The position numbers and the translations under genes were made by a program. Source: Rhodospirillaceae bacterium (GTDB lineage: Bacteria; Pseudomonadota; Alphaproteobacteria; GCA-2731375). Taken from it: a stretch of 64,000 nucleotides of DNA. Positions 1 to 64,000 of the stretch are shown here, in pieces. Where the stretch lies: contig JABJKS010000034.1 of NCBI GenBank assembly GCA_018660265.1, forward strand, positions 1-64,000, read 5' to 3'. The notes under the pieces were generated by a model. That model made no database searches. It saw nothing but the letters and a program-made list of their open reading frames with translations, and was not told the DNA's origin. Positions within the stretch are counted from its first letter, which is position 1, and every line of letters starts with the position of its first letter.

Positions 1-228
1 CATGAAACATAACCACAAAGGCCTAAACCAAAGCAATCACACATCAATCAGAAAGGCAAAAGTAAAGCCTTAAACGTAAGGCACCGGTCCAAAAACACCG
101 CCGCCCACGTCTCTCTTCCGAAAATCACAATGTCAAAGAACGTTGTCTGAAAAAACTTAAATACAGTCGTATCAAATCGTATCAAACACACCAAAAGCCG
201 GGCAACCAATAGGCTGCCCGCCCGGTGA
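1..228 (-). other. rRNA operon leader (16S gene would lie left of the window)
   Basis: On the minus strand, downstream of the promoter, the leader carries a hairpin with CGGGCA/TGCCCG arms (about 200-220). It then has a boxA-like antiterminator GTTCTTTGACA (131-141) and a motif ending ACGTGGGCGGCGG (about 102-114). From general knowledge, boxA followed by such a GTGGGCGGCGG segment is characteristic of sequence just before 16S rRNA in alphaproteobacteria. No part of the mature 16S is visible. The rest of the first 500 bases, up to the peptidase start, shows no convincing gene. Confidence 0.6.
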
Positions 229-264
229 GAAGCGCTGTATAGAGAGGGCTAGGAAGCAAGTCAA
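229..264 (-). promoter_or_regulatory. rRNA operon promoter, leftward
   Basis: Read on the minus strand there is a -35 box TTGACT (259-264), a 17-bp spacer and a -10 box TATACA (236-241), followed by a GC-rich discriminator (GCGC). This is a near-consensus sigma-70 promoter. A GC-rich discriminator is typical of stringently controlled rRNA promoters. The leader downstream supports the rRNA assignment. The promoter diverges from the M23 peptidase gene at 510. Confidence 0.7.
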
Positions 265-509
265 CGGACTTTTAGAAAAAATACACTATTTTTTTGAATA
301 CTGAATTTGCCGCAGTCACGCAGCTGTTGGCTATTTTGCTGGTTATGTGAAGGATTGGCTGGAATGCCTTGAAACTTAACGCAGAATCGTTTATTTGATT
401 CGTACATATCCGCCCCTCACATGAGCGGTCCGGACAATGATATGAAACAGGCGGCAGGCGCAACGAAAACCTATTCGTTGACGCAAATTGAATACTTGGG
501 GGCCTACTA

Positions 510-1976
510 GTGCAGTTAGTTCGTTTGGCGGATCGTGTGAAGCGTCTATTAGCGACTTTGGGTGGGTCGCCATTCCTCTCGCCGCCCCATTCCCCCTCGC
601 TACGGCGGAATGTCATCGCCGTTACCATTGGCCTGTTGGCAGGCGGTGCGATCGCAGCGGCAATCGTGACCCAGCAGACCGAAAAACACAGCTCTACACA
701 ACAAGCGGCATTGCGTTCCCCGTTGCCGGTAGTCCCTGGAAACTTGCCTGCGGCACCCTTGGTCAATGTGGAGGCCCGGCCGACAACATTGGCATTAGCC
801 CTGCCTTTGGCGCCAATCTCCGTCAAGGCAGCACGGCCAACGACCATACAACGCGTCGTCTCCATCACCCCAGGCGACACGCTGATGGCCGTCATGACCC
901 GGTCGGGCAGTGACCGAAGCACGGCCCATGCGGCCATCGCCGCGCTATCAAAAGTCTATAACCCCCGCCGCCTGCGCCCGGGCCAGGAATTGGTGTTGAT
1001 GTACGACCCACTGGCAAAAGGCGCGACACCGGATAACCCGCCCCTGACCCAGCTGGCCTTTACCCCAAGTGTCGAACAGGAAATTCAGGTCAGCCTGAAT
1101 GAGAACGGCAAGTTTACCTCTAAGATAATCAACAAACCCTTGGAGGTGCGGCTGCATCGAGCCAGTGCCACCATCGATAATTCTCTTTATCTGGCTGCCA
1201 AACGTGCCGGCATGCCGGCCACGATGATTGTTGAATTGATCCGGCTATATTCCTTTGATGTTGATTTCCAGCGGGACATTCAGCCCGGCGATCGCTTTGA
1301 AGTATTGTATGAAGCCCATTATGACGAACGGGGTGAACTGGCAAAATACGGCGACATCCATTATGCCAAGCTGCGGGTACAGAAGACCGACCTGCCCCTG
1401 TATCGATTTGCCATGAAAAGCGGCGACATCGATTATTTCAACGACAAGGGCCATAGCGTACGCAAGGCTTTGATGAAGACCCCGGTGGACGGGGCACGAT
1501 TAACCTCGCGCTTTGGCCGTCGCAAGCATCCTATTCTGGGCTATCGCAAAATGCACCGGGGCATCGATTTCGGCGCACCAAAGGGCACGCCCGTGCTGGC
1601 GGCAGGTAGTGGGGCTGTGGAATTCGCCGGGCGGAACGGCGGCTATGGCCGCTACCTCCGCATCCGTCACAACGGCCAATATAAAACCGCCTATGCCCAT
1701 CTGTCCGGCTTTCGCCGCGGTGTCAAAAAAGGCAAACGGGTTAAGCAAGGTCAGATCGTGGCCTATGTCGGCTCCACCGGGCGCTCCACGGGACCGCATC
1801 TGCATTACGAGATTTTGGTCAACGGCAAGCGCATCAACCCCCTGGGGCTAAAACTGCCGACGGGACAAAAGCTAAAGGGCAAGCAACTGGCCCGTTTTCA
1901 AGGCCTTCGCAGGGTGACCAAGAAGCAGTTTGCCGAAACACCAGCCCTGACGCGACTGGCAGATCGCAGACAATAG
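510..1976 (+). CDS. M23 family murein endopeptidase, membrane-anchored
   Basis: Peptidoglycan DD-endopeptidase of the NlpD/MepM type, 488 residues, predicted to sit in the inner membrane and face the periplasm. The N terminus has a hydrophobic segment near residues 36-53. A LysM/OapA-like region follows (PGDTLMAVM ... LRPGQELVL, about 113-155). The C-terminal peptidase M23 domain shows the zinc motifs HRGIDFGAP and GPHLHYEIL near 345-435, so the HxxxD and HxH ligands are present and it should be active. The start is GTG at 510. No ATG lies at a better place and the signal-anchor begins soon after. The basic C-terminal tail has no recognised function. The gene diverges from the rRNA promoter and probably has its own promoter in 265-509. 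Confidence 0.85.
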   Translation: MQLVRLADRVKRLLATLGGSPFLSPPHSPSLRRNVIAVTIGLLAGGAIAAAIVTQQTEKHSSTQQAALRSPLPVVPGNLPAAPLVNVEARPTTLALALPLAPISVKAARPTTIQRVVSITPGDTLMAVMTRSGSDRSTAHAAIAALSKVYNPRRLRPGQELVLMYDPLAKGATPDNPPLTQLAFTPSVEQEIQVSLNENGKFTSKIINKPLEVRLHRASATIDNSLYLAAKRAGMPATMIVELIRLYSFDVDFQRDIQPGDRFEVLYEAHYDERGELAKYGDIHYAKLRVQKTDLPLYRFAMKSGDIDYFNDKGHSVRKALMKTPVDGARLTSRFGRRKHPILGYRKMHRGIDFGAPKGTPVLAAGSGAVEFAGRNGGYGRYLRIRHNGQYKTAYAHLSGFRRGVKKGKRVKQGQIVAYVGSTGRSTGPHLHYEILVNGKRINPLGLKLPTGQKLKGKQLARFQGLRRVTKKQFAETPALTRLADRRQ

Positions 1977-1982
1977 CCACTC

Positions 1983-2038
1983 TATTTTAGACGGCCTATC
2001 TTAGACGGCTTATTTTGGGCGACTTATTTTAGACGATC
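1983..2038. repeat. Four-unit 14-bp tandem repeat
   Basis: Four successive units resembling TATTTTAGACGGCC occupy the gap between the peptidase stop and the C-terminal codons of the fetB-like gene, including that gene's stop codon. The third unit is the most diverged. It looks like a slippage duplication that extended the end of a coding region. Confidence 0.75.
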
Positions 2039-2833
2039 CAGGCGCAGGCGATGGCGGTCATCGGTCAGACGCCAGACGCTGGCCATGACCGCGCCTAGAA
2101 CGCCCAGGCCAGTCGCCCCTGCGATCAGAAACAGCAACAGGATTTGATATTTCACCGCCTGTTCCGGTGCCACGCCGGCCAGGATCTGTCCGGTCATCAT
2201 GCCTGGCAGGAAAACCACGCCGGCTGCCGCCATGGAATTCAGCATCGGGGTGAAGCCCGTCCGCAGAGCCTGCCGGGCCACGGTGCGCATGGCCCGCCAG
2301 CGGTTCGCGCCAAGCAGCAATTGCGCCTCAATCCCGGCCCGTTCCCGGCCCACCATGGTGGTCAGGCTATCCAGGCCGAGGCTGATACCCGTCATGGCAT
2401 TGCCCAGGATCATGCCAAACAGGGGAATGGCATATCTGGGGTCAAACCAAGGACTGAGATCGGGGGGTTCCGGCCGCAATGGACCGCCAAGCGCCAGCAA
2501 TGTCACCACCATGCCTGCCAGCAGCATGTTGGTCGCCCCAATACCATAGCCCCACCAGCCGGCCAGACGCCGTTCCTGACGGGCCAGAATTTCCCGGCCC
2601 GCAAACAACACCATGACCAGGGCCACCAGGGCTGTCAGCCACAGCGATACCGTCTGGAACAGGGCCTCCAGCACCAAACCGACGAGCAGCAGCTGTACCG
2701 TCATGCGCAGCGCCGCCAGTAACATACGTCGTTCCAGACCAAGACCGAGAGCCAGGGACAGGCCGGCATTGAAAAGCACCAATAGAGCGGCGAAAGCCAG
2801 ATCGAGATATGAGAGTTCGATGTAGTCGGTCAT
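2024..2833 (-). CDS. fetB: FetB/UPF0014-type ABC transporter permease
   Basis: Membrane subunit of a two-component ABC exporter of the FetAB (YbbL/YbbM) type. In E. coli this family affects iron homeostasis and resistance to oxidative stress. The 269-residue protein is almost entirely hydrophobic, with about seven membrane segments and a conserved central stretch around GMILGNAMTGISLGLDSL. The chosen start (MTDYIELS) overlaps the stop of the upstream ATPase gene in an ATGA arrangement, which implies translational coupling. A longer reading frame runs upstream, but its first 37 residues are out-of-frame ATPase sequence. The C-terminal codons lie within the 14-bp tandem repeat. The substrate is not shown by the sequence. 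Confidence 0.85.
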   Translation of the reverse strand: MTDYIELSYLDLAFAALLVLFNAGLSLALGLGLERRMLLAALRMTVQLLLVGLVLEALFQTVSLWLTALVALVMVLFAGREILARQERRLAGWWGYGIGATNMLLAGMVVTLLALGGPLRPEPPDLSPWFDPRYAIPLFGMILGNAMTGISLGLDSLTTMVGRERAGIEAQLLLGANRWRAMRTVARQALRTGFTPMLNSMAAAGVVFLPGMMTGQILAGVAPEQAVKYQILLLFLIAGATGLGVLGAVMASVWRLTDDRHRLRLDRLK

Positions 2834-3441
2834 GGGGCTGCCACCAGCCTTCCCCCCTCCAGATGCAACCTGCGCCGGGCCATGCGCGCGATCTGATCCG
2901 GGTCGTGGCTGACCAGAAGGATGGCAACGCCGTCGTCCAGGCATTGCTGCAGGAGGGCCTCAACCAGGGCACAGCTGTCCGCATCCAGGGCCGAGGTGGG
3001 TTCGTCCAGTAACAGGATCTCCCGGCCACCAGCAAGACCCCGGGCCAGGGCAATGCGCTGGCGCTCCCCACTGGAAAGACGGGATATGGGCCAGGACATA
3101 ACATCGTCAGGGTCGGCGAAGCCAAGTCGGGCAAGGATTTCACAGGCCGCAACACGGTCTGCCATATGCTCCCCTACATGCTCCAGCCACCAGCCGGGCT
3201 CGGCTGGAAAATAGGCCACCCGCCGTCGCCAGGTGGTGGCCGGCATTGCGGCCCGGGCCTCGCCGCCCAATGCAACGGTCCCCTCATTGGGGTCCAAATC
3301 CGCGACAGCGCGCAGCAACAGGGATTTGCCCGCCCCCGACCTACCGGTCAAAGCCAGACATTCACCGCGTTCAATTTGAAAAGTAACAGGTCCGAAATTT
3401 AAGGGGCCACCCGGTCTTTGCAGATTATCGACCTGCAACAT
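2830..3441 (-). CDS. fetA: FetA-type ABC transporter ATP-binding protein
   Basis: Cytoplasmic ATPase partner of the downstream permease, about 203 residues. Walker A is GRSGAGKS, the signature is LSSGERQR and Walker B is EILLLDEPTSALD, with a switch histidine in LVSHDPDQ. Its small size and single domain match FetA/YbbL. The ATG at 3441 (MLQVDNL) is preferred over the in-frame TTG four codons upstream, because family members begin at about this point. Neither start has a strong ribosome binding site. The gene lies 38 bases after the infC stop, so it may be cotranscribed with thrS-infC, which is not the usual infC neighbour (rpmI-rplT). Confidence 0.83.
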   Translation of the reverse strand: MLQVDNLQRPGGPLNFGPVTFQIERGECLALTGRSGAGKSLLLRAVADLDPNEGTVALGGEARAAMPATTWRRRVAYFPAEPGWWLEHVGEHMADRVAACEILARLGFADPDDVMSWPISRLSSGERQRIALARGLAGGREILLLDEPTSALDADSCALVEALLQQCLDDGVAILLVSHDPDQIARMARRRLHLEGGRLVAAP

Positions 3442-3479
3442 GATAGCGGCCAAATCCTGATCAGGTGACGCCCCGCGAC

Positions 3480-4019
3480 TTATCGCGGCGCGATGACCAT
3501 GGTCATTTGCCGGCCTTCCATCTTGGGAAACTGTTCCACTTTGGAAACGCTTTCAAGATCGTCGCGTACCCGTTCGAGAACTTTAAGCCCCAGGTTCTGA
3601 TGCGCCATTTCCCGGCCACGGAAGCGCAAGGTCACCTTGACCTTATCCCCCTCACCGAGGAACTTATTCATGGCACGCATTTTCACATCATAGTCATGAT
3701 GATCAATGTTCGGCCGCATCTTGATCTCCTTGATCTCGATGACCTTTTGTTTCTTGCGGGCTTCATTTGCCTTTTTCTGCGCCTCGTACTTGTACTTACC
3801 GTAGTCGAGGATCTTGCAGACCGGAGGTTTGGCTTCTGGTGCAATTTCCACCAGATCAAGACCGGCATTTTCGGCGCGGTCCAGTGCATCATCAATACTG
3901 ACGACGCCAACGTTCTCTCCTGTTTCGTCAACGAGGCGGACGGAATCAGTTTCGATCCGTTCGTTTATCCGCGGCCCGGATTGGGCTGGCGGTGTATTTG
4001 GATAAAATCGGCGAGCGAT
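3480..4019 (-). CDS. infC: Translation initiation factor IF-3 with non-canonical start
   Basis: IF-3 binds the 30S subunit, discriminates the initiation codon and prevents 50S joining. The N-terminal domain ([20 protein letters not shown]) and the C-terminal domain ([18 protein letters not shown] ... [17 protein letters not shown]) are both complete. Between the upstream in-frame stop (TAA at 4041-4043) and the N-terminal domain there is no ATG, GTG, TTG or CTG. The usable codons are ATC at 4019 and ATT at 4028. A Shine-Dalgarno sequence AGGGAG ends nine bases before the ATC, which favours 4019 (179 residues). E. coli infC starts with AUU, and IF-3 represses its own translation through that codon. 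The gene follows thrS as in many bacteria, with a leader of about 180 bases between them. The first GTG, at 3851, would delete the N-terminal domain. Confidence 0.9.
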
Positions 4020-4202
4020 AGTCGTAATCTCCCTAGTTGTTTAGCAATGTGGACGGTGGGGACAACCCGTGTCCGGTATTCAAAGCCATCAAAGCTTCAT
4101 AATAGTATTCAACTGGTTAATAAAGCACCCATTTCAAGCAACGATCAAGCTGTTAATGATCTCTGTCATTCGCCTGGTTATTGGAACACCGCAACGTATT
4201 TT

Positions 4203-6128
4203 TTACGAACCAGGCCCAGAACCCGGTAGGGAACCTTCTTTCGATAGGCTGGCAATGGCATCGGCAAGGGCGACATCTTCCTGGCCTTTATCGCCCAATC
4301 GGCGCAGGGCGAGGCTGCCCTCCTCCGCCTCACGCGCGCCAATGGCGGCAATCACGGGGACCTTGGCCAGGGAATGTTCCCGCACCTTGTAGCCGATCTT
4401 TTCGTTGCGCAGGTCCATTTCCACGCGCAGGCCCGCAGCCCGCATGGCCGCGGCGACGCTTTCGGCATAGGCATCCGCTTCGTTGGTAATGGTGGCGATA
4501 ACAATCTGCACGGGCGAAAGCCACAAGGGCAGACGTCCGGCGTAATGTTCGATCAAAACGCCAATGAAGCGTTCGAAGGAGCCTAAAATGGCCCGATGCA
4601 ACATAACGGGTCGGTGGCGGGCGTTATCTTCGCCCACATAGGAGGCATCAAGGCGTTCGGGTAGCACGAAATCCACCTGCAAGGTGCCGCACTGCCATTC
4701 CCGGCCAATGGCGTCACGCAGGACAAACTCCAACTTCGGGCCGTAAAACGCGCCCTCCCCCGGGTTCATGGTGAACGATAACCCGGTGGCCTTTAAGGCC
4801 GTCATCAAGGCGTCTTCAGCCTGATCCCAGACAGCATCTTCGCCGGCCCGCACTTCCGGCCGGTCAGCAAATTTTACATGCACCTCTTCGAAACCCAGAT
4901 CCTTGTAGATAGACAGCAGCAAATCACAGAAAATCTGGCTTTCCGAGGTGATCTGATCCTCTGTGCAGAAAATATGCGCATCATCCTGGGTAAAGGCCCG
5001 CACCCGCATCAAACCGTGCAAGGCACCCGAAGGTTCATAGCGGTGGCAGGAACCGAACTCCGCCAGGCGCAGGGGCAGATCTCGATAGCTTTTCAGGCGT
5101 TGGCGATAGATTTGCACATGGCCGGGGCAGTTCATGGGTTTGAGGGCGAATATCCGCTCCTCCGATTCCGTGGTGTACATATGTTCCCGGAATTTTTCCC
5201 AATGGCCGGATTTTTCCCATAACGTGCGATCCACTAACTGCGGCGTTTTAACCTCTTTATAGCCGCCGTCATCCAGACGTCCCTGCATATAACGCTCCAA
5301 CGTGCGATACAGGTTCCAACCCTTGGGGTGCCAGAACGGCATGCCCGCGGCCTCTTCCTGGAAATGGAATAGATCCATTTCCTTGCCCAGGCGGCGGTGA
5401 TCACGCTTTTCCGCCTCTTCCAGCCGATGCAGATAGGCCTTCAATTCTTTCTTGTTGCGCCAGCAGGTGCCGTAGATGCGTTGCAGCATCTCGTTGCGGC
5501 TGTCGCCGCGCCAATAGGCACCCGCCACCTTCATCAATTTAAAGGCGTCGCCCAGTTGCGCGGTGGAGGCCAGATGCGGCCCCCGGCACAGATCGATAAA
5601 CTCACCCTGTTGATAGACGCTGATGGGTTCGTCGGCGGGCAGATCCTCAATAATCTCCGCCTTGTAATGTTCGCCAATGGATTTGAAATAATCGATAGCC
5701 TGCTGGCGGTCCCAGACCTGGCGTTCAATCGCCTCGTCCCGCGCGACAATTTCCGACATACGCTTTTCAAGCTTTTCCAGATCGTCCGGCGTAAACGGTT
5801 CCTCTTTCGAGAAATCATAGAAAAAGCCGTCTTCGATCGAAGGCCCAATGGTCACCTGAATGGCAGGCCACAATTCCTTTGCCGCCTCGGCCAAAACATG
5901 GGCGCAGTCATGACGCAGGACGTCCAGGGCTTCGTCCGACTGCCGGGTGATGATCTCCAGGTTCGCGTCCGCCTCTATAGGCAGGCGCAAATCCGCCAGG
6001 ACACCGTCAATGCGGGCGACAATCGCAGCCTTACCCAGGCCGGGCCCAATGTCGTTGGCGACCTGTTCCGCCGTCACTGCGCCATCATATTGGCGCACTG
6101 TTCCGTCGGGTAATGAGATGGCAACCAT
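4203..6128 (-). CDS. thrS: Threonyl-tRNA synthetase
   Basis: Charges tRNA-Thr in the cytoplasm. The 641 residues match the family length (E. coli 642). Domain order is an N-terminal TGS domain ([16 protein letters not shown]), the editing domain with the HDCAH motif at 73-77, the class II catalytic core with [10 protein letters not shown] and the zinc-binding residues, and a C-terminal anticodon-binding domain ([17 protein letters not shown]). The start at 6128 is chosen because TGS domains in this family begin MVA. The frame is open to 6212, and another ATG sits eight codons upstream (MSTRIGLN). It is the first gene of the thrS-infC pair. Confidence 0.95.
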
Positions 6129-6288
6129 GTTCAAACCAATCCGTGTAGACATTCGATGAAAGCCCCGAAGGGCGACCTTGGCGCAACTTAGGCGGAATGG
6201 CTGTGCTGTCAAGCAGTGTGGCGGGTTTAGCAGAAACAGGTGACACGGGTACTTGCGATTTTATCCGACTGTCGCGATTATAACACCC

Positions 6289-7371
6289 ATGAACGACACC
6301 GTTGCGCCACCTGAAGAATTACCGCCTTTATCCCTACAACAACGCGGGCGGGCGGGCGCGTTGGCACCTATTGTTGTGCTCAACACATTCCTGAACATCA
6401 TCACCCTGTCTATCTATCGATTTTGGGGCAAAACCAAGGTGCGGCAATATTTGTGGCGGCAGACCTATTTCATGGACGAACCGTTGGAATACAGCGGCGC
6501 GGGGGGTGAGCTGTTCAAGGGTTTTCTGGCCGCCTTCCTCCTGGTCCTTTTGCCCATGGCCATCGTCTCCAACCTGGCGGAGACGTATCTCGACCTGGAA
6601 AGCACCGCGTTCGCCGTGTTTTCAGTGTTGTCTTATATCGTCGTCTATTTGTTGATCGGCATGGCCATATACCGCGCCCGGCGCTATCGCCTTAGCCGAA
6701 CAGTCTGGCGCGGTATCCGAGGCGGGATGAGCGGGTCTTCCAGACAGTACGCGGTTCGATATTTGCTGTCTTGGGCCCTGACCCTGATCACCCTCGGCTG
6801 GACCTATCCATGGATGCGGCTGACTTTGTTCGGGCGTTTGATGGAAGAAACCACCTTCGGCAACCGCGCATTTGTATTTCGCGCAGGACTTGGCCCACTC
6901 TATCGGATATTTGCTATCTGCTGGATAGCGTCATTTCTAGTGCTTGCAGTTGCGATGCTTGGACTTGAAATTTTGGGCCATAGCGACACGGAATTTAGCT
7001 TAACCTGGACTGCGGGCTTTTCATTTTGGCAAATCGGATTGCTTTGGTTGATACTCCTGCCGGTCTTTATGATTTGGTACAAAGTTCGCGAGATAAACCA
7101 CTTCGCCCAAGCCACATCCTTCATGGGCATTTCTTTTCAAATGGATGCCACACTATGGAACCTCATGCGCCTCGTAGTTCCAAATCTATTAATCATCATC
7201 TGCACCTTGGGTTTCGGCATGCCCTTTGCCCAGATGCGAACCTTTCGATATTTCTGCGACCATTTAACTATTCAGGGTGAATTGACACCTGCCTGGATCG
7301 AACAGACCAGGGCAGAGGCACCGACGATTGGTGAAGGTCTGGCGGATGTTTTTGATCTGGGGGCGGTTTAG
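6289..7371 (+). CDS. DUF898 (YjgN-like) multi-pass membrane protein
   Basis: A 360-residue integral membrane protein of the DUF898 family, whose function is unknown. The repeated half-motif FWGKTKVRQYLWRQTYFMDEPLEY and YPWMRLTLFGRLMEETTFGN is typical of the family and points to an internal duplication of a membrane module. Six or more hydrophobic segments are visible. The ATG at 6289 (MNDTVAPPEELPPL) is chosen over an in-frame TTG 12 codons upstream. The stop codon is directly followed by the ATG of the M48 peptidase. The two are therefore almost certainly one operon and probably act together in the membrane. Confidence 0.8.
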   Translation: MNDTVAPPEELPPLSLQQRGRAGALAPIVVLNTFLNIITLSIYRFWGKTKVRQYLWRQTYFMDEPLEYSGAGGELFKGFLAAFLLVLLPMAIVSNLAETYLDLESTAFAVFSVLSYIVVYLLIGMAIYRARRYRLSRTVWRGIRGGMSGSSRQYAVRYLLSWALTLITLGWTYPWMRLTLFGRLMEETTFGNRAFVFRAGLGPLYRIFAICWIASFLVLAVAMLGLEILGHSDTEFSLTWTAGFSFWQIGLLWLILLPVFMIWYKVREINHFAQATSFMGISFQMDATLWNLMRLVVPNLLIIICTLGFGMPFAQMRTFRYFCDHLTIQGELTPAWIEQTRAEAPTIGEGLADVFDLGAV

Positions 7372-8454
7372 ATGGCGGGTGCTTATGATGGAGATTTTAG
7401 CGATGGACATACCGCAGCCCTGCACGAAGTTGTGGCCCAGGCCCAGAACGACGGCCTGCATATTAACTCAAAGACCGGTGATTTCACGGAGCATTGGAAA
7501 TTTGCGGACATCCGCGCCATAGATCCACCGCGTGCCGATACGCCTTTTCGCCTGACATCCCAGACCATGCCGGATGCCCGACTTTCCGTCGCCAGCCCCG
7601 AATTTGTAGATGATTTAAGGCGGCAGGCACCGCAACTGTTTCTCACCGGTTTTGCCCAACCCACCTTGCGACGAAATCTTGCCCTGGTGATCCTGGTGTT
7701 GTGCATCCTGGGCCTGTTTCTTTGGCAGGGTATCCCACGCCTATCCGCGCCACTGGCGCAGTTGGTGCCGGCGCAATGGGCCCAGAAATTCGGCGAAACT
7801 TATCGTGGCCGATTATTGTCCGGTGTACCCATTTGCAAGGATGCCTCGGGCACAGCGGCCCTGGCCGTCTTGACCAAACGCCTGACCAACAGCCTGTCAC
7901 CGCCGCTAAAGCTGAACGTGGTGGTCGCCGACAAAGCCCAGGTCAACGCCTTTGCCCTGCCTGGCGGTCACATCGTCATAATGCGTGGTTTGTTGGAAAA
8001 GGCCGAAAACAGCGATGAAGTCGCCGCCGTCCTGGCCCACGAAATCGGTCATGTCAGCCGTCGCCACCCCCTGCAAATCGGCATCCATGTTGCAGGTATT
8101 GGCATGCTGGTGGATCTGTTCACTGGCGAAGGCTCAACCTTGATGGGCATAGCGGGGGACGTTGGCGGGCTTCTTTTGTTGCTGGGTTACAGCCGGGATA
8201 TGGAGCGGGAGGCGGATGCCTACGGTCGAAACCTTATGGTCACGACGGGCTTATCCACGGGCGCCATCGCGCGATTTTTCGCGCGCTTGGAACCGGCTGC
8301 GAAAAATGGCGAGGAAATAGGCGGGGAAATAGGCGGATATTTTTCCAGCCATCCGCCCCTGAAGGAACGCATCAAAGCAGCGGAGAATACCGAAACCGGC
8401 CGACGCGCCCTCAACGATACAGACTGGATGGCCCTACAAAAAATCTGCCGTTAA
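7372..8454 (+). CDS. M48 family zinc metallopeptidase, membrane-anchored
   Basis: Zinc endopeptidase of the M48 (HtpX/BepA/Oma1-like) superfamily, 360 residues. An N-terminal soluble domain is followed by one membrane segment at about 103-121. The catalytic motif HEIGH lies at 223-227 and the third zinc ligand in EREADAYG near 280, so the active site is intact. From family knowledge it is likely involved in membrane or envelope protein quality control. It starts one base after the DUF898 stop. In the C-terminal part an in-frame duplication gives GEEIGGEIGG, part of the micro-repeat pattern of this genome. Confidence 0.85.
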   Translation: MAGAYDGDFSDGHTAALHEVVAQAQNDGLHINSKTGDFTEHWKFADIRAIDPPRADTPFRLTSQTMPDARLSVASPEFVDDLRRQAPQLFLTGFAQPTLRRNLALVILVLCILGLFLWQGIPRLSAPLAQLVPAQWAQKFGETYRGRLLSGVPICKDASGTAALAVLTKRLTNSLSPPLKLNVVVADKAQVNAFALPGGHIVIMRGLLEKAENSDEVAAVLAHEIGHVSRRHPLQIGIHVAGIGMLVDLFTGEGSTLMGIAGDVGGLLLLLGYSRDMEREADAYGRNLMVTTGLSTGAIARFFARLEPAAKNGEEIGGEIGGYFSSHPPLKERIKAAENTETGRRALNDTDWMALQKICR

Positions 8455-8478
8455 AGACCTGTCGTCAAAAATCTACTG

Positions 8479-9405
8479 TTATAGCGTCTCAACCTCAGCC
8501 CAGACCCGGTCAACAGAGAGTGCTGCCAAGTCTCCTTCCCGCAAGGTTCTGACGTTGGCACCTTGGGGGGCGCATAAATCCGGATCGGATTGGTTGGAAA
8601 ACAGCACCAACGACGGCGCACCGGCCACGGCGGCCACATGCATGGGCCCGGTGTCATTGCCGATCGCCAGTCTGGCATTCCGGGCCAGGACCGCTAGATC
8701 TTCTATACTCGTTTGATCCGTCAGGTTGCGCACCCCGGGGCATTGCTCCGCCAGAACCTTGGCCAGGTATTCCTCATCCCGCCCACCGATCAGGACAGGT
8801 TGGATGCCCCGGCCCAGCAGGCGCTGACACAGGTCCAGATAATAATCCGCCGGCCAGCGTTTTGCCGGGCGGTGGGCGGAACCGCCCGGCACCACAAGGG
8901 CATAGGGCAGTTGCAGTTCGAACCGATCCACATCCGATGTAACCCAGGACAAATCAGGCGGCGGGGTCGCTGCTATCCCGGCCACGGCCAACTGATCGGC
9001 CTGGCGGGCCAGGGTATGCATATCGTCCCGATCCGGATTGCCATGCGGATGGGAAGCCCTGGGTACAATGCCGGACCATTCGGGTCGTTGGCGGGCAGCG
9101 AAGGCATGCCAGTACAGGGACGAGCGGGAGGATGTTTGCAGATCATAGACCCTTGCGAACCCACCATTCCGAAGACGCCGGCGCAGATGCAGCCAATCGG
9201 CCAACTGGTGCCAGGATGGGCGATGGTCCTGCCAGACGCTGTCAAACCAGGGGCAGGACCGCATAAATATCGCGAAAGGGGGCGTTGTCAGCAGAGTGAT
9301 TTCCGCCCTGGGATGATGCTCCCGTATCGCTTTGAAAGGTCCGGTGGATTGCACCAGATCGCCCAACGCGCCATGGCGAATAACCAGGACCTTCTCGTCC
9401 GCCAT
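8479..9405 (-). CDS. Glycosyltransferase family 9 (heptosyltransferase-like)
   Basis: ADP-heptose:LPS heptosyltransferase-type enzyme of about 308 residues. It would transfer a sugar to the LPS inner core at the cytoplasmic face of the inner membrane. The GT9 N-terminal motif VLVIRHGALGDLVQSTG and the C-terminal nucleotide-binding motif LAIGNDTGPMHVAAVAGAPSLVLFSNQSDP are both present. ATG at 9405 (MADEKVLVIR) is preferred because GT9 proteins start just before this strand. An in-frame GTG at 9420 is the alternative. It follows the GT4 gene by less than 20 bases and forms a two-gene operon with it. The exact acceptor cannot be told. Confidence 0.82.
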   Translation of the reverse strand: MADEKVLVIRHGALGDLVQSTGPFKAIREHHPRAEITLLTTPPFAIFMRSCPWFDSVWQDHRPSWHQLADWLHLRRRLRNGGFARVYDLQTSSRSSLYWHAFAARQRPEWSGIVPRASHPHGNPDRDDMHTLARQADQLAVAGIAATPPPDLSWVTSDVDRFELQLPYALVVPGGSAHRPAKRWPADYYLDLCQRLLGRGIQPVLIGGRDEEYLAKVLAEQCPGVRNLTDQTSIEDLAVLARNARLAIGNDTGPMHVAAVAGAPSLVLFSNQSDPDLCAPQGANVRTLREGDLAALSVDRVWAEVETL

Positions 9406-9423
9406 TTCGAAACGCGCCACGAT

Positions 9424-10632
9424 CTAGCCAAGAAGGGATTGGTAAACGGCCATGATGCGGTCGCACATCAAAGACACCGTAAAGTTCGCCATGACGTTGT
9501 CGCGGCCATTGGCGGCCATTGTCTCACGCTCTATCTGGCTCAGACTCAGGGCCCGTTCCAGGGCGACAGCCAGGGCCTCTGCATTGTTGGGCGGCACCAA
9601 CCAGCCACTTTCATTGGGCCAGACGGTTTCGCGCGCGCCGCCATGATCTGTTGCGATCACCGGACGGCCCATGGCCTGGGCTTCCACCGCAACGCGGCCA
9701 AAGCCTTCCGGGTGGGTCGAGGCTGAAACGACGACATCGGCCAACATATAGGCCGCCGCCATATCGCTGCAATGATCGACCACACGGACCACCTGGTCCA
9801 TGCCTTTGCGCCGCGCCTGTTCCTCCAGCTCCGTACGGTAGGCGGTGCGGCCCTGATCGCCGCCGACCAGAACACAGCAGATATCTTTCCGCCCCAGGAT
9901 CGCCAGGGCATCGATCAGGACGGCTTGCCCCTTCCACCGGGTCAGGCGGCCGGGCAGCATGATAACAGGCCGGTCGTCGTCCAACCGCCAGGGCCGGGCG
10001 GCCTGGATAATGCGCTCCGCACTGACTTTGGCGGGGTCAAACAAGTCTGGGTCAATACCGCGATGGATTGTCACCAAACGGTGGTTAGGCACGCCATAGA
10101 CTTCGCGGGCATGTTGGGCGACGAAATCGGAGATCGCGATGACCTTGTCACCCTTCGCCATAACCGCGTTATAGTAATGTTTCAGTTTGTTGTGGCCATA
10201 GGCATTGTGGAAGGTCGTGACAAAGGGCGTCGACGTGCGCCGGGCAGCGCTCAATGCGCTCCACGCCGGGGCCCGGCTGCGGGCATGGATCAAATCAATG
10301 CCGTGGCGGTTGATCAGATTGGCCAGAGCATCGCCATTGCGCAGCATGCGGAACGGCCGCTTCGCAGCCAATGGCAGTGCAATATGTTCTGCACCGATGC
10401 GTGTTAATTCATGGGTCATCAAGCCGCCGGACGATGCAACCATGGCCCGCCAGCCGGCAGCCGTTAACGCGGCGGCAGTCTGTATAGTGCCCCGTTCAAC
10501 GCCGCCCATTTCCAGTGCCGGCAACACTTGCAAAACCAGTGGCCCGGATGCGGGTCCTGCCGCTTCCGCACCAGCTTTCGCGGGGGGGTCGGGAATGCTA
10601 GGTTGCGCCTTAGACTGCAATGAACTGTCCAT
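9424..10632 (-). CDS. Glycosyltransferase family 4 (GT-B fold)
   Basis: Retaining glycosyltransferase of 402 residues. The N-terminal acceptor domain carries LQVLPALEMGGVERGTIQTA. The C-terminal GT4 nucleotide-sugar domain carries VIMLPGRLTRWKGQ and the EX7E-like region around ASTHPEGFGRVAVEAQAMGRPVIATDHGGARETV. The first 25 or so residues are low-complexity and may be a linker, or the true start may lie further in. With the GT9 gene downstream it probably builds LPS core or another surface glycan. Its 5' end overlaps the upstream region of the divergent hydrolase gene, whose ATG is only 21 bases away. Confidence 0.82.
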   Translation of the reverse strand: MDSSLQSKAQPSIPDPPAKAGAEAAGPASGPLVLQVLPALEMGGVERGTIQTAAALTAAGWRAMVASSGGLMTHELTRIGAEHIALPLAAKRPFRMLRNGDALANLINRHGIDLIHARSRAPAWSALSAARRTSTPFVTTFHNAYGHNKLKHYYNAVMAKGDKVIAISDFVAQHAREVYGVPNHRLVTIHRGIDPDLFDPAKVSAERIIQAARPWRLDDDRPVIMLPGRLTRWKGQAVLIDALAILGRKDICCVLVGGDQGRTAYRTELEEQARRKGMDQVVRVVDHCSDMAAAYMLADVVVSASTHPEGFGRVAVEAQAMGRPVIATDHGGARETVWPNESGWLVPPNNAEALAVALERALSLSQIERETMAANGRDNVMANFTVSLMCDRIMAVYQSLLG

Positions 10633-10652
10633 TTAGATTAGGTGTATCCATC

Positions 10653-11405
10653 ATGATCGATACGAAGCCGGCGTTCCTGACCCGCGAGGACGGAACCAGA
10701 ATCGCCTACCATCATACCCCAGGCACAGGCCCCGGTGTGATCTTTTGTGGTGGCTTTATGTCCGACATGACCGGCACCAAGGCACAGGCCCTGGAAGCTG
10801 CCTGCCAAGCATCCGGGCGCACATATACACGTTTTGACTATCGTGGCCACGGCCAATCGGACGGCCAGTTCGAAAAGGGCACAATCGGTCTGTGGGCCGA
10901 TGATGCCCTGGCCGTCCTGGATCAGATTACAACAGGGCCACAAATCATCGTCGGGTCGTCCATGGGCGGGTGGATCATGCTGTTGGCGGCCAAGGCACGG
11001 CCCGAACGCATCGCGGGCCTGGTCGGCATAGCGCCGGCACCTGACTTTGTTCTTCGCATGTGGGAAGGTTTCTCTGACGAGATCAAGGCAACCCTGCGCC
11101 GGGACGGGGTTTATCGCGCACCGTCGGAATATGATGATGAACCTTACGCCATTACCCTGAACCTGATCGAAGAAGGGCGGCAACAACTGGTTCTGCAGGA
11201 AGACCTGAAGGTTAGTTATCCCGTCCGCATACTGCACGGCATGGCGGACCCGGATGTACCCTGGCGGCAATCCCTGGAAATTGTGGAGCGTTTGCAGGGT
11301 GATGACATCATCGTCACCTTTTCAAAAAGTGGCGATCATCGTCTTTCCGAGCCTGATGATATCGCCCGCCTGATCCATACGGTTGAGACATTAGCGCAAA
11401 CCTGA
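10653..11405 (+). CDS. Alpha/beta hydrolase (ABHD10-like)
   Basis: Soluble serine hydrolase of about 250 residues. The nucleophile elbow is GSSMGG. The catalytic Asp lies in GMADPDVPW and the His in GDHRLSEPDD, so the triad is complete. An early RFDYRGHGQSDG strand is also typical. It resembles the ABHD10 / palmitoyl-thioesterase branch, but the substrate is not known. ATG at 10653 (MIDTKPAFL) is chosen because the in-frame ATG at 10620 overlaps the divergent glycosyltransferase start. It is the last gene before the small-RNA interval. Confidence 0.78.
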   Translation: MIDTKPAFLTREDGTRIAYHHTPGTGPGVIFCGGFMSDMTGTKAQALEAACQASGRTYTRFDYRGHGQSDGQFEKGTIGLWADDALAVLDQITTGPQIIVGSSMGGWIMLLAAKARPERIAGLVGIAPAPDFVLRMWEGFSDEIKATLRRDGVYRAPSEYDDEPYAITLNLIEEGRQQLVLQEDLKVSYPVRILHGMADPDVPWRQSLEIVERLQGDDIIVTFSKSGDHRLSEPDDIARLIHTVETLAQT

Positions 11406-11448
11406 CCTAGCACGTTTCCGACGCACCGGACGTCTCGGACATGTCGTC

Positions 11449-11508
11449 TGTTTGAAATTGGCCCACTGTCCCGCATAAACGCAGACACCTGTTCCAAATT
11501 GGAACAGG
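11449..11508 (+). promoter_or_regulatory. Two enhancer (UAS) palindromes upstream of sRNA 1
   Basis: The palindrome TGTTCCAAATTGGAACA, extended to 10-bp perfect arms at 11488-11497 and 11499-11508, is centred 86 bases upstream of the -12 cytosine of the sigma-54 promoter. A second site TGTTTGAAATTGGCCCA (11449-11465) matches it at 13 of 17 positions. The geometry (TG-N2-CC-N5-GG-N2-CA) is that of NtrC-type enhancer sites (consensus TGCACC-N5-GGTGCA). The binding protein is inferred, not shown. Confidence 0.65.
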
Positions 11509-11569
11509 CTTGTGATTTGCCTACAGGTAAAACGGCTGAATTCTACGATTTACAAAACCTCCAGCCAAC

Positions 11570-11585
11570 TGGCACGGGCTTTGCA
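11570..11585 (+). promoter_or_regulatory. Sigma-54 promoter 1
   Basis: TGGCACG-N4-TTGCA matches the sigma-54 consensus at every specified position, with GG at 11571-11572 (-24) and GC at 11583-11584 (-12). Transcription should start near 11596. No coding region follows within 400 bases on this strand. Confidence 0.85.
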
Positions 11586-11595
11586 TTGTATGTGA

Positions 11596-11726
11596 TGTAA
11601 GTCGAATGGCACATTGCCCGGCGGCTTCATTGCATTGCTTTTCTCTTTAGTTGGTTGTTCGTGCCCTCAAATAACCAATTATACTCAGGCGCAGATCGCT
11701 TCAGTGGTCTGCGCCTTTTTCTTTTT
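11596..11726 (+). ncRNA. Small RNA 1 of a tandem pair, sigma-54 driven
   Basis: Predicted transcript of about 131 nt running from the sigma-54 start to an intrinsic terminator. The 5' part (GATGTAAGTCGAATGGC...) and the segment TGCATTGCTTTTCTC are shared with sRNA 2. A hairpin with a stem of about nine pairs (11648-11656 with 11673-11681) presents a loop containing CGTGCCCTCA, identical in both copies. The stem sequences differ between copies, but pairing is kept. That indicates selection on RNA structure. The short reading frames here have no ribosome binding site, and the other copy does not conserve them. It may act in trans on ribosome binding sites through the CU-rich loop. I could not assign it to a known RNA family. 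Confidence 0.75.
11687..11726 (+). terminator. Intrinsic terminator of sRNA 1
   Basis: The arms AGGCGCAGA (11687-11695) and TCTGCGCCT (11708-11716) extend inward to a TTCA loop and are followed by the T-rich tract TTTTTCTTTTT. Confidence 0.9.
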
Positions 11727-11759
11727 GGCCTGGCGTCCAAGAGTCTCGACATCGACACA

Positions 11760-11799
11760 TGCCCCAATATGGCACATATTTTTGACCCAAATTGATACA
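11760..11799 (+). promoter_or_regulatory. Two enhancer (UAS) sites upstream of sRNA 2
   Basis: TGCCCCAATATGGCACA (11760-11776) and TGACCCAAATTGATACA (11783-11799) match the sRNA 1 palindrome at 12 and 13 of 17 positions. The second is centred 85 bases upstream of the -12 cytosine, against 86 in copy 1. The first also fits the NtrC consensus at 13 of 17. The sites lie between the terminator of sRNA 1 and promoter 2. Confidence 0.6.
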
Positions 11800-11861
11800 C
11801 TCCACCACAGACTTGAGCAATATTACAGCAGTTTTCTGCGTTTCTATAAATTCTTAGGAAC

Positions 11862-11877
11862 TGGCACGTTGCTTGCA
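11862..11877 (+). promoter_or_regulatory. Sigma-54 promoter 2
   Basis: TGGCACG-N4-TTGCA is again an exact match to the sigma-54 consensus, with GG at 11863-11864 and GC at 11875-11876. The predicted start is near 11888. The start regions of both copies carry GATG. Confidence 0.85.
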
Positions 11878-11887
11878 TATTAATAGA

Positions 11888-12025
11888 TGAAGATCGAACG
11901 GCTATATGCCCGGAGATCTGAGACTATGCATTGCTTTTCTCTCTTAGTCGGTTGCCCGTGCCCTCAGGTGGCTGGCTATTATTTCGGCGCTGATCGTGTA
12001 AGTGATCAGCGCCGTTTTACTTTTT
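11888..12025 (+). ncRNA. Small RNA 2 of a tandem pair, sigma-54 driven
   Basis: Paralogue of sRNA 1, about 138 nt. It shares the 5' end (GATGAAGATCGAACGGC), ATGCCCGG and TGCATTGCTTTTCTC. Its hairpin has arms TAGTCGGTT and GGCTGGCTA. These pair throughout, with several G-U pairs replacing the A-U or G-C pairs of copy 1. The loop contains the same CGTGCCCTCA. The transcript ends in a strong terminator 12 bases from the convergent SnoaL-like gene. Two homologous sRNAs with separate promoters suggest additive or differently timed regulation, as known for other duplicated sRNAs. This is inference. Confidence 0.75.
11985..12025 (+). terminator. Intrinsic terminator of sRNA 2
   Basis: The 11-bp perfect arms CGGCGCTGATC (11985-11995) and GATCAGCGCCG (12004-12014) are followed by TTTTACTTTTT. 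Confidence 0.9.
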
Positions 12026-12036
12026 GGGAACAGCCA

Positions 12037-12441
12037 CTAATTGATCACGGCACCTTCATCCTCCGTATCGACGGGAGGATCTTCGGCGGTGGGGCCGGCT
12101 TGATGGTGGACCAGACGCCAGCGCCGGCCTTCATGGACAAAAATATTTGTCGCCAGCAGGTAGTTGCCCTCAATCGCTTCATAACAGAGCACGTAGGCCA
12201 TTTCGCCCTGCATATGAACCCTGGGTGCCAAACAGTCGATGGCCGGGGAATCCGGATTATCCAGAATGGCCCGCCAACTTTCCAGGACTTCATCCCGCCC
12301 TTCCAGCACGCCCCAACCGGGATGGATACAGGTGACCACAGCGCCTTCACTCCAAGCCCCGGCCATGGCCGTCATATCACTGTCCGCGAAGGCGCGGTAA
12401 AAGGCCTCATTGGCAAAAAGTACGGCGTCCAATTCCGTCAT
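12037..12441 (-). CDS. SnoaL-like / NTF2-fold protein
   Basis: A 134-residue protein of the nuclear-transport-factor-2 superfamily (SnoaL_3 / DUF4440-like), a small cone-shaped fold often used as an isomerase or ketosteroid-type enzyme. The sequence MTELDAVLFANEAFYRAFADSD followed by WSEGAVVTCIHPGWGVLEGRDEVLESWRAI is typical. The start at 12441 has a strong Shine-Dalgarno (GGGAGGGC) five bases upstream. The frame remains open further upstream and would add a hydrophobic segment, but there is no good start there. The ribosome binding site (12444-12450) is exactly complementary over seven bases to the conserved loop of the neighbouring sRNAs. The substrate is unknown. Confidence 0.75.
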   Translation of the reverse strand: MTELDAVLFANEAFYRAFADSDMTAMAGAWSEGAVVTCIHPGWGVLEGRDEVLESWRAILDNPDSPAIDCLAPRVHMQGEMAYVLCYEAIEGNYLLATNIFVHEGRRWRLVHHQAGPTAEDPPVDTEDEGAVIN

Positions 12442-12764
12442 GTTGCCCTCCCTATCTTTGCGGTGCGGCTTGGCCATCATCACGGCCAGAACCAGTACTG
12501 ACAGAATGGTGAAGAATAGCACGGCTGAGGCGGAACGCGCTGTATAAGTGTCATTTTGTTGGTCCACGGTAAAAACGTTAGCCCCTTCGACGGATAACAC
12601 CGGGCTGCGGGCCGAGGCATAGTCACAAATGATCGATCCGAATATCGGCAAGACGGCTTCAACAACGCTTGGATATTTGGAATTTACCTTACGCATTTGC
12701 CCAACGAGACAGTACACTGGCTGCAAACGCCGCCAACACGACAAATATTGAGAGGAACCTAATC
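12442..12764. other. Intergenic region without a convincing gene
   Basis: About 320 bases between the divergent SnoaL-like and enoyl-CoA hydratase genes. Short open frames exist on both strands, but none has a ribosome binding site or recognisable protein features. It must contain the promoters of both neighbours. I do not see a clear consensus -35/-10 pair. Confidence 0.5.
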
Positions 12765-13604
12765 ATGGCCTATAGCGAAATTCTTTACGACGTATCCGAC
12801 AAAATCGCGACGATCACATTGAACCGCCCCGACAAACTGAACGCCTGGACCAGCGTGATGGAGGGGGAGGTCCGCGCCGCCCTGATTGAAGCTTCGGATG
12901 ACGACAACGTTGGTGCCATCATATTGACCGGGGCGGGACGCGGCTTTTGCTCCGGCGCAGATATGAATAACCTTAATTCCCTCCAGCAGGGCGCCTCCAG
13001 CGGCGGGCCGACGTCCGACAGCGTCCGCGCGGTGGACAACGCCATTCCCGGCGGTTTGTCCCTGTCCAATGATTTCAGCCTGCGTTACACTTATTTTCCG
13101 ACTGTGCCCAAGCCGATCATCGCCGCCATCAACGGCCCGGCGGCAGGTTTGGGCCTGATTATGTCCCTGTATTGCGACGTTCGTTTTGCCTCGGACGCGG
13201 CGGTCTTCTCCACCGCCTTTTCCCGCCGGGGTCTGATCGCCGAACATGGCATTTCATGGATGCTGCCAACCTTGATCGGCCCGGCCAATGCCCTCGACAT
13301 CACGCTCTCTGCCCGTAAGTTCACCGCCGCCGAGGCCAAGGACATGGGCCTGGTCAGTAAAGTCTTCCCAATGGAAGGTTTCATGGACGAAGTGCGCGCC
13401 TACGCCACGGAAATGGCCACCCTGGCATCGCCCAGATCAATCCGGGTGATGAAACGGCAAATTTATCAGGCCATGTTGAATTCCCTGGAGCATTCGGTTC
13501 TTCTGGCGAATAGTGAAATGCCTGCAAGTTTTGAATCTGAGGATTTCAAGGAGGGCGTAGCCCATTTCGTTGAGCGCCGGGCCCCGAACTTCACCGGCAA
13601 CTAA
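12765..13604 (+). CDS. Enoyl-CoA hydratase/isomerase family protein
   Basis: Crotonase-fold enzyme of 279 residues acting on acyl-CoA thioesters. The oxyanion-hole segments are GAGRGFCSGADMNNL and NGPAAGLGLIMSLYCDVRFAS. The stretch RGLIAEHGISWMLPTLIGPANALDITLSARKFTAAEAKDMGLVSKVFP places a Glu at the usual catalytic position. ATG at 12765 is preceded by GAGAGGAAC, a good ribosome binding site. The open frame upstream of it is not conserved-looking. An insertion after the first oxyanion loop (SLQQGASSGGPTSDSVRAVDN) is longer than in standard ECH proteins. The specific acyl-CoA is unknown. It precedes an aminotransferase but is separated from it by a hairpin. Confidence 0.85.
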   Translation: MAYSEILYDVSDKIATITLNRPDKLNAWTSVMEGEVRAALIEASDDDNVGAIILTGAGRGFCSGADMNNLNSLQQGASSGGPTSDSVRAVDNAIPGGLSLSNDFSLRYTYFPTVPKPIIAAINGPAAGLGLIMSLYCDVRFASDAAVFSTAFSRRGLIAEHGISWMLPTLIGPANALDITLSARKFTAAEAKDMGLVSKVFPMEGFMDEVRAYATEMATLASPRSIRVMKRQIYQAMLNSLEHSVLLANSEMPASFESEDFKEGVAHFVERRAPNFTGN

Positions 13605-13626
13605 GCATCAAGTCTTGTCTATGGAG

Positions 13627-13660
13627 GCCCGGGGATGTATGCCCCGGGCTTCCCGTCTTT
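13627..13660 (+). terminator. Probable terminator after the enoyl-CoA hydratase
   Basis: The 8-bp GC-only arms GCCCGGGG (13627-13634) and CCCCGGGC (13642-13649) enclose a seven-base loop. A weak T-rich tail (TTCCCGTCTTTT) follows. It lies 22 bases after the stop and before the aminotransferase start. Confidence 0.6.
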
Positions 13661-13676
13661 TGAATAGGATCCCGCT

Positions 13677-14834
13677 ATGCCAATCGTTCGTGACGCCATT
13701 GCTAATATGCAAACCCAACGTATTGGTGAGGTCTCCCGCATCGCCATCGGTGACCCAGATGTGATCCCCCTGTGGTTTGGTGAACCGGATCTGGATACCC
13801 CGGAATTTATCCGCCAGGCCGCGATTGACGCCATGCAGGCGGGAGAGACGCGCTACGTCAACAAACGCGGCATACCGGAGCTGCGGCAGAGCATTTTGGA
13901 TTACACCGAAGCGCAGTTCGACATCGCCCTGGATCCGGAGCGGGTTACAGTCACCGGCTCCGGCATGACGGCGATCATGATCGCGACGGAGACTTTGGTA
14001 AACAACGGCGACAACGTTGTCATGGTCTCGCCCATTTGGCCGAACATCTATTACTGCGTGCAGACCATGGGCGGGGAAAGCCGCCACGTGCGCCTGGATT
14101 TGACCGATGACGGCTGGCAATTGGATCTGGATAAATTGTTCGCAGCCTGTGATGACCGCACCAAGGCCATGTTTATCGCCTCCCCCTCCAATCCCACAGG
14201 TTGGTTGATGGAGCCTGAACAACAGCGCGCCGTGCTCGATTTTTGCCGCGAACGGGGCATCTGGATTATCGCTGACGAAGTCTATCATCGGATCGTCTAT
14301 GACCGGGCGGTGGCCCCCTCGTTCCTGTCTATAGCAGAGCCCGATGATGCCCTGTACATCGTGCATTCCATGTCCAAGGCCTGGTGCATGACGGGCTGGC
14401 GTTGCGGCTGGTTGGTACACCCGGCCAGCCTGGGTGATCGTATGGGGGATTTGTCGGGCATAAACAACACGGGCGCGACTTCGTTCGTTCAACATGCCGC
14501 CGCGACCGCGATACGGGACGGAGAAGAGTTCGTCACGGAAATGGTGGAGCGCTGCCGACGCGGCCGCGATCTGGTGCATCAACGTTTGGGGGGCATGGAT
14601 CGGATAAAACTGGCATCCCCCAAAGCGGCCTTTTATGCCTTCCCGCAAATCGAGGGTCTGAAAGATGACCTTGAATTCGCGAAATACCTGGTGCGGGAAC
14701 ACCGTGTTGGTCTGGCACCTGGTTCCGCCTTTGGGCCGGATAACGACGGCTTCCTGCGTCTGTGTTTTGCAAAGTCCGAGGAGCAATTGTCCGCCGCCAT
14801 GGATCGCATAGAAGCCGGTTTAAAGAACCTCTAG
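13677..14834 (+). CDS. Class I/II pyridoxal-phosphate aminotransferase
   Basis: Fold type I PLP enzyme of 385 residues, aspartate-aminotransferase-like. Visible features are PLWFGEPDLDTPEFI near the N terminus, ASPSNPTGWLME, DEVYHRIVYD and SMSKAWCMTGWRCGW with the Schiff-base lysine. The conserved C-terminal arginine lies in FLRLCFAKSEEQL. It transfers an amino group between an amino acid and a 2-oxo acid in the cytoplasm. The donor is not determinable. It follows the enoyl-CoA hydratase across a hairpin, so it may be expressed separately. Confidence 0.85.
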   Translation: MPIVRDAIANMQTQRIGEVSRIAIGDPDVIPLWFGEPDLDTPEFIRQAAIDAMQAGETRYVNKRGIPELRQSILDYTEAQFDIALDPERVTVTGSGMTAIMIATETLVNNGDNVVMVSPIWPNIYYCVQTMGGESRHVRLDLTDDGWQLDLDKLFAACDDRTKAMFIASPSNPTGWLMEPEQQRAVLDFCRERGIWIIADEVYHRIVYDRAVAPSFLSIAEPDDALYIVHSMSKAWCMTGWRCGWLVHPASLGDRMGDLSGINNTGATSFVQHAAATAIRDGEEFVTEMVERCRRGRDLVHQRLGGMDRIKLASPKAAFYAFPQIEGLKDDLEFAKYLVREHRVGLAPGSAFGPDNDGFLRLCFAKSEEQLSAAMDRIEAGLKNL

Positions 14835-14956
14835 CCCCAGACGGCTAGGAAAAATTGTCCTGTTTTGGGGCATTCATGAGGCAGATTTTGCGACAGTTCG
14901 ATAGCACTTTATCATTTGCCGGCGGCAGATCCCTTGAAATTAGCCAAAAATGTTTT

Positions 14957-14972
14957 TGGCATAATTCTTGCT
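14957..14972 (+). promoter_or_regulatory. Sigma-54-like promoter 3
   Basis: TGGCATA-N4-TTGCT keeps the invariant GG (14958-14959) and GC (14970-14971) at the same 12-base distance as the two sRNA promoters. It lies 45 bases upstream of the 79-residue protein. A weaker UAS-like sequence TGTCCTGTTTTGGGGCA (14856-14872) lies about 107 bases upstream of the -12 element, but it overlaps a possible terminator of the aminotransferase gene. Confidence 0.55.
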
Positions 14973-15017
14973 TATATACTGGCGAAACAAGCGTATGAAT
15001 GAGCTGGTGGATCAGTT

Positions 15018-15257
15018 ATGGCACATGAATTTGTTATAAATGCTTCGAAAGTAAACATCGATTTCGACCGCGCCCAATCATTGATGAATGAAACCTTGGC
15101 CGAATTGTCGGCCCATTGGGTGGACCACAATGAGACCATATTGAAGCGAACAGGCATCACCGATCACAAGCAGGCTTTGTTCGATAATTATTGCCGACGG
15201 CATCTGGAACATTTTGGCGAACATTTCGCCCCGGACCTCATGGCCGATCCGTTCTAG
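15018..15257 (+). CDS. 79-residue protein of unknown function
   Basis: Small soluble protein, acidic and rich in His, Asp and Glu, predicted mainly alpha-helical (FDRAQSLMNETLAELSAHWVDHNETILKR). I do not recognise a family. It has no signal peptide or membrane segment. The ATG is preceded by a modest purine-rich region. It stands alone between the aminotransferase and the convergent rpoH. The sigma-54-like promoter upstream suggests it belongs to the same regulon as the tandem sRNAs. It could be a nitrogen- or stress-responsive small protein, but this is inference only. Confidence 0.6.
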   Translation: MAHEFVINASKVNIDFDRAQSLMNETLAELSAHWVDHNETILKRTGITDHKQALFDNYCRRHLEHFGEHFAPDLMADPF

Positions 15258-15326
15258 CGCGTAGCTTTTCTATATCCGCTCGGATCCTTAAGGGACAGCC
15301 GATAGCCAGGCCAGGCCCACTACCCA

Positions 15327-16367
15327 CTAGGCCAAACGTTGTTCCACAGCCTGGCGACGAACGTTCTTCTGTAATTTTTCAAACGCCCGGACTTCGATCT
15401 GGCGCACCCGTTCCCGGCTAATGTCGAACTCGTTGGAGAGTTCTTCCAAGGTTTTCGGATCGTCCGTCAGGCGCCGTTCGGTTATGATTTTACGCTCCCG
15501 ATCATTCAGGTTCTCCATGGCACCCATCAACAGGGCCCGGCGTTTGCCAAGTTCCTCAGATTCCGCCAGTTCCGTCTCCTGATCGACGCTGTCATCCACC
15601 AGCCAATCCTGCCATTCCCCTTCGCCTTCGGCCCGCAAGGGCGCGTTCAGGGAATTATCCGGCGCTGCCAGACGACGGTTCATGGAGACCACGTCCTTTT
15701 CCGGCACATTCAGCGCCGTGGCGATCTTTTCCACCTGATCCGGGCGCATATCACCCTCGTCAATGGCTTGAATCTGCCCCTTCAGCTTCCGCAGCTTAAA
15801 AAACAGCTTTTTCTGGGCCGCCGTAGTGCCGATTTTCACCAGGGACCAGGAGCGCAAGATGTATTCCTGAATATTCGCCCTGATCCACCACATGGCATAG
15901 GTTGCCAGACGGAAGCCGCGCTCCGGCTCAAACCGTTTTACGGCCTGCATCAGGCCGATATTACCTTCCGCGATCAATTCCGCCACAGGCAGACCATAGC
16001 CGCGATAGCCCATGGCAATCTTGGCCACCAGACGCAAATGTGACGTCACCATCTTGTGGGCCGCATCCCGGTCGTCATGTTCCCGCCAGGCCTGGGCCAG
16101 CATATATTCTTCCTCATGGGGCAACATGGGGTATTTGCGGATTTCCTGCAGGTAACGGGACAGGCTGGCCTCCGGCGTCGGGGCAGGGGGTAAACCCATA
16201 CCATTGTCACGCACAGGCTTTTCCGCACTGTCATCGGGCTTGTCCAACACGGCAACACCCGACATCTCCGCGTCAGCAGCATCAGATGCGCTTTTCGCGT
16301 CGATCTTGGCATTGGTTTTGGCGTTGGTCTTGGCGTTGGTTTTTGCTTTAGTTTTGCTCGCTACCAT
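15327..16367 (-). CDS. rpoH: RNA polymerase sigma-32 factor
   Basis: Heat-shock sigma factor of 346 residues. Regions 1.2 to 2.4 (EASLSRYLQEIRKYPMLPHEEE, AEGNIGLMQAVKRFEPERGFRLATYAMWWI) and region 4.2 (ISRERVRQIEVRAFEKLQ) are present. The RpoH box QKKLFFKLR at about 185-193 separates it from RpoD and FliA. Start ATG at 16367 is backed by AGGGTAGG upstream. The N terminus carries a non-conserved lysine-rich extension of repeated TNAK units, produced by a 12-bp DNA repeat. The upstream frame to 16427 is probably leader sequence. It has its own sigma-70 promoter. Confidence 0.93.
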   Translation of the reverse strand: MVASKTKAKTNAKTNAKTNAKIDAKSASDAADAEMSGVAVLDKPDDSAEKPVRDNGMGLPPAPTPEASLSRYLQEIRKYPMLPHEEEYMLAQAWREHDDRDAAHKMVTSHLRLVAKIAMGYRGYGLPVAELIAEGNIGLMQAVKRFEPERGFRLATYAMWWIRANIQEYILRSWSLVKIGTTAAQKKLFFKLRKLKGQIQAIDEGDMRPDQVEKIATALNVPEKDVVSMNRRLAAPDNSLNAPLRAEGEGEWQDWLVDDSVDQETELAESEELGKRRALLMGAMENLNDRERKIITERRLTDDPKTLEELSNEFDISRERVRQIEVRAFEKLQKNVRRQAVEQRLA

Positions 16368-16464
16368 GGTCCTACCCTGCACTGTTAAAGACAGCGCCCT
16401 GGTTTTGCTTCCAGCCCTGATATTCAAGGTTTATGTCGCAATGGCGATTTAGATGCAGACCGCT

Positions 16465-16493
16465 ATGCTATTGTAAAACAACGATTTTGTCAA
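16465..16493 (-). promoter_or_regulatory. Sigma-70 promoter of rpoH
   Basis: On the minus strand TTGACA (16488-16493), a 17-bp spacer and TAGCAT (16465-16470) give a strong housekeeping promoter. It leaves a leader of about 90 bases before the rpoH ATG, long enough for mRNA structure to control translation, as known for rpoH in other bacteria. Confidence 0.65.
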
Positions 16494-16541
16494 GAAATTC
16501 CTGCTGGGAGAAACCCCGGCAGTGTCCCCTATCCCTCTCCG

Positions 16542-17633
16542 TCAGGCGCTGTTGAGTTGTTGAAAAAGCGCCAACAACGCCTGCATGTCATGTGGTAGTT
16601 CGCTATAAAAAATCAAGTCCTCGCCAGTCACAGGATGGTGAAAGCCAAGTTCCACCGCGTGCAAGGCCTGGCGCGTAAAACCGGCGATGGCCTGACGCAG
16701 ATCATCGGGCAAATCACTGCTGCGACCGCGCCGCGCCCGGCTGTACAGCGGATCACCCAGCACAGGATGCCCTTGGGACGACAAATGCACCCTGATTTGA
16801 TGGGTCCGCCCGGTTTCTAGACGACAATCCACCAGACTGGCGATCAGGCCATAAGTTTCAATCAGTTTATAGTGGGTGACGGCCCATTTGCCGCCCTTGG
16901 GCACAACGGCCATTTTCTTGCGGTTTTTCGGATCACGACCAATATTGCCTTCAATCCGGCCATCTACCTTGCCGCGCCCCCTGATGTTCCCCCTGATGTT
17001 CCCCCTGTTGTTACTGGGATGCCCCCAGACCAAGGCCCGATAACGGCGCTGTATGTCGTGGCTGGCAAACTGCTCGCTCAAGCCAATATGGGCGGCATCA
17101 TGTTTTGCCGCGACCATTATGCCGGAAGTATCCTTGTCCAGGCGATGGACAATGCCGGGCCGGCGCGCGCCGCCCACGCCCGACAGGCTGTCGCCACAAT
17201 GGGCTAACAGCGCGTTGACCAGGGTACGGTCCGGATTGCCCGGCGCGGGATGAACCACCAAACCAGGGGGTTTATCGATAACGATCAAGTGTTCATCCTC
17301 AAAAACAATAACCAAATCCATGGCCTGGGGCAGCGGCGTGGCATCTTCGGGGGGCGGTACCGTCAAGACAATACGCTCGCCGGATTTGACCCGGTAGGAG
17401 GCCTCGGTTACCGTCCGTCCTGGGTCTGTTTGGCCTGGATTTGTTTGGCCTGGATTTGTTTGGTCGTCGGCTTGATCCATGTGAACCTGCACCTGACCCG
17501 CTTCGATCAGGGCCTTGATGCGCATGCGGGATAGACCGTCGATGGACTGGCTTAACAATTGATCAAGCCGCCGCCGCGCCGCATCCGGTGCAACGTGAAT
17601 TTTGTGTATTTCTATCTTCGGATTTTCGCCCAT
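16542..17633 (-). CDS. rluD: 23S rRNA pseudouridine synthase, RluA family (RluD-like)
   Basis: Makes pseudouridines in 23S rRNA. About 363 residues: an N-terminal S4 domain (RLDQLLSQSIDGLSRMRIKALIEAGQVQV) and the catalytic domain with HRLDKDTSGIMVAAK, where Asp166 is the nucleophile. Two family-atypical inserts are encoded by short tandem repeats: NPGQTNPGQTDPGRT near 60 and RGNIRGNIRGRG in the catalytic domain. The start at 17633 (MGENPKIEIHKIHV) shares the sequence CATG with the oppositely oriented start of the next gene. Longer starts would only add repeat-like residues. RluD versus RluC is judged from the S4 domain and length. Confidence 0.88.
   Translation of the reverse strand: MGENPKIEIHKIHVAPDAARRRLDQLLSQSIDGLSRMRIKALIEAGQVQVHMDQADDQTNPGQTNPGQTDPGRTVTEASYRVKSGERIVLTVPPPEDATPLPQAMDLVIVFEDEHLIVIDKPPGLVVHPAPGNPDRTLVNALLAHCGDSLSGVGGARRPGIVHRLDKDTSGIMVAAKHDAAHIGLSEQFASHDIQRRYRALVWGHPSNNRGNIRGNIRGRGKVDGRIEGNIGRDPKNRKKMAVVPKGGKWAVTHYKLIETYGLIASLVDCRLETGRTHQIRVHLSSQGHPVLGDPLYSRARRGRSSDLPDDLRQAIAGFTRQALHAVELGFHHPVTGEDLIFYSELPHDMQALLALFQQLNSA
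16977..17012. repeat. In-frame 12-bp tandem repeat in rluD
   Basis: Three near-identical 12-bp units (CCCCCTGATGTT) encode the NIRG repeats of the protein. The unit number is a multiple of three bases, so the frame is kept. Confidence 0.8.
17421..17466. repeat. In-frame 15-bp tandem repeat in rluD
   Basis: Three units of TGGCCTGGATTTGTT, with variants at the ends, encode the PGQT repeats between the S4 and catalytic domains. Identical units side by side suggest recent duplication. Confidence 0.8.
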
Positions 17634-17958
17634 GGAAGAACAAGTGACCGAGATTAGCACCCGACTCAAGCTTCTCGTTGGGGGCATGACCACTTTATTG
17701 GTCGTTGGCCTGATTTTATTGGTCGTTGGCATCGCCCGCACGTCGAAAGATCTGACCGAGCAGAGCGAGCAGCTGGCGGCTAAAATCGGCGATGTTCCGG
17801 TTCAAATCGCGCCTGGAGATATTCTTCTCAACGCCTCTGCCGCCGGGGAGAAACTGTATCTGGCCATTCGACATGCGGATGGCCGGCAGTCTGTCATGGT
17901 GATCGATGCCATGACCGGCGAGGTATTTGGCCGATTGAAGCTGGAAGCGAGCCAGTGA
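17632..17958 (+). CDS. Small single-pass membrane protein (DUF6476-like)
   Basis: A 108-residue protein with one membrane segment near residues 12-35 (LLVGGMTTLLVVGLILLVVGIA) and a C-terminal soluble domain of about 65 residues ending in VIDAMTGEVFGRLKL. It resembles the alphaproteobacterial family DUF6476, whose role is unknown. Part of the membrane segment is encoded by a 21-bp duplication (LLVVGLI/LLVVGIA). ATG at 17632 overlaps the divergent rluD start in CATG, so its promoter must lie inside rluD. Its stop overlaps the GTG start of the JAMM gene (GTGA), indicating translational coupling. Confidence 0.7.
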   Translation: MEEQVTEISTRLKLLVGGMTTLLVVGLILLVVGIARTSKDLTEQSEQLAAKIGDVPVQIAPGDILLNASAAGEKLYLAIRHADGRQSVMVIDAMTGEVFGRLKLEASQ

Positions 17959-18398
17959 TCGAATTGGTGACAGATTTGGTGATCGAATTGCCCCGCAATC
18001 AACGCGACGTCATTGCCACCCATGTGGCGGCGGACCACCCAAACGAGGCCTGCGGTCTGTTGCTGGGCCATAAAGTTGGCGCACGGTTCGTGGTGCATCA
18101 AGCCGTCGCCTCGCAAAACATTGCGGACGAACCGAACCACCGCTTTGAAATTGATCCGGGCCTGCGCCTGCGCCTGCAAAAGACGGCACGGGACGGCGGG
18201 GATATCATAATGGGACATTATCATTCCCATCCCAACGGCGTTGCACGGCCATCGGAAACCGACAAGGCGGGCATATTCGAGGCGGACCTGGTATGGCTTA
18301 TCGCAGCCGTTGCTGGTGGCCGGCTGCAAGATATTGCCGCCTTCATGCCGTGGGCCGATTGTGGCGGCTTCGATAAAATCGAATTACGGGAAACATAA
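17955..18398 (+). CDS. JAMM/MPN-domain metalloprotease
   Basis: Zinc isopeptidase-like protein of 147 residues. The JAMM motif is complete: Glu31, then His90-Ser-His92-Pro with Ser100 and Asp103 (HSHPNGVARPSETD). Bacterial stand-alone JAMM proteins often cleave a peptide from small sulfur-carrier or ubiquitin-like proteins, or act in cysteine biosynthesis. No such partner is visible here. The N terminus IELVTDLVIEL comes from a short duplication, so the real start could be slightly inside. It is translationally coupled to the membrane protein upstream and lies 10 bases before the threonine aldolase gene. Confidence 0.8.
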   Translation: MIELVTDLVIELPRNQRDVIATHVAADHPNEACGLLLGHKVGARFVVHQAVASQNIADEPNHRFEIDPGLRLRLQKTARDGGDIIMGHYHSHPNGVARPSETDKAGIFEADLVWLIAAVAGGRLQDIAAFMPWADCGGFDKIELRET

Positions 18399-18407
18399 GG
18401 TATCGCA

Positions 18408-19433
18408 ATGAATTTCTCTTCCGATAACGCCTCCGGTGTGGCACCGCAGATCATGGCCGCCCTGGCTGCGGCCAATGAAGGCCACGCCATGGCCTATGGT
18501 GCCGATCCCATCACGAAAGCGGCGGAGGCCGCGTTTACGGATTTGTTTGGCCGGGAGTTGGCGGTCTTTCCCGTGGCCACGGGAACGGCGGCGAATGCCC
18601 TTGCCCTTTCCGCCCTGACGCCGCCCTGGGGGCAGATCTATTGCCACCGCAACGCCCACATTGAAGAGGACGAAGCGGGCGCGCCGGAATTATTTTCGGG
18701 CGGGGCCAAGCTGGCCCTATTGGATGGGGACGGGGGTAAGATCGAACCGGAAACCCTGGCGACAGCCATCGCCGGGGCCGGCTTTGGTGTGCAGCATCAT
18801 TCCCAGCCCAGCGCCTTGTCCCTGACCCAGGCCACCGAAGCGGGCACCATCTATGATCTTGATGAAATCGCCGCGTTATCCGGTATCGCTCATAATGCCG
18901 GGCTGTCCGTGCATATGGATGGCGCGCGCTTTGCCAATGCTGTGGCTCATCTGGGCTGTAGTCCTGCGGCGGCAACATGGCAGGCGGGCGTCGATGTGTT
19001 GTCCTTTGGGGCCACCAAGAACGGCGCCATGGCGGCCGAGGCGGTGGTCTTCTTTGATCCCGACATGGCCGAAGACTTTCTATATCGGCGCAAACGGGGC
19101 GGCCACCTGTTCTCTAAAATGCGGTATCTGTCAGCCCAATTGGTGGCCTATCTCCAGGATGATCTGTGGCTGGAAAACGCCCGCCACGCCAATGCCTGCG
19201 CCCAAACTCTATCCCAGGGCCTGGCCGCCCTGGACGGCGCCCATTTGGTTCATCCCGTACAGGCCAATGAAATTTTCGTCACATTGCCCGAAAGGGTTCT
19301 AAATGCGCTGAAGACGGCCAGCGTCGGTTTTCACAGTTGGGGCAACGAAGGACTGTCGCGCTTTGTCTGCGCCTTTAACACGGATGCAGCGGATGTTGAA
19401 CGGACATTGAAGATCGCCCAAGCTGCGATTTAA
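18408..19433 (+). CDS. ltaE: Low-specificity L-threonine aldolase-type PLP enzyme
   Basis: Fold type I PLP enzyme of 341 residues in the beta-eliminating lyase / threonine aldolase family. It would cleave L-threonine or related beta-hydroxy amino acids to glycine and an aldehyde. Visible features are FSSDNASGVAPQIMAAL at the start, HMDGARFANAV with the PLP-contacting Asp, and SFGATKNGA with the Schiff-base lysine. Length fits the family. It is the third gene of the plus-strand run beginning at 17632 and is followed after 20 bases by the MBL hydrolase. Confidence 0.85.
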   Translation: MNFSSDNASGVAPQIMAALAAANEGHAMAYGADPITKAAEAAFTDLFGRELAVFPVATGTAANALALSALTPPWGQIYCHRNAHIEEDEAGAPELFSGGAKLALLDGDGGKIEPETLATAIAGAGFGVQHHSQPSALSLTQATEAGTIYDLDEIAALSGIAHNAGLSVHMDGARFANAVAHLGCSPAAATWQAGVDVLSFGATKNGAMAAEAVVFFDPDMAEDFLYRRKRGGHLFSKMRYLSAQLVAYLQDDLWLENARHANACAQTLSQGLAALDGAHLVHPVQANEIFVTLPERVLNALKTASVGFHSWGNEGLSRFVCAFNTDAADVERTLKIAQAAI

Positions 19434-19453
19434 CGAGAGAGAGGAAGTGAACC

Positions 19454-20323
19454 ATGCAGAACGGATCGGGTAGAATGATCGGTGACATTGCGGTACAGCG
19501 CATCATAGAGATGGAAGTGCCGTTTTTTGTACCCCATGAAGTTTTTCGTGAGGCGACGCCGGAGGCGTTGGAGCCCCACCGCCATTGGCTGGAGCCGAAT
19601 GCGATGGACCCCGAAACGGGCAAGCTGATCCTGCCGTTCCAATCCTATCTGGTACGTACCAAGCATCACACTATTCTGATCGACACCTGTATTGGCTGTG
19701 GCAAGAACATCGCCCACCGCCCGGAGTGGTTCAACCGCACGGATCAGACCTGGATGAACAACCTGCGCGCCGCCGGGGTTGAGCCGGAAGCCATCGATTA
19801 TGTTTTTTGCACTCATCTGCACGCGGACCATTGCGGCTGGAACACTTCGTTCGTCGATGGCCGCTGGGTACCGACGTTTCCGAATGCCAAATACGTCTTT
19901 TCGCAGGTTGAATATGCCGCCGCCGAAGCCCGCAATGACATCATCTTTCAGGAAAGCGCGCTGCCCATCATGGAAGCGAGTCAGGCCCAGTTGGTGGCAA
20001 CAGATTTTGCCCTCGATGACAATGTCTGGCTGCAGTCCACGCCAGGGCATACCGCCGGCCATGTGGCGGTCAATTTAGCCTCAAACGGGCAAAGTGCCGT
20101 TATGTGCGGCGATCTGATCCACAGTCCCATCCAATGCGTCTATCCTGAATGGAGCCCGAAATTCGATCTGGACAAGCCCCTGGCGGCCAAAACCAGGCGG
20201 CATTTCCTGGCCAGCAACGCAGAAAGCGGACAATTGGTCCTAAGCGCGCATTTCCCCTCCCCCTCCATCGGACATGTGATCGCGAAAGGTGATGCCTTCC
20301 AATTCGAATATATAGAGGATTAG
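19454..20323 (+). CDS. Metallo-beta-lactamase-fold hydrolase
   Basis: Soluble MBL-fold enzyme of 289 residues. The metal-binding motif HLHADH (121-126), the later STPGHTAGHVAVNL, an Asp in CGDLIHSP and a final HFPSPSIGH are present, giving a two-metal site. It is similar in layout to lactonase-like MBL proteins (AHL- or quorum-quenching-type and alkyl-hydrolase relatives). The substrate cannot be told from sequence. It is part of the 17632-22876 gene run and sits immediately before an FAD oxidase and an FAH hydrolase, consistent with a catabolic step on an organic acid or ester. Confidence 0.8.
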   Translation: MQNGSGRMIGDIAVQRIIEMEVPFFVPHEVFREATPEALEPHRHWLEPNAMDPETGKLILPFQSYLVRTKHHTILIDTCIGCGKNIAHRPEWFNRTDQTWMNNLRAAGVEPEAIDYVFCTHLHADHCGWNTSFVDGRWVPTFPNAKYVFSQVEYAAAEARNDIIFQESALPIMEASQAQLVATDFALDDNVWLQSTPGHTAGHVAVNLASNGQSAVMCGDLIHSPIQCVYPEWSPKFDLDKPLAAKTRRHFLASNAESGQLVLSAHFPSPSIGHVIAKGDAFQFEYIED

Positions 20324-20407
20324 AGCTGTACAATTTGTCGCACTATCCATGATCGGTTGCCCATGTTGAAATAGGCGTCTTGGTTCTTCTGGATAGGAGA
20401 TTTGACG

Positions 20408-22018
20408 ATGGTCGCGAGGAAGCCGAAATTCTGTGGCTGGGGATATGAAGGCGACGGCCTGACCCCGGATGAACATGAAATGGTGCTGCAGCGTTACGCC
20501 GACCATTTTGATGTCGCCGGGTTCGAGCAGTTGATCGAACCGCCAACGCCCGATCAGGTAAACCTGCATAATGCCCGGGTGGAGCCACCGGCAAAATTGT
20601 CTGGATTTTGCAGTACCGCGGACATGGACCGCCTTAGCCATACCTATGGCAAGAGCTTTCCCGACTACGTGCGCATCTACGCCAAGGACTTCACCAACGC
20701 ACCGGACATCGTGGCCTATGCCAAGTCCGAGGACGATATCGATGCGGTACTGGATTGGGCCACCGGCGCAAACATAGCCGTGATCCCGTTTGGCGGCGGC
20801 TCCAGCGTCGTGGGCGGTGTGGAACCAGCCGTGGGCGGCGCTTTTGCCGGCACCTTGAGCCTGGACCTGACCGGCCTTGATCAGATTCTGGAGATCGACA
20901 AGACCTCACGGGCGGCCCGCATGCAGGGCGGCATCCGCTGCCCGGATATCGAAGATGGCCTGCGCCCGCAAGGTCTGACCATGCGCCATTTCCCGCAGAG
21001 TTTTGATCTGGCCACGTTGGGCGGCATGATCGCGACACGGTCTGGCGGACATTATGCGACGGTCTATACCCACATTGACGATTTCGTTGAAAGTACCCGG
21101 ATGATGACGCCTGCCGGCACCATGGAAAGTCGCCGCCTGCCCGGCTCCGGCGCCGGGCCCAGTCCGGACCGCATGGCCATCGGCTCGGAAGGGTCATTGG
21201 GCATCATCACGGAGGCCTGGGTGCGCCTGCAGGATCGACCCAGCCATCGCCGCAGCACTGCGATAAATTTCGACAAATTCGAACATGCGGTGGAGGCCGT
21301 ACGCCAATTGACCCAATCGGGCCTGTTCCCAACCAACGTGCGCCTGTTGGACCGCCGGGAGGCACTGTTGAACGGTGCGGGCAATGGCGAACACGATGTG
21401 GTTGTCCTGGGCTTTGAAAGCGCCGATCATCCCGTTGATCCCTGGATGGACCGGGGCCTGGGCATCGCCAGGGAATTGGGCGGTGCCTATGACGAAGATG
21501 CCTCCAAGGCGGAAGACAGCAATACCTCCGGTGCGGCAGGGGCCTGGCGCAATGCCTTTATCAAGATGCCCCATTTTCGCGACGCTTTGATTTCCGCGGC
21601 GGTGATCGACGATACCTTTGAGACCGCGATCACCTGGGATCAATTGCACGGCTTCCTGGAGAACGTATCAGCGGCGACGGAACAGGCGATTAGGGATGTA
21701 ACCGGACGGCCCGGTATTGTTTCCTGCCGCTTTACCCATGCCTATCCTGATGGTGCGGCACCATATTTTTCATTCAAGGCCAAGGGCCGCCATGGTGCGC
21801 TGTTGGAGCAATGGACCGAGATCAAGAAACGATCCGCCGATGCGGTCATTGCACATGGCGGCACCATAACCCATCATCATGCGGTGGGTCGGGACCATAT
21901 GCCCTGGTACACCCAGCAACGCCCGGAGGTCTTCGGCCTGGCCCTGCAAGGGGCCAAGGACAAGCTGGACCCGGCAGGCATTCTTAATCCCGGCGTCATC
22001 GTGCCGCTATCTAATTAG
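20408..22018 (+). CDS. FAD-binding oxidase, alkylglycerone-phosphate-synthase-like
   Basis: About 536 residues of the vanillyl-alcohol-oxidase/PCMH flavoprotein superfamily. The FAD-binding segment reads IPFGGGSSVVGGVEP, followed by GLTMRHFPQSFDLATLGGMIATRSGGHY. The C-terminal domain has the His-rich motif THHHAVGRDHMPWY typical of alkyldihydroxyacetonephosphate synthase (AGPS) relatives. In bacteria such genes may act on hydroxy acids or lipids rather than make ether lipids. ATG at 20408 is seven bases after AGGAGA. An in-frame TTG at 20402 is too close to that site. Only 12 bases separate its stop from the FAH gene start. Confidence 0.82.
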   Translation: MVARKPKFCGWGYEGDGLTPDEHEMVLQRYADHFDVAGFEQLIEPPTPDQVNLHNARVEPPAKLSGFCSTADMDRLSHTYGKSFPDYVRIYAKDFTNAPDIVAYAKSEDDIDAVLDWATGANIAVIPFGGGSSVVGGVEPAVGGAFAGTLSLDLTGLDQILEIDKTSRAARMQGGIRCPDIEDGLRPQGLTMRHFPQSFDLATLGGMIATRSGGHYATVYTHIDDFVESTRMMTPAGTMESRRLPGSGAGPSPDRMAIGSEGSLGIITEAWVRLQDRPSHRRSTAINFDKFEHAVEAVRQLTQSGLFPTNVRLLDRREALLNGAGNGEHDVVVLGFESADHPVDPWMDRGLGIARELGGAYDEDASKAEDSNTSGAAGAWRNAFIKMPHFRDALISAAVIDDTFETAITWDQLHGFLENVSAATEQAIRDVTGRPGIVSCRFTHAYPDGAAPYFSFKAKGRHGALLEQWTEIKKRSADAVIAHGGTITHHHAVGRDHMPWYTQQRPEVFGLALQGAKDKLDPAGILNPGVIVPLSN

Positions 22019-22030
22019 GAGACTACGAAA

Positions 22031-22876
22031 ATGAAGTTATTGAGTTTCAGGACGAGCGCCGGCGACAGCTATGGCGTGGTAAGCGGTGAAGGTGTTATCG
22101 ATCTGGGCCAACGCATGGGGGGCAAATATCCTGACCTGCGGGCCCTGTTGGACGGCAACGGGCAGGATGAGGCCGCCGCGCACAGCACCGACGCCGCCGA
22201 TCACAGCCTGGATGGCATCACATACCTACAGGTCATCCCGAACGCCCGCCGCATTATCTGTATTGGCTTGAACTACCGGGAGCATGCCGAGGAGATGGGT
22301 ATGGACTTTCCTGAGAATCCCAGTCTGTTTTCCAAATGGCCCGACGCCCTTGTCGGCCACGAACAGGATGTGATCTGCCCCACGGCATCAAGCAACTATG
22401 ATTATGAGGGCGAACTCGCCTTTATCATGGGCCGGCCGGGCCGGCATATTTCCGAAACCAATGCCATGGACTATGTGGCCGGATATGCCCCCTTCCTGGA
22501 TGGCAGCCTACGCGACTTTCAAGGCCATTCGGTCATCGCCGGCAAAAATTTTCAACATAGCGGTTCCTGCGGTCCCTGGATGACGACGGCGGATGAAATC
22601 CCCGATCCTATGAACCTGCAACTGACGACCCGGCTGAACGGCGATGTTGTGCAGAACGAAAGTACGGAGCAGCTTTTTTACACCGTGCCCGCCATCATCG
22701 CCTACGTCTCAAAATTCACCCCCCTGCATCCCGGTGACGTCATCGCCACCGGCACCCCCAGCGGCGTCGGTGCCGGTCGCACCCCGCCCCTGTGGATGCA
22801 GCCCGGTGATCGGATCGAGGTGGAAATCTCTGGCCTGGGCTGTCTGGCCAACAACGTTGTGGCGGAGGCGGGTTGA
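22031..22876 (+). CDS. Fumarylacetoacetate hydrolase family protein
   Basis: FAH-fold hydrolase or decarboxylase/isomerase of 281 residues acting on a 2-oxo acid or acylpyruvate in catabolism. The metal-binding triad is visible in YEGELAFIMGRPGRHI (Glu, Glu) with a downstream Asp in FLDGSLRDFQ. The NYREHAEEMG segment and GTPSGVGAGRTPP near the end are family hallmarks. It is the last gene of the plus-strand run and converges with the dehalogenase-like gene, whose stop lies 8 bases away. Confidence 0.85.
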   Translation: MKLLSFRTSAGDSYGVVSGEGVIDLGQRMGGKYPDLRALLDGNGQDEAAAHSTDAADHSLDGITYLQVIPNARRIICIGLNYREHAEEMGMDFPENPSLFSKWPDALVGHEQDVICPTASSNYDYEGELAFIMGRPGRHISETNAMDYVAGYAPFLDGSLRDFQGHSVIAGKNFQHSGSCGPWMTTADEIPDPMNLQLTTRLNGDVVQNESTEQLFYTVPAIIAYVSKFTPLHPGDVIATGTPSGVGAGRTPPLWMQPGDRIEVEISGLGCLANNVVAEAG

Positions 22877-22883
22877 TAGCCGC

Positions 22884-25145
22884 CTATCGGTTCGGGGTTG
22901 CGCCGCTGCCGTAGGTTGCCAGTTTGGCAGCCGTGTCCCCGATGCCTTTTGGTCCGTCCGGATCGGGGGGCGTCGGAATATTATATTCCGGCATTGCCGC
23001 CCCCCGGCCCACACGGATGGCGGCCGTAATAGGGCTTTCCATGACCTCGCCAATTGCCATGGCGGCCTTGCGGTCAGTGGGTTGGGGCGTCAGGTCGTTG
23101 GGCACGGGCATCATGGCGGCAGGGTAATAGGCCATTTTTTGTTTTGCCGGATCGACTATTTTGTCCAGGTTCAGATCCCGTTCGCTGACGCCCTTAACCG
23201 GTTCGACACAGACATCATCCAGAACCTCCATATCAAACCACCATTTTTTCACCCCATTGCGCCGCCCCTTACCCAGGTAATCATCCAACCAAACGGCGAT
23301 GGGCACCAACAGCGGTTTCAGCCATCGGGCATTGATGCCGCACCAGGACGCCACCCGCTCCAGCACCGGGCCATCCGCCGTCACCACCTTATTCAGGGGG
23401 CAGGTTTTCATGCAGCGGCCACAGGCGGAGCCCTTGGCGTTGGTCAGCCGATAGCGGGCACAGCGTTCCGCGTCCGGCTTCCACATCTCGTAGCCGTTGA
23501 ACATGATCTTGTCGCCCCACGAGATGGCATCGCAGGGGCATTCCCGGGCACACTTGTGACAATGATCGCAAAAATACTGCAGCCCGAAATCCACCGGCCT
23601 ATCCACAGCCAAGGGCATATCCGTGGTCAGGACGACGGATTTAAAGCGCGGGCCGACGAAGGGATTTAAAACCAATTCGCCAATCCGGGATAATTCGCCA
23701 AGGCCCGCCCACAATACAAGTGGGATATGCAGCACATCACTATCGACATTGGTTTGTGCCCGGCTGGGGAAACCCAGTTGGCGCAAGGTATCCCCCATAA
23801 CGCCGGAAATTTCGGCCCCCCGCAAATAGGCCCGCATGGATTGCGTACCCGATATCCAGTCATCGCCCGCCGCCCCTTCCATGGTGTCGTATTCCTGATC
23901 GATCAACATGACCACGGCATATTTGTGATAGGGGGTAATCGCCTCCCCCTTGGCACCGTGCGAGAACCAGGCATAGCCGGGGATTTCACAAATTCCGGTC
24001 AGATCCGCGCCCAACAGATATGACAGGGACTTCACGGCCCGGGCATTGGCATCCGGGTCACTGTAATCTTCCGGCGAGACGTCAGATGCGGCCTCCCCAC
24101 CCTGAATGGGCACCATGGCGCGCATGGATGCCATCATGCCCGCCGTGTGCGGCTGTTTGAAGGCAAAGCGGTTCCGCTCCCGCAAGGCCTTATCACCAAG
24201 GTCGCCACGGGCCGCCCGTTCAAAAAAGGCGGCGCGCTTCGATACCCGTGGCACCTCATCATCCAGTATCAATGTAGTGGGCCGATCTACCCTGGCCACG
24301 GTTTCCATGGGGTAGGCGCTTAAATGCGTCGCCCGCCCGGCCCTGCGGTTCCGCTCCCGCCCCGAGGTGGCACCATTCTGGCCAAGCCAATAGGCCAGAC
24401 CGCCTGATTTCGTTGCCGACTTCAGGGCCGACTTCAGGGCTGTTTTCGCCAAGGGCCGGTCGATGGCCAGTTCATAGTCCGTGGAAACCACGGCAATGGA
24501 AAAGCCGCTACCTATGAACGGGTTGGCCAAGCCATGGTCCGTGCGCACAGCCAAGCCTGCCAATACGGCCAGTCGATCAAGGTCCAGGCTGCCCGCGCCC
24601 ATCACATGGGCGGTGCTGGAAAATCCCATTTTCTGAATATGCCCCGATAGGCACACGGCGATACCGCCGATACGCGCGTCCGCCGCCTCCCCCAAGGCCG
24701 GTGCGATCCAGGCGCGGGCCGGGTTGTCAGCTTCGGGCAACCGGCCATGTTCCAACAACAGGACGACGGCGAATTCGTGTTCCCCGTCTTGTCCATTGCC
24801 ATTAGCATCGGGGGCCCAGGCATGGGATGGTATTTTGCAAATTCCAATCTGCGCCGCATTCATGAAATAGCCATAGCCTTTCACATCGACCATGCGCCGG
24901 TGGGGATCATCAGGCACCGGGGCCTTCGCTGCGGCTGGCTGGGCAGAAGCATTCTGAACAAATATATCCAGATAGCTGCGCAATGAATGCGCCAGGGCGC
25001 CGTCTGCTTTGTCATGATACTTGGGCGCGGTAACAGGGGGCCACGCGGCTTCGATATCTATGACGGCATCATCGCGGGGTAAGGTTTCAAGAGGGTACTT
25101 ACCCAGATGATAGGGCCGTTGGTCATTGCGCGTGGTGAAAAACAT
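22884..25145 (-). CDS. Reductive-dehalogenase-like protein with duplicated cobalamin domain
   Basis: A 753-residue protein of the respiratory/catabolic reductive dehalogenase superfamily. The C-terminal part has two 4Fe-4S motifs, CDHCHKCARECP (526-537) and CGRCMKTCP (575-583). The region before them appears twice. HLGKYPLET at 13-21 matches HLSAYPMET at 274-282, IGICKIPSHAW matches TGICEIPGYAW (100 versus 383), and NPFIGSGF...DYELAIDRP matches NPFVGPRF...DMPLAVDRP (208 versus 494). It has no Tat signal, so it is cytoplasmic like the aerobic catabolic type. It has no fused reductase domain. The N-terminal copy has no Fe-S site. Whether cobalamin or halogenated substrates are used is inference from family. 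It is the last gene of a three-gene operon. Confidence 0.75.
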   Translation of the reverse strand: MFFTTRNDQRPYHLGKYPLETLPRDDAVIDIEAAWPPVTAPKYHDKADGALAHSLRSYLDIFVQNASAQPAAAKAPVPDDPHRRMVDVKGYGYFMNAAQIGICKIPSHAWAPDANGNGQDGEHEFAVVLLLEHGRLPEADNPARAWIAPALGEAADARIGGIAVCLSGHIQKMGFSSTAHVMGAGSLDLDRLAVLAGLAVRTDHGLANPFIGSGFSIAVVSTDYELAIDRPLAKTALKSALKSATKSGGLAYWLGQNGATSGRERNRRAGRATHLSAYPMETVARVDRPTTLILDDEVPRVSKRAAFFERAARGDLGDKALRERNRFAFKQPHTAGMMASMRAMVPIQGGEAASDVSPEDYSDPDANARAVKSLSYLLGADLTGICEIPGYAWFSHGAKGEAITPYHKYAVVMLIDQEYDTMEGAAGDDWISGTQSMRAYLRGAEISGVMGDTLRQLGFPSRAQTNVDSDVLHIPLVLWAGLGELSRIGELVLNPFVGPRFKSVVLTTDMPLAVDRPVDFGLQYFCDHCHKCARECPCDAISWGDKIMFNGYEMWKPDAERCARYRLTNAKGSACGRCMKTCPLNKVVTADGPVLERVASWCGINARWLKPLLVPIAVWLDDYLGKGRRNGVKKWWFDMEVLDDVCVEPVKGVSERDLNLDKIVDPAKQKMAYYPAAMMPVPNDLTPQPTDRKAAMAIGEVMESPITAAIRVGRGAAMPEYNIPTPPDPDGPKGIGDTAAKLATYGSGATPNR

Positions 25146-25162
25146 ATCGTTCCTCTACCCAA

Positions 25163-26113
25163 TTACAGACGATAAAACCGCTCTGCCGTATCATGGAATA
25201 ATGCGTCGCGCTCCCCGCTGGAGCAATCCCGGATCATGTGGGCAATGGCGCTGACCTGATCTACATAGCCGATACGCAACTTTGCCACGGGGAAGTTGGA
25301 GGCGAACATGCAGCGGTTAAAGCCGAAGATTTCAATGGCCTCCCGCACCAGGATCCGGTTGTCATCATAATCCCAAGGCGCACCCGCCAGACCCATTTCG
25401 GAAATCTTCAGATGCACATGTTCCATGGCGGCAAGGGCAGTCATGCCACGACGCCACTCAGCCAGACCTTCGGCGCTGCGATCCCAGGCCAGGCCGGTAT
25501 GTTCAGTAACAATCGGGAGGTCCGGATAAAGCGCGCAAACCTCCGCCGCCTCCACCAAATGCCAAAACGGCACCCGCAAGTCCCAGGACAAACCATGCCG
25601 GCGCAACCGGCCCAGGCCGGTCCGCCAGGCCGGGTCCTGCATGCTGCCGGGCGTGCCCGCAACACCATTCCGGCCTGCGGCGCTGGATGCGGTTCTGGGC
25701 TTGGACCTGATCCCTCGAACTGCCGGGAAAGATGCCTGTGCCGCCAGGATTTCGGCGCTGTTATCTTCATGCAACCAGGCATGGGCGACAATGGCATGGG
25801 GCAAGCTGTGGCCGGCCATCTGGGTGACGAGCCATTCCGTCTCCGCCACCTGGGCGTCGCGATCAGCTTCCGCCTCCACATGCACGGTCTTTACCACGCG
25901 CAGAGGGCCAACATCAGCGCGGAAGTCGATGGGACTGTAGTTTTGCTTCAAGGCATCATAGTTGCCCAGCAGGAAATGTTCTTCGTGGTGATCGGTCAGC
26001 CAGGGATAGTGAACCGCCTGCAAATCAAACAAATGGTGATGGCTGTCGATAATATCGAAGTCCAGGTCCAGACCGGTAAAGTCCGGCAGATTGGTCGGCT
26101 TGGAAACATCCAT
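25163..26113 (-). CDS. Amidohydrolase-2 family TIM-barrel hydrolase
   Basis: Metal-dependent hydrolase of the COG3618 type (L-fuconolactonase / 2-pyrone-4,6-dicarboxylate hydrolase relatives), about 316 residues. DSHHHLFDLQAVHYPWL near the start gives the HxH metal ligands. PIVTEHTGLAWDR, HLKISEMG and MFASNFPVAKL follow in the usual order. It likely opens a lactone or similar ring. ATG at 26113 (MDVSKP) lies ten bases after the stop of the DJ-1-like gene. Upstream in-frame ATGs at 26131 and 26140 would overlap that gene. It is followed after 17 bases by the dehalogenase-like gene. Confidence 0.8.
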   Translation of the reverse strand: MDVSKPTNLPDFTGLDLDFDIIDSHHHLFDLQAVHYPWLTDHHEEHFLLGNYDALKQNYSPIDFRADVGPLRVVKTVHVEAEADRDAQVAETEWLVTQMAGHSLPHAIVAHAWLHEDNSAEILAAQASFPAVRGIRSKPRTASSAAGRNGVAGTPGSMQDPAWRTGLGRLRRHGLSWDLRVPFWHLVEAAEVCALYPDLPIVTEHTGLAWDRSAEGLAEWRRGMTALAAMEHVHLKISEMGLAGAPWDYDDNRILVREAIEIFGFNRCMFASNFPVAKLRIGYVDQVSAIAHMIRDCSSGERDALFHDTAERFYRL

Positions 26114-26123
26114 TTTACGGGGC

Positions 26124-26717
26124 CTAAACATCGCCGGCATAGGGCGGTGCGGGATCGTATTCCATATTGCGTTGAACGCTGCGGGCAAAGTTGGGGCCAT
26201 ACATTTCGCCGATCAGCCACAGGGTCATGTCGATGCCTGCGGATACGCCAGCGGAGCTAACCACATTACCATCACGAACATAGCGCACATCATCCAGAAC
26301 TTCCCCCGCCTTGCCCCGATCACGCACCATATCCACCGCCGCCCAGTGGGTGGTAATTCGTTTCCCCGCAGCGGGCCCAGCTTCCGCCAGCAGCATGGAG
26401 CCGGTACAGACCGAGGTCACCCATTTGCAATCCTTGGACACTTCGGCGATCCAGCTCAACAATGCTGTGTTGTTCACCTCTGTTCGGGTGCCCGAGCCGC
26501 CGGGCACCAAAATAACATCCAGTTTCGGTGCATCGGTAATGGCGTGATCCATGATGATCCGCATGCCCTTGTTACAGGTTACCGTGCCGCCATGTTCGGA
26601 TATGGACACCACGGAAATATCATCCCGTTGTTTCGAAGCCATGGTAAAGACTTCCCAAGGCCCGACCGCATCAAGCTCTTCCGTACCATCAAAAAACAAA
26701 ATTCCGAATGTGGTCAT
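26124..26717 (-). CDS. DJ-1/PfpI family protein (isonitrile-hydratase-like)
   Basis: A 197-residue flavodoxin-like protein of the DJ-1/ThiJ/PfpI superfamily. The early acidic residue is in FFDGTEELDAVGPWEV. The nucleophilic Cys sits in the elbow VTSVCTGSMLLAEAG, and a conserved TTHWAA follows. This arrangement is that of the GlxA N-domain and isonitrile hydratase (InhA). It has no AraC domain, so it is not a regulator. ATG at 26717 is preceded by GGGGAGCGG. It is the first gene of the operon leading to the dehalogenase-like protein. The operon starts at a palindrome shared with the divergent thiolase gene. Confidence 0.8.
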   Translation of the reverse strand: MTTFGILFFDGTEELDAVGPWEVFTMASKQRDDISVVSISEHGGTVTCNKGMRIIMDHAITDAPKLDVILVPGGSGTRTEVNNTALLSWIAEVSKDCKWVTSVCTGSMLLAEAGPAAGKRITTHWAAVDMVRDRGKAGEVLDDVRYVRDGNVVSSAGVSAGIDMTLWLIGEMYGPNFARSVQRNMEYDPAPPYAGDV

Positions 26718-26747
26718 CCCACCGCTCCCCAATCTGCCGAATGACAG

Positions 26748-26771
26748 CACTATAACGTCCAAGCTATAGTG
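26748..26771. promoter_or_regulatory. Palindromic operator candidate in a divergent promoter region
   Basis: CACTATA (26748-26754) and TATAGTG (26765-26771) form a perfect inverted repeat with a 10-bp centre, midway between the divergent DJ-1-like and thiolase starts. The arms could also serve as -10 elements in either direction (TATAGT). A regulator bound here would control both operons. Confidence 0.4.
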
Positions 26772-26802
26772 TGGCGAATTACCAAATGTCGGAGGGAACA
26801 TC

Positions 26803-28041
26803 ATGACCAAGGTCTTCATTGCCGGTGTCGGCATGACAAGAATGGGCAAATTGCTCGACCGCAGCATCAAAAGCCTGACAGCGGATGCCGTGGGGGAGGC
26901 TTTGGACGATGCGGGCGTTGCAGCGGCAGAGATCCAGTCAGCCTATTTCTCCAACGCCACACAAGGCCACATGGAAGGTCAGGACATGATCCGCGGCCAG
27001 ATTGCCCTGCGTGATATGGGGATTGAACAAATCCCGGTGGTCAACGTGGAAAACGCCTGCGCCTCGGGTGCCACCGCCTTCAATCTGGCGGTGCAGTTTC
27101 TCAAGGCCGGCGAGGGCGATGTCAGCCTGGCGGTAGGGGCGGAGAAAATGTACTCCAAAGACCGGGCCAGGATGTTTTCCGCCTTTGACGGTGCCTGGGA
27201 CGTTGCGGAAGTAGAGGCGAACCAAGCCAATCTTTTGGCCCTGGGGGAAGGCTATGAAGTGCCACCGGGCACTACTTCAGACAAGCCATATAGCTTGTTC
27301 ATGGACGTCTATGCGGCCTGGTCACGCTTTCACATGAAACAGTTTGGCACCACCCAGCGGCAGATCGCCGCCGTCTCGGCCAAGAACCACAATCATTCCC
27401 AATATAACGACCGGGCCCAATATCGCATGCCCTATACGGTGGATGAGATTTTGGCCGCCCCACCCATCACTTATCCCCTGACCCTGCCCATGTGCGCGCC
27501 TATCTCCGACGGCGGCGCGGCAGCGATCCTGTGCACCGAAGACGGATTGAAACGCCTCGGCCTGGATCGTGCGCGGGCGGTGGAAGTTAAGGCGTCGATC
27601 CTGCAGACAGGCTCCAACCGGGTCGTGACCGATATGGCAGAGCATGTCACAGCGAAAGCAGCGCGGCGGGCCTATGAGCGGGCCGGTGTCGGGCCGGAAG
27701 ATGTCTCCGTCGCTGAAGTCCACGATGCCACTGCCATGGGCGAGATTGTGCAGATAGAAAACCTGGGGTTTTGCGACTTCGGCGACGGCGGCGCAACATC
27801 AGAGCGGGGGGATACAACGTTGGGCGGGCGCGTTCCCGTCAACCCATCCGGCGGCCTGGAATGCAAAGGCCACCCTATTGGCGCAACGGGCCTGTGTCAG
27901 ATCCAGGAGTTGACGACCCAGCTGCGAGGTGAGGCGGGGGAGCGCCAGGTGGAAGATGCCCGCATCGGCCTGGCGGAAAATGGCGGCGGTCTGTATGGCA
28001 TCGAAGAATCCGTCGCCTCCGTTGTTATTCTTGGAATTTAG
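26803..28041 (+). CDS. Thiolase family protein (SCP2-thiolase-like)
   Basis: Acetyl-CoA acetyltransferase / thiolase-fold enzyme of 412 residues. The nucleophilic Cys is in NVENACASGATAF. AEVHDATAMGEI and GGLECKGHPIGATGLCQ near the C terminus supply the His and second Cys positions. It has the layout of SCP2-type thiolases, used in bacteria for degradation of sterols, side chains and unusual acyl-CoAs. The ribosome binding site is GGAGGGAAC. The end overlaps the convergent MFS gene by 17 bases. Confidence 0.87.
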   Translation: MTKVFIAGVGMTRMGKLLDRSIKSLTADAVGEALDDAGVAAAEIQSAYFSNATQGHMEGQDMIRGQIALRDMGIEQIPVVNVENACASGATAFNLAVQFLKAGEGDVSLAVGAEKMYSKDRARMFSAFDGAWDVAEVEANQANLLALGEGYEVPPGTTSDKPYSLFMDVYAAWSRFHMKQFGTTQRQIAAVSAKNHNHSQYNDRAQYRMPYTVDEILAAPPITYPLTLPMCAPISDGGAAAILCTEDGLKRLGLDRARAVEVKASILQTGSNRVVTDMAEHVTAKAARRAYERAGVGPEDVSVAEVHDATAMGEIVQIENLGFCDFGDGGATSERGDTTLGGRVPVNPSGGLECKGHPIGATGLCQIQELTTQLRGEAGERQVEDARIGLAENGGGLYGIEESVASVVILGI

Positions 28042-29260
28042 CGCCGCCGCGTCGACCTGACAGCAGGCGAACCATGATGGCACCAAACAGGATGACCCCG
28101 CCGACAGTGGCGAAGGCCAAACCCCAGCTGTCCGCGGTTTGTCCATTGCCCGTGTGATCCAGGATCACACCGAATAATACCGGTCCCGCCAAGCCACCAG
28201 CGGCGGCGGCGACACCAAATACGGCGACTGTATTGCCCCTTTGCGTAGGATCGGAGGCATTGACCGCACCGCCATTCAACATGCCGCTGTCCGCCAGTAT
28301 AAAACAATTGTGCATAAGGACGAGCCCGATCAAAAGCCACAGGGACCACGCAGCCGAAAAGCCGACAAAGAATGCCGCCACGGCAGAGGCCGTCATGACC
28401 AGAAAGGCTGCCTTGGCATAGCCGGCACGATGCGCGAACTCTCCCCCTGCCATGCTGGTCGGCACGCCGATGAGAATAAGAATTGTCGCCACCAGGGGAA
28501 CATTGAAGCCTGCAGGCACCTCCGGACGGGTCGCCACAACCCAGGTCAGAAACGCAACGGTCCAACCACGCACGGCAAGCAATTCGAAATGATGTGCGAA
28601 CGAGCCTACGATGAAACCCAAGGCCTCCCGGTTGCGCAAAATTGACCGGAAATCGGGAATAAACCGTGACTTTAAGGTTTGGCCACCTGCCCCGCCATCC
28701 GCGCCTTCAGGCACTGCGGGCGGCAGCAGGAACAGCATCAGGGCAGCAGCAACCAAGTTCGTGCATGCGGGTAGAACAAAGGCCCATTCCCAGCCGAAGG
28801 CATCCTTGGTCTCCGCCGCCGCCAAAAGGGACAACGACGAACAGACCGCAAAGGAAGAGACATAAATCGAACCCGCGCGGCCCTTACTCTCTCCCTCCAC
28901 CCGGTCGGAAATCGCCTTCACGCCCGGCAGATAGGTCCAGGCAAAGCCCAGACCCTGAAGGGTGCGAAAAGCCATGGCGCTCCAGAAACCATCCGCCAGA
29001 CCCATGCCGCCATAGCCGATGACATTGACGATCGCGCCCAGGATCAGCATACGGCGGGCATCAATACGGTCCGTTATACCAACGAAGGAAACGCCGATCA
29101 GATAGGTCAAATATGGAATGCCGGCAATCCATCCGGCCTCGGTATTGCTTAACCCCCACATCTCCACGAACAGTGGCAACAAGGCCGGTGTTGCGTGCAT
29201 GCCTAACAGGGTCAGGCCCAGAAATGTGCACATCAAAATTATGAGCGAACGCATGGACAT
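28025..29260 (-). CDS. Major facilitator superfamily transporter
   Basis: About 411 residues with 12 predicted membrane segments, most similar in layout to the oxalate/formate or nitrate/sugar-like MFS groups. The loop 2-3 motif appears as GITDRIDARRMLILGAIVNVIG, after a first helix SLIILMCTFLGLTLLGMHATPALLPLF. It exports or imports a small solute. The substrate is unknown. The neighbouring catabolic genes suggest an organic acid. Start MSMRSLII at 29260 is preferred over an ATG 14 codons upstream. The gene converges with, and slightly overlaps, the thiolase gene. Confidence 0.78.
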   Translation of the reverse strand: MSMRSLIILMCTFLGLTLLGMHATPALLPLFVEMWGLSNTEAGWIAGIPYLTYLIGVSFVGITDRIDARRMLILGAIVNVIGYGGMGLADGFWSAMAFRTLQGLGFAWTYLPGVKAISDRVEGESKGRAGSIYVSSFAVCSSLSLLAAAETKDAFGWEWAFVLPACTNLVAAALMLFLLPPAVPEGADGGAGGQTLKSRFIPDFRSILRNREALGFIVGSFAHHFELLAVRGWTVAFLTWVVATRPEVPAGFNVPLVATILILIGVPTSMAGGEFAHRAGYAKAAFLVMTASAVAAFFVGFSAAWSLWLLIGLVLMHNCFILADSGMLNGGAVNASDPTQRGNTVAVFGVAAAAGGLAGPVLFGVILDHTGNGQTADSWGLAFATVGGVILFGAIMVRLLSGRRGGAKFQE

Positions 29261-29356
29261 TAAAAAATGTGATCCCCAACTTGAACTGGTGTTGCGCACC
29301 ATATGGCCCAGGACGAAGGGCAGCGCAAATCCGCGATCACATATTTTGATGCATTA

Positions 29357-29604
29357 TACCAAGGTGCGATGATAAAGACCTATATAGATCGTTTCAGGGG
29401 CGTGCCGGGTAGGAATGGAAGCGCCGACGGTACAGGTACCTTCAAGTTTTCATGACGCCGCCGGCGCGCCTCTGAAACGACCGGATTCGGCGCCGTACGA
29501 AGGCTTTCGGCGGTGTCGCGCGCAGCTTAAGGTACATGCAGCACGCTCCTACCCGAAAGCCTTCGTACGGCGTCTATATGGGTCTTTATCATCTCACCTT
29601 GGTA
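29357..29604. mobile_element. 248-bp inverted-repeat element (MITE-like) with nested hairpins
   Basis: Terminal inverted repeats starting TACCAAGGTG run about 32 bases, with two mismatches between arms (29357-29388 with 29573-29604). They are flanked by a TTA direct repeat. Directly inside lie a 14-bp stem (29389-29402 with 29467-29480, one mismatch) and a perfect 20-bp stem CGCCGTACGAAGGCTTTCGG (29491-29510 with 29553-29572). Between them is a ten-base CCG-GATT-CGG mini-hairpin. The stems abut, so single-stranded DNA or RNA would fold as a multi-arm junction. No transposase is encoded. It may be a non-autonomous element, or a structural element in the gdhA upstream region. Confidence 0.65.
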
Positions 29605-29615
29605 TTAGTTGTTTA

Positions 29616-29631
29616 TTGACCGTTTGGTCGA
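29616..29631. promoter_or_regulatory. Operator-like palindrome upstream of gdhA
   Basis: TTGACCGTTTGGTCGA is a near-perfect palindrome (GACC-N4-GGTC with one outer mismatch). It is similar in form to many TetR-family operators and lies about 165 bases upstream of gdhA, just outside the inverted-repeat element. The remainder of the 29632-29794 interval shows no clear feature. Confidence 0.3.
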
Positions 29632-29794
29632 TAGCATTGCCACATCTAAAAATGCTCTTCATAGCATCGGGACAAAATCTGTGTGGTTCAGAAAATTTGG
29701 CTCACTGCAGGGCACATTAGTGTGTCACAATGCGGCGGTGAAATTTCGACACATGCGATTGTCTTAATAAAAACTAATTTGGGGACGACATCAA

Positions 29795-31147
29795 ATGACA
29801 GAACAACTAACCCTGGAACAATTCATGGATGGCGTGAAAAAGCGCAATCCCGGCCAGCCGGAATTTCATCAGGCGGTGCACGAGGTTGTGGACACGCTTA
29901 TTCCCTATATTGAAGCCAATCCGATCTATCACAAAATGCAGATCCTCGAACGCATGACGGAGCCGGATCGCATTGTCAGTTTTCGCGTCTGCTGGGAAGA
30001 TGACGACGGAAATGTCCGGGTTAACCGGGGCTGGCGGGTGCAGTTCAATAACTCCATTGGGCCCTACAAAGGCGGTTGCCGTTTTCACCCCACGGTCAAT
30101 GAAAGCGTCCTGAAGTTTTTGGGTTTTGAACAGCAATTCAAGAATTCCCTGACCGGTCTGCCCATGGGCGGCGGCAAGGGCGGTGCCAACTTCAATCCCA
30201 AGGGCAAGTCGGACCACGAGGTGATGCGGTTCTGTCAGTCCTTCATGACCGAATTGTGCCGTCATATCGGCCCCAATATCGACGTTCCCGCCGGCGATAT
30301 CGGCGTTGGCGCACGGGAAATTGGCTATATGTTCGGGCAATACAAACGCCTGACCAACAAATTTGAAGGCATTTTGACCGGCAAGGGCCTGGAATTCGGC
30401 GGCTCGCTCATCCGGACAGAGGCCACGGGCTACGGCGCTGTCTATTTCCTGCAATGCATGCTCGACAAGATCGGCGGCACTTTAGATGGTGCCAATGTGG
30501 TGATCTCTGGCTCCGGCAACGTTGCCACGTTCGCGGCGGAGAAGTGCCTGCATTTAGGTGCCAAGGTTCTGACCCTATCCGACTCGGGCGGCTACATCCA
30601 TGATCCCGACGGCATCAACCAGGAAAAGCTGGATTGGATCAAGGAATTGAAGAATGTCCGGAGAGGCCGGATTTCAGAATATGTAGCCCAATATCCCAAC
30701 GCCACCTTCCACGAAGGCCGGCCCTGGGGCGTTCCCTGTGACTATGCCATCCCCTGCGCCACGCAGAATGAAATCGATGAGGATGAAGCGAAACTGCTGG
30801 TCAAGAACGGCTGTAAGGGCGTCTCGGAAGGTGCCAACATGCCAACAGTGGTTGCGGGCATCAACGTCTTTCAAGCGGCTGGGATTTTGTACGGTCCGTC
30901 CAAGGCCGCGAATGCCGGTGGCGTCGCCGTCTCGGGCATGGAGATGAGCCAGAATTCAGCCCGGATTTCGTGGAACGAGGATGACCTACAAAAGCTGTTG
31001 TTGAGCACTATGCAGGACATTCACGACAGCTGTTATCAATATGGCCAAGGCAAGGGCGTAAACGGTAGCTGCGACTACCTGATGGGGGCCAACTTAGCCG
31101 GCTTCGTCAAGATTGCCGATGCTATGCTTGCTTACGGCGTCCAATAA
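29795..31147 (+). CDS. gdhA: NADP-dependent glutamate dehydrogenase
   Basis: Catalyses reductive amination of 2-oxoglutarate with ammonium and NADPH, the low-affinity route of ammonium assimilation. The 450 residues match the hexameric bacterial GdhA (E. coli 447). Substrate-binding GPYKGGCRFHPTVNE, catalytic-lysine region PMGGGKGGANFNPKGKSDHEVMRF and nucleotide-binding VVISGSGNVATFAAEK are intact. The ribosome binding site GGGGAC precedes ATG at 29795. It is monocistronic, with a terminator downstream and a long upstream region containing the inverted-repeat element. Its role in nitrogen metabolism is of interest given the NtrC-like sites elsewhere in the window, but no sigma-54 site is seen here. 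Confidence 0.95.
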   Translation: MTEQLTLEQFMDGVKKRNPGQPEFHQAVHEVVDTLIPYIEANPIYHKMQILERMTEPDRIVSFRVCWEDDDGNVRVNRGWRVQFNNSIGPYKGGCRFHPTVNESVLKFLGFEQQFKNSLTGLPMGGGKGGANFNPKGKSDHEVMRFCQSFMTELCRHIGPNIDVPAGDIGVGAREIGYMFGQYKRLTNKFEGILTGKGLEFGGSLIRTEATGYGAVYFLQCMLDKIGGTLDGANVVISGSGNVATFAAEKCLHLGAKVLTLSDSGGYIHDPDGINQEKLDWIKELKNVRRGRISEYVAQYPNATFHEGRPWGVPCDYAIPCATQNEIDEDEAKLLVKNGCKGVSEGANMPTVVAGINVFQAAGILYGPSKAANAGGVAVSGMEMSQNSARISWNEDDLQKLLLSTMQDIHDSCYQYGQGKGVNGSCDYLMGANLAGFVKIADAMLAYGVQ

Positions 31148-31163
31148 AATTGATGCTGTGAAT

Positions 31164-31200
31164 AACGGCCCGCCTCGTATGAGGCGGGCCGTTTTCTTTT
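31164..31200 (+). terminator. Terminator after gdhA
   Basis: A 13-bp perfect stem with arms AACGGCCCGCCTC and GAGGCGGGCCGTT and a GTAT loop is followed by TTTTCTTTT. It may also serve the convergent LLM gene. Confidence 0.92.
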
Positions 31201-31217
31201 CAGCGACCAACCCTGAA

Positions 31218-32132
31218 TTAAAGTCTGCTTTGCAGATAATCCAGCGTCCGAGCCTGGGCACCGGGGTCCGTCTCAGCTGTGTGGGCGATAAGGTCCGTTG
31301 TCCCGGCTTCGGCGATTTGGCTGATCGCCCGATCCAAGGCCGCTTCGTCGCCCACCAGGGCAAGCTCCGCCGGGCCGGCCATGCCTTCGCGGTCCAGCAT
31401 GGCCCGGTAAGACGGTAGTTGGCCATATACCTGCAGCATCTCGCCTATTTTCGCACGGGTTTCATCGACCTGATTTGTCAGAACGATGGGAAAGCCGGCA
31501 ATAACCCGAGGGCTGGGCCGGCCGGCAGCACTTGCCGCATTGCCCATGGTGGGCAGGACATGTTGGGCAATGGTGCGCGGGCCGGTCATCCACAACGCCG
31601 TCCCATCCGTGTATCGTCCCGCCAGTTCCAGCATCCGGGGCCCCATGGCGGCAACGATCAAAGGCACCGGCTTGGCTGCATCGGGAACATTCAATTCAAT
31701 CTTACTGCGATAATGATCGCCGGAAAAAGCGGCACCTTCGCCACGCAGCAAAGGCGTCAGAATTTTCAGGTATTCTTCCATTGTATTCGCCGGCTGGGCG
31801 TAGGAGAGGCCCAGGGCATCCTCAATCACAACTTTGTGGGACAGCCCGATACCCAGCGTTAAGCGGCCCCGCGCCATTGCGGATGCAGTCAAGGCCTGTT
31901 GTGCCAAGGCGACGGGATGGCGCGGCTGAATGGGCGTGACCGCCGTACCGACCTCTATTTTTTTGGTTTCGCGTGCGGCCATGGCCATGGCTGTCACGGC
32001 ATCGTGGCTGCGGATATTCGCCAACCATAACGATGGGAAGCCGCGGGCCTCCAAATCCTGGGCCATGGCGATATAATAGTCGATTGAGGCGTTCGCATCG
32101 GGAAGCCCGCCCGTCATAATGCCAAGTTTCAT
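31218..32132 (-). CDS. Luciferase-like (LLM) flavin/F420-dependent oxidoreductase
   Basis: TIM-barrel oxidoreductase of about 304 residues using FMN or F420. MKLGIMTGGLP at the start, EARGFPSLWLANIRSHDA, KKIEVGTAVTPIQPRHPVALAQQALT and a central LTLGIGLSHK segment are typical of F420-dependent LLM subfamilies. The cofactor cannot be decided from sequence. ATG at 32132 has GGAG nine bases upstream. The five-codon extension upstream is not needed. It stands alone, divergent from a secreted-protein gene. Confidence 0.82.
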   Translation of the reverse strand: MKLGIMTGGLPDANASIDYYIAMAQDLEARGFPSLWLANIRSHDAVTAMAMAARETKKIEVGTAVTPIQPRHPVALAQQALTASAMARGRLTLGIGLSHKVVIEDALGLSYAQPANTMEEYLKILTPLLRGEGAAFSGDHYRSKIELNVPDAAKPVPLIVAAMGPRMLELAGRYTDGTALWMTGPRTIAQHVLPTMGNAASAAGRPSPRVIAGFPIVLTNQVDETRAKIGEMLQVYGQLPSYRAMLDREGMAGPAELALVGDEAALDRAISQIAEAGTTDLIAHTAETDPGAQARTLDYLQSRL

Positions 32133-32191
32133 GGTCACGTGCTCCATTCTTTCAGATTGTGTTGGCCATAAATGTAATAGGACAAGGTATA

Positions 32192-32221
32192 TTGGGACAA
32201 GCGTGACTGCATCCTTATAAT
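32192..32221 (+). promoter_or_regulatory. Promoter of the secreted-protein gene
   Basis: TTGGGA (32192-32197), an 18-bp spacer and a perfect TATAAT (32216-32221) precede the ATG at 32249, giving a leader of about 20 bases. Confidence 0.55.
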
Positions 32222-32248
32222 GCAGCGAAATGAAATTTGGAGGTCAAT

Positions 32249-32878
32249 ATGTTCCGTGCTTTCACTGGTTTGGCGGTACTGCTATTCGCAGGGCTGATGG
32301 TGTCCCCTACCCTGGCGCAAAATAGTGCTGGCGCAAAGACAAGCGTGCTGATCCCGGTCACCAATTCGGCCAAAGATGTTGAGATCCTGATCGCCAATTT
32401 GTTGAAGGAGCATTTTAAGCTCGAATCCTCCCTCAAGCTGGTCAACGATGATCCGGAAAACCTGCGACTGCAGGTCCCCGTCAATGTGGACAAAAAGCAG
32501 GGCATCCCGCCCATCATCGCTTTAATCGATACGGCCGTGGTCGCCAGGGACAAGGCCGGCAAGGCCCTGTCCCAAACCATATCCATTGCCGCCACGGCTG
32601 ATATACTGTTCAAAAAAGAACAGATGCCGAAACTGCTGGAATGGGCCAACGCCTGGAATGCCAGGATGCTGCCAATTCGGGTGTTCATTGTGGAAAGCCG
32701 TGTTTTCACCGCGACCGCCATCCACGGCACTTTATCCGAGCCGACATCGTCTGATCGGGTGCTGGATAGTTTTCGCGGCGTTATTCAGGTTTGGGCCTCG
32801 GTCATGCGGGATCTACGGGTTAACAAATTCATTCCTGAGGCGAAGGCCTCTAAGACGAAGACTGGGGCGAAGAAGTAG
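32249..32878 (+). CDS. Secreted protein of unknown function
   Basis: A 209-residue protein with a classical Sec signal peptide (MFRAFTGLAVLLFAGLMVSPTLAQ), likely cleaved after Ala-Gln or just before. The mature part is a mix of charged and hydrophobic stretches, with a Lys-rich tail (SKTKTGAKK). The mature sequence matches no family I recognise. It contains no Cys, so it is not a lipoprotein. ATG at 32249 follows GGAGG by six bases. The end overlaps the convergent MaoC-like gene by 29 bases. It is predicted to be periplasmic. Confidence 0.7.
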   Translation: MFRAFTGLAVLLFAGLMVSPTLAQNSAGAKTSVLIPVTNSAKDVEILIANLLKEHFKLESSLKLVNDDPENLRLQVPVNVDKKQGIPPIIALIDTAVVARDKAGKALSQTISIAATADILFKKEQMPKLLEWANAWNARMLPIRVFIVESRVFTATAIHGTLSEPTSSDRVLDSFRGVIQVWASVMRDLRVNKFIPEAKASKTKTGAKK

Positions 32879-33323
32879 GCCGGCGTCTTAATAGTTGGAT
32901 AGAGCGCATGGTCATGGCGACCACATCGTTCTGATCATAAACCTGCCATTCCAAGCCCACGATGCCCCGGTCCGGCTTGCTGGCAGAGAGCCGGCTGTCC
33001 GTGATGGTAACGACAACATGGATAGTATCGTCAGGACGAACGGGATGGATCCAACGCAAATTGTCAATGCCGGGGGAGCCTAGGGAGGCATCGGGGGCCC
33101 ATGGGGTGGCCATGGTAAAAAGGCGAAAGGCATAGGTGCCCAGCATCCAGCCGGATGCGATCAGACCGCCATACATGTGTTCTTCCGCCGCCACCTTGTC
33201 CATGTGAAAAGGTTGCGGATCAAAGCGAAAGGCCCAATCAATAATCTCGGCCTCGGTCAATGTTTTGCCTGGCGATACGATCTGCTCGCCGACCTTAAAA
33301 TCCTCGAACCAACGTTCGCTCAT
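32850..33323 (-). CDS. MaoC-family (R)-hydratase/dehydratase
   Basis: Hot-dog-fold acyl-CoA hydratase-like protein of about 157 residues. The catalytic Asp/His pair is in FDPQPFHMDKVAAEEHMYGGLIASGWML, the standard MaoC motif. It hydrates trans-2-enoyl-CoA or dehydrates its product. Two ATGs stand in tandem. The second (33323) has the better spacing from AGGAAG. It diverges from the acyl-CoA synthetase gene, and both likely act on CoA thioesters. The C-terminal tail (RRRPTSSPQSSS) is low-complexity and lies in the overlap with the convergent gene. Confidence 0.83.
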   Translation of the reverse strand: MSERWFEDFKVGEQIVSPGKTLTEAEIIDWAFRFDPQPFHMDKVAAEEHMYGGLIASGWMLGTYAFRLFTMATPWAPDASLGSPGIDNLRWIHPVRPDDTIHVVVTITDSRLSASKPDRGIVGLEWQVYDQNDVVAMTMRSIQLLRRRPTSSPQSSS

Positions 33324-33454
33324 CATGCTTCCTTTCCTGCCAATCCGATACTGCAATAGACCATCGCCGCGCCTGATGCTATCCGGTCTGTAAAAAATGG
33401 AGCGCTGTGCTAAATTGCCGGCACAATGTTACGGTTCCCCCCTAGGAGTACTAT

Positions 33455-34996
33455 ATGCATCCCGGAATTCACGCAGCTGCAACTCCAGACAAAGCCGCCT
33501 ATATCATGGCCAGCAGCGGTCAGGTTATTACTTATAGTGAACTGAACGACACATCCAACCGTGGCGCACAATTGTTTCGCAGTCTGGGCCTTGGTCTGGG
33601 CGATAACATCGCCATCTACATGGAAAACAATGCGGCCTATTTGCAGATCTGCTGGGCCGCGCATAGGGCGGGGTTATATTATACCTGCATTTCATCCTAT
33701 CTCACGGCAGAGGAAGTCGCCTTTATCGTCGCCGATTGCGAGGCCAAGGTCTTTATCACCTCCCAGGCCAAGGAAGATGTCGCAGGTGAATTGACGAACC
33801 TGATGCCCGGCGTTGAAACCCATCTGATGGTTGGTGGGACGATCGCGGGCTACCAATCCTATGACCATGAAACCGCCCGTCAGCCCAGCGCCCCGATTGC
33901 CGATGAATATGAAGGCTCTGACATGCTGTATTCGTCCGGCACCACCGGACGACCGAAAGGCATCAAGCTGCCCATTGACGGTGCCCCCCTGGGCACACAG
34001 CGAAGCCCTATAGATGTTCTGGGCACGGTTTATGGCGCCAACGAAACATCGATCTATCTCTCTCCCGCACCCTTGTATCATGCCGCCCCCTTGCGCTTTA
34101 ACATGGGCATGCTGAAAAAGGGTGGCACCTGCATTGTGATGGAACGCTTTGACCCTGAAAACGCCCTGGCCCTGATCGAAAAATATGTGGTTACCCATAG
34201 TCAATGGGTCCCGACCATGTTCGTACGCATGTTGAAAATGCCTGCGGAAGCACGTGAAAAATACGATCTCTCCAGCCTGAAGATTGCTATTCACGCCGCA
34301 GCCCCCTGCCCGGTCGATATAAAACGGCAAATGATCGATTGGTGGGGCCCGGTCTTGTTCGAATATTATGCGGGCACGGAAGGCAACGGATTTTGCGCCA
34401 TCAACTCCGAACAATGGTTGGCCCATCCCGGTTCCGTCGGGCGGGCGATGTTTGGTGTTGTCCATATCATGGACGATGATGGGGTCGAACAATCTACCCG
34501 CAACCCCGGCACCATCTATTTTTCCGACGGTCCGGAATTTACCTATCACAACGATCCCGAACGCACGGCGGAATCCCGCAATGACAAAGGCTGGTCCACA
34601 TTGGGGGATGTCGGCTATCAGGACGAGGAAGGTTATCTTTACCTGACCGACAGACAGTCTTTCATGATCATATCGGGCGGGGTCAATATCTATCCCCAGG
34701 AAATAGAGAACCTGTTGGTCGGCCATCCGAAAATTATGGACGTCGCGGTGGTCGGTGTGCCGGACCCGGATTTTGGCGAGGCGGTCAAGGCGGTGGTGCA
34801 ACCGGTCGATCCCAATCACGCCGGCAGTGACCTGGAAGCCGAAATTCTAAGCTATGCCAGGGAGCATTTATCAAGCGTCAAATGTCCCCGCAGCGTGGAT
34901 TTCGAGGTGCAATTGCCCCGCCACGACAATGGTAAATTATACAAGCGGTTGATCAAGGACCGCTATTGGGGCCGCCACGATACCCGTATCGTTTAG
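33455..34996 (+). CDS. AMP-forming acyl-CoA synthetase
   Basis: ANL-superfamily adenylate-forming enzyme of 513 residues that activates a carboxylic acid to its CoA thioester using ATP. P-loop-like motif YSSGTTGRPKG, FEYYAGTEGNGF, LGDVGYQDEEGYLYLTDR and the C-terminal ISGGVNIYPQEIENLL with the catalytic Lys (NGKLYKR) are present. The acid is not known. It starts the plus-strand set that continues with a TPP enzyme, a serine hydrolase and a VOC protein. The ribosome binding site is CTAGGAG. Confidence 0.9.
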   Translation: MHPGIHAAATPDKAAYIMASSGQVITYSELNDTSNRGAQLFRSLGLGLGDNIAIYMENNAAYLQICWAAHRAGLYYTCISSYLTAEEVAFIVADCEAKVFITSQAKEDVAGELTNLMPGVETHLMVGGTIAGYQSYDHETARQPSAPIADEYEGSDMLYSSGTTGRPKGIKLPIDGAPLGTQRSPIDVLGTVYGANETSIYLSPAPLYHAAPLRFNMGMLKKGGTCIVMERFDPENALALIEKYVVTHSQWVPTMFVRMLKMPAEAREKYDLSSLKIAIHAAAPCPVDIKRQMIDWWGPVLFEYYAGTEGNGFCAINSEQWLAHPGSVGRAMFGVVHIMDDDGVEQSTRNPGTIYFSDGPEFTYHNDPERTAESRNDKGWSTLGDVGYQDEEGYLYLTDRQSFMIISGGVNIYPQEIENLLVGHPKIMDVAVVGVPDPDFGEAVKAVVQPVDPNHAGSDLEAEILSYAREHLSSVKCPRSVDFEVQLPRHDNGKLYKRLIKDRYWGRHDTRIV

Positions 34997-35069
34997 CGGC
35001 CCCATAATCGATAATTGAAGATAGACTATAGAATTAAGTGAACTGAAAAAAAATCGTACGGAGAGAAAC

Positions 35070-36728
35070 ATGCGCGGACGTCAGGTATTTATGGACAGTT
35101 TGGTGGCCCACGGGGTCGAACGGATTTTCGGCAATCCAGGCACAACTGAAAGCCCCTTGCTGGATAGTCTGCAAAGCTATCCGCAGATCGAATACACCGT
35201 TGTCTTGCAGGAAAGCATCGCGGCCGGCGCCGCCAGTTTTTATGCCCAGGCCAGCGGCAAAACCCCAGTGGTCAACCTCCACGTCGCACCGGGCCTGGGC
35301 AATGCCATTGGCATGATGTATGGCGCATTGAAGGCCAATTCGCCCATGGTGGTGACAGCCGGACAGCAGGATACCCGCATGCGCCTGCGCGGCCCGATCT
35401 TAGGCTATGACCTGGTTGCCATGGCAGAACCTGTTACCAAATGGAGTGTGCAGGTAGAAACGGCGGATGAGATGGCCGCGATCATGCGGCGCGCCTTCAA
35501 GATCGCCAATGAAGCCCCCGCCGGGCCGGTGTTCGTGGCCCTGCCCATCAATGTGATGGAGCAGGAAACAGAGATCCTTGCCAAGGCATCGACGGATACA
35601 TTCACAGCCCCCCGCCCGGACCCCGCAGGCGTTGCCGCCATGGCGGCGCGGATCATGGCTGCGAAAAACCCCATCATCGTGGCCAGTGACGATGTCGCCC
35701 GCGCCGATGCTGTCAAAGACTTGGTCGCCTTGTCGGAAGCCATGGGCGCCGGCGTCTGGTTTGAGGGCATTCGCCACCATATCAACTTCCCCAATCGCCA
35801 TCCCAACGCCAAGGGCATTCTGCCCGTGGATGCAGGTGCGATCCGCAACACTTTCGGTGAGGCCGATTTGGTCATGCTGATCGGCGGGCCGTTTTTTGAG
35901 GAGGTATGGTTTACCTCTGGGCTGCCTTTCCCCGATGGTGCAACAGTCGTGCAGTTGGAAGAAGCTGCGGCCCGTCTAGCCCACAATCACGCAGTTGATG
36001 CGGGCCTGGTCGGGCATTTGCCCACCTCCCTGGGCGATCTGACAGCCACCTTGAAGGCATCCGGCGATTATCAAAGTGCCGCCAAGGCGCGCAATGACGC
36101 CCTGGCAGCCGAAAGCACCGAAGCCCGCGCCGCCTACGAGGCGCGCAGCCAACGGGCCTGGGATCGTGACCCCATGTCCATGGCCCGCGCCATGGCAGAG
36201 ATTAACGCCGGCACGCCGGACAACGCTGTTGTGGTGGAGGAGGCGATCACCGCCGGTCTTGATCTGGCCCAGGCCTTTGAATTTTCCACGCCCGGCGATT
36301 ATCTATCGGGCCGGGGCGGTGGCATCGGCCAAGGCTTGGCAGGCGCCATTGGAGCCAAACAGGGGCAACCGGAGCGTCCCGTCCTGGCAGTCTCTGGCGA
36401 TGGCTCGGCGATGTATTCCATCCAGGCCCTTTGGTCGGCGGCGCATCATGACCTGGACATCGTCTTCGTCATTCTTGTGAACCGGGAATATCGCATTCTC
36501 AAACACAACATGGACACTTACCGGCAACGCTTTGATGCTAATTCCAACCAGGATTATCCCCGGATGAACCTGGAAAACCCAAATATGGATTTTGTCTCCA
36601 TAGCCCAGGGCATGGGCGTACCAGGCTGCGTCATCAGCCAGCCGGATGAACTTGCGGCAGCAGTCAAGGGGGCCTTCGCCAAGACGGGTCCCTATCTGAT
36701 TGCGGTCAATATCGAAGGTAAGCGGTAG
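35070..36728 (+). CDS. Thiamine-diphosphate enzyme, benzoylformate-decarboxylase-like
   Basis: TPP-dependent enzyme of 552 residues, closest in layout to benzoylformate decarboxylase and acetolactate-synthase relatives. NPGTTESPLLDSL at the start, the cofactor-activating Glu in VVLQESIAAGAAS, and the TPP/Mg motif GDGSAMYSIQALWSAAHHDLDIVFVILVN are intact. It would decarboxylate a 2-oxo acid, or ligate or cleave carbon-carbon bonds. The active-site His pair of BFD cannot be confirmed by eye. It is followed after nine bases by the beta-lactamase-fold gene. Confidence 0.85.
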   Translation: MRGRQVFMDSLVAHGVERIFGNPGTTESPLLDSLQSYPQIEYTVVLQESIAAGAASFYAQASGKTPVVNLHVAPGLGNAIGMMYGALKANSPMVVTAGQQDTRMRLRGPILGYDLVAMAEPVTKWSVQVETADEMAAIMRRAFKIANEAPAGPVFVALPINVMEQETEILAKASTDTFTAPRPDPAGVAAMAARIMAAKNPIIVASDDVARADAVKDLVALSEAMGAGVWFEGIRHHINFPNRHPNAKGILPVDAGAIRNTFGEADLVMLIGGPFFEEVWFTSGLPFPDGATVVQLEEAAARLAHNHAVDAGLVGHLPTSLGDLTATLKASGDYQSAAKARNDALAAESTEARAAYEARSQRAWDRDPMSMARAMAEINAGTPDNAVVVEEAITAGLDLAQAFEFSTPGDYLSGRGGGIGQGLAGAIGAKQGQPERPVLAVSGDGSAMYSIQALWSAAHHDLDIVFVILVNREYRILKHNMDTYRQRFDANSNQDYPRMNLENPNMDFVSIAQGMGVPGCVISQPDELAAAVKGAFAKTGPYLIAVNIEGKR

Positions 36729-36736
36729 GAAGGGAT

Positions 36737-38029
36737 ATGAAAATGAATATAGTAGCACCCGAGTCCGTCGGCCTTTCCGCAGCGCGGTTGGAAAGGATGA
36801 CCGCATGGATGGAACGCCAGGTAACCACGAACCGATTGCCGGGCCTATCCGCCATGATCCATCGGCGCGGCCAGTGTGCCTATTTGAATTGTACCGGTCA
36901 GATGGATGTTGAGGCTGATAAGCCGATGGCGGAGGATACCATCTTCCGCATCTACTCCATGTCCAAGCCGATTACCGCCGTCGCGGCGATGATCTGCTAT
37001 GAGGAAGGACATTTTCAACTCGATGACCCAATCGCCAAGTTCCTGCCGGAATTTACCGCGATGCAGGTCTGGGACGGCAAGGCCGACGCACTTAACACGG
37101 TTCCGGCAGAGGGCTACATCACGGTGCGGCATCTGTTGACCCACACCGCCGGGTTCTCCTACGAGTTCATGGAAGCGACCCCGGTTGAGGCCTATTACCG
37201 GGAACATAAAATCAGCTTCAACCCCGGCCGACAGACCGAGGGTGGGGCCGATCTGGCCGCGATGACGACCCGCCTGGCCCAGGCACCCTTGGTTCGCCAG
37301 CCCGGCAGCGGTTGGGGCTATTCCGTCTCGATTGACGTCCTTGGCCGGTTGGTCGAAATTTGGTCGGGGCAAACCCTTGATCGGTTTTTTGAGGATCGCG
37401 TCTTCCAACCCCTCGCCATGACCGACACCGCCTTCTCGGTCGTACCGGAAAAACAAGCGCGGTTTGCCGCCTGTTATGAGCCTACCAGCGGGGGCGGTCT
37501 TGGCAATCTAAGCTCTGCGGAAGCAGTGATCCGAAAAAGCGATGGCATCGGCCTGAAGTTGGCCGATGCCCCCACTGACAGCAACTATTTGCATCATCCC
37601 GAAACATTATCGGGCGGTGGCGGTTTGACCGGTACCCTGGGCGACTATGGCCGGTTTTGCCAGATGTTGTTGAACAAGGGGGAATTCAACGGCAGCCGCA
37701 TATTGGGCCGCAAAACGGTGGAATTCATGTCCATCAACCACTTACCCGACAACAAAGACATGGCCGCCATGGGGCAGCCGGTATGGAGCGAAAGCAGTGC
37801 CGAGGGGATTGGGTATGGCCTGGGCATGGCCGTCGTCATTGATGCACCGGCAACGCAACTGATCCGTTCCACCGGCGAATATTTTTGGGGCGGTGCGGCC
37901 TCAACCGCCTTCTGGATTGACCCAGCCGAGGACATGTTCGTCGTCTTCATGACCCAATTGCTGCCCTCGTCCTTCTATCCGATCCGTGGCGAGTTGCGGG
38001 TCGCGACCTATCAGGCGTTGATCGACTAA
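36737..38029 (+). CDS. Beta-lactamase-fold serine hydrolase (esterase-like)
   Basis: Class C beta-lactamase/penicillin-binding-protein-fold enzyme of 430 residues. The SxxK motif is S74-M-S-K77 and the second motif is a Tyr in GWGYSVSIDVLGRLVE. No signal peptide is seen, so it is probably a cytoplasmic esterase (EstB-like) acting on a metabolite ester rather than a resistance enzyme. It lies between the TPP enzyme and the VOC protein, nine bases after the former, which supports a catabolic role in the same pathway. Confidence 0.82.
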   Translation: MKMNIVAPESVGLSAARLERMTAWMERQVTTNRLPGLSAMIHRRGQCAYLNCTGQMDVEADKPMAEDTIFRIYSMSKPITAVAAMICYEEGHFQLDDPIAKFLPEFTAMQVWDGKADALNTVPAEGYITVRHLLTHTAGFSYEFMEATPVEAYYREHKISFNPGRQTEGGADLAAMTTRLAQAPLVRQPGSGWGYSVSIDVLGRLVEIWSGQTLDRFFEDRVFQPLAMTDTAFSVVPEKQARFAACYEPTSGGGLGNLSSAEAVIRKSDGIGLKLADAPTDSNYLHHPETLSGGGGLTGTLGDYGRFCQMLLNKGEFNGSRILGRKTVEFMSINHLPDNKDMAAMGQPVWSESSAEGIGYGLGMAVVIDAPATQLIRSTGEYFWGGAASTAFWIDPAEDMFVVFMTQLLPSSFYPIRGELRVATYQALID

Positions 38030-38108
38030 AGAACATGGGCCCGGCCTGCAGGCCCAGACCAACAATGCTGTAACCTGCGTCGTATCGTTTAACAATGGGG
38101 AAAATAGA

Positions 38109-38594
38109 ATGATCAAGGGATTGCACCACAACGCCTATCGTTGCCGGGATTCAGAAGAAACCCGGAAGTTTTACGAAGACTTCCTCTCCCTCCCCTTAGC
38201 CGGTGCGTTGGATATCGGCACCACCCATACAGGGCGGGACACTTCGGTATTGCACACGTTTTTTCAATTGGATGACGGATCTTTTCTGGCGTTTTTTGAG
38301 GCCCCGGATATGCCGTTTGAATTCAAGGAGCAGCATGATTTCGACCTCCATATCGCTTTAGAGGTCGAAATGGACGTACTCCACGAGATGTTCGCCAAGG
38401 GCAAGGCGGCGGGGATGGAGGTGCGCGGCATTTCCGATCATACCTTTGTCGATTCCATCTATTTCAGGGACCCCAATGGCTATGTCGTGGAACTTTCTGC
38501 CAAGCGTCCGGGCCATGATGAGGCGATGAACCCCGCCACAAATGGTGCCCGGACCATCCTTGATACCTGGCAGGAACGCAAAACCGCCGGCTGA
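38109..38594 (+). CDS. VOC (glyoxalase/dioxygenase-fold) protein
   Basis: Vicinal-oxygen-chelate protein of 161 residues. The N-terminal strand GLHHNAYRCRDSEETRKFYEDFL and a C-terminal FRDPNGYVVELSAK carry the typical metal-ligand positions (His and Glu). It may be a lyase, epimerase or extradiol-type dioxygenase of small aromatics. The substrate is unknown. It is the last gene of the plus-strand set, and its stop is three bases from the end of the convergent LLM gene. GGGGAAAATAGA precedes the ATG. Confidence 0.8.
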   Translation: MIKGLHHNAYRCRDSEETRKFYEDFLSLPLAGALDIGTTHTGRDTSVLHTFFQLDDGSFLAFFEAPDMPFEFKEQHDFDLHIALEVEMDVLHEMFAKGKAAGMEVRGISDHTFVDSIYFRDPNGYVVELSAKRPGHDEAMNPATNGARTILDTWQERKTAG

Positions 38595-38597
38595 ACG

Positions 38598-39536
38598 CTA
38601 CCAACCCAGGCTGGCACGGATTTCGGCGACGGCATCCATGTGCATTTCATGATCACCGGCAAAGCGCAGGACGATATGGCTGGCGCCCTGATCGGCATAG
38701 CCTTTCAACCATGCGGCGGCACCTGCAACGGGGCCGCCGTAGCTGGCCTGATGCCTGGCCAGTACCTTGGCTGAGGCACCGTAATATTCCTCCATATAGG
38801 TTTCGATCTGCTTTTCCGCCTTGGCGACGTCGTTATCGATATACATGGTTAGATACAGCGCGCCGGTCAGATCATCGGGGTTCCGGCCTGCTTCACGGGC
38901 ACTGTCCAGAACACCGCGCCATTGTTCGCCCCAACCCGTCGCATCCGGCCCCGTGGGGAACCAGCCGTCAAAATGCTTGCCGGCCCGCTGGCGGGAGGCC
39001 ACGGCTGAACCACCGCCCCAGATGGGCGGGCCACCGGGCCTGTGGGGCGTCGGGGCAAGGACGCCTTGTTCTACTTTCCAGCGGCCATCCCAATCCACGG
39101 GCTCGCCGCTCCACAAAGCTTTACACAGACGCAGGCCTTCCATCATGCGGCCCACGCGCTTTTCGAACGGCACGCCGGCGGCCTCAAACTCAGCCCTGAT
39201 ATTTGGCACGTCGGCTGCAATACCGACGCCCAGAATAACCCGGCCTTCGCTGATCTGATCCAAGGTCGCCACTTGGTGCGCCATGACGACAGGATTGCGC
39301 AAGGTGGGCAACAGCACAGCCGTGCCCAGCTCCACCGTCTTGGTCCGGCCCGCGATGCCCGCTAACAGCGTCAAAGGTTCATGCCGGGGCCGGGCCAACA
39401 GGCTGTCACCGATCCAGACGGAATTAAACCCCCGATCCTCCGCCCGTTCCGCCAAGGCCATCAAAGGCCCCGCCTCGGGCTGGCCATGCATCACTCGTTC
39501 CCGCGTCGGCAGAAGATATCCCAATTGAACTGACAT
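38598..39536 (-). CDS. LLM-class flavin-dependent monooxygenase
   Basis: Luciferase-like TIM-barrel enzyme of about 312 residues. SVQLGYLLPTRERVMHG, AEDRGFNSVWIGDSLLARPRHEP, KTVELGTAVLLPTLRNPVVMAHQVATLDQISEGRVILGVGIAAD are canonical. In this operon a flavin reductase lies directly upstream, so a two-component FMN-dependent monooxygenase that uses reduced flavin and oxygen is likely. ATG at 39536 is chosen, and the upstream extension lies in the intergenic spacer. It is the last gene of the eight-gene minus-strand operon. Confidence 0.82.
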   Translation of the reverse strand: MSVQLGYLLPTRERVMHGQPEAGPLMALAERAEDRGFNSVWIGDSLLARPRHEPLTLLAGIAGRTKTVELGTAVLLPTLRNPVVMAHQVATLDQISEGRVILGVGIAADVPNIRAEFEAAGVPFEKRVGRMMEGLRLCKALWSGEPVDWDGRWKVEQGVLAPTPHRPGGPPIWGGGSAVASRQRAGKHFDGWFPTGPDATGWGEQWRGVLDSAREAGRNPDDLTGALYLTMYIDNDVAKAEKQIETYMEEYYGASAKVLARHQASYGGPVAGAAAWLKGYADQGASHIVLRFAGDHEMHMDAVAEIRASLGW

Positions 39537-39546
39537 AGCCGTCTCC

Positions 39547-40215
39547 CTATCTGTAAGCCCCGTCCCAATCGCCCGCCTGGGCCTGGGCAATGTCGCCATC
39601 GTCGGTCATTTCGGGTCGGTTGATGGTCAACATTGTTTCAGGCGTTACCACCGCATAGTCCATGTATCCCAACCGGGCCAGCGGTCGCATGGCACCCGTG
39701 TCCACGATGCCGTTGGAAATATAGCTATCGTCAATATAAATGCCCACGACCTGGCCGATGACGATAAAATGCCCCTGATCAGAACCAGGCACCACGTCCG
39801 GCAGTTCAATGGTTTTCCAGTATTTGCACTCAAATGCCGCCGGGCTCTCTTTAACCCGTGGCGGTACGACGAATTTTGAGGCCGTCGCCGTCAAATCAGA
39901 AATGGGAAATTCATCGACACCGGGGGGCACGGGGGCTGAAGATACATTCATGCCGTCGCGGGTATCCCAGGTGGACATGGAACAGGTGAACTCTCCCGTC
40001 TCCTGAATATTGCGGACGCTGTCTTTGATATTCTTGGAAGAGAACATGACGTAGTGGGGCCGGTCACTGACCGCATTGAAGAAGCTGTAGGGTGCCAGAT
40101 TATAAATACCATCCCGGCTGACCGAACCAATCCAGCCGATAGGCCGGGGCGTGATCAGGGCCTTGAACGGATCATGTTTGAGGCCATGGTTGTTCTCGAT
40201 GGCGTCGTAATGCAT
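39547..40215 (-). CDS. Flavin reductase-like FMN-binding protein
   Basis: Protein of 222 residues with the flavin-reductase-like split-barrel domain. PFKALITPRPIGWIGSVSRDGIYNLAPYSFFNAVSDRPHYVMFSS is the characteristic FMN-binding segment. It probably supplies reduced flavin to the LLM monooxygenase encoded immediately downstream (10 bases apart) and to the other LLM gene of the operon. The last 60 residues are less conserved. It is cytoplasmic. Confidence 0.82.
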   Translation of the reverse strand: MHYDAIENNHGLKHDPFKALITPRPIGWIGSVSRDGIYNLAPYSFFNAVSDRPHYVMFSSKNIKDSVRNIQETGEFTCSMSTWDTRDGMNVSSAPVPPGVDEFPISDLTATASKFVVPPRVKESPAAFECKYWKTIELPDVVPGSDQGHFIVIGQVVGIYIDDSYISNGIVDTGAMRPLARLGYMDYAVVTPETMLTINRPEMTDDGDIAQAQAGDWDGAYR

Positions 40216-40245
40216 GGGTAAAATTCCTAAACTTGGATGTATGTA

Positions 40246-41544
40246 CTATGACCGTTTCAGAACGGCATCGATGAAGTCGTCACTAGCGCCCAAATAACGC
40301 GCCGGATCGGCCAAGGCCTGCCAATCCAGCTGTGCATCGGTGCGTTGTTGCAAAACGGCAAAAAGATCCTGCCCGTCTGCTATAGCATCCCGGCAGGCAT
40401 CCTTCACCAAAATCTGCGCCTCCCGCTTGGGCATATGCTGGGCCAGGGCATAGACCGCAGCCTCGGCCAACAGCATGCCCTTCGATGCGGCAATATTCTC
40501 CATCATACGGTCGCAGTTGACGATTAGATTTTCTGCTATGTGCAGACTGTGTATCAGGCCCGCGCCCGTGGCTCTGATCATCTGCGGCAACGTCAGCCAT
40601 TCCAGGTTCCAGGCAACGCCGTCCCGTTCCAGCAAATGCGGCGCGGTCTGGTGCATGTTTGCCATAAGACCGCCATTGTGGCGGGCCAGGGCCAGCACCG
40701 CCTCGGCCCGAACCGGGTTGGCCTTTTGCGGCATGGCGGAAGATCCACCTGCACCGGCGATCTGCACCTCACCGAATTCGGACTGTGCCAACATCAGAAT
40801 ATCGCCCGCCACCTTCCCCAGATCACCGCTCACCATAGCCAGGCAATGGGCGAATTCGATGATAGTGTCCCGCTGGCTGTGCCAGGGCATGGGGGGCGCA
40901 TCGAGATTAAGTGCGATCGCCAGGGCCGCGACAACTTCGGGCCCACGTTTAAGTTCTTGGCGACCCATAGCCGACAGTGTCCCCCCCGCTCCGCCCAATT
41001 GCAGCAACATGGGCTGATCCAGCAGTCGTTGACGGTGCCGTTGCAAAGGCGCGATCCAACCCGCAACCTTTAGCCCGAACGTGGTCGGCACCGCCTGTTG
41101 GTAACGGGTCCGCGCCGCCATAATCGTCCGCCTGTGGTCTTCGGCTAAGACCATCCAGGTATCGATCAGGCTATCCAGTCGGCCCAGAAAATGGCTCCGT
41201 ACCCGCTGCAGCAAAAGGCTTATCGCGGTATCCACAATATCCTGCGAGGTCGCACCCCAATGCACATAACCGCCAAATTCGGGACCGACCGCGTGGCGTA
41301 ACTGGGCCAGCAGGGCGATGATCGGCACACCATCGCGGATCGTTCCCTCCATCAAGCCGGGAATATCTGCCGTCATTGTGGCGGCGATCTTTTCAATATG
41401 GTCGGCGGCCGGCTTAGGAATAATGCCAAGACTGCCCTGGACCCGAGCCAGGATACCCTCCACCGCCAACATTGCGTCGGCCAGGGCTGCATCATCGATC
41501 AGCACCTCAGTATCCGGGTCCTGCAGATAGGCGTCCAAGATCAT
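40246..41544 (-). CDS. pcaB: PcaB-like 3-carboxymuconate cycloisomerase (fumarase/ASL fold)
   Basis: Fumarase/adenylosuccinate-lyase superfamily enzyme of 432 residues, best read as 3-carboxy-cis,cis-muconate cycloisomerase, because pcaG and pcaH follow each other directly upstream. The signature loop GAGGSSAMPQKANPVRAE and HWGATSQDIVDTA are present. It would convert 3-carboxy-cis,cis-muconate to a 4-carboxymuconolactone in the protocatechuate ortho pathway. An adenylosuccinate-lyase-like activity is the alternative. It lies about 10 bases after pcaG. Confidence 0.78.
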   Translation of the reverse strand: MILDAYLQDPDTEVLIDDAALADAMLAVEGILARVQGSLGIIPKPAADHIEKIAATMTADIPGLMEGTIRDGVPIIALLAQLRHAVGPEFGGYVHWGATSQDIVDTAISLLLQRVRSHFLGRLDSLIDTWMVLAEDHRRTIMAARTRYQQAVPTTFGLKVAGWIAPLQRHRQRLLDQPMLLQLGGAGGTLSAMGRQELKRGPEVVAALAIALNLDAPPMPWHSQRDTIIEFAHCLAMVSGDLGKVAGDILMLAQSEFGEVQIAGAGGSSAMPQKANPVRAEAVLALARHNGGLMANMHQTAPHLLERDGVAWNLEWLTLPQMIRATGAGLIHSLHIAENLIVNCDRMMENIAASKGMLLAEAAVYALAQHMPKREAQILVKDACRDAIADGQDLFAVLQQRTDAQLDWQALADPARYLGASDDFIDAVLKRS

Positions 41545-41553
41545 TGGCTCAAC

Positions 41554-42174
41554 TCAGGCATCAAAAAAGACGGTTTCCTGATCGCCTTGCATATGAATAT
41601 CGAAGCGGTAAATGGCACCATCGGCACCATCGGCATCATCGGGGCCATCTTGCCGTTGGGCGATTAAAGTATTACGGCGCGCAGGGTCTATCTGTGCCAG
41701 AACGGGATCGCCGTCATTTGCCGCAGCCTCATCGGAGAAATAGATCCGGGTGTAGACGTGGTTTAATAGACCACGCATGAAAACAACGACGGTAATATGT
41801 GGGGCCTGGCCATCGCCAATGGCACCGGGCTTGATGGTCTGAAATTCATAGAAATGCTCCGCCAGGGTACCGGTTCCAACCCGGCCAAAACCGGCAAAGC
41901 CCGTGTTGGAACCGCGTTCGTCCTCCGGGTGGGCATAGCGGCCCTGGCTGTCGGCCTGCCATAGTTCCAACACTGCATCGCGCACGGTATCGCCATTGCC
42001 GTCGAACACCTGACCGCGAATGGCTATCCGTTCCCCCGCGATATCTCCCGCGCTTAGATTATTGCCCACCAATTGTTTGTAGTCATAGCCATATTGTTCC
42101 GGTGTCAGGCCATAAGCGAAATAGGGGCCCACGGTTTGCGAGGGCGTCTGACGCAATTTGTCATCCCGGGCCAT
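41554..42174 (-). CDS. pcaG: Protocatechuate 3,4-dioxygenase alpha subunit
   Basis: Intradiol ring-cleavage dioxygenase subunit of 206 residues. SQTVGPYFAYGLTPEQYGYDY and AIRGQVFDGNGDTVRDAVLELWQADSQGRYAHPED are typical, and so is PHITVVVFMRGLLNHVYTRIYF. In characterised enzymes the alpha subunit lacks the full iron site and pairs with the beta subunit encoded four bases upstream. A run of GGCACCATC-type 9-bp repeats encodes DGPDDADGADGA near the C terminus, another example of the micro-repeat pattern. Confidence 0.88.
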   Translation of the reverse strand: MARDDKLRQTPSQTVGPYFAYGLTPEQYGYDYKQLVGNNLSAGDIAGERIAIRGQVFDGNGDTVRDAVLELWQADSQGRYAHPEDERGSNTGFAGFGRVGTGTLAEHFYEFQTIKPGAIGDGQAPHITVVVFMRGLLNHVYTRIYFSDEAAANDGDPVLAQIDPARRNTLIAQRQDGPDDADGADGAIYRFDIHMQGDQETVFFDA

Positions 42175-42177
42175 GGC

Positions 42178-42885
42178 CTAGTCCTCCAGGGGCGTGGCGG
42201 CGCGTCCGCGCAGAACAATGTTGAACTCATAGCCCAGGGCCCATTCCGGCTCCGACAACTCTATGGATAATTTCGAAACAAGCAGCTGGCGGGAGGCTTC
42301 GGGCACACCATTAAAGATCGGATCCAGTTCCAATAACGGATCACCGGGGAAATACATCTGTGTGACCAGGCGGGTCAGGATGGACGGGCCGAACAACGAG
42401 AAATGGATGTGGTTGGGCCGCCAGGCGTTGTAGTGGTTGCCCCAGGGATAGGCGCCGGGCTTGATGGTGATGAAACGATAGCGTCCTTCCGCATCCGTGA
42501 CACAACGTCCGGCACCTAGGAAATTCGGGTCCAGGGGTGCGTCATGCTGATCGTCGGCATGTTGGTAGCGCCCGGCCGCATTGGGCTGCCAGACTTCCAA
42601 CAGAATATGGGGCACCCCTCGACCGGCCTCGTCCGTGACCTGGCCAGCAACGATAATCCGCTCTCCATTTGGCTCCCCGGTCGTGGCCGCAATCTTTGTC
42701 AGATCATGGTCCAGGGGACCAACCGCATTCTGGCCATAGACCGGCCCGGTACGTTCAGACAACGATTGTGGCAAGACGACCAGAGGCTTACCCGGCGCCC
42801 GCAAAGGCGTCGATTTGTATTCAGGGGACAGATAGGGCGGATGGCTACCCCAATCCCTGGGCGTGTAGCCTGCCTGACTAGACAT
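42178..42885 (-). CDS. pcaH: Protocatechuate 3,4-dioxygenase beta subunit
   Basis: Iron-bearing subunit, 235 residues, that adds O2 across protocatechuate (3,4-dihydroxybenzoate) to give 3-carboxy-cis,cis-muconate. The Fe(III) ligands are recognisable: Tyr in NAAGRYQH and in the later YPWGNHYNAW region, and the two His in RPNHIHFSLF. The adjacent alpha subunit indicates an ordinary alpha-beta enzyme. The true substrate may be a protocatechuate analogue. It is preceded by the quinol-monooxygenase-like gene, 12 bases away. Confidence 0.9.
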   Translation of the reverse strand: MSSQAGYTPRDWGSHPPYLSPEYKSTPLRAPGKPLVVLPQSLSERTGPVYGQNAVGPLDHDLTKIAATTGEPNGERIIVAGQVTDEAGRGVPHILLEVWQPNAAGRYQHADDQHDAPLDPNFLGAGRCVTDAEGRYRFITIKPGAYPWGNHYNAWRPNHIHFSLFGPSILTRLVTQMYFPGDPLLELDPIFNGVPEASRQLLVSKLSIELSEPEWALGYEFNIVLRGRAATPLED

Positions 42886-42897
42886 ACCGGTCAGGCA

Positions 42898-43212
42898 TTA
42901 GGCCGCTGTTAAAATATGAATGACCCGACTTTCCAGCAGGTCCTTGGTTTTTTCACCGTAAGCTTTCATATGAGGTGCTGCGGCGTGGGCCTTCAGGTGA
43001 TCGGCACTTTCCCATTTTTCCAGAAAGACAAAGGTATCCGGGCCATATTGGGTTTGAAAACTACCCCAACCATCCGCATCAACAGAGGGGGCATATTCGA
43101 TGCAACCTTCTTCGGCATGAACATTAGCCAGATTGGCCCGGGCCATTTCCAGGACTTCATCCCGCTTGCCCGGCTTTGTGGTGATGACGGCGACGACTTG
43201 TACAATAGACAT
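42898..43212 (-). CDS. Antibiotic-biosynthesis-monooxygenase-like protein (YgiN type)
   Basis: Small dimeric ferredoxin-like fold protein of 104 residues. VVAVITTKPGKRDEVLEMARANLANVHAEEGCIEYAPSVD and FVFLEKWESADHLKAH are typical of putative quinol monooxygenases. It could oxidise a hydroquinone intermediate of the aromatic pathway or bind a product. It has no cofactor site of its own. It is positioned between the LLM gene and pcaH, and the spacing supports the same operon. Confidence 0.78.
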   Translation of the reverse strand: MSIVQVVAVITTKPGKRDEVLEMARANLANVHAEEGCIEYAPSVDADGWGSFQTQYGPDTFVFLEKWESADHLKAHAAAPHMKAYGEKTKDLLESRVIHILTAA

Positions 43213-43255
43213 GGTGTTTCTCCTGATTAAGTGGCTTGATTATTATCCTAGAGGC

Positions 43256-44125
43256 TTAGGTGCCCGGCGCAAAGGCCGCCAGGGCATCATAGTGGGGCGA
43301 TGCACCGCCCGCGGGATCAAAGGGCTGGATCGCAACCTGGTCCGCGCCGGCATCAAAGTGCGCTTGCAGGCGGGTGCGGATCGCATCTTCCGTACCCCAG
43401 GCCACCATGGCATCAAGAAACCGGTCACTGCCCCGGCCCGACAGTTCATCTTCGGAAAAACCAAGGCTAAGCCAGCAGTTGCGATAGTTGGGCAGCCGCA
43501 GATACATGGCCAACTGTTCCGCCGCGACATCGCGCGCCACGCTGGCGTCATTAGTCAGGCAAATCTTCTGCTCCACATAGATCGCTTTGCCCGGCCCGAC
43601 GATCTCCCTTGCCCGTGCCGTATGTTCCGGCGTGACGTTGTAGGGCAAAGCCCCATCAGCCATTTCCGCTGATAGGGCCAGCATTTTCGGCCCTAACGCA
43701 GCCAGCACCACGCGGCGCTTGGGCACGGTAATCTGAACAGGTGCGGCATACATGGCTTCCAGATAGGTCCGCATAGCGCTCAGCGGTTTGCCGTAGTTGT
43801 GGCCCCGCGCCCCTTCCACAATGGGTATGTGAGAGACCCCAAGCCCCAACATATAACGCCCGCCATATAGGGCATTCAGGCTGTTATGCCCCTGTATGGC
43901 CGCCGTTGGGTCCCGGCCATATATATTCGCGATACCGCTGGCAACGTTCAGCTTGGATGTCTGGCTCAGATGATAGCCACCCAGGGCCATGGCTTCATAA
44001 GCCATGGCCTCTGGATACCACAATGTGTCATAGCCATGGCCTTCAACGATCTGGGCCAGCTTGGCGGTTTCCTCAACCGGGATTTTGTTGGGGGAAAACC
44101 ATACAGCCCATTTACCAATCGTCAT
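43256..44125 (-). CDS. LLM-class F420/flavin-dependent oxidoreductase
   Basis: Luciferase-like protein of 289 residues, resembling the F420-dependent LLM groups. MTIGKWAVWFSPNKIPVEETAKLAQIVEGHGYDTLWYPEAM, NVASGIANIYGRDPTAAIQGHNSLNALYGGRYMLGLGVSH and a C-terminal FDAGADQVAIQPFDP are typical. It belongs to the second of the two LLM genes of the operon and lies 23 bases after the amidohydrolase stop. Its cofactor (FMN or F420) and substrate are not determined. Confidence 0.8.
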   Translation of the reverse strand: MTIGKWAVWFSPNKIPVEETAKLAQIVEGHGYDTLWYPEAMAYEAMALGGYHLSQTSKLNVASGIANIYGRDPTAAIQGHNSLNALYGGRYMLGLGVSHIPIVEGARGHNYGKPLSAMRTYLEAMYAAPVQITVPKRRVVLAALGPKMLALSAEMADGALPYNVTPEHTARAREIVGPGKAIYVEQKICLTNDASVARDVAAEQLAMYLRLPNYRNCWLSLGFSEDELSGRGSDRFLDAMVAWGTEDAIRTRLQAHFDAGADQVAIQPFDPAGGASPHYDALAAFAPGT

Positions 44126-44148
44126 GCAATGCTACTCCTCAACAAAGT

Positions 44149-45864
44149 TTACTCGGCTGCCATCTGTCCCGTGTTCATGCCCAATGTGGGTGGCGCAGAG
44201 GAAAATTTCGTCAGGACTTCGCCCGGCGCTTCAACTTCGAGGTAATTTTCACCGTCGAATACCTGCACGCCATTGACCCAAGTGCCCATCAGACCCGGTG
44301 CCTCGCGTAACAGGCGTTCGCCACCTGCGGGCAGATCGAAATGCCGCTCCATCTTCGTGATGCCGATGGTCTCGGGATCAAACAGGATCATATCGGCCCA
44401 GGCACCTTTCGTCAGCTGTCCGCGATCCATGATGCCATAGACATTCGCCGGATCTGAGGTGACCTTGCGAATAGCGGTGGGCAGATCAAACAGGCCCCGG
44501 TCCCGGGCCCAATGGCCGAACAGGTGCATGGCAAAGCCCGCATCACACAACAGGGAATTATGCGCACCCGCATCGGACAGGCAGATCAAGGTGCCGTCGT
44601 TGACCAACAACGGGCCGACGCCTTCTTCTTCCATGTTCAGCAGATAGCAGGTGTATTTGGTGGCGAAATCTTCTTCCAGGCACAGATCCAGGAAAAAATC
44701 GAACGGATCGACACCGCGTTCCTCTGCCACTTCGGCAACAGTGCGCCCTTCCATATGTTTGTTCTTCTCCAGGCCCGTAATCGTGATGGGCACCCAGTCC
44801 CAGCGGCCCTTAAAGACATGTTGGCTGTCTTCCGCTGCCAGGGTTTCCCTGAACGAGGCACGGAATGCAGGATCAGAAAAAATCTGTCGCAACTCCTCCT
44901 TGTCCTCCGTCGCGGGCCAATGTTTCATGGCCTTCAGGATATAGGCCTTATCCAAAGTGAAACTCAGGCTCAGGGGCTGGCAGGATGCCTGACAATAGAC
45001 CGGCAGGCCCTTGGCGCGGGCCGCCTCCGCCTGGTCCATGAAGCCTTTGGCCCGGTCCGGTTGGTGGGAGAAATAGAACATGGGCGCATAGCAACCGGGC
45101 CGGCCACTGATCTTGCTCATCTCCTCCAAGAACGGAATGCCGTGCTTCTCACCAAAGGTTGCCATGAAGACGCCGTGGTCATATTCCGCCAAGACCTTCA
45201 TCATAGCGCGGAATTCATCATCATCCGCCAAGCGCGAGGCGATGGGTAGACCGCCTGTGCCGCGATGGTTTTCATTCGATGATGAGCCAAGACCAACCGC
45301 ACCGGCATCCATAGCGTCCCGGAACAGATCCAGCATCTGGGCCAGCTCGTCAGGTGTAGCGGCGCGCGTGCTGCCCGCATCCCCCATGACCGCCGTGCGA
45401 AACACCGTGTGCGAGGCCAAAACCGCAACGTTGGGGTAAACCCCCTTGCGTTTCAGCAGATCCATATATTCAGCGAAGGTTTCATAGCTGGTATCTGTGC
45501 CGGCCTTCAAGGATTCCAAAGACATCCCCTCCACCTCCGCCAGATTGGCCAGGATGGCGTCGCGATGTTTGGCAGGCGCAGGGGCGATGCCAAAACCGCA
45601 ATTGCCAACAACAACCGTGGTAACGCCAAGGGCACCGGCAGGGGAAGCCGTCTGATCCCAGGTCAATTGGGCATCATAATGCGTGTGCAGATCCACCACG
45701 CCAGGGGCCAGAACATTACCGCCCGCGTCATAAGTCTGCCGCGCCTCGCCCGTGACCTCACCCACTGCTGCGACCCGACCGTCCTGTACTGCTAAATCAC
45801 CGGCCACCAAAGGATTGCCCAAGCCATCGGCGATCCGTGCGTTACGAATAATTAGGTCATACAT
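44149..45864 (-). CDS. Amidohydrolase, N-acyl-D-amino-acid-deacylase-like
   Basis: Metal-dependent amidohydrolase of 571 residues of the D-aminoacylase/dihydroorotase group. LAPGVVDLHTHYDAQLTWDQTASP gives the N-terminal HxH metal ligands. The middle contains SYETFAEYMDLLKRKGVYPNVAVLASHTVFR, and the C-terminal segment includes the metal Asp in LSDAGAHNSLLCD. It likely hydrolyses an amide or ester. As the first gene of the catabolic operon it may release an aromatic amide or N-acyl compound that the downstream oxidases use. Its promoter region is shared with the divergent enoyl-CoA hydratase and contains a palindrome. Confidence 0.82.
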   Translation of the reverse strand: MYDLIIRNARIADGLGNPLVAGDLAVQDGRVAAVGEVTGEARQTYDAGGNVLAPGVVDLHTHYDAQLTWDQTASPAGALGVTTVVVGNCGFGIAPAPAKHRDAILANLAEVEGMSLESLKAGTDTSYETFAEYMDLLKRKGVYPNVAVLASHTVFRTAVMGDAGSTRAATPDELAQMLDLFRDAMDAGAVGLGSSSNENHRGTGGLPIASRLADDDEFRAMMKVLAEYDHGVFMATFGEKHGIPFLEEMSKISGRPGCYAPMFYFSHQPDRAKGFMDQAEAARAKGLPVYCQASCQPLSLSFTLDKAYILKAMKHWPATEDKEELRQIFSDPAFRASFRETLAAEDSQHVFKGRWDWVPITITGLEKNKHMEGRTVAEVAEERGVDPFDFFLDLCLEEDFATKYTCYLLNMEEEGVGPLLVNDGTLICLSDAGAHNSLLCDAGFAMHLFGHWARDRGLFDLPTAIRKVTSDPANVYGIMDRGQLTKGAWADMILFDPETIGITKMERHFDLPAGGERLLREAPGLMGTWVNGVQVFDGENYLEVEAPGEVLTKFSSAPPTLGMNTGQMAAE

Positions 45865-45895
45865 GATTTTTTCTCCTCGTCCCTATTGCATGCCT

Positions 45896-45917
45896 GCTAG
45901 GTTAGAACAAACCTAGC
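45896..45917. promoter_or_regulatory. Palindromic operator candidate between divergent operons
   Basis: GCTAGGTT (45896-45903) and AACCTAGC (45910-45917) are perfect 8-bp inverted repeats with a six-base centre. They sit midway between the start of the eight-gene operon (45864, leftward) and the enoyl-CoA hydratase (45936, rightward). They probably form a regulator binding site controlling both. Confidence 0.45.
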
Positions 45918-45935
45918 CATCTTGGGAGATTTCAT

Positions 45936-46724
45936 ATGAGCACACCACAAATTTTGTTCGATGTGGCAGATCACGTCGCCACCGTTACGTTTAACCGTCC
46001 GGAGGCGATGAATGCCCTGGCGGACGATATGCGCGACGTTTTGCTGGCGCAATTGCAGGATTATGCCAAGGACACAGATGTACGCTGCGTGGTCATCACG
46101 GGCACGGGTAAGGCGTTTTGCGCAGGCGGCGATATTGCTGCCATGGCGCAATGGCAGGAAAATAATGATACCAGCGTGATCGAGGGATTGTTGGTCACTG
46201 TTGAGCAAGTGGTGCATCTGTTGCGCGCCATGCCGCAACCGGTAATCGCCGCCGTCAACGGCCCGGCGGCAGGCGGTGGCATGAACATGGCATTGGCCTG
46301 TGATATGCGTCTGGGCTGTGAGAAAACGCTGTTTTCGGAAAGTTTCGTCAAGATCGGGCTGATCCCCGATTGGGGCGGTTTTGAAAGCCTGACCCGTCTG
46401 GCGGGCCCGGCCAAGGCCATGGAATTAATGATGACGGGGGAACGTATTCGGGCCGAGGAAGCGTACCGTTTGGGCCTGCTCAATCAACTCTACCCTATGG
46501 AAACTTTCCGCCATGAGGTCCAGGCCTTTGCCCGAAATCTGGCTGCGGGCCCGCCCCAGGCCCTGGCCGCCATCAAACGGGGCATCCATGCCGCGACAGA
46601 TGCCTCCCTTCGCGCCGCCTTGGACTTTGAAGGCAAAAATCAGGTCGAACTGATCCTGTCCAAGGATGCGCGGGAAGGTATGCGTGCTTTTCTGGAGAAA
46701 CGCCCGCCCGTCTTCGGCACTTAA
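45936..46724 (+). CDS. Enoyl-CoA hydratase/isomerase family protein
   Basis: Crotonase-fold enzyme of 262 residues. The oxyanion-hole stretches GTGKAFCAGGDIAAM and NGPAAGGGMNMALACDMRLGCE are clear. The catalytic Glu region reads FSESFVKIGLIPDWGGFESLTRLAGPAKAMELM. It acts on an unsaturated or aromatic-derived acyl-CoA. Start ATG follows TTGGGAG, a good ribosome binding site. It diverges from the aromatic catabolism operon and likely shares its regulation. Confidence 0.87.
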   Translation: MSTPQILFDVADHVATVTFNRPEAMNALADDMRDVLLAQLQDYAKDTDVRCVVITGTGKAFCAGGDIAAMAQWQENNDTSVIEGLLVTVEQVVHLLRAMPQPVIAAVNGPAAGGGMNMALACDMRLGCEKTLFSESFVKIGLIPDWGGFESLTRLAGPAKAMELMMTGERIRAEEAYRLGLLNQLYPMETFRHEVQAFARNLAAGPPQALAAIKRGIHAATDASLRAALDFEGKNQVELILSKDAREGMRAFLEKRPPVFGT

Positions 46725-46737
46725 ACTTTTTTCGCTC

Positions 46738-46786
46738 GCGCTTAGGCGCAAGAGCGCACCGCTCCGCGAGGGCGGTGCATAAGCGC
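46738..46786. repeat. Nested GC-rich hairpin between convergent genes
   Basis: Outer arms GCGCTTA (46738-46744) and TAAGCGC (46780-46786) enclose inner arms GCACCGC (46756-46762) and GCGGTGC (46772-46778). There is no T-run, so it is not a clear intrinsic terminator. A REP-like or bidirectional stop function is possible. Nearby (46809-46832) the 9-bp unit GACCGATTT is tandemly repeated. Confidence 0.5.
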
Positions 46787-46851
46787 CGGGTCGCCGTCGC
46801 GCCCTGTATTGACCGATTTGACCGATTTGACCTTGAAAACAGACTAGATTG

Positions 46852-47637
46852 TCAGCCTTTCGGAACAAACGGGTGGCTGCTGGTCAGGCCACCATCGACG
46901 GCATATGACTGGCCATTGACGTAGGATGCTTCGTCAGACGCCAGGAACAACGCCATATTGGCGATCTCCTCAGGCTCGCCATTGCGCCGGGTCGGGTTAA
47001 GCTGCCCGATCTTGCCGTCGGTCCCGCGGGATCGGGCCCGATCAAACGTCGGTTTGGTCATGCCGGTTTCGATCAGGCCGGGGCAGATGGCGTTGAACCG
47101 GACACCCGATCCGAACATTTCATGGGCCGCCGTCTGCACCAGGGAAACCACGCCTGCCTTCGATGCGGCATAGGGCATACCACCCGCGTTGGCCCGTAAC
47201 GCAGCCACGGACGCGGTGCATATGATAGAGCCTTTACCTTGCCCCGCCATGATCGGCGCACCATGTTTGATACACAGGAACGGCCCGATCAGATTGATCT
47301 GTAGAATGCCCAGCCAGTGCTCCACAGTCTGCTCCGCCAAAGGCACCCTACCCCCGGACACGCCTGCATTGGCATAGATCACATCCAGGCCGCCGTAGGT
47401 TTCAACACAAGTATTGATAAAACTAACCACCGATGCCTCGTCCGCTACATTCGCCGACACGGCCATGGCCGTGCCGCCTGCTTCCGTGATCATGGCAACG
47501 GTTTCGGCCAAGCCTTCTTCGGCCTGATCGACAGCGACGACAGAGGCGCCTTCACGGGCGAAAGCCCTGGCGCTGGCCCGCCCGATCCCACTGGCCGCAC
47601 CTGTTACAATGGCGCGCTTGCCTGATAATCTGCTCAT
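46852..47637 (-). CDS. Short-chain dehydrogenase/reductase
   Basis: NAD(P)-dependent SDR of 261 residues. The Rossmann motif VTGAASGIGRASARAFAREGASV, the NAG motif in YANAGVSGG, the catalytic Ser region in SIICTASVAALRANAGGMPYAASKAG (YxxxK) and the C-terminal GGLTSSHPF are present. An acidic residue in VVAVDQAEEG suggests NAD preference. It oxidises or reduces an alcohol or ketone intermediate. It probably shares a transcript with the enolase-superfamily gene upstream; the 43-base gap contains a tandem repeat. Confidence 0.86.
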   Translation of the reverse strand: MSRLSGKRAIVTGAASGIGRASARAFAREGASVVAVDQAEEGLAETVAMITEAGGTAMAVSANVADEASVVSFINTCVETYGGLDVIYANAGVSGGRVPLAEQTVEHWLGILQINLIGPFLCIKHGAPIMAGQGKGSIICTASVAALRANAGGMPYAASKAGVVSLVQTAAHEMFGSGVRFNAICPGLIETGMTKPTFDRARSRGTDGKIGQLNPTRRNGEPEEIANMALFLASDEASYVNGQSYAVDGGLTSSHPFVPKG

Positions 47638-47651
47638 ACTGTGTATTCCTC

Positions 47652-47692
47652 TAGCTTAAGACATCCTAGCTTAAGACCGTTTAGCTTAAGAC
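47652..47692. repeat. Three-unit 15-bp repeat at the 3' end of the enolase-superfamily gene
   Basis: TAGCTTAAGAC occurs three times with 15-bp spacing. The last copy covers the stop codon of the enolase-superfamily gene. It is similar in character to the 1983-2038 repeat at the end of the fetB-like gene. Confidence 0.75.
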
Positions 47693-48790
47693 TGTGATTT
47701 TCTTGTTTTCAATCAATTCAAAATCGATATTGGCACCCAGGCCGGGCCCTGTGGGGGCGTGGATGAAGCCGTCGCTGTCCGGGGTCAGGTCATCGATAAT
47801 GCCGTATTTCTGCGCCTCAGCCGGCAACAACACCTCAAAAAACTGGCAATTGGCAATGGCCAGAATGACATGCAGGTTGGCGTAGTTATTCAGGGAATTG
47901 CCGCCGTGGTGAACCTCGTAATTCATGGCAAAGGCTTGCGCCAGATGGGCCGTCTTCAGGATTGAGGTGATGCCACCCTTCACCGCCACATCACCACGCA
48001 GATAATCCGTCGCCTTGTTGATAATCCAGGGCACATAGTTGGTGAAGCCGCCGGCGGAATATTCCGTCGCCATCAAGGGGATATCCAGCTTTTCCCGCAG
48101 CTTCATGCAATTGTACATATCGTCATCCGCCAGGGGATCTTCGTACCAATGAAAGCCCAGGCCCTCAATGGCGCGGCCGACCTTGATCGCTTCCTCGTAA
48201 TTATAGGACCAGGTGCTGTCCAGCATGACCTTGTAATCATCGCCCACGGCCTTGCGCACGGCCTCGCACACTTTGATATCCGTTTGCCACTGGGTGGGCG
48301 GATGAATTTTGTAGGCCCCCCAACCGTTATCGCGGAACTGTACCGCCTCGTCCGCATAGGCGGCGGGGTCTTCCATCAGGGCGGAGGAGGCATAGGCCGG
48401 CACCTTATCCCGATAGCCGCCCAGCATTTTGTATAAGGGCATGTTGGCAGCTTTTGCACCAAGGTCCCACAGGGCCACATCCACCGCCCCAATGGCCCGC
48501 ATGCTGCACCACCGATTGCGGCTCCACAAACGGGCATAGAGTTTTTCCCGGTCTCGCGGATCTTCCCCCATGATCAACGGCTTAAGGTTCTTGATCAGGC
48601 CGGTGCCATCCTGATCCGCACTGAACGAGGCGGAACCCAGAAAAGCATGCCCTTCCAAACCGTCATCGGTACGAATGGTCACCAAGCCCAACTGGCTGGA
48701 GCCACTGAATTGTCCCGTATGGGCGCCATACTTGGTGGCGGGAATATCATCCCAGGCGAATAGGGTCAGGGTTACGTCATCGATTTTCAT
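47681..48790 (-). CDS. Enolase-superfamily enzyme (mandelate racemase/muconate-lactonizing type)
   Basis: Mg-dependent enzyme of about 369 residues that abstracts a proton next to a carboxylate. The capping domain and barrel are complete. After the second barrel strand the motif reads YKIH, where a KxK is common. Metal ligands are in MLDSTWSYN and YEDPL, and a later His is in YEVHHGGNSLNNYANLH. This points to a sugar-acid dehydratase or racemase subgroup, but the substrate cannot be named. The start is the ATG at 48790 with GAGGAG seven bases upstream. It diverges from the ABC-F gene. Confidence 0.82.
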   Translation of the reverse strand: MKIDDVTLTLFAWDDIPATKYGAHTGQFSGSSQLGLVTIRTDDGLEGHAFLGSASFSADQDGTGLIKNLKPLIMGEDPRDREKLYARLWSRNRWCSMRAIGAVDVALWDLGAKAANMPLYKMLGGYRDKVPAYASSALMEDPAAYADEAVQFRDNGWGAYKIHPPTQWQTDIKVCEAVRKAVGDDYKVMLDSTWSYNYEEAIKVGRAIEGLGFHWYEDPLADDDMYNCMKLREKLDIPLMATEYSAGGFTNYVPWIINKATDYLRGDVAVKGGITSILKTAHLAQAFAMNYEVHHGGNSLNNYANLHVILAIANCQFFEVLLPAEAQKYGIIDDLTPDSDGFIHAPTGPGLGANIDFELIENKKITVLS

Positions 48791-48849
48791 GTGCGGGCTC
48801 CTCACTTCCTGGCTTGCCTGAATAGTATAGCTCTTTATAAAGCGCCTGC

Positions 48850-50664
48850 ATGGCCCCACCAATTCTTATCCTACGCGACATTGATCTTAGTTTCGGCGGC
48901 ACGCCCCTATTGGAAGGCGCGGCCCTGTCCGTTTCACCGGGGGAGCGTCCCTGTCTGGTGGGCCGCAACGGTTCCGGCAAATCGACGTTGTTGAAAATCG
49001 CCGCCGGGATGATAGAGGCTGATGACGGTGAACGTTTTGTCCAACCGGGCGTCACGATGCGTTATCTGCCCCAGGAACCGGATCTTTCCGCGTACAACGA
49101 TGTCCTCTCTTATGTGCAGGCCGGGCTGGCACCGGGCGATGACGGACACCGGGCAATTTACCTGCTACAGCAACTTGGCCTGAAAGGCGATGAAGCACCG
49201 GCGCATTTGTCGGGCGGCGAGACCCGGCGCGCAGCCCTGGCCAGGGTATTGGCACCCGAGCCCGATATTCTGATGTTGGACGAGCCGACCAACCACTTGG
49301 ACCTACCCGCCATCGAATGGTTGGAGACGGAGCTGCGTTCCCTGCGTTCGGCTATTGTCATGGTCAGCCATGATCGGCGCTTCCTTTCCAATCTGTCCCG
49401 CGCCACGGTGTGGCTGAATCTGGGCGAGACCCGGACGTTGAACCGCGGCTTCGCCGAATTCGAAGCCTGGCGGGATGAGCTGTTGCAGCAGGAAGAGGAC
49501 GAACAACATAAGCTGGATCGCAAGATCGTGCGGGAAGAACATTGGTTGACCTATGGGGTCACGGCCCGGCGCAAACGCAACCAACGCCGCCTGCGGGATC
49601 TGCAAGGCCTACGGCAAGCCCGGCGCGAGAGGCCGCGACAGGCGGGCGATGTGAGATTGTCGGTGACGGAGAGCGGCCTGTCCGGAAAGCTGGTGGCCGA
49701 GGCCAAGAACATCTCGAAATCCTATGACGACACGCCGATCGTGGCGGATTTCTCAACCCGCATACAGCGCGGTGACCGAGTCGGTATCGTCGGCCCCAAT
49801 GGCGCGGGCAAAACCACGTTGTTGAATATGCTGACCGGCGCGTTGGAACCCGATACAGGGAGCATCCGCCTGGGCGCCAATCTGGCTATCGCGACCCTGG
49901 ATCAACGGCGGGAAAGCCTGGACCCGAACGCAACATTGTCCGAAGCCCTGACGGGGGGCAGCGGTGATCGGGTCAGCGTGGCGGGACAGAACAAACATGT
50001 CATCAGCTATATGAAAGACTTCCTGTTCCAGCCGGAGCAGATCGGCACCGTCGTCTCGGCCCTTTCAGGGGGGGAGCGTGGCCGCCTAATGCTGGCCCGG
50101 GCCCTGGCCAAGCCATCCAATCTGTTGATCCTGGATGAACCGACGAATGATCTGGACTTGGAAACCCTGGATCTGTTGCAAGAGATGCTGGCCGATTATC
50201 CAGGCACGGTCATTTTGGTCAGCCATGATCGTGATTTCCTGGACCGGGTGGTCACGTCCGTCATCGCCCATGAAGATGATGCCGAAGGTGCGGGGCGCTG
50301 GTTGGAATATGCCGGTGGCTATAGCGATATGCTGGCGCAACGGGGTGCCCGCTCCGAACCTGCTGGAACGAACATCTCTAACAAGGCAAAAGCGACGGCA
50401 AAGGCGAAATCAAAGACCAAAAATGGCGCCAAGCTATCGTTCAAGGACAAGCATGCTCTTGAAACCCTGCCCGACCAAATGGCCGCACTACAGACAAAAA
50501 TAGGCGAGATAGAACAAACTCTCGCCGACCCCGCCTTTTATGGCCGCGATCCGGAGGGGTTTGATGCCGCCTCCGCCCGCTTGACCATAGTCATGGCCGA
50601 ATTGGACGCAGCAGAGGAAAACTGGTTAAGATTGGAAATGTTGCGGGAAGAGTTAGAAGCCTAG
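48850..50664 (+). CDS. ABC-F family ATPase (Uup-like)
   Basis: Cytosolic duplicated ABC ATPase without membrane segments, 604 residues. The first cassette has GRNGSGKST, LSGGETRR and LMLDEPTNHLD. The second has GPNGAGKTT, LSGGERGR and LILDEPTNDLD. The inter-cassette linker (about 215-270) is arginine-rich, and a C-terminal coiled-coil (QMAALQTKIGEIEQTLAD ... LEMLREELEA) follows a Lys-Ala-rich spacer, as in Uup. ABC-F proteins act on the ribosome or on DNA. Its start lies 59 bases from the divergent enolase-superfamily gene. Confidence 0.9.
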   Translation: MAPPILILRDIDLSFGGTPLLEGAALSVSPGERPCLVGRNGSGKSTLLKIAAGMIEADDGERFVQPGVTMRYLPQEPDLSAYNDVLSYVQAGLAPGDDGHRAIYLLQQLGLKGDEAPAHLSGGETRRAALARVLAPEPDILMLDEPTNHLDLPAIEWLETELRSLRSAIVMVSHDRRFLSNLSRATVWLNLGETRTLNRGFAEFEAWRDELLQQEEDEQHKLDRKIVREEHWLTYGVTARRKRNQRRLRDLQGLRQARRERPRQAGDVRLSVTESGLSGKLVAEAKNISKSYDDTPIVADFSTRIQRGDRVGIVGPNGAGKTTLLNMLTGALEPDTGSIRLGANLAIATLDQRRESLDPNATLSEALTGGSGDRVSVAGQNKHVISYMKDFLFQPEQIGTVVSALSGGERGRLMLARALAKPSNLLILDEPTNDLDLETLDLLQEMLADYPGTVILVSHDRDFLDRVVTSVIAHEDDAEGAGRWLEYAGGYSDMLAQRGARSEPAGTNISNKAKATAKAKSKTKNGAKLSFKDKHALETLPDQMAALQTKIGEIEQTLADPAFYGRDPEGFDAASARLTIVMAELDAAEENWLRLEMLREELEA

Positions 50665-50679
50665 CAAAGGTCGCAGAAA

Positions 50680-51873
50680 ATGCCTCAAAACGCCGTCGTC
50701 ACTGGCACGAGCAACGAAGACCAGACCAATGGCCCCATACAAAATGGTCCTTTGAGCGGGCTGCGTGTACTGGATTTTTCCATGTTCATGGCCGGGCCCT
50801 ATTGCTCGCGCCTATTGGCCGACGCAGGTGCTGAAGTCATCAAGGTGGAGCCGCCCGAAGGCGACTATATGCGCAAATCCAACCCCCTGCGCGGCAATTA
50901 CAGCGGCTTTTTTGGGCATCTGAACTGCGGCAAGAAAAGCATAACATTGAATTTGAAAGATCCCAGCGACCGGGCCGTTATCGATGCCTTGATGCCGTCC
51001 ATCGATGTGGTCCTGGAAAATTTCCGCCCCGGCGTTACCCAGCGCCTTGGCCTGACTTATGACGACTTGCGCGCCCTGCGTCCGGACCTGGTTTACTGTT
51101 CCGTCTCGGGCTATGGGCAAACCGGGCCAGCCGCCCAACTGCCTGCCTATGCGCCGATCGTTCATGCCGCATCCGGCCATGATCTGGCACAGATGGGGTA
51201 TGATCCCCGCCAGGATCGCCCCATCCCCAACCGCAGCACCGCGGCCGATATTCTGGCCGCAACCCATGCCTTTGGCGGCATATGCGCCGCCCTGGTTCAT
51301 CGCCAAAACGGCGGCGGCGGCGACCATGTGGATGTGGCCCTGATGGATATCATGCATCAGATGCTCGGCTATGAAGTGCAAACAGCGCAACTGGAAAATC
51401 CGCCGACACCGGTTATCTTTGAACCTATCAAGACCCTGGATGGATTTATCATCGTCGCGCCGATCAGCCAGTTGAACTTCGAAGCCCTGGCTAAGGGCGC
51501 AGATCACCTTGAATGGCTGGAGGATGAAAGGTTTTCAACGCCCCTGCCGCGTTCCAACAATTGGGCGCTTTTGACGGCGGAGATTGCTGCCTGGGCCGCC
51601 GAAAAAGAGGCTGATGACTGCGTTGAGGCGATCTCAAAAGCCGGTTGTCCGTGCACAAAATACCAGACCGTTGCCGAGTCCATGGCCACGCCACAAGTTG
51701 CCCATCGCGACTCCATGATCGAGGTTGAGGATGGCAGCGGTCGCTATCTGGTACCCAATGCGCCCTTCCAGTTCACCAATGCCACCGTCGAGGCACGCCG
51801 CTGGGTCCCGGAACAGGGCCAGCATAGCGCTGAAATTCTTGCGCAACTGAACCTGGAAGCCGGCGGCGACTAG
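50680..51873 (+). CDS. Family III CoA-transferase (CaiB/BaiF)
   Basis: CoA-transferase of 397 residues moving CoA between carboxylic acids. The N-terminal sequence GPLSGLRVLDFSMFMAGPYCSRLLADAGAEVIKVEPPEGDYMR and the motif SYGQTGP-like YCSVSGYGQTGPAAQLPAYAP are diagnostic. The catalytic Asp is expected in the following helix. It activates a substrate for the downstream genes without ATP. It begins 15 bases after the ABC-F stop and may be cotranscribed. It is the first member of the CoA-transferase, FAH, PhyH, P450 set. Confidence 0.87.
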   Translation: MPQNAVVTGTSNEDQTNGPIQNGPLSGLRVLDFSMFMAGPYCSRLLADAGAEVIKVEPPEGDYMRKSNPLRGNYSGFFGHLNCGKKSITLNLKDPSDRAVIDALMPSIDVVLENFRPGVTQRLGLTYDDLRALRPDLVYCSVSGYGQTGPAAQLPAYAPIVHAASGHDLAQMGYDPRQDRPIPNRSTAADILAATHAFGGICAALVHRQNGGGGDHVDVALMDIMHQMLGYEVQTAQLENPPTPVIFEPIKTLDGFIIVAPISQLNFEALAKGADHLEWLEDERFSTPLPRSNNWALLTAEIAAWAAEKEADDCVEAISKAGCPCTKYQTVAESMATPQVAHRDSMIEVEDGSGRYLVPNAPFQFTNATVEARRWVPEQGQHSAEILAQLNLEAGGD

Positions 51874-51921
51874 GGTTAGAATAGTTCTCAATAATTCAAG
51901 CGAATTGGGTTGGGAGCTGAC

Positions 51922-52851
51922 ATGAAACTTTTATATTTCGACGATTATCGCCCGGGCGTACTGCGGGATGACATGGTCGTGGATATTTCGGCCGAAGTGC
52001 AAGACATCCCCCATATAGATCACCGGGCTTTGATCAACGGTCTGATTGCCCGATTTGACAGCTATCGCGAAAGACTGGAAGTTTTCGTCGCAGGGGCGGA
52101 GGGTCAGCCCTTGTCCACGGTCACGCTACGCGCGCCCATACCATTGCCGCGAAATATTGACTGCATGGCGGTGAACTATATGGAAGACGGCACCCGGGAT
52201 GAACCCGCGCCTATCAATGGCTTTCATAAATCACCCTCCGCCATCTTCGGGCCGGAGGAGACAATGGTGCTGGATGATATTCCGGCAACCGTGTTTGAGG
52301 GCGAGGCCGAGCTGGCTGTTATCATCGGCAAGCCGGCCAGCCACGTATCGGCAGACGAGGCTATGGACTATGTCTTTGGCTACACCAATTTCATCGACGG
52401 TTCGGCCCGCGGCGTGGGCCCGGCCAACAACGTGTTCTTCCAAGTGAAGTCACGGGACACCTTCGCCCCGATCGGACCCTACATCGTGACGGCGGATGAA
52501 ATTCCCGATCCCCAGAACCTGGGCGTCCGCCTGTCGGTCAACGGAACGGTGATGCAGGATTTCAACACCTCCGACATGGCCCACAAGATCGCCCGCTGCA
52601 TAGAATGGACGTCCTCCATTCATGCGTTGGAGCCTGGAGATATTCTTGCCACGGGCACCAATCACCGGGGCCTGAATGCATTTATGGATGGTGATCGTGT
52701 GGAGTTGGAGGTTGAGGGCCTGGGCTGTTTGGGCATCAATATTCGCGACGACCTAAAACGCACCTGGTCACGGGATACCCGCCTGGAACATGCGGAAAAG
52801 GGTCTGGAAGGCCCCCATACCCCGCAGCTAACCGGCAAGTACGCAAAATAG
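51922..52851 (+). CDS. Fumarylacetoacetate hydrolase family protein
   Basis: FAH-fold enzyme of about 309 residues. The metal-binding EGEAELAVIIGKPASHV, FIDGSARGVGPANN and a C-terminal ATGTNHRGLNAFMDGD replace the common GTPSGVG loop, so the substrate may differ from the FAH protein at 22 kb. It probably hydrolyses or decarboxylates a 2-oxo acid product of the pathway. ATG at 51922 has GGGAG six bases upstream; the TTG start four codons earlier is less likely. It is followed after 14 bases by the PhyH-like gene. Confidence 0.83.
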   Translation: MKLLYFDDYRPGVLRDDMVVDISAEVQDIPHIDHRALINGLIARFDSYRERLEVFVAGAEGQPLSTVTLRAPIPLPRNIDCMAVNYMEDGTRDEPAPINGFHKSPSAIFGPEETMVLDDIPATVFEGEAELAVIIGKPASHVSADEAMDYVFGYTNFIDGSARGVGPANNVFFQVKSRDTFAPIGPYIVTADEIPDPQNLGVRLSVNGTVMQDFNTSDMAHKIARCIEWTSSIHALEPGDILATGTNHRGLNAFMDGDRVELEVEGLGCLGINIRDDLKRTWSRDTRLEHAEKGLEGPHTPQLTGKYAK

Positions 52852-52865
52852 GACGGACCAGAAAT

Positions 52866-53879
52866 ATGGACATCATGCAACCTTTTATGGATTCAACCGA
52901 TATCATCAACGACGGCGCAGCCCTGGCTGAACGTATGGATAAAGACGGCTATTTGTTCATACGGGGCCTGGTCCCAGCCGAGGCTGCGGGCAACGTCGGC
53001 GCGCAGTTTTTGGAAATTGCCGGCGACGGCGGCTGGCTGGCCCCTGATCAACCAAAGGGCGGGCGTATTGCCAATTTGGCGGCAACCTGTGCCGATCCGG
53101 AGCCGGAATTTCTGGATGTATTTTCGAAATTTTATCGCCGCGAAGATACCCATGCACTGAAACATCACCCGGCCATCATTGCGTTGTTTGAGCGTATGTT
53201 CGGCGAAGATGTTCTTGTTCACCCGTTAATGGTGGCGCGAAACATCTTCCCCCAACGCCTGGCACTGACCACGCGGCCCCACCAGGACTTTGTGCATATC
53301 CAGGGCACGCCGGAAACCTATACGGTCTGGCTTCCCCTTCACGATTGCCCCAAGCATATGGGTGGCCTGTCGGTCGCGGCAGGCAGCCATCGACAGGGCG
53401 TGCGCGATTTCACCGTCGCCTCCGGCGCAGGCGGTCTGGAAACAACAGAGGCCCTGGAAGGTACCTGGCGCCACGGGGATTTCGCCCTTGGCGATGCGTT
53501 GATATTTCATTCCATGGTGGTGCACCAAGGCCTGGACAACAACACGGACGATCTGCGTCATTCCGTCGATGCCCGCTATCAAAAGGCCAGCGAGCCGATC
53601 TCCGCCGTGTCCATGGAGGCCTATTCGGGCTGTGGTAGTTGGGATGACATCTATGCCGGTTGGCAATCCGATGATTTGAAATACTATTGGCGCGCCCAAA
53701 ACCCCGAAGTTCAGGATTTCGACTATCAATACTATGACCGCCGGGACGAAATTGCATTCGCCATGGCGAAAAAGGGTGACAACAGCGCCCGTTCGGCCCT
53801 GTTGCGGATCGTCCAGCGTGACCCGCGCGAAGACAAGCGTGACAAGGCGACGGAAATGCTGGCGCTGTTGGAAGCTTAG
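52866..53879 (+). CDS. Phytanoyl-CoA dioxygenase family protein
   Basis: Fe(II)/2-oxoglutarate-dependent oxygenase of 337 residues. The metal-binding HxD is in TTRPHQDFVHIQGTPETY and the distal His in FHSMVVHQGLDNN. The dioxygenase fold (double-stranded beta helix) is complete. A C-terminal helical extension of about 60 residues (DNSARSALLRIVQRDPREDKRDKATEMLALL) is not part of the core and resembles a HEAT-like tail. It hydroxylates a hydrophobic or CoA-bound substrate. Together with the P450 downstream it suggests successive oxidations of one compound. Confidence 0.8.
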   Translation: MDIMQPFMDSTDIINDGAALAERMDKDGYLFIRGLVPAEAAGNVGAQFLEIAGDGGWLAPDQPKGGRIANLAATCADPEPEFLDVFSKFYRREDTHALKHHPAIIALFERMFGEDVLVHPLMVARNIFPQRLALTTRPHQDFVHIQGTPETYTVWLPLHDCPKHMGGLSVAAGSHRQGVRDFTVASGAGGLETTEALEGTWRHGDFALGDALIFHSMVVHQGLDNNTDDLRHSVDARYQKASEPISAVSMEAYSGCGSWDDIYAGWQSDDLKYYWRAQNPEVQDFDYQYYDRRDEIAFAMAKKGDNSARSALLRIVQRDPREDKRDKATEMLALLEA

Positions 53880-53904
53880 TACCTTAGTTTAGGGGGACAG
53901 GATC

Positions 53905-55140
53905 GTGACCATCACCCCAGGCAATTCGTCTGGCGAAATTGATGTCTCGGACTTCGATCTGATGGACCTGCCGGCGGACTACGTGCCGAACGCCCACAGC
54001 TATTTCGCAGCTCTGCGGCAGGCCAGCCCAATTCATCGCAACCGCGATGGCTCCTACATATTGACCCGCTATGACGACTTGGTGACAGCCTACCGAGACC
54101 CGCGTGTTTGGAGCTCCGATAAGAAGGCCGCTTTTGGGCCGAAATTTGGAACCTCGCCGCTGTTTGAACATCACACCACTAGCCTGGTTTTCGTCGACCC
54201 CCCTGATCACACCCGGATCAGAAAGCTTTTCCAATCCGCCTTTACGCGAAAATCCCTCGCCGCCCTTGAACCGCGTATTCATGCCCTGGTGGATGGTTAT
54301 CTGGATGAACTGGCAGACGGCGGAGAGATGGAGTTCGTCTCCGGCTTTTCATTCAGATTGCCGGTGGAAATTGTCTGCGACATGTTGGGCGTGCCCACAT
54401 CGGACCGCCTGCTCATTCGCGAATGGGCACTGTCGATACTTGGTGCGTTGGAGCCGGTGATGACCGACCAGCAATTCCAGGACGGCTGTGCGGCGGTCGA
54501 TAACTTCAAGGCGTATCTGAGGGATCGGGTAAAAGAACGCAAAGCCAATCCGGACGGCGGGCGGGATGGAGAGATATTAACGGCCCTTATTGAGGCGGAG
54601 GAAGAAGGCGAGAAGCTGACGGAAATTGAGTTGCTTCACCAATGCATATTCCTGCTGAATGCCGGTCATGAAACATCCACCAATATGATCTCCCACGGCG
54701 CGCACGAGATGCTGCGCCATCCGGGCGAAATCGAAAAACTGCGCGCCGATGCGACATTGATCGATAGTATGGTCGAGGAAGTTCTGCGTTTCCAGGCACC
54801 GATCCAGATCAACAACCGGCGCGCCCTGCACGACACCAAACTATCCGGCACGGCCATCCCGGCGGGCAGCGTGGTTCATTTGATGATCGGTGCGGCCAAT
54901 CTTGATCCGGCACAATTTCCCGATCCCGAATGTTTCGATATCACCCGGCGGCCCAACCGGCATCTTTCCTTTGGTCTGGGCATTCATATATGCGCCGGTA
55001 ATGCCCTGGCCAGGATGGAAGCGAAAATCGCCTTTGCAAAGCTTTTCCAGCGGTTCCCAAACTTGCGCCTTGTCGCCCCGGCCGCCTTGTCTGATCGCAT
55101 TCGATTTCGTGAAGTGACGGAGCTGAAAGTCGCGATTTAG
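53905..55140 (+). CDS. Cytochrome P450 monooxygenase
   Basis: Bacterial class I P450 of 411 residues. The I-helix oxygen-binding motif reads LLNAGHETSTNMIS, ExxR is EEVLRF and the heme-binding loop is FGLGIHICAGNALARME with the thiolate Cys. Family CYP cannot be given without comparison. It requires a ferredoxin and reductase not encoded in the window. Start GTG at 53905 is preceded by GGGGGACAGGATC. It is the last gene of the operon. Its substrate is likely the compound handled by the CoA-transferase, FAH and PhyH genes. Confidence 0.9.
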   Translation: MTITPGNSSGEIDVSDFDLMDLPADYVPNAHSYFAALRQASPIHRNRDGSYILTRYDDLVTAYRDPRVWSSDKKAAFGPKFGTSPLFEHHTTSLVFVDPPDHTRIRKLFQSAFTRKSLAALEPRIHALVDGYLDELADGGEMEFVSGFSFRLPVEIVCDMLGVPTSDRLLIREWALSILGALEPVMTDQQFQDGCAAVDNFKAYLRDRVKERKANPDGGRDGEILTALIEAEEEGEKLTEIELLHQCIFLLNAGHETSTNMISHGAHEMLRHPGEIEKLRADATLIDSMVEEVLRFQAPIQINNRRALHDTKLSGTAIPAGSVVHLMIGAANLDPAQFPDPECFDITRRPNRHLSFGLGIHICAGNALARMEAKIAFAKLFQRFPNLRLVAPAALSDRIRFREVTELKVAI

Positions 55141-55271
55141 TTAGGCTTTAGGCGTTCTGGCCACTGCACCATCCATGCGGACATGTTGGCAAATTAGGTG
55201 AAAATTAACCCTTCCGTGAAAGTTTGAATGCCTCAGACGGGTCTATTTGCCGTTGAAACAAACAGCGATCC

Positions 55272-56591
55272 ATGCCGGAAAAGAAAATACTAACCCAGGC
55301 GGAATTCGCCGCAATTGTACGGGCCCACCAGACCCTTCAGGCAGGACGGCCCGGAGGGCAGCGTGCGAACCTGTCGTTTCATGACCTTCACGATCTGGAT
55401 ATGACCCGGGCTGATCTTTCCGATGCGGATTTCACGGGCGGCGATCTACAGCGGGTGCGCGCCGTACAGACGACATTCGTGCGCACATTGTTTTTCGGTA
55501 CGGACCTGCGTGTCGCCACCCTGCAGCACGCGAATTTGACCCGGGCGGATTTGCGCGGTGCCTGTCTGCGCGGTGCGGATTTAAGCGACGCCACCCTGGT
55601 GGATGCGGACATGCGCGAAGGGGTACTAGCCTGGCATGATGGATCGAATGGCCCGGGGGCCGTGGAATACAAACACCAAAATGCCGAAGTTTCCGCCGTG
55701 AACGCACAACGGGCGGATTTTTCTTCTGCCAAAATGTCCGACGCGATGGCCGTACAGACGGATTTCACCGATGCGGTATTGCGTAACGCGAACCTGAAGG
55801 GCGCGGATTTGCGCAGTTCAATCCTGGTCGGCGCGCAGTTGGAGGGGGCGGATCTTAGCGGTTCCAAACTGGTTGGGGCGGATCTTAGCGGCGCGGATCT
55901 GTCAGGTGCCAGCTTTGACGGTGCGGATTTCAAAGACGCCAATTTAGCGGGCGCAATTTTGGATCCAGATGCCCTGGAAGCACCGGAACTACGGGCCGCG
56001 GAACTACCCAAGGCGGACGCGGATATTGCCGAACGGTTAGAGGAGATATTGCGCTCTCATCGTAATTGGGCAGAAGGCGCCAAGGCAGATGGAGAACGGG
56101 CCAATCTGTCGAGCGCGGACTTGCGCGGCCGGAACATGCAGGGCCGAAATTTGGCGGCGGCCTTGATGACCTCGGTCATTTTAAAGGACGCAGACCTTTC
56201 AAAAAGCGTACTCGCAATGGCCAATTTGTCCCACGCCGACATGCGTGCTGTTGATCTGACCGACGCCGATTTGCGCGGTACCAACCTGGAACGGGCAACT
56301 CTGAACGGTGCCATTTTGACGGGCTGCAATCTTGGCCCTTTAAAAAGCAGTGGCGGTGGTGGCCGGGTTTGGCGATGCGTTCTGTCGCATGCCCGTCTGT
56401 GCCGGGCCGACCTGCGCAATGCGATCCTGACGGAAGCCGACCTGCATGGTGCCGATTTCGAGGGGGCGGATCTGCGCGGCGCGGATCTAAGTGGTGCCAA
56501 TCTGGCGGAAGCTTCCTTCAACGGTGCCAAGTTGGAGGGCACCCGCCTGGACGGCGCAAATATGGAAGCGGCCCGCATTTCAGCGCAATAG
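55272..56591 (+). CDS. Pentapeptide-repeat protein with duplicated module
   Basis: A 439-residue protein forming two right-handed quadrilateral beta-helices (A(D/N)LxG repeats). Each half begins with a helix and a shared motif: IVRAHQTLQAGRPGGQRANLSFHDL near residue 15 and ILRSHRNWAEGAKADGERANLSSADL near 260. The protein is therefore an internal duplication. Pentapeptide proteins of this type are often of unknown function; some act as DNA mimics. It contains no membrane segment. It stands between the P450 and desaturase genes. The 131 bases before it show no clear promoter. Confidence 0.85.
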   Translation: MPEKKILTQAEFAAIVRAHQTLQAGRPGGQRANLSFHDLHDLDMTRADLSDADFTGGDLQRVRAVQTTFVRTLFFGTDLRVATLQHANLTRADLRGACLRGADLSDATLVDADMREGVLAWHDGSNGPGAVEYKHQNAEVSAVNAQRADFSSAKMSDAMAVQTDFTDAVLRNANLKGADLRSSILVGAQLEGADLSGSKLVGADLSGADLSGASFDGADFKDANLAGAILDPDALEAPELRAAELPKADADIAERLEEILRSHRNWAEGAKADGERANLSSADLRGRNMQGRNLAAALMTSVILKDADLSKSVLAMANLSHADMRAVDLTDADLRGTNLERATLNGAILTGCNLGPLKSSGGGGRVWRCVLSHARLCRADLRNAILTEADLHGADFEGADLRGADLSGANLAEASFNGAKLEGTRLDGANMEAARISAQ

Positions 56592-56701
56592 CTACCGTTA
56601 TCATGGCTCTTTTGATAAGCGTCCGGGCGTTTCCAAATTAGAAATGCCGCCGGGGCAAAGATCAGCTATAAAGGGCAGCTGTTCTGACGAGTATATGTAA
56701 A

Positions 56702-57634
56702 ATGATCCAATCAAACCAAAAATTTGAAACACCACGCGTTGAAACGCAAACATGGTTGCTGATCGTTGCCGTTTACGGCGGCTGGATCGGGGCGACCTTG
56801 TATGGCACGCATATGCCGTGGTGGTTGTTGTTGATGGCTGGAGGATGGTTCACGGGCTGGTATTATTCCCTGCAGCATGAAGTTATTCATGGTCATCCAA
56901 CGAAGAAAAGATGGCTTAACGATCTGATCGGCTATGCGCCTTTGGGTTTGTTCATTCCCTATTCCATCTATCGGGCGGACCACACCAAGCATCACAACAA
57001 GGATATCCTGACCATTCCGGGGCTGGATCCTGAATCATATTATTTTGATGCAAACACCTGGGCGGCGATGCCAAGGTTCCTAAAAGCGATCAACATCGTC
57101 AATAATGCCCTGATAGGACGTCTGACAGTCGGCGTCGCTATAACAATCGTTCGATTTTGGATGGGAGAATTCCGCCGGCTCCTACGCGGCGACCTAACGC
57201 ATCTGCGGGCCTGGACCCTACATATAGTTCTGGTGGCTGGCGTACTCTATTGGGTCAACGTAATTTGCGGCCTTCCGGTCTGGCTTTATATTTTGACCTT
57301 TGCCTATCCCGGCTTGGCACTGACCATGATGCGCTCCTATACCGAGCATCGGGCGGCCGCCGAGCCTGACCATCGCACGGCGATTGTGGAGAGCCGCGGC
57401 CTGGGAGGTCTTTTGGGCCTACTGTTTCTGCACAACAACCTGCATATCGCCCACCATGACCAACCGGCCATGCCCTGGTATCAGCTGCCGGCATATTACA
57501 GGAGCAAAAGGGCAATGTTCTTGGAGGAGAACGACGGCTTCCTGTTTCACGGTTATCGCGACGTCATGCGCCAGTATCTGTTTGCGCCGATTGATGCACC
57601 GATTTCCACATCATCGTATCCGACCCATCCCTAG
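56702..57634 (+). CDS. Membrane fatty acid desaturase
   Basis: Diiron membrane desaturase/hydroxylase of 310 residues. The three His boxes are HEVIHGH (59-65), HTKHH (94-98) and HNNLHIAHH (about 247-255). The protein has four or so membrane segments. It desaturates or hydroxylates lipid acyl chains or a related hydrophobic substrate. Box 2 is HxxHH with box 3 HxxHH, as in the acyl-lipid desaturase branch. Only 27 bases separate its stop from the sulfotransferase-like gene, which suggests an operon modifying a lipid. Confidence 0.85.
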   Translation: MIQSNQKFETPRVETQTWLLIVAVYGGWIGATLYGTHMPWWLLLMAGGWFTGWYYSLQHEVIHGHPTKKRWLNDLIGYAPLGLFIPYSIYRADHTKHHNKDILTIPGLDPESYYFDANTWAAMPRFLKAINIVNNALIGRLTVGVAITIVRFWMGEFRRLLRGDLTHLRAWTLHIVLVAGVLYWVNVICGLPVWLYILTFAYPGLALTMMRSYTEHRAAAEPDHRTAIVESRGLGGLLGLLFLHNNLHIAHHDQPAMPWYQLPAYYRSKRAMFLEENDGFLFHGYRDVMRQYLFAPIDAPISTSSYPTHP

Positions 57635-57661
57635 AAATTTTATCCCAGTGGGAGGCAGACC

Positions 57662-58810
57662 TTGAAGCTGTTTGATTTTTTGGTGGTGCCAGTCCGCCGG
57701 TCGGGGGGAACGGCCATACAACGTTTTCTTTCCCTGCACCCCAATATTATTGCTGTTCCAAAATGGACCCTGGATAGCGCCCTGGAAAGCGGCCAGGAAG
57801 AACAATTGTTGGAATCCGCACAAGAGGCCATGCGGGCCAGTCCACAGACCAGATTTGGCCTGGTCCAGCATCTGTTTACGGAAGCGGGACCGGAACTGGA
57901 AGATATTGTCCAACGCCTATCGAAAATCGTGCGCAAGGGTGGCTTGATATTGATCTTTCGGGACCATTGCGACGCCATGAATTCTGAATTGAGCCACGGG
58001 GCCATTTTACAATATTGCAACTATGACTTTGCAATGGCGGGCTTGAGCTGGCCCTCGGAGATCAATTCATCCATGGACCTGGACGCCTTGCTGCAGGAAT
58101 GTAAGGAAGAGAGACCCACAGCACGGGATTCAACGGACCATGTCTCCCGCCCCGAGAATGTCTGGAAAAGACGACTGTCATATGTGCACTATGCCGAGAT
58201 CCAGGCCGCATATGAAGGGTATTTTCGAAACCCGCTGATCGTCGATTACGACAAGATATTTGCCCCGAACGACAAGACATCAATGCAAGGCATTTACGCC
58301 TTCATTGGCGTCGATGACAAATTCCACATGCCTTTTTTTACCCGGCAACAAGCCGGGCGTTCGCATCGGTTTCTGGATCATAATTACACCCTGATCTCGT
58401 CCGACAATTTCAACAATCTACAGGTTGTCATGGTATCCCGGGACATTTTGGATTTCTCGATTGATTATTCCGGGACGGAAATGGCGATTTTGTTCGATAA
58501 ATATGTGGAGCAGGATCTGAAATTCCCCAACGGCCTGTCATTGGTGTCCCGATCAGACATTGATCTTGTCAACTCCGGCCCGAAACAGCAGATGATGCTT
58601 CGCAATGATGGAGAACGCATGATGCGGGAATTTCTCTATCCATTATGGAGACATAATTTTCAGGCGGTATTGAAGGAGATTGATAAATTCACCAATAAGA
58701 CCCTGCCTGAAGATATTCGCGAAGATCTGAAGGAGGCGCTGGCAACCGACAGCGAACACTTCTTTGCCACCAATAAGCATATAGGCCAGTCCTGGACGTT
58801 CCGTTCCTAG
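57662..58810 (+). CDS. Sulfotransferase-like protein
   Basis: A 382-residue soluble protein. Near the N terminus FLVVPVRRSGGTAIQRFLSLHPNIIAVP resembles the 5'-PAPS-binding strand-loop-helix of sulfotransferases. A later LIVDYDKIF segment could correspond to the 3'-phosphate region. The rest, including an HHF-rich tail, is not recognised. The start is TTG at 57662, seven bases after GGGAGG. It could sulfate the product of the adjacent desaturase. Assignment to the sulfotransferase fold is tentative. Confidence 0.5.
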   Translation: MKLFDFLVVPVRRSGGTAIQRFLSLHPNIIAVPKWTLDSALESGQEEQLLESAQEAMRASPQTRFGLVQHLFTEAGPELEDIVQRLSKIVRKGGLILIFRDHCDAMNSELSHGAILQYCNYDFAMAGLSWPSEINSSMDLDALLQECKEERPTARDSTDHVSRPENVWKRRLSYVHYAEIQAAYEGYFRNPLIVDYDKIFAPNDKTSMQGIYAFIGVDDKFHMPFFTRQQAGRSHRFLDHNYTLISSDNFNNLQVVMVSRDILDFSIDYSGTEMAILFDKYVEQDLKFPNGLSLVSRSDIDLVNSGPKQQMMLRNDGERMMREFLYPLWRHNFQAVLKEIDKFTNKTLPEDIREDLKEALATDSEHFFATNKHIGQSWTFRS

Positions 58811-58888
58811 GCAGTTATATGGCTTTACAGCGGTATACTCCGGGCCAGTAAATTTTGCGAATACGATGATCAACGACTGCTGCGTCGA
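58811..58888. other. Start of a 540-base interval without a large gene
   Basis: The stretch 58811-59350 between the sulfotransferase-like gene and xerC contains only two small coupled minus-strand frames and, on the plus strand, a structured RNA candidate with a short frame. Those are listed separately. The first 80 bases show nothing recognisable. Confidence 0.5.
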
Positions 58889-59056
58889 TCAATCTGCGGG
58901 GTCTGCCCGCCGATGTAGCTGGTGACTAATTGATGCCGTGATTCGGTCGATAACGGCTTGTTGCAGCCATTTTTGGGGACAGCCACCGGGCAACGCCCAG
59001 GACAATTTCAGTGGCACAATATCATCGGCCACCTGGCCCCTGGCCTTTGTTGTCAC
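58889..59056 (-). CDS. Small ORF (55 aa), possibly coupled to the ORF upstream
   Basis: GTG at 59056 overlaps the TGA of the preceding small frame in GTGA. The translated sequence is MTTKARGQVADDIVPLKLSW followed by more residues ending in PAD. No family is recognised. It may be the remnant of a gene that suffered a frameshift, because the two small frames are adjacent and contiguous. Low confidence that it is expressed. Confidence 0.3.
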   Translation of the reverse strand: MTTKARGQVADDIVPLKLSWALPGGCPQKWLQQAVIDRITASISHQLHRRADPAD

Positions 59057-59142
59057 GGCCGTGAGCGCTGCCGTGGGCAGGTAGCTTTGACCGCCCTGGG
59101 CCGTCGTTGTGCATTCGTATGAGATTGAGTTGCATTAGTCAT
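59053..59142 (-). CDS. Small ORF (29 aa) with ribosome binding site
   Basis: ATG at 59142 lies two bases after GGGGAAAG, a plausible ribosome binding site, and encodes a basic peptide ending in CPRQRSRP. It diverges from the structured RNA starting near 59164. Whether it is a leader, a small protein or the 5' part of a frameshifted gene with the following 55-codon frame cannot be decided. Confidence 0.3.
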   Translation of the reverse strand: MTNATQSHTNAQRRPRAVKATCPRQRSRP

Positions 59143-59194
59143 AACTTTCCCCATACTGACCACTTGGCAACAACAATCGAAAGGAGGTGATCCA

Positions 59195-59287
59195 ATGTCT
59201 AAAGAATTGCGAGCCGTAACGATCGGCCTGAGGATGCAAGCAGGACAGAGGGAGACCTCTCTACGGAGCACCAGCTCCGTGTCCTGA
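59195..59287 (+). CDS. 30-codon ORF behind the very strong ribosome binding site
   Basis: ATG at 59195, six bases after GGAGGTGATCC, opens a frame of 30 codons (MSKELRAVTIGLRMQAG... ending TSSVS) that stops inside the first structured domain. It could be a small protein or leader peptide coupled to RNA folding. The coding part overlaps the three-way junction, so codon choice may be constrained by structure. Confidence 0.4.
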   Translation: MSKELRAVTIGLRMQAGQRETSLRSTSSVS

Positions 59288-59339
59288 CTGGACACCTCAC
59301 GTAAAGTGATCGGGACGTATCGTTCGGCCCAGTTCACGG

Positions 59340-59374
59340 AAAGGCGATCCCTAGGGGTCGCCTTTCTTCTTTTT
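59340..59374 (+). terminator. Terminator shared with the end of xerC
   Basis: The 12-base arms AAAGGCGATCCC (59340-59351) and GGGGTCGCCTTT (59354-59365) pair through one G-T. Loop plus T-rich tail TCTTCTTTTT follow. The stem lies over the stop and last codons of the convergent xerC gene (C-terminal KKKKGDP). Confidence 0.85.
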
Positions 59375-60316
59375 GGCAGCCATTTTATTTTGCGCCTTGC
59401 GGTAGACCTCCAACAAATGTTGCGAATTGACCTCCGTGTAGCGTTGCGTGGTGGATAGGCTGGCATGTCCCAGCAATTCCTGGATCGTGCGCAAATCGCC
59501 GCCGCCTGCCAGCAAATGGGTGGCAAAAGAATGGCGCAACGCATGCGGTGTCGCCGTGCTGGGCAGATTTAGGGCAAGGCGCAACTTCTGCATCTGAGCC
59601 CGGACGATACGTTGGTTCAGGCGCTTGCCCCGCACGCCCAAAAATAACGGGCCAGGCCGCGGCAGATCGTAGGGGCAAAGAGAAAGGTATTCATCTACTG
59701 CCTTCACGGCGATAGGCAAAACCGGCACCAACCGATCCTTGCCGCCCTTGCCCCGGATCATCAGGCTGTTCGATAGCGGCACCTGATCGCGGTTAAGGTC
59801 CAATGCCTCGGCAATGCGCAGACCGCAAGCGTACAGCAACGTCAGCACCGCCACATCCCGGGCCTGTACCCACGGCACGTCCGACAACGCCGCGATTTCA
59901 TTCACGGCCACGACGGCCTCATTCACCTCCAACGGTTTGGGAACGCCGTGGGGCTGTTTCGGGGTGCGCAGGCCGTGAATGGCGGCATTGGCAAAGAAGC
60001 CCTGGCGTTCACAAAACCTGAAAAAGCCCCGCACCGCAGACAGCGCCCGCGCCAGTGACGCCGGGCCAAGACCATCGCCTCGCCGCCGGGCCAGATAGGC
60101 GCGAAAATCCAACGCCTTTAGGCTGCCCAAATCGGCGAACGTCGGTGCCTGGCCGATGTGTTGGGTTATGAAATCTAAGAACCCGCTGAGATCACGTTCG
60201 TAGCCGACCAGGGTATGTTCTGAATAGCGCCGTTCGGACCGCAACCATTCCCGCCAGCGCCCAAGGGCATCGGCAAGTTCAGGGGGCCACTGGTTCAGCT
60301 CGGCAGGTCCAGCCAT
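59351..60316 (-). CDS. xerC: Tyrosine recombinase XerC
   Basis: Site-specific recombinase of 321 residues that resolves chromosome dimers at dif with XerD. The N-terminal SAM-like DNA-binding domain (RYSEHTLVGYERDLSGFLDFI) precedes the catalytic domain. The catalytic Arg is in LLYACGLRIAEAL. HALRHSFATHLL, the second Arg/His pair, and the nucleophile Tyr in LGHASLSTTQRYTEV are intact. The XerC assignment rests on the upstream DUF484 gene, a conserved neighbour. ATG at 60316 overlaps the DUF484 stop by 22 bases. The last codons form part of a terminator stem. Confidence 0.88.
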   Translation of the reverse strand: MAGPAELNQWPPELADALGRWREWLRSERRYSEHTLVGYERDLSGFLDFITQHIGQAPTFADLGSLKALDFRAYLARRRGDGLGPASLARALSAVRGFFRFCERQGFFANAAIHGLRTPKQPHGVPKPLEVNEAVVAVNEIAALSDVPWVQARDVAVLTLLYACGLRIAEALDLNRDQVPLSNSLMIRGKGGKDRLVPVLPIAVKAVDEYLSLCPYDLPRPGPLFLGVRGKRLNQRIVRAQMQKLRLALNLPSTATPHALRHSFATHLLAGGGDLRTIQELLGHASLSTTQRYTEVNSQHLLEVYRKAQNKMAAKKKKGDP

Positions 60317-61023
60317 GTCCGGAACAACCGCTCCAGCAAGCGGCTCAGAAATTGCAGCAATTCCGTGCCCTGCCCGGAATGGAATTTTTCACCATCCCGG
60401 CTGCCCAGGGCCAACAGGCCGGGTGGGGAAATTCGGGACGGTGCCAGGCGGATCAATGCCTGGCTGCGCACCAGACCGGCACCTGGACCAAACACCAGAT
60501 GATCTCCTCCCGAAACCGCCTCCAACAAAGTCGCGGCACCGGGCCCTAACAAGGCATCAACCCGCCCTTGAGGCAGGACATAGACGCCCGCCATGGGCGC
60601 CCGGGTGGGACCATCTTCCGCCGCCTCCACACAAAGGGTGACCGTATCGACACCCAGAACTTCCACCAGGTCGCGGGTGACAATATGAATGAGATGTTCA
60701 AAATTACGCGCGCCCATTAATGCCAGCGCAGCGGCATGAACCTGATTTTGCGAGGCCAGATTGGCCCGGCCATTGGCCAGCAACTCATCATGGAGGGCTT
60801 GTAGACGGGCCACTTCATCGCTTAACCGCCGGGTGACGATCTGCCCCATATCAAGAATATTTTCGCCGCTGTGCTTTGCTTCGGGCTGTAACAGAGGCAG
60901 CAGGTCAGGGTTATCGCTCAGAAAATTCGGGTTTTCCTGCAAAAACTCACGCACCGCACCTGCATCCGGCGTCGGATCGGTGGCCCGCCCGCGCAGATTG
61001 GGTGATGTACGCTTACCAGTCAT
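60295..61023 (-). CDS. DUF484 family protein (GAF-like)
   Basis: A 242-residue soluble protein of the DUF484 family, with a predicted coiled-coil (LSDEVARLQALHDELLANGRANLASQNQVHAAAL) followed by a GAF-like domain. The N-terminal VREFLQENPNFLSDNPDLLPLL is a family signature. The function is unknown; the gene is found before xerC in many Proteobacteria. It starts two bases after the transaldolase stop and overlaps xerC, so the three genes tal-DUF484-xerC form an operon. Confidence 0.88.
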   Translation of the reverse strand: MTGKRTSPNLRGRATDPTPDAGAVREFLQENPNFLSDNPDLLPLLQPEAKHSGENILDMGQIVTRRLSDEVARLQALHDELLANGRANLASQNQVHAAALALMGARNFEHLIHIVTRDLVEVLGVDTVTLCVEAAEDGPTRAPMAGVYVLPQGRVDALLGPGAATLLEAVSGGDHLVFGPGAGLVRSQALIRLAPSRISPPGLLALGSRDGEKFHSGQGTELLQFLSRLLERLFRTWLDLPS

Positions 61024-61025
61024 AT

Positions 61026-61694
61026 TCAGCCCTTATTATCCAAAATACTTTGCCCGGTCTTTTGCCAATCCGCCAAGAATGCGTCCAGGCCCTTATCCGT
61101 CAGGACATGCTTGGCCAATTGCTGGATCACGTTGGGGGGAATGGTGCAAACATCGGCACCCAGGCGCGCGGCCTGAAGGACATGTACAGGGGAGCGGATA
61201 GAGGCGACAAGGACCTCGGTGCGGATGGCATCGTAGTTGCCGTAAATCTCCATAATCTCGGCAATCAGCTGCATACCATCATGACCGATATCATCCAGAC
61301 GTCCCACGAAGGGAGAGACAAACGTTGCGCCCGCTTTCGCTGCCAACAACGCCTGATTTGCCGAAAAGCATAGGGTCACGTTGACCTGGGTGCCATCCTG
61401 ACTGAGGGCACGGCAGGCTTTCAGGCCATCCCATGTCAGGGGTACCTTGACAGCCACATTGTCGGCGATCTTGGCCAGCTTACGCCCCTCAGCCACCATG
61501 GCCTCCGCCTCCGTCGCTGTAACTTCGGCACTGACCGGGCCATCGACCAGAGTGCAAATTTCGGCCACAACTTCGAAAAAATCCCGTCCGGACTTGGCGA
61601 TCAAGGATGGGTTGGTGGTCACCCCATCGACCAGTCCGGTCGCTGCAAGATCAGCAATTTCTGCCACATCGGCGGTATCAACAAAGAATTTCAT
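61026..61694 (-). CDS. tal: Transaldolase (small, FSA-like subfamily)
   Basis: Class I aldolase of 222 residues in the pentose phosphate pathway. It moves a dihydroxyacetone unit between sugar phosphates. [30 protein letters not shown] and the Schiff-base Lys in [14 protein letters not shown] are typical. At the position where fructose-6-phosphate aldolases carry Gln (FAQVMA), this protein has Glu (SAEVTA), which favours transaldolase rather than aldolase activity. The gene diverges from priA and is the first of the tal-DUF484-xerC operon. Confidence 0.88.
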
Positions 61695-61782
61695 GGACCC
61701 TACTATTCTATAATTTCGTTAATATTCACGCTCGTGCGATCACCGCTTGTCGGCGAGGCTTGAGACAGGCAAAGTCTAGCCG

Positions 61783-64000
61783 ATGGCTGCCTCCCATACC
61801 AGTAATGCTGAACCCGAATTCGACGAAACGACACCGCTGCGTCGGGTGCATGTCCTGCTGCCTTTACCTCTTGCGAGCGCTTATGACTATGCGGTTCCTA
61901 TGGGCGAGCATATCAACCTAGGTGATTTCGTCTCCGTACCCCTGGGGCGTCGGGCGGTAATCGGCGTGGTTTGGGGCGAAGGATCAGCAGATCCTGACAA
62001 CGCGGTCGCCGCTTCACGCCTGCGCCCCATCGCGGAACGTCTGGATGTCCCGGCGATGGCGGAGGTAACCCGCCGATTTGTTGAGTGGCTGGCGGATTAC
62101 ACCTGTGCCGCCCCCGGTGCTGCCTTGCGCATGACCATGAATGTACCGGCGGCGTTAGAGGCCCCGCGTCCACGCCTGGCCTTTATTTTAGCCGGGCCAG
62201 CGCCAGCCCGCATCACCGGGGCGCGCCAGCGGGTGATGGATGTACTGGCGGACGGGATGTCCCTGCCGGGGGCAACCATCGCCGAGCTGGCCGCTGTCAG
62301 CTCTGGCGTGGTCCGCGGCCTGGTCAAACAAGGTACCTTGCGGGAGGTGCAACTGCCGGCGGAAATGGCCGTGCCCGAGCCTGATTGGCAACAACAGGGC
62401 GAGACCTTGAGCGAGGACCAGGCGGTGGCGGCCGACGCCCTCCGCGCCCGGGTCGAAGCAGGGGGGTATTCCACAACGTTGCTAGACGGCGTGACTGGTG
62501 CCGGCAAGACGGAGGTATATTTGGAGGCGGTCGCCGCGACCCTGGCCCAGGGCCGGCAGGTCTTGGTTCTGGTACCCGAAATTGGTCTGACCGCGCAGTG
62601 GCTGGCGCGATTCGAGACGCGCTTTGGTGCCCCGCCCCTGGCCTGGCATTCGGATTTAGGCACGGCGCGGCGGCGTTTGACCTGGCGGGCGGTCGCCCAG
62701 GGACGGGCCAAGGTTGTCGTCGGGGCCCGTTCGGCATTATTTCTGCCCTACACGGACCTGGGCCTGATCATCGTCGACGAGGAGCACGACGGTGCCTTCA
62801 AGCAGGAGGACGGCGTGATCTATCATGCCCGGGACATGGCCGTGCTGCGGGCCTCGTTGGGCGAAATACCCATCGTTCTGGTTTCCGCCACGCCCAGCCT
62901 GGAAAGCCGGGTCAATGTGGAAACCGGGCGCTATGACACCCTGCATCTGCCAAATCGCATCGGCACGGCGGAGCTGCCCCGGATAGAAGCGGTGGACATG
63001 CGGGCCGAGGCCCTGACGGAGAGCCGCTGGATTTCGGAAACACTGATCACCGCCATGAACGAGACCTTCGCGCGGGGCGAACAGGTACTGTTGTTCCTGA
63101 ACCGTCGCGGCTATGCCCCCCTGACCCTATGCCGAGCCTGCGGCTATCGCATCCAATGCCCCAATTGCACGGCCTGGATGGTGGAACATCGATTTCACGG
63201 CCGCCTGCAATGTCATCATTGTGGCCACAACCAGCGCCAGCCGGACGCTTGCCCGGACTGCGGCGCGGAAGATGCCCTGGTCGCCTGCGGCCCCGGCGTG
63301 GAACGTCTGGGCGAAGAGGTTGAGGCACTTTTCCCCGACGTCAGCCGCATGTTAATCGCCTCAGATACAGTGCGCGGGCCGGAAGCGGCGGCAGAGGCAA
63401 TCCGGCAAATCGCCGAGGGTGAGGTCTCCTTAATCATTGGCACCCAAATCGTCGCCAAGGGACACCATTTTCCCATGCTGACATTGGTCGGTGTGATCGA
63501 TGCGGATCTAGGCCTCCAGGGTGGCGATCTGCGGGCCGCCGAACGGACCTATCAAATGCTGCATCAAGTCGCCGGTCGTTCGGGGCGAGCCCAACGACCG
63601 GGCCGGGCGCTACTGCAAACCTATATGCCCGAACATCCCGTTATGGGCGCATTGATTTCGGGCGACCGGGACAGCTTTATGGATCAGGAGGAAGAAGCCC
63701 GCCGCAACCAGGGTCTGCCGCCCTTTGGCCGCCTTGTCGCCCTGATTATTTCGGGGCGGGACGAGGCCCAAGTCAGCGAAACCGCCCGGAACCTTGCCCG
63801 GGCCGCACCGCGGCAGGCGGATGTAGATATTCTGGGCCCCGCCCCCGCGCCATTGAGCCTGCTTCGCGGCCGATTTCGCCACCGCCTGTTGCTGAAATGC
63901 CAGCGCAGCGTCAACGCATCCGCCCTGGCCAGGGCCTGGGTTGATCAAGTGGACTATCCGAACCAGGTGCGGGTCGCCATTGATGTGGATCCCTATAGCT
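61783..64000 (+). CDS. priA: Primosomal protein N' (PriA helicase), cut by window end
   Basis: Replication-restart helicase. The visible 739 codons begin at ATG 61783 and run off the right edge with no stop. An N-terminal 3'-DNA-binding domain (RRVHVLLPLPLASAYDYAVP) is followed by Walker A GVTGAGKTEVYLEA, the DEEH box in IIVDEEHD, and the zinc-binding cysteines in LCRACGYRIQCPNC, CHHC and CPDCGAE. The helicase C-terminal motifs IVAKGHHFP and QVAGRSGRAQRPG are also present. The gene is nearly complete. It diverges from transaldolase. Confidence 0.95.
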   Translation, partial: MAASHTSNAEPEFDETTPLRRVHVLLPLPLASAYDYAVPMGEHINLGDFVSVPLGRRAVIGVVWGEGSADPDNAVAASRLRPIAERLDVPAMAEVTRRFVEWLADYTCAAPGAALRMTMNVPAALEAPRPRLAFILAGPAPARITGARQRVMDVLADGMSLPGATIAELAAVSSGVVRGLVKQGTLREVQLPAEMAVPEPDWQQQGETLSEDQAVAADALRARVEAGGYSTTLLDGVTGAGKTEVYLEAVAATLAQGRQVLVLVPEIGLTAQWLARFETRFGAPPLAWHSDLGTARRRLTWRAVAQGRAKVVVGARSALFLPYTDLGLIIVDEEHDGAFKQEDGVIYHARDMAVLRASLGEIPIVLVSATPSLESRVNVETGRYDTLHLPNRIGTAELPRIEAVDMRAEALTESRWISETLITAMNETFARGEQVLLFLNRRGYAPLTLCRACGYRIQCPNCTAWMVEHRFHGRLQCHHCGHNQRQPDACPDCGAEDALVACGPGVERLGEEVEALFPDVSRMLIASDTVRGPEAAAEAIRQIAEGEVSLIIGTQIVAKGHHFPMLTLVGVIDADLGLQGGDLRAAERTYQMLHQVAGRSGRAQRPGRALLQTYMPEHPVMGALISGDRDSFMDQEEEARRNQGLPPFGRLVALIISGRDEAQVSETARNLARAAPRQADVDILGPAPAPLSLLRGRFRHRLLLKCQRSVNASALARAWVDQVDYPNQVRVAIDVDPYS

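Follow-up and report, generated by a model that had tools for sequence, protein, structure and literature searches.

The best-known case of multicopy sigma-54 small RNAs (sRNAs) holding back their own activator is Vibrio quorum sensing, where the binding sites of the activator LuxO are of the TTGCA type; in enterobacteria, the homologous sigma-54 sRNAs GlmY and GlmZ are likewise governed by one enhancer-binding protein (EBP), GlrR, through TGTC-N10-GACA dyads. The Vibrio RNAs Qrr1-5 are homologous, depend on sigma-54 and are activated by the NtrC-family response regulator LuxO, whose production they repress in a negative feedback loop (PMC3262071; PMC2680268). In rhizobia, the alpha-r14 RNA NfeR1 folds into three hairpins that carry a conserved anti-Shine-Dalgarno (anti-SD) motif, CCUCCUCCC, on drifting stems, is transcribed from an NtrC-repressed sigma-70 promoter, and pairs with the start region of an autoregulating NtrC-family system, NtrBC (PMC10746234). 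Lastly, in the PrsR regulon a 17-nt activator motif, the PEP-CTERM box, which is sometimes repeated and ends in TTTACA, stands ~63 nt before the sigma-54 promoter (PMC1569441).

The window described here (the whole stretch of DNA that was analysed, 64,000 nt) contains two homologous non-coding units, A (11570-11724) and B (11862-12020), whose predicted circuit follows the logic of Qrr and LuxO. Unlike the Qrr RNAs, A and B have no Rfam match and are thus not recognisably related to them; their predicted seed is a hairpin loop, their operators are 17-bp TGYCCC dyads, and the orphan response regulator proposed below as their activator scores 382 bits against a LuxO model with a cut-off of 800. 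With NfeR1 they share the alphaproteobacterial setting, the three hairpins, an anti-SD motif on drifting stems and, by prediction, a target in the start region of an NtrC-family gene, but they differ from alpha-r14 RNAs in presenting one loop, CGUGCCCUCA, per RNA, in their sigma-54 promoters, in their regulator and in the absence of an Rfam match. Homologous sigma-54 sRNAs under a single EBP with TGTC...GACA dyads also recall GlmY and GlmZ, yet the spacing differs (a 17-bp dyad here), no Rfam family matches, and the orphan regulator reaches only 342 bits against the GlrR cut-off of 763. A repeated 17-nt activator motif before a sigma-54 promoter is likewise found in the PrsR regulon, but regulation of the PEP-CTERM/PrsR kind was rejected: the genome has no PrsR over the cut-off, and the motif here differs, the TTTACA end being that of PrsR. 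By the tests made, the putative A/B circuit is a member of neither the Qrr/LuxO nor the NfeR1/NtrBC family, given the lack of an Rfam match, the regulator score below the LuxO cut-off and the different loop and promoter.

Units A and B lie in tandem in an intergenic region, with an alpha/beta hydrolase gene (10620-11405) on one side and an opposite-strand NTF2-like gene on the other. Each consists, in order, of a promoter, a 5' hairpin, the unpaired segment TGCATTGCTTTTCTCT, a 12-bp stem capped by the loop CGTGCCCTCA, and lastly the terminator and its T tract (Table 1). An earlier note on this DNA had claimed two non-coding units with an exact TGGCACG-N4-TTGCA promoter, hairpin arms that differ yet remain paired, an identical loop and strong terminators, all of which we find again. 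The exact promoter pattern occurs at A and B and nowhere else in the window, and over the whole genome the looser TGGCAYG-N4-TTGC is found 22 times, against 4 for the reversed pattern. In alignment, the units downstream of the promoters agree at 84% mean column identity; TGCATTGCTTTTCTCT and the loop are common to both, and the stem arms have diverged with pairing kept. Folding is much stronger than in shuffles (z of -5.3 for RNA A and -4.1 for RNA B), and covariation among 21 copies exceeds chance. Both terminators end in T tracts. The start of RNA A is inferred, ~12 nt past the -12 GC. The four operator dyads ahead of A and B fall within the span reported earlier and were missing from that note's list.

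Table 1. Features of the tandem RNA units and of the probable co-regulated small gene, in window positions
Feature	Position	Strand	Basis or remark
Operator dyad A site 1, TGTCCCGCATAAACGCA	11467-11483	+	-103 from -24; degenerate; same place in A copies
Operator dyad A site 2, TGTTCCAAATTGGAACA	11490-11506	+	Perfect palindrome, -80; top-scoring dyad in 1.68 Mb
Sigma-54 (-24/-12) promoter, RNA A	11570-11585	+	Exact match; conserved among homologues
Small RNA A (predicted)	11595-11724	+	Covarying structure; covariance model match, 135 bits
RNA A hairpin 1 (AAGTCG...CGGCTT)	11599-11627	+	95% of cells paired; double changes in 3 pairs
RNA A hairpin 2	11648-11681	+	Double changes in 9/12 pairs
RNA A loop CGTGCCCTCA, predicted seed	11660-11669	+	Loop columns near-invariant
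RNA A intrinsic terminator hairpin, then T tract	11687-11716	+	Structure alignment; T tract
Operator dyad B site 1, TGCCCCAATATGGCACA	11760-11776	+	-102; ranks second among dyads in 1.68 Mb
Operator dyad B site 2, TGACCCAAATTGATACA	11783-11799	+	-79; dyad scan
Sigma-54 (-24/-12) promoter, RNA B	11862-11877	+	Exact match
Small RNA B (predicted)	11887-12020	+	Covariance model match, 123 bits; fold z -4.1
RNA B hairpin 1	11891-11919	+	Structure alignment
RNA B hairpin 2	11945-11978	+	Loop CGTGCCCTCA at 11957-11966
RNA B intrinsic terminator hairpin	11985-12014	+	Structure alignment; T tract
Operator dyad TGTCCTGTTTTGGGGCA, probable same regulon	14856-14872	+	Conserved at syntenic place in G006
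Sigma-54 promoter TGGCATAATTCTTGC of small gene	14957-14971	+	Stretch TTTGGCATAATTCTTGCTT identical in G006
Gene for a 79-aa small protein, probably a co-regulated target	15018-15257	+	ORF conserved in G006

The best model for these observations is a negative feedback circuit like that of Qrr and LuxO, built from unrelated RNAs, with expression, activation and base pairing inferred. From the -24/-12 promoters present in the DNA, sigma-54 RNA polymerase is inferred to transcribe A and B as tandem trans-acting RNAs; activation would come from an orphan NtrC-family regulator binding the two observed 17-bp dyads (TGYCCCAAWWTGGSACA) that precede each -24 element by ~80 and ~103 bp. The RNAs would then expose the conserved loop CGUGCCCUCA on a stem that drifts in sequence and is still paired, and the loop is predicted to pair with ribosome-binding sites, the use of Hfq being likewise inferred. 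Observed complementarity places the activator's own mRNA among the predicted targets, at its Shine-Dalgarno/start region (UGAGGGCA-AUG); pairing there would close a negative feedback loop, on top of the direct repression that the activator likely exerts on its own promoter. Taken as a whole, from sigma-54 transcription of the tandem sRNAs through orphan-regulator activation and loop pairing to feedback on the activator mRNA, we regard this model as probable. If true, it would be a second, unrelated instance in a different class, meaning that the circuit design evolves repeatedly, and a general test would become possible of what duplicated feedback sRNAs are for. Beyond the earlier note, it names an orphan response-regulator EBP as the likely activator and adds a probable feedback on that EBP's mRNA and further regulon members. 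The orphan regulator, which is conserved over several alphaproteobacterial families, thereby gains a predicted DNA-binding motif and first targets, an assignment made in a genus known from marine metagenomes.

A DNA search found one to three copies of the units in every other species of the genus examined (10/10) and, at its sensitivity, none outside the genus. The resulting set of 21 copies from 11 species has conserved -24/-12 promoters and two dyads ~23 bp apart, and A and B are, on sequence evidence, paralogues, with loops closed by TT/AA in A copies and by CC/GG in B copies. The copies occupy the same place in nine genomes where the syntenic neighbour is visible; the exception, G001, has one copy in another context. 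The relatives with copies are uncultured 'Rhodospirillaceae' or Alphaproteobacteria, the named ones all metagenome-assembled genomes, and their isolate names, read as places (for example the Arabian Sea, Black Sea, Caspian and Saanich Inlet), suggest a marine origin. A covariance model built from the 21 copies found nothing convincing outside the genus in 385 genomes of the class; under laxer filters it recovered a single copy that had been held out, from a second genus within the family (G011; 95 bits, E 3.7e-19). This copy carries the loop GTGCCCTCA, lies behind a -24/-12 promoter with a 22-bit operator dyad at -78, and shares its upstream neighbours with the others. Matches to the DNA pattern outside the family (Reyranella, Rhizobiales, Dictyobacter, Bacteroidaceae, Opitutia) do not have the structure and were dismissed as chance, and the covariance model's matches to further families in the class (E 1e-4 to 0.04), rejected for want of the loop and promoter, mostly look like generic GGCGC stem-loops or coding sequence. 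Separately, G001 holds a diverged extra copy (C397, L205:1579-1760) that retains the promoter, part of the first hairpin and the terminator, its loop now reading CGCGACCTCC.

The start region of the orphan regulator gene reads GGTTGAGGGCAATGG, within which TGAGGGCA is exactly complementary to TGCCCTCA, a part of the loop. Among 1,390 predicted gene starts (30% of the genome), no other start/ribosome-binding site is complementary to the loop over 8 nt without a mismatch; shuffled loops find such a site at 2.4 genes on average, which puts the chance for one named gene at ~0.2%, although the match was noticed post hoc, in data already seen. The 8-mer is present in 8 of the 12 RNA-bearing genomes (G000, G002, G004, G005, G006, G007, G008 and G011), including the second genus, where it appears as GAGGGCAC in a different register, shifted two positions within the loop; the site is shortened to 7 nt in G003 and 6 nt in G010 and is absent from G001 and G009, as the 8-mer is from three genera without a detected RNA. 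The genome also encodes hfq. On this complementarity, and with no binding data, RNAs A and B probably turn down their own activator through start-region pairing. It remains possible, if less likely, that the orphan regulator activates the RNAs without any feedback on itself and that the loop acts on other mRNAs: the loop complement contains the SD-like GAGGG, the target site is gone in some species in which the loop is intact, and other starts are better in duplex energy. With G-U pairing permitted, the regulator's start comes only 17th for the RNA A loop and 37th for the RNA B loop among 1,388 starts, so that equally good targets may exist. What speaks for feedback nonetheless is the uniqueness of the exact complement and its recurrence in the second genus in another register. 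Across gene starts there was no enrichment of the seed (7-mers, 12 observed vs. 11.5 expected), and by this test the loop is thus not a broad anti-SD element.

The inferred identity of the activator rests on the operators. All 21 promoters have upstream 17-bp dyads, mostly two, 22-23 bp apart and usually at ~-80 and ~-103 from the -24 element; at RNA A, site 1, which is degenerate in A copies, lies 23 bp upstream of site 2. In the 1.68 Mb (30% of the genome) to which the operator and target statistics are confined, the top three dyads belong to RNA A, RNA B and the orphan regulator promoter, and the fourth and fifth lie inside reading frames without a sigma-54 promoter. A whole-genome search for operator and promoter combined, strict enough to miss degenerate sites, returned only A and B. 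Proteins whose main match is an NtrC-type sigma-54 interaction domain, the candidate EBPs, number only four in this genome: NtrC, NtrX, FlbD and the orphan regulator; NtrX lacks the GAFTGA sequence, and FlbD was rejected, as the absence of the dyads from the flagellin sigma-54 promoters is evidence against it. The orphan regulator gene, located elsewhere in the genome (G000 C109:151267-152697), encodes a receiver domain (PF00072), an AAA+ sigma-54 interaction domain (PF00158) with GAFTGA and a Fis-type HTH (PF02954). Every family member checked has a dyad directly upstream of this gene, TGTCCCGAAATGGCACA or closely similar; it is seen in ten genus members besides G004, at the remnant of the gene in G004, and in four further genera. 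This dyad overlaps a TTGTCC-N17-TANNNT element resembling a sigma-70 promoter, and an operator overlapping its own promoter is the usual picture of a regulator that represses its own gene. The orphan regulator is thus likely both to activate RNAs A and B, by elimination and shared operator and without binding data, and to regulate itself, the autorepression again being inferred. In G008 its gene has one in-frame stop. In G004 (C73, L299:1720-2215), a genome with a single RNA copy, the gene lacks codons 66-377 and is out of frame, with operator and ribosome-binding site intact; this may be a natural loss, an assembly error not being excluded.

An unlikely alternative is that NtrC activates the sRNA pair as part of the nitrogen response, that the RNAs act on other targets, and that their match to the orphan regulator mRNA is incidental. 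The genome does hold ntrBC and P-II genes, NtrC-type scoring also picks the sRNA dyads, if slightly lower, and the dyads share length and centre with NtrC sites, which are of the form TGCACC-N5-GGTGCA. No high-scoring dyad, however, precedes the P-II genes (glnB, glnK and a third), where NtrC's own sites remain unresolved, whereas the orphan regulator promoter has one in every family member checked. A sigma-54 promoter with one dyad-like site (G000 C72:2743-3000; L104:1401-1660) stands before a 34-aa frame, a luciferase-like oxidoreductase gene and amt-glnK, and may be an NtrC promoter.

That A and B act as RNAs, as we propose, is consistent with how the copies have diverged. Over the 21 copies, 94.5% of pair cells hold standard pairs and 18 of 34 base pairs have changed on both sides, values that none of 500 shuffles reached in either case, and pairing falls to 23-48% in slid controls. 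These figures partly count shared descent; clean compensations are seen where the loop-closing pairs switch between A and B (UA to CG) and at a terminator base pair (AU to CG). In Rfam no family matches at the gathering threshold, the only score being a sub-threshold 16.9 bits for frnS, and the open-licence papers searched describe no alphaproteobacterial sigma-54 sRNA family with this loop. Homologues with compensatory changes, the absence of which would have spoken against the earlier note, do exist, and no described family matches as far as Rfam and the searched literature go. Its reading of the locus as a sigma-54-driven pair of homologous sRNAs tied to a sigma-54 activator is supported by the -24/-12 elements, the EBP-type dyads, the covarying structure, the terminators and the absence of a conserved frame or Rfam family. 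Of the features expected of a sigma-54-dependent trans-acting sRNA, those readable from sequence are present, namely a promoter at fixed distance, upstream dyads (21/21), structure with terminator and no conserved ORF; transcription of A and B and its dependence on sigma-54 remain inferred, there being no expression data. Very little favours short leader-type peptides (e.g., MHCFSLLVGCPCPQ) as the products instead: A and B do have a common frame after a 1-nt indel (LVGCxCPQ), and B an ATG near its start, but frames, starts and stops are not conserved over the 21 copies and substitutions track base pairing, and we rejected this reading. That the units are decayed, functionless repeats, as the variable copy number (1-3) and the diverged G001 copy might suggest, can be dismissed almost outright, being already contradicted by covariation and by stems that diverge while loop, promoter, operators and pairing are conserved.

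The putative regulon seems to extend to a third sRNA with the same seed (CCCUCA) and to a 79-aa protein. The former is a C-type sigma-54 unit (G000 C84:104197-104340; L108:1501-1640) with related operators, a hairpin loop GGCCCTCACC and a strongly conserved GGGTCGAACGACCACACCTAG, found by DNA search in 7 of 11 genus genomes, with full promoters seen in five copies; the CCCTCA seed is common to it and A and B, its sequence as a whole is not, and no clear T tract is seen at its terminator. The 79-aa gene, inside the window, has its operator and promoter arranged as in A and B, the dyad lying at -101 from the -24/-12 promoter. We consider it an even question whether a circuit of the Qrr/LuxO type has arisen independently in marine Alphaproteobacteria, in which one orphan regulator would drive two different sequence families of sRNAs, A/B and C, with at least three members that silence the regulator's mRNA and others through the common CCCUCA seed, alongside small proteins of the regulon. 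The last part of the 79-aa protein has a weak Pfam match to AcrIC5 (20 residues, 29.8 bits) that is probably not meaningful. An unexplained recurrent element of the type GGCTGAAAACNGCGATTT (11532-11550 in the window, ~-45) lies between operators and promoter, without being an obvious IHF site, at the same position ahead of most RNA copies and also before the 79-aa gene. In G003 (C1, L179:1594), a strong dyad, TGTGCCAATATGGAACA (21.6 bits), and a -24/-12 promoter precede a gene for a 428-aa protein that likely has a signal peptide.
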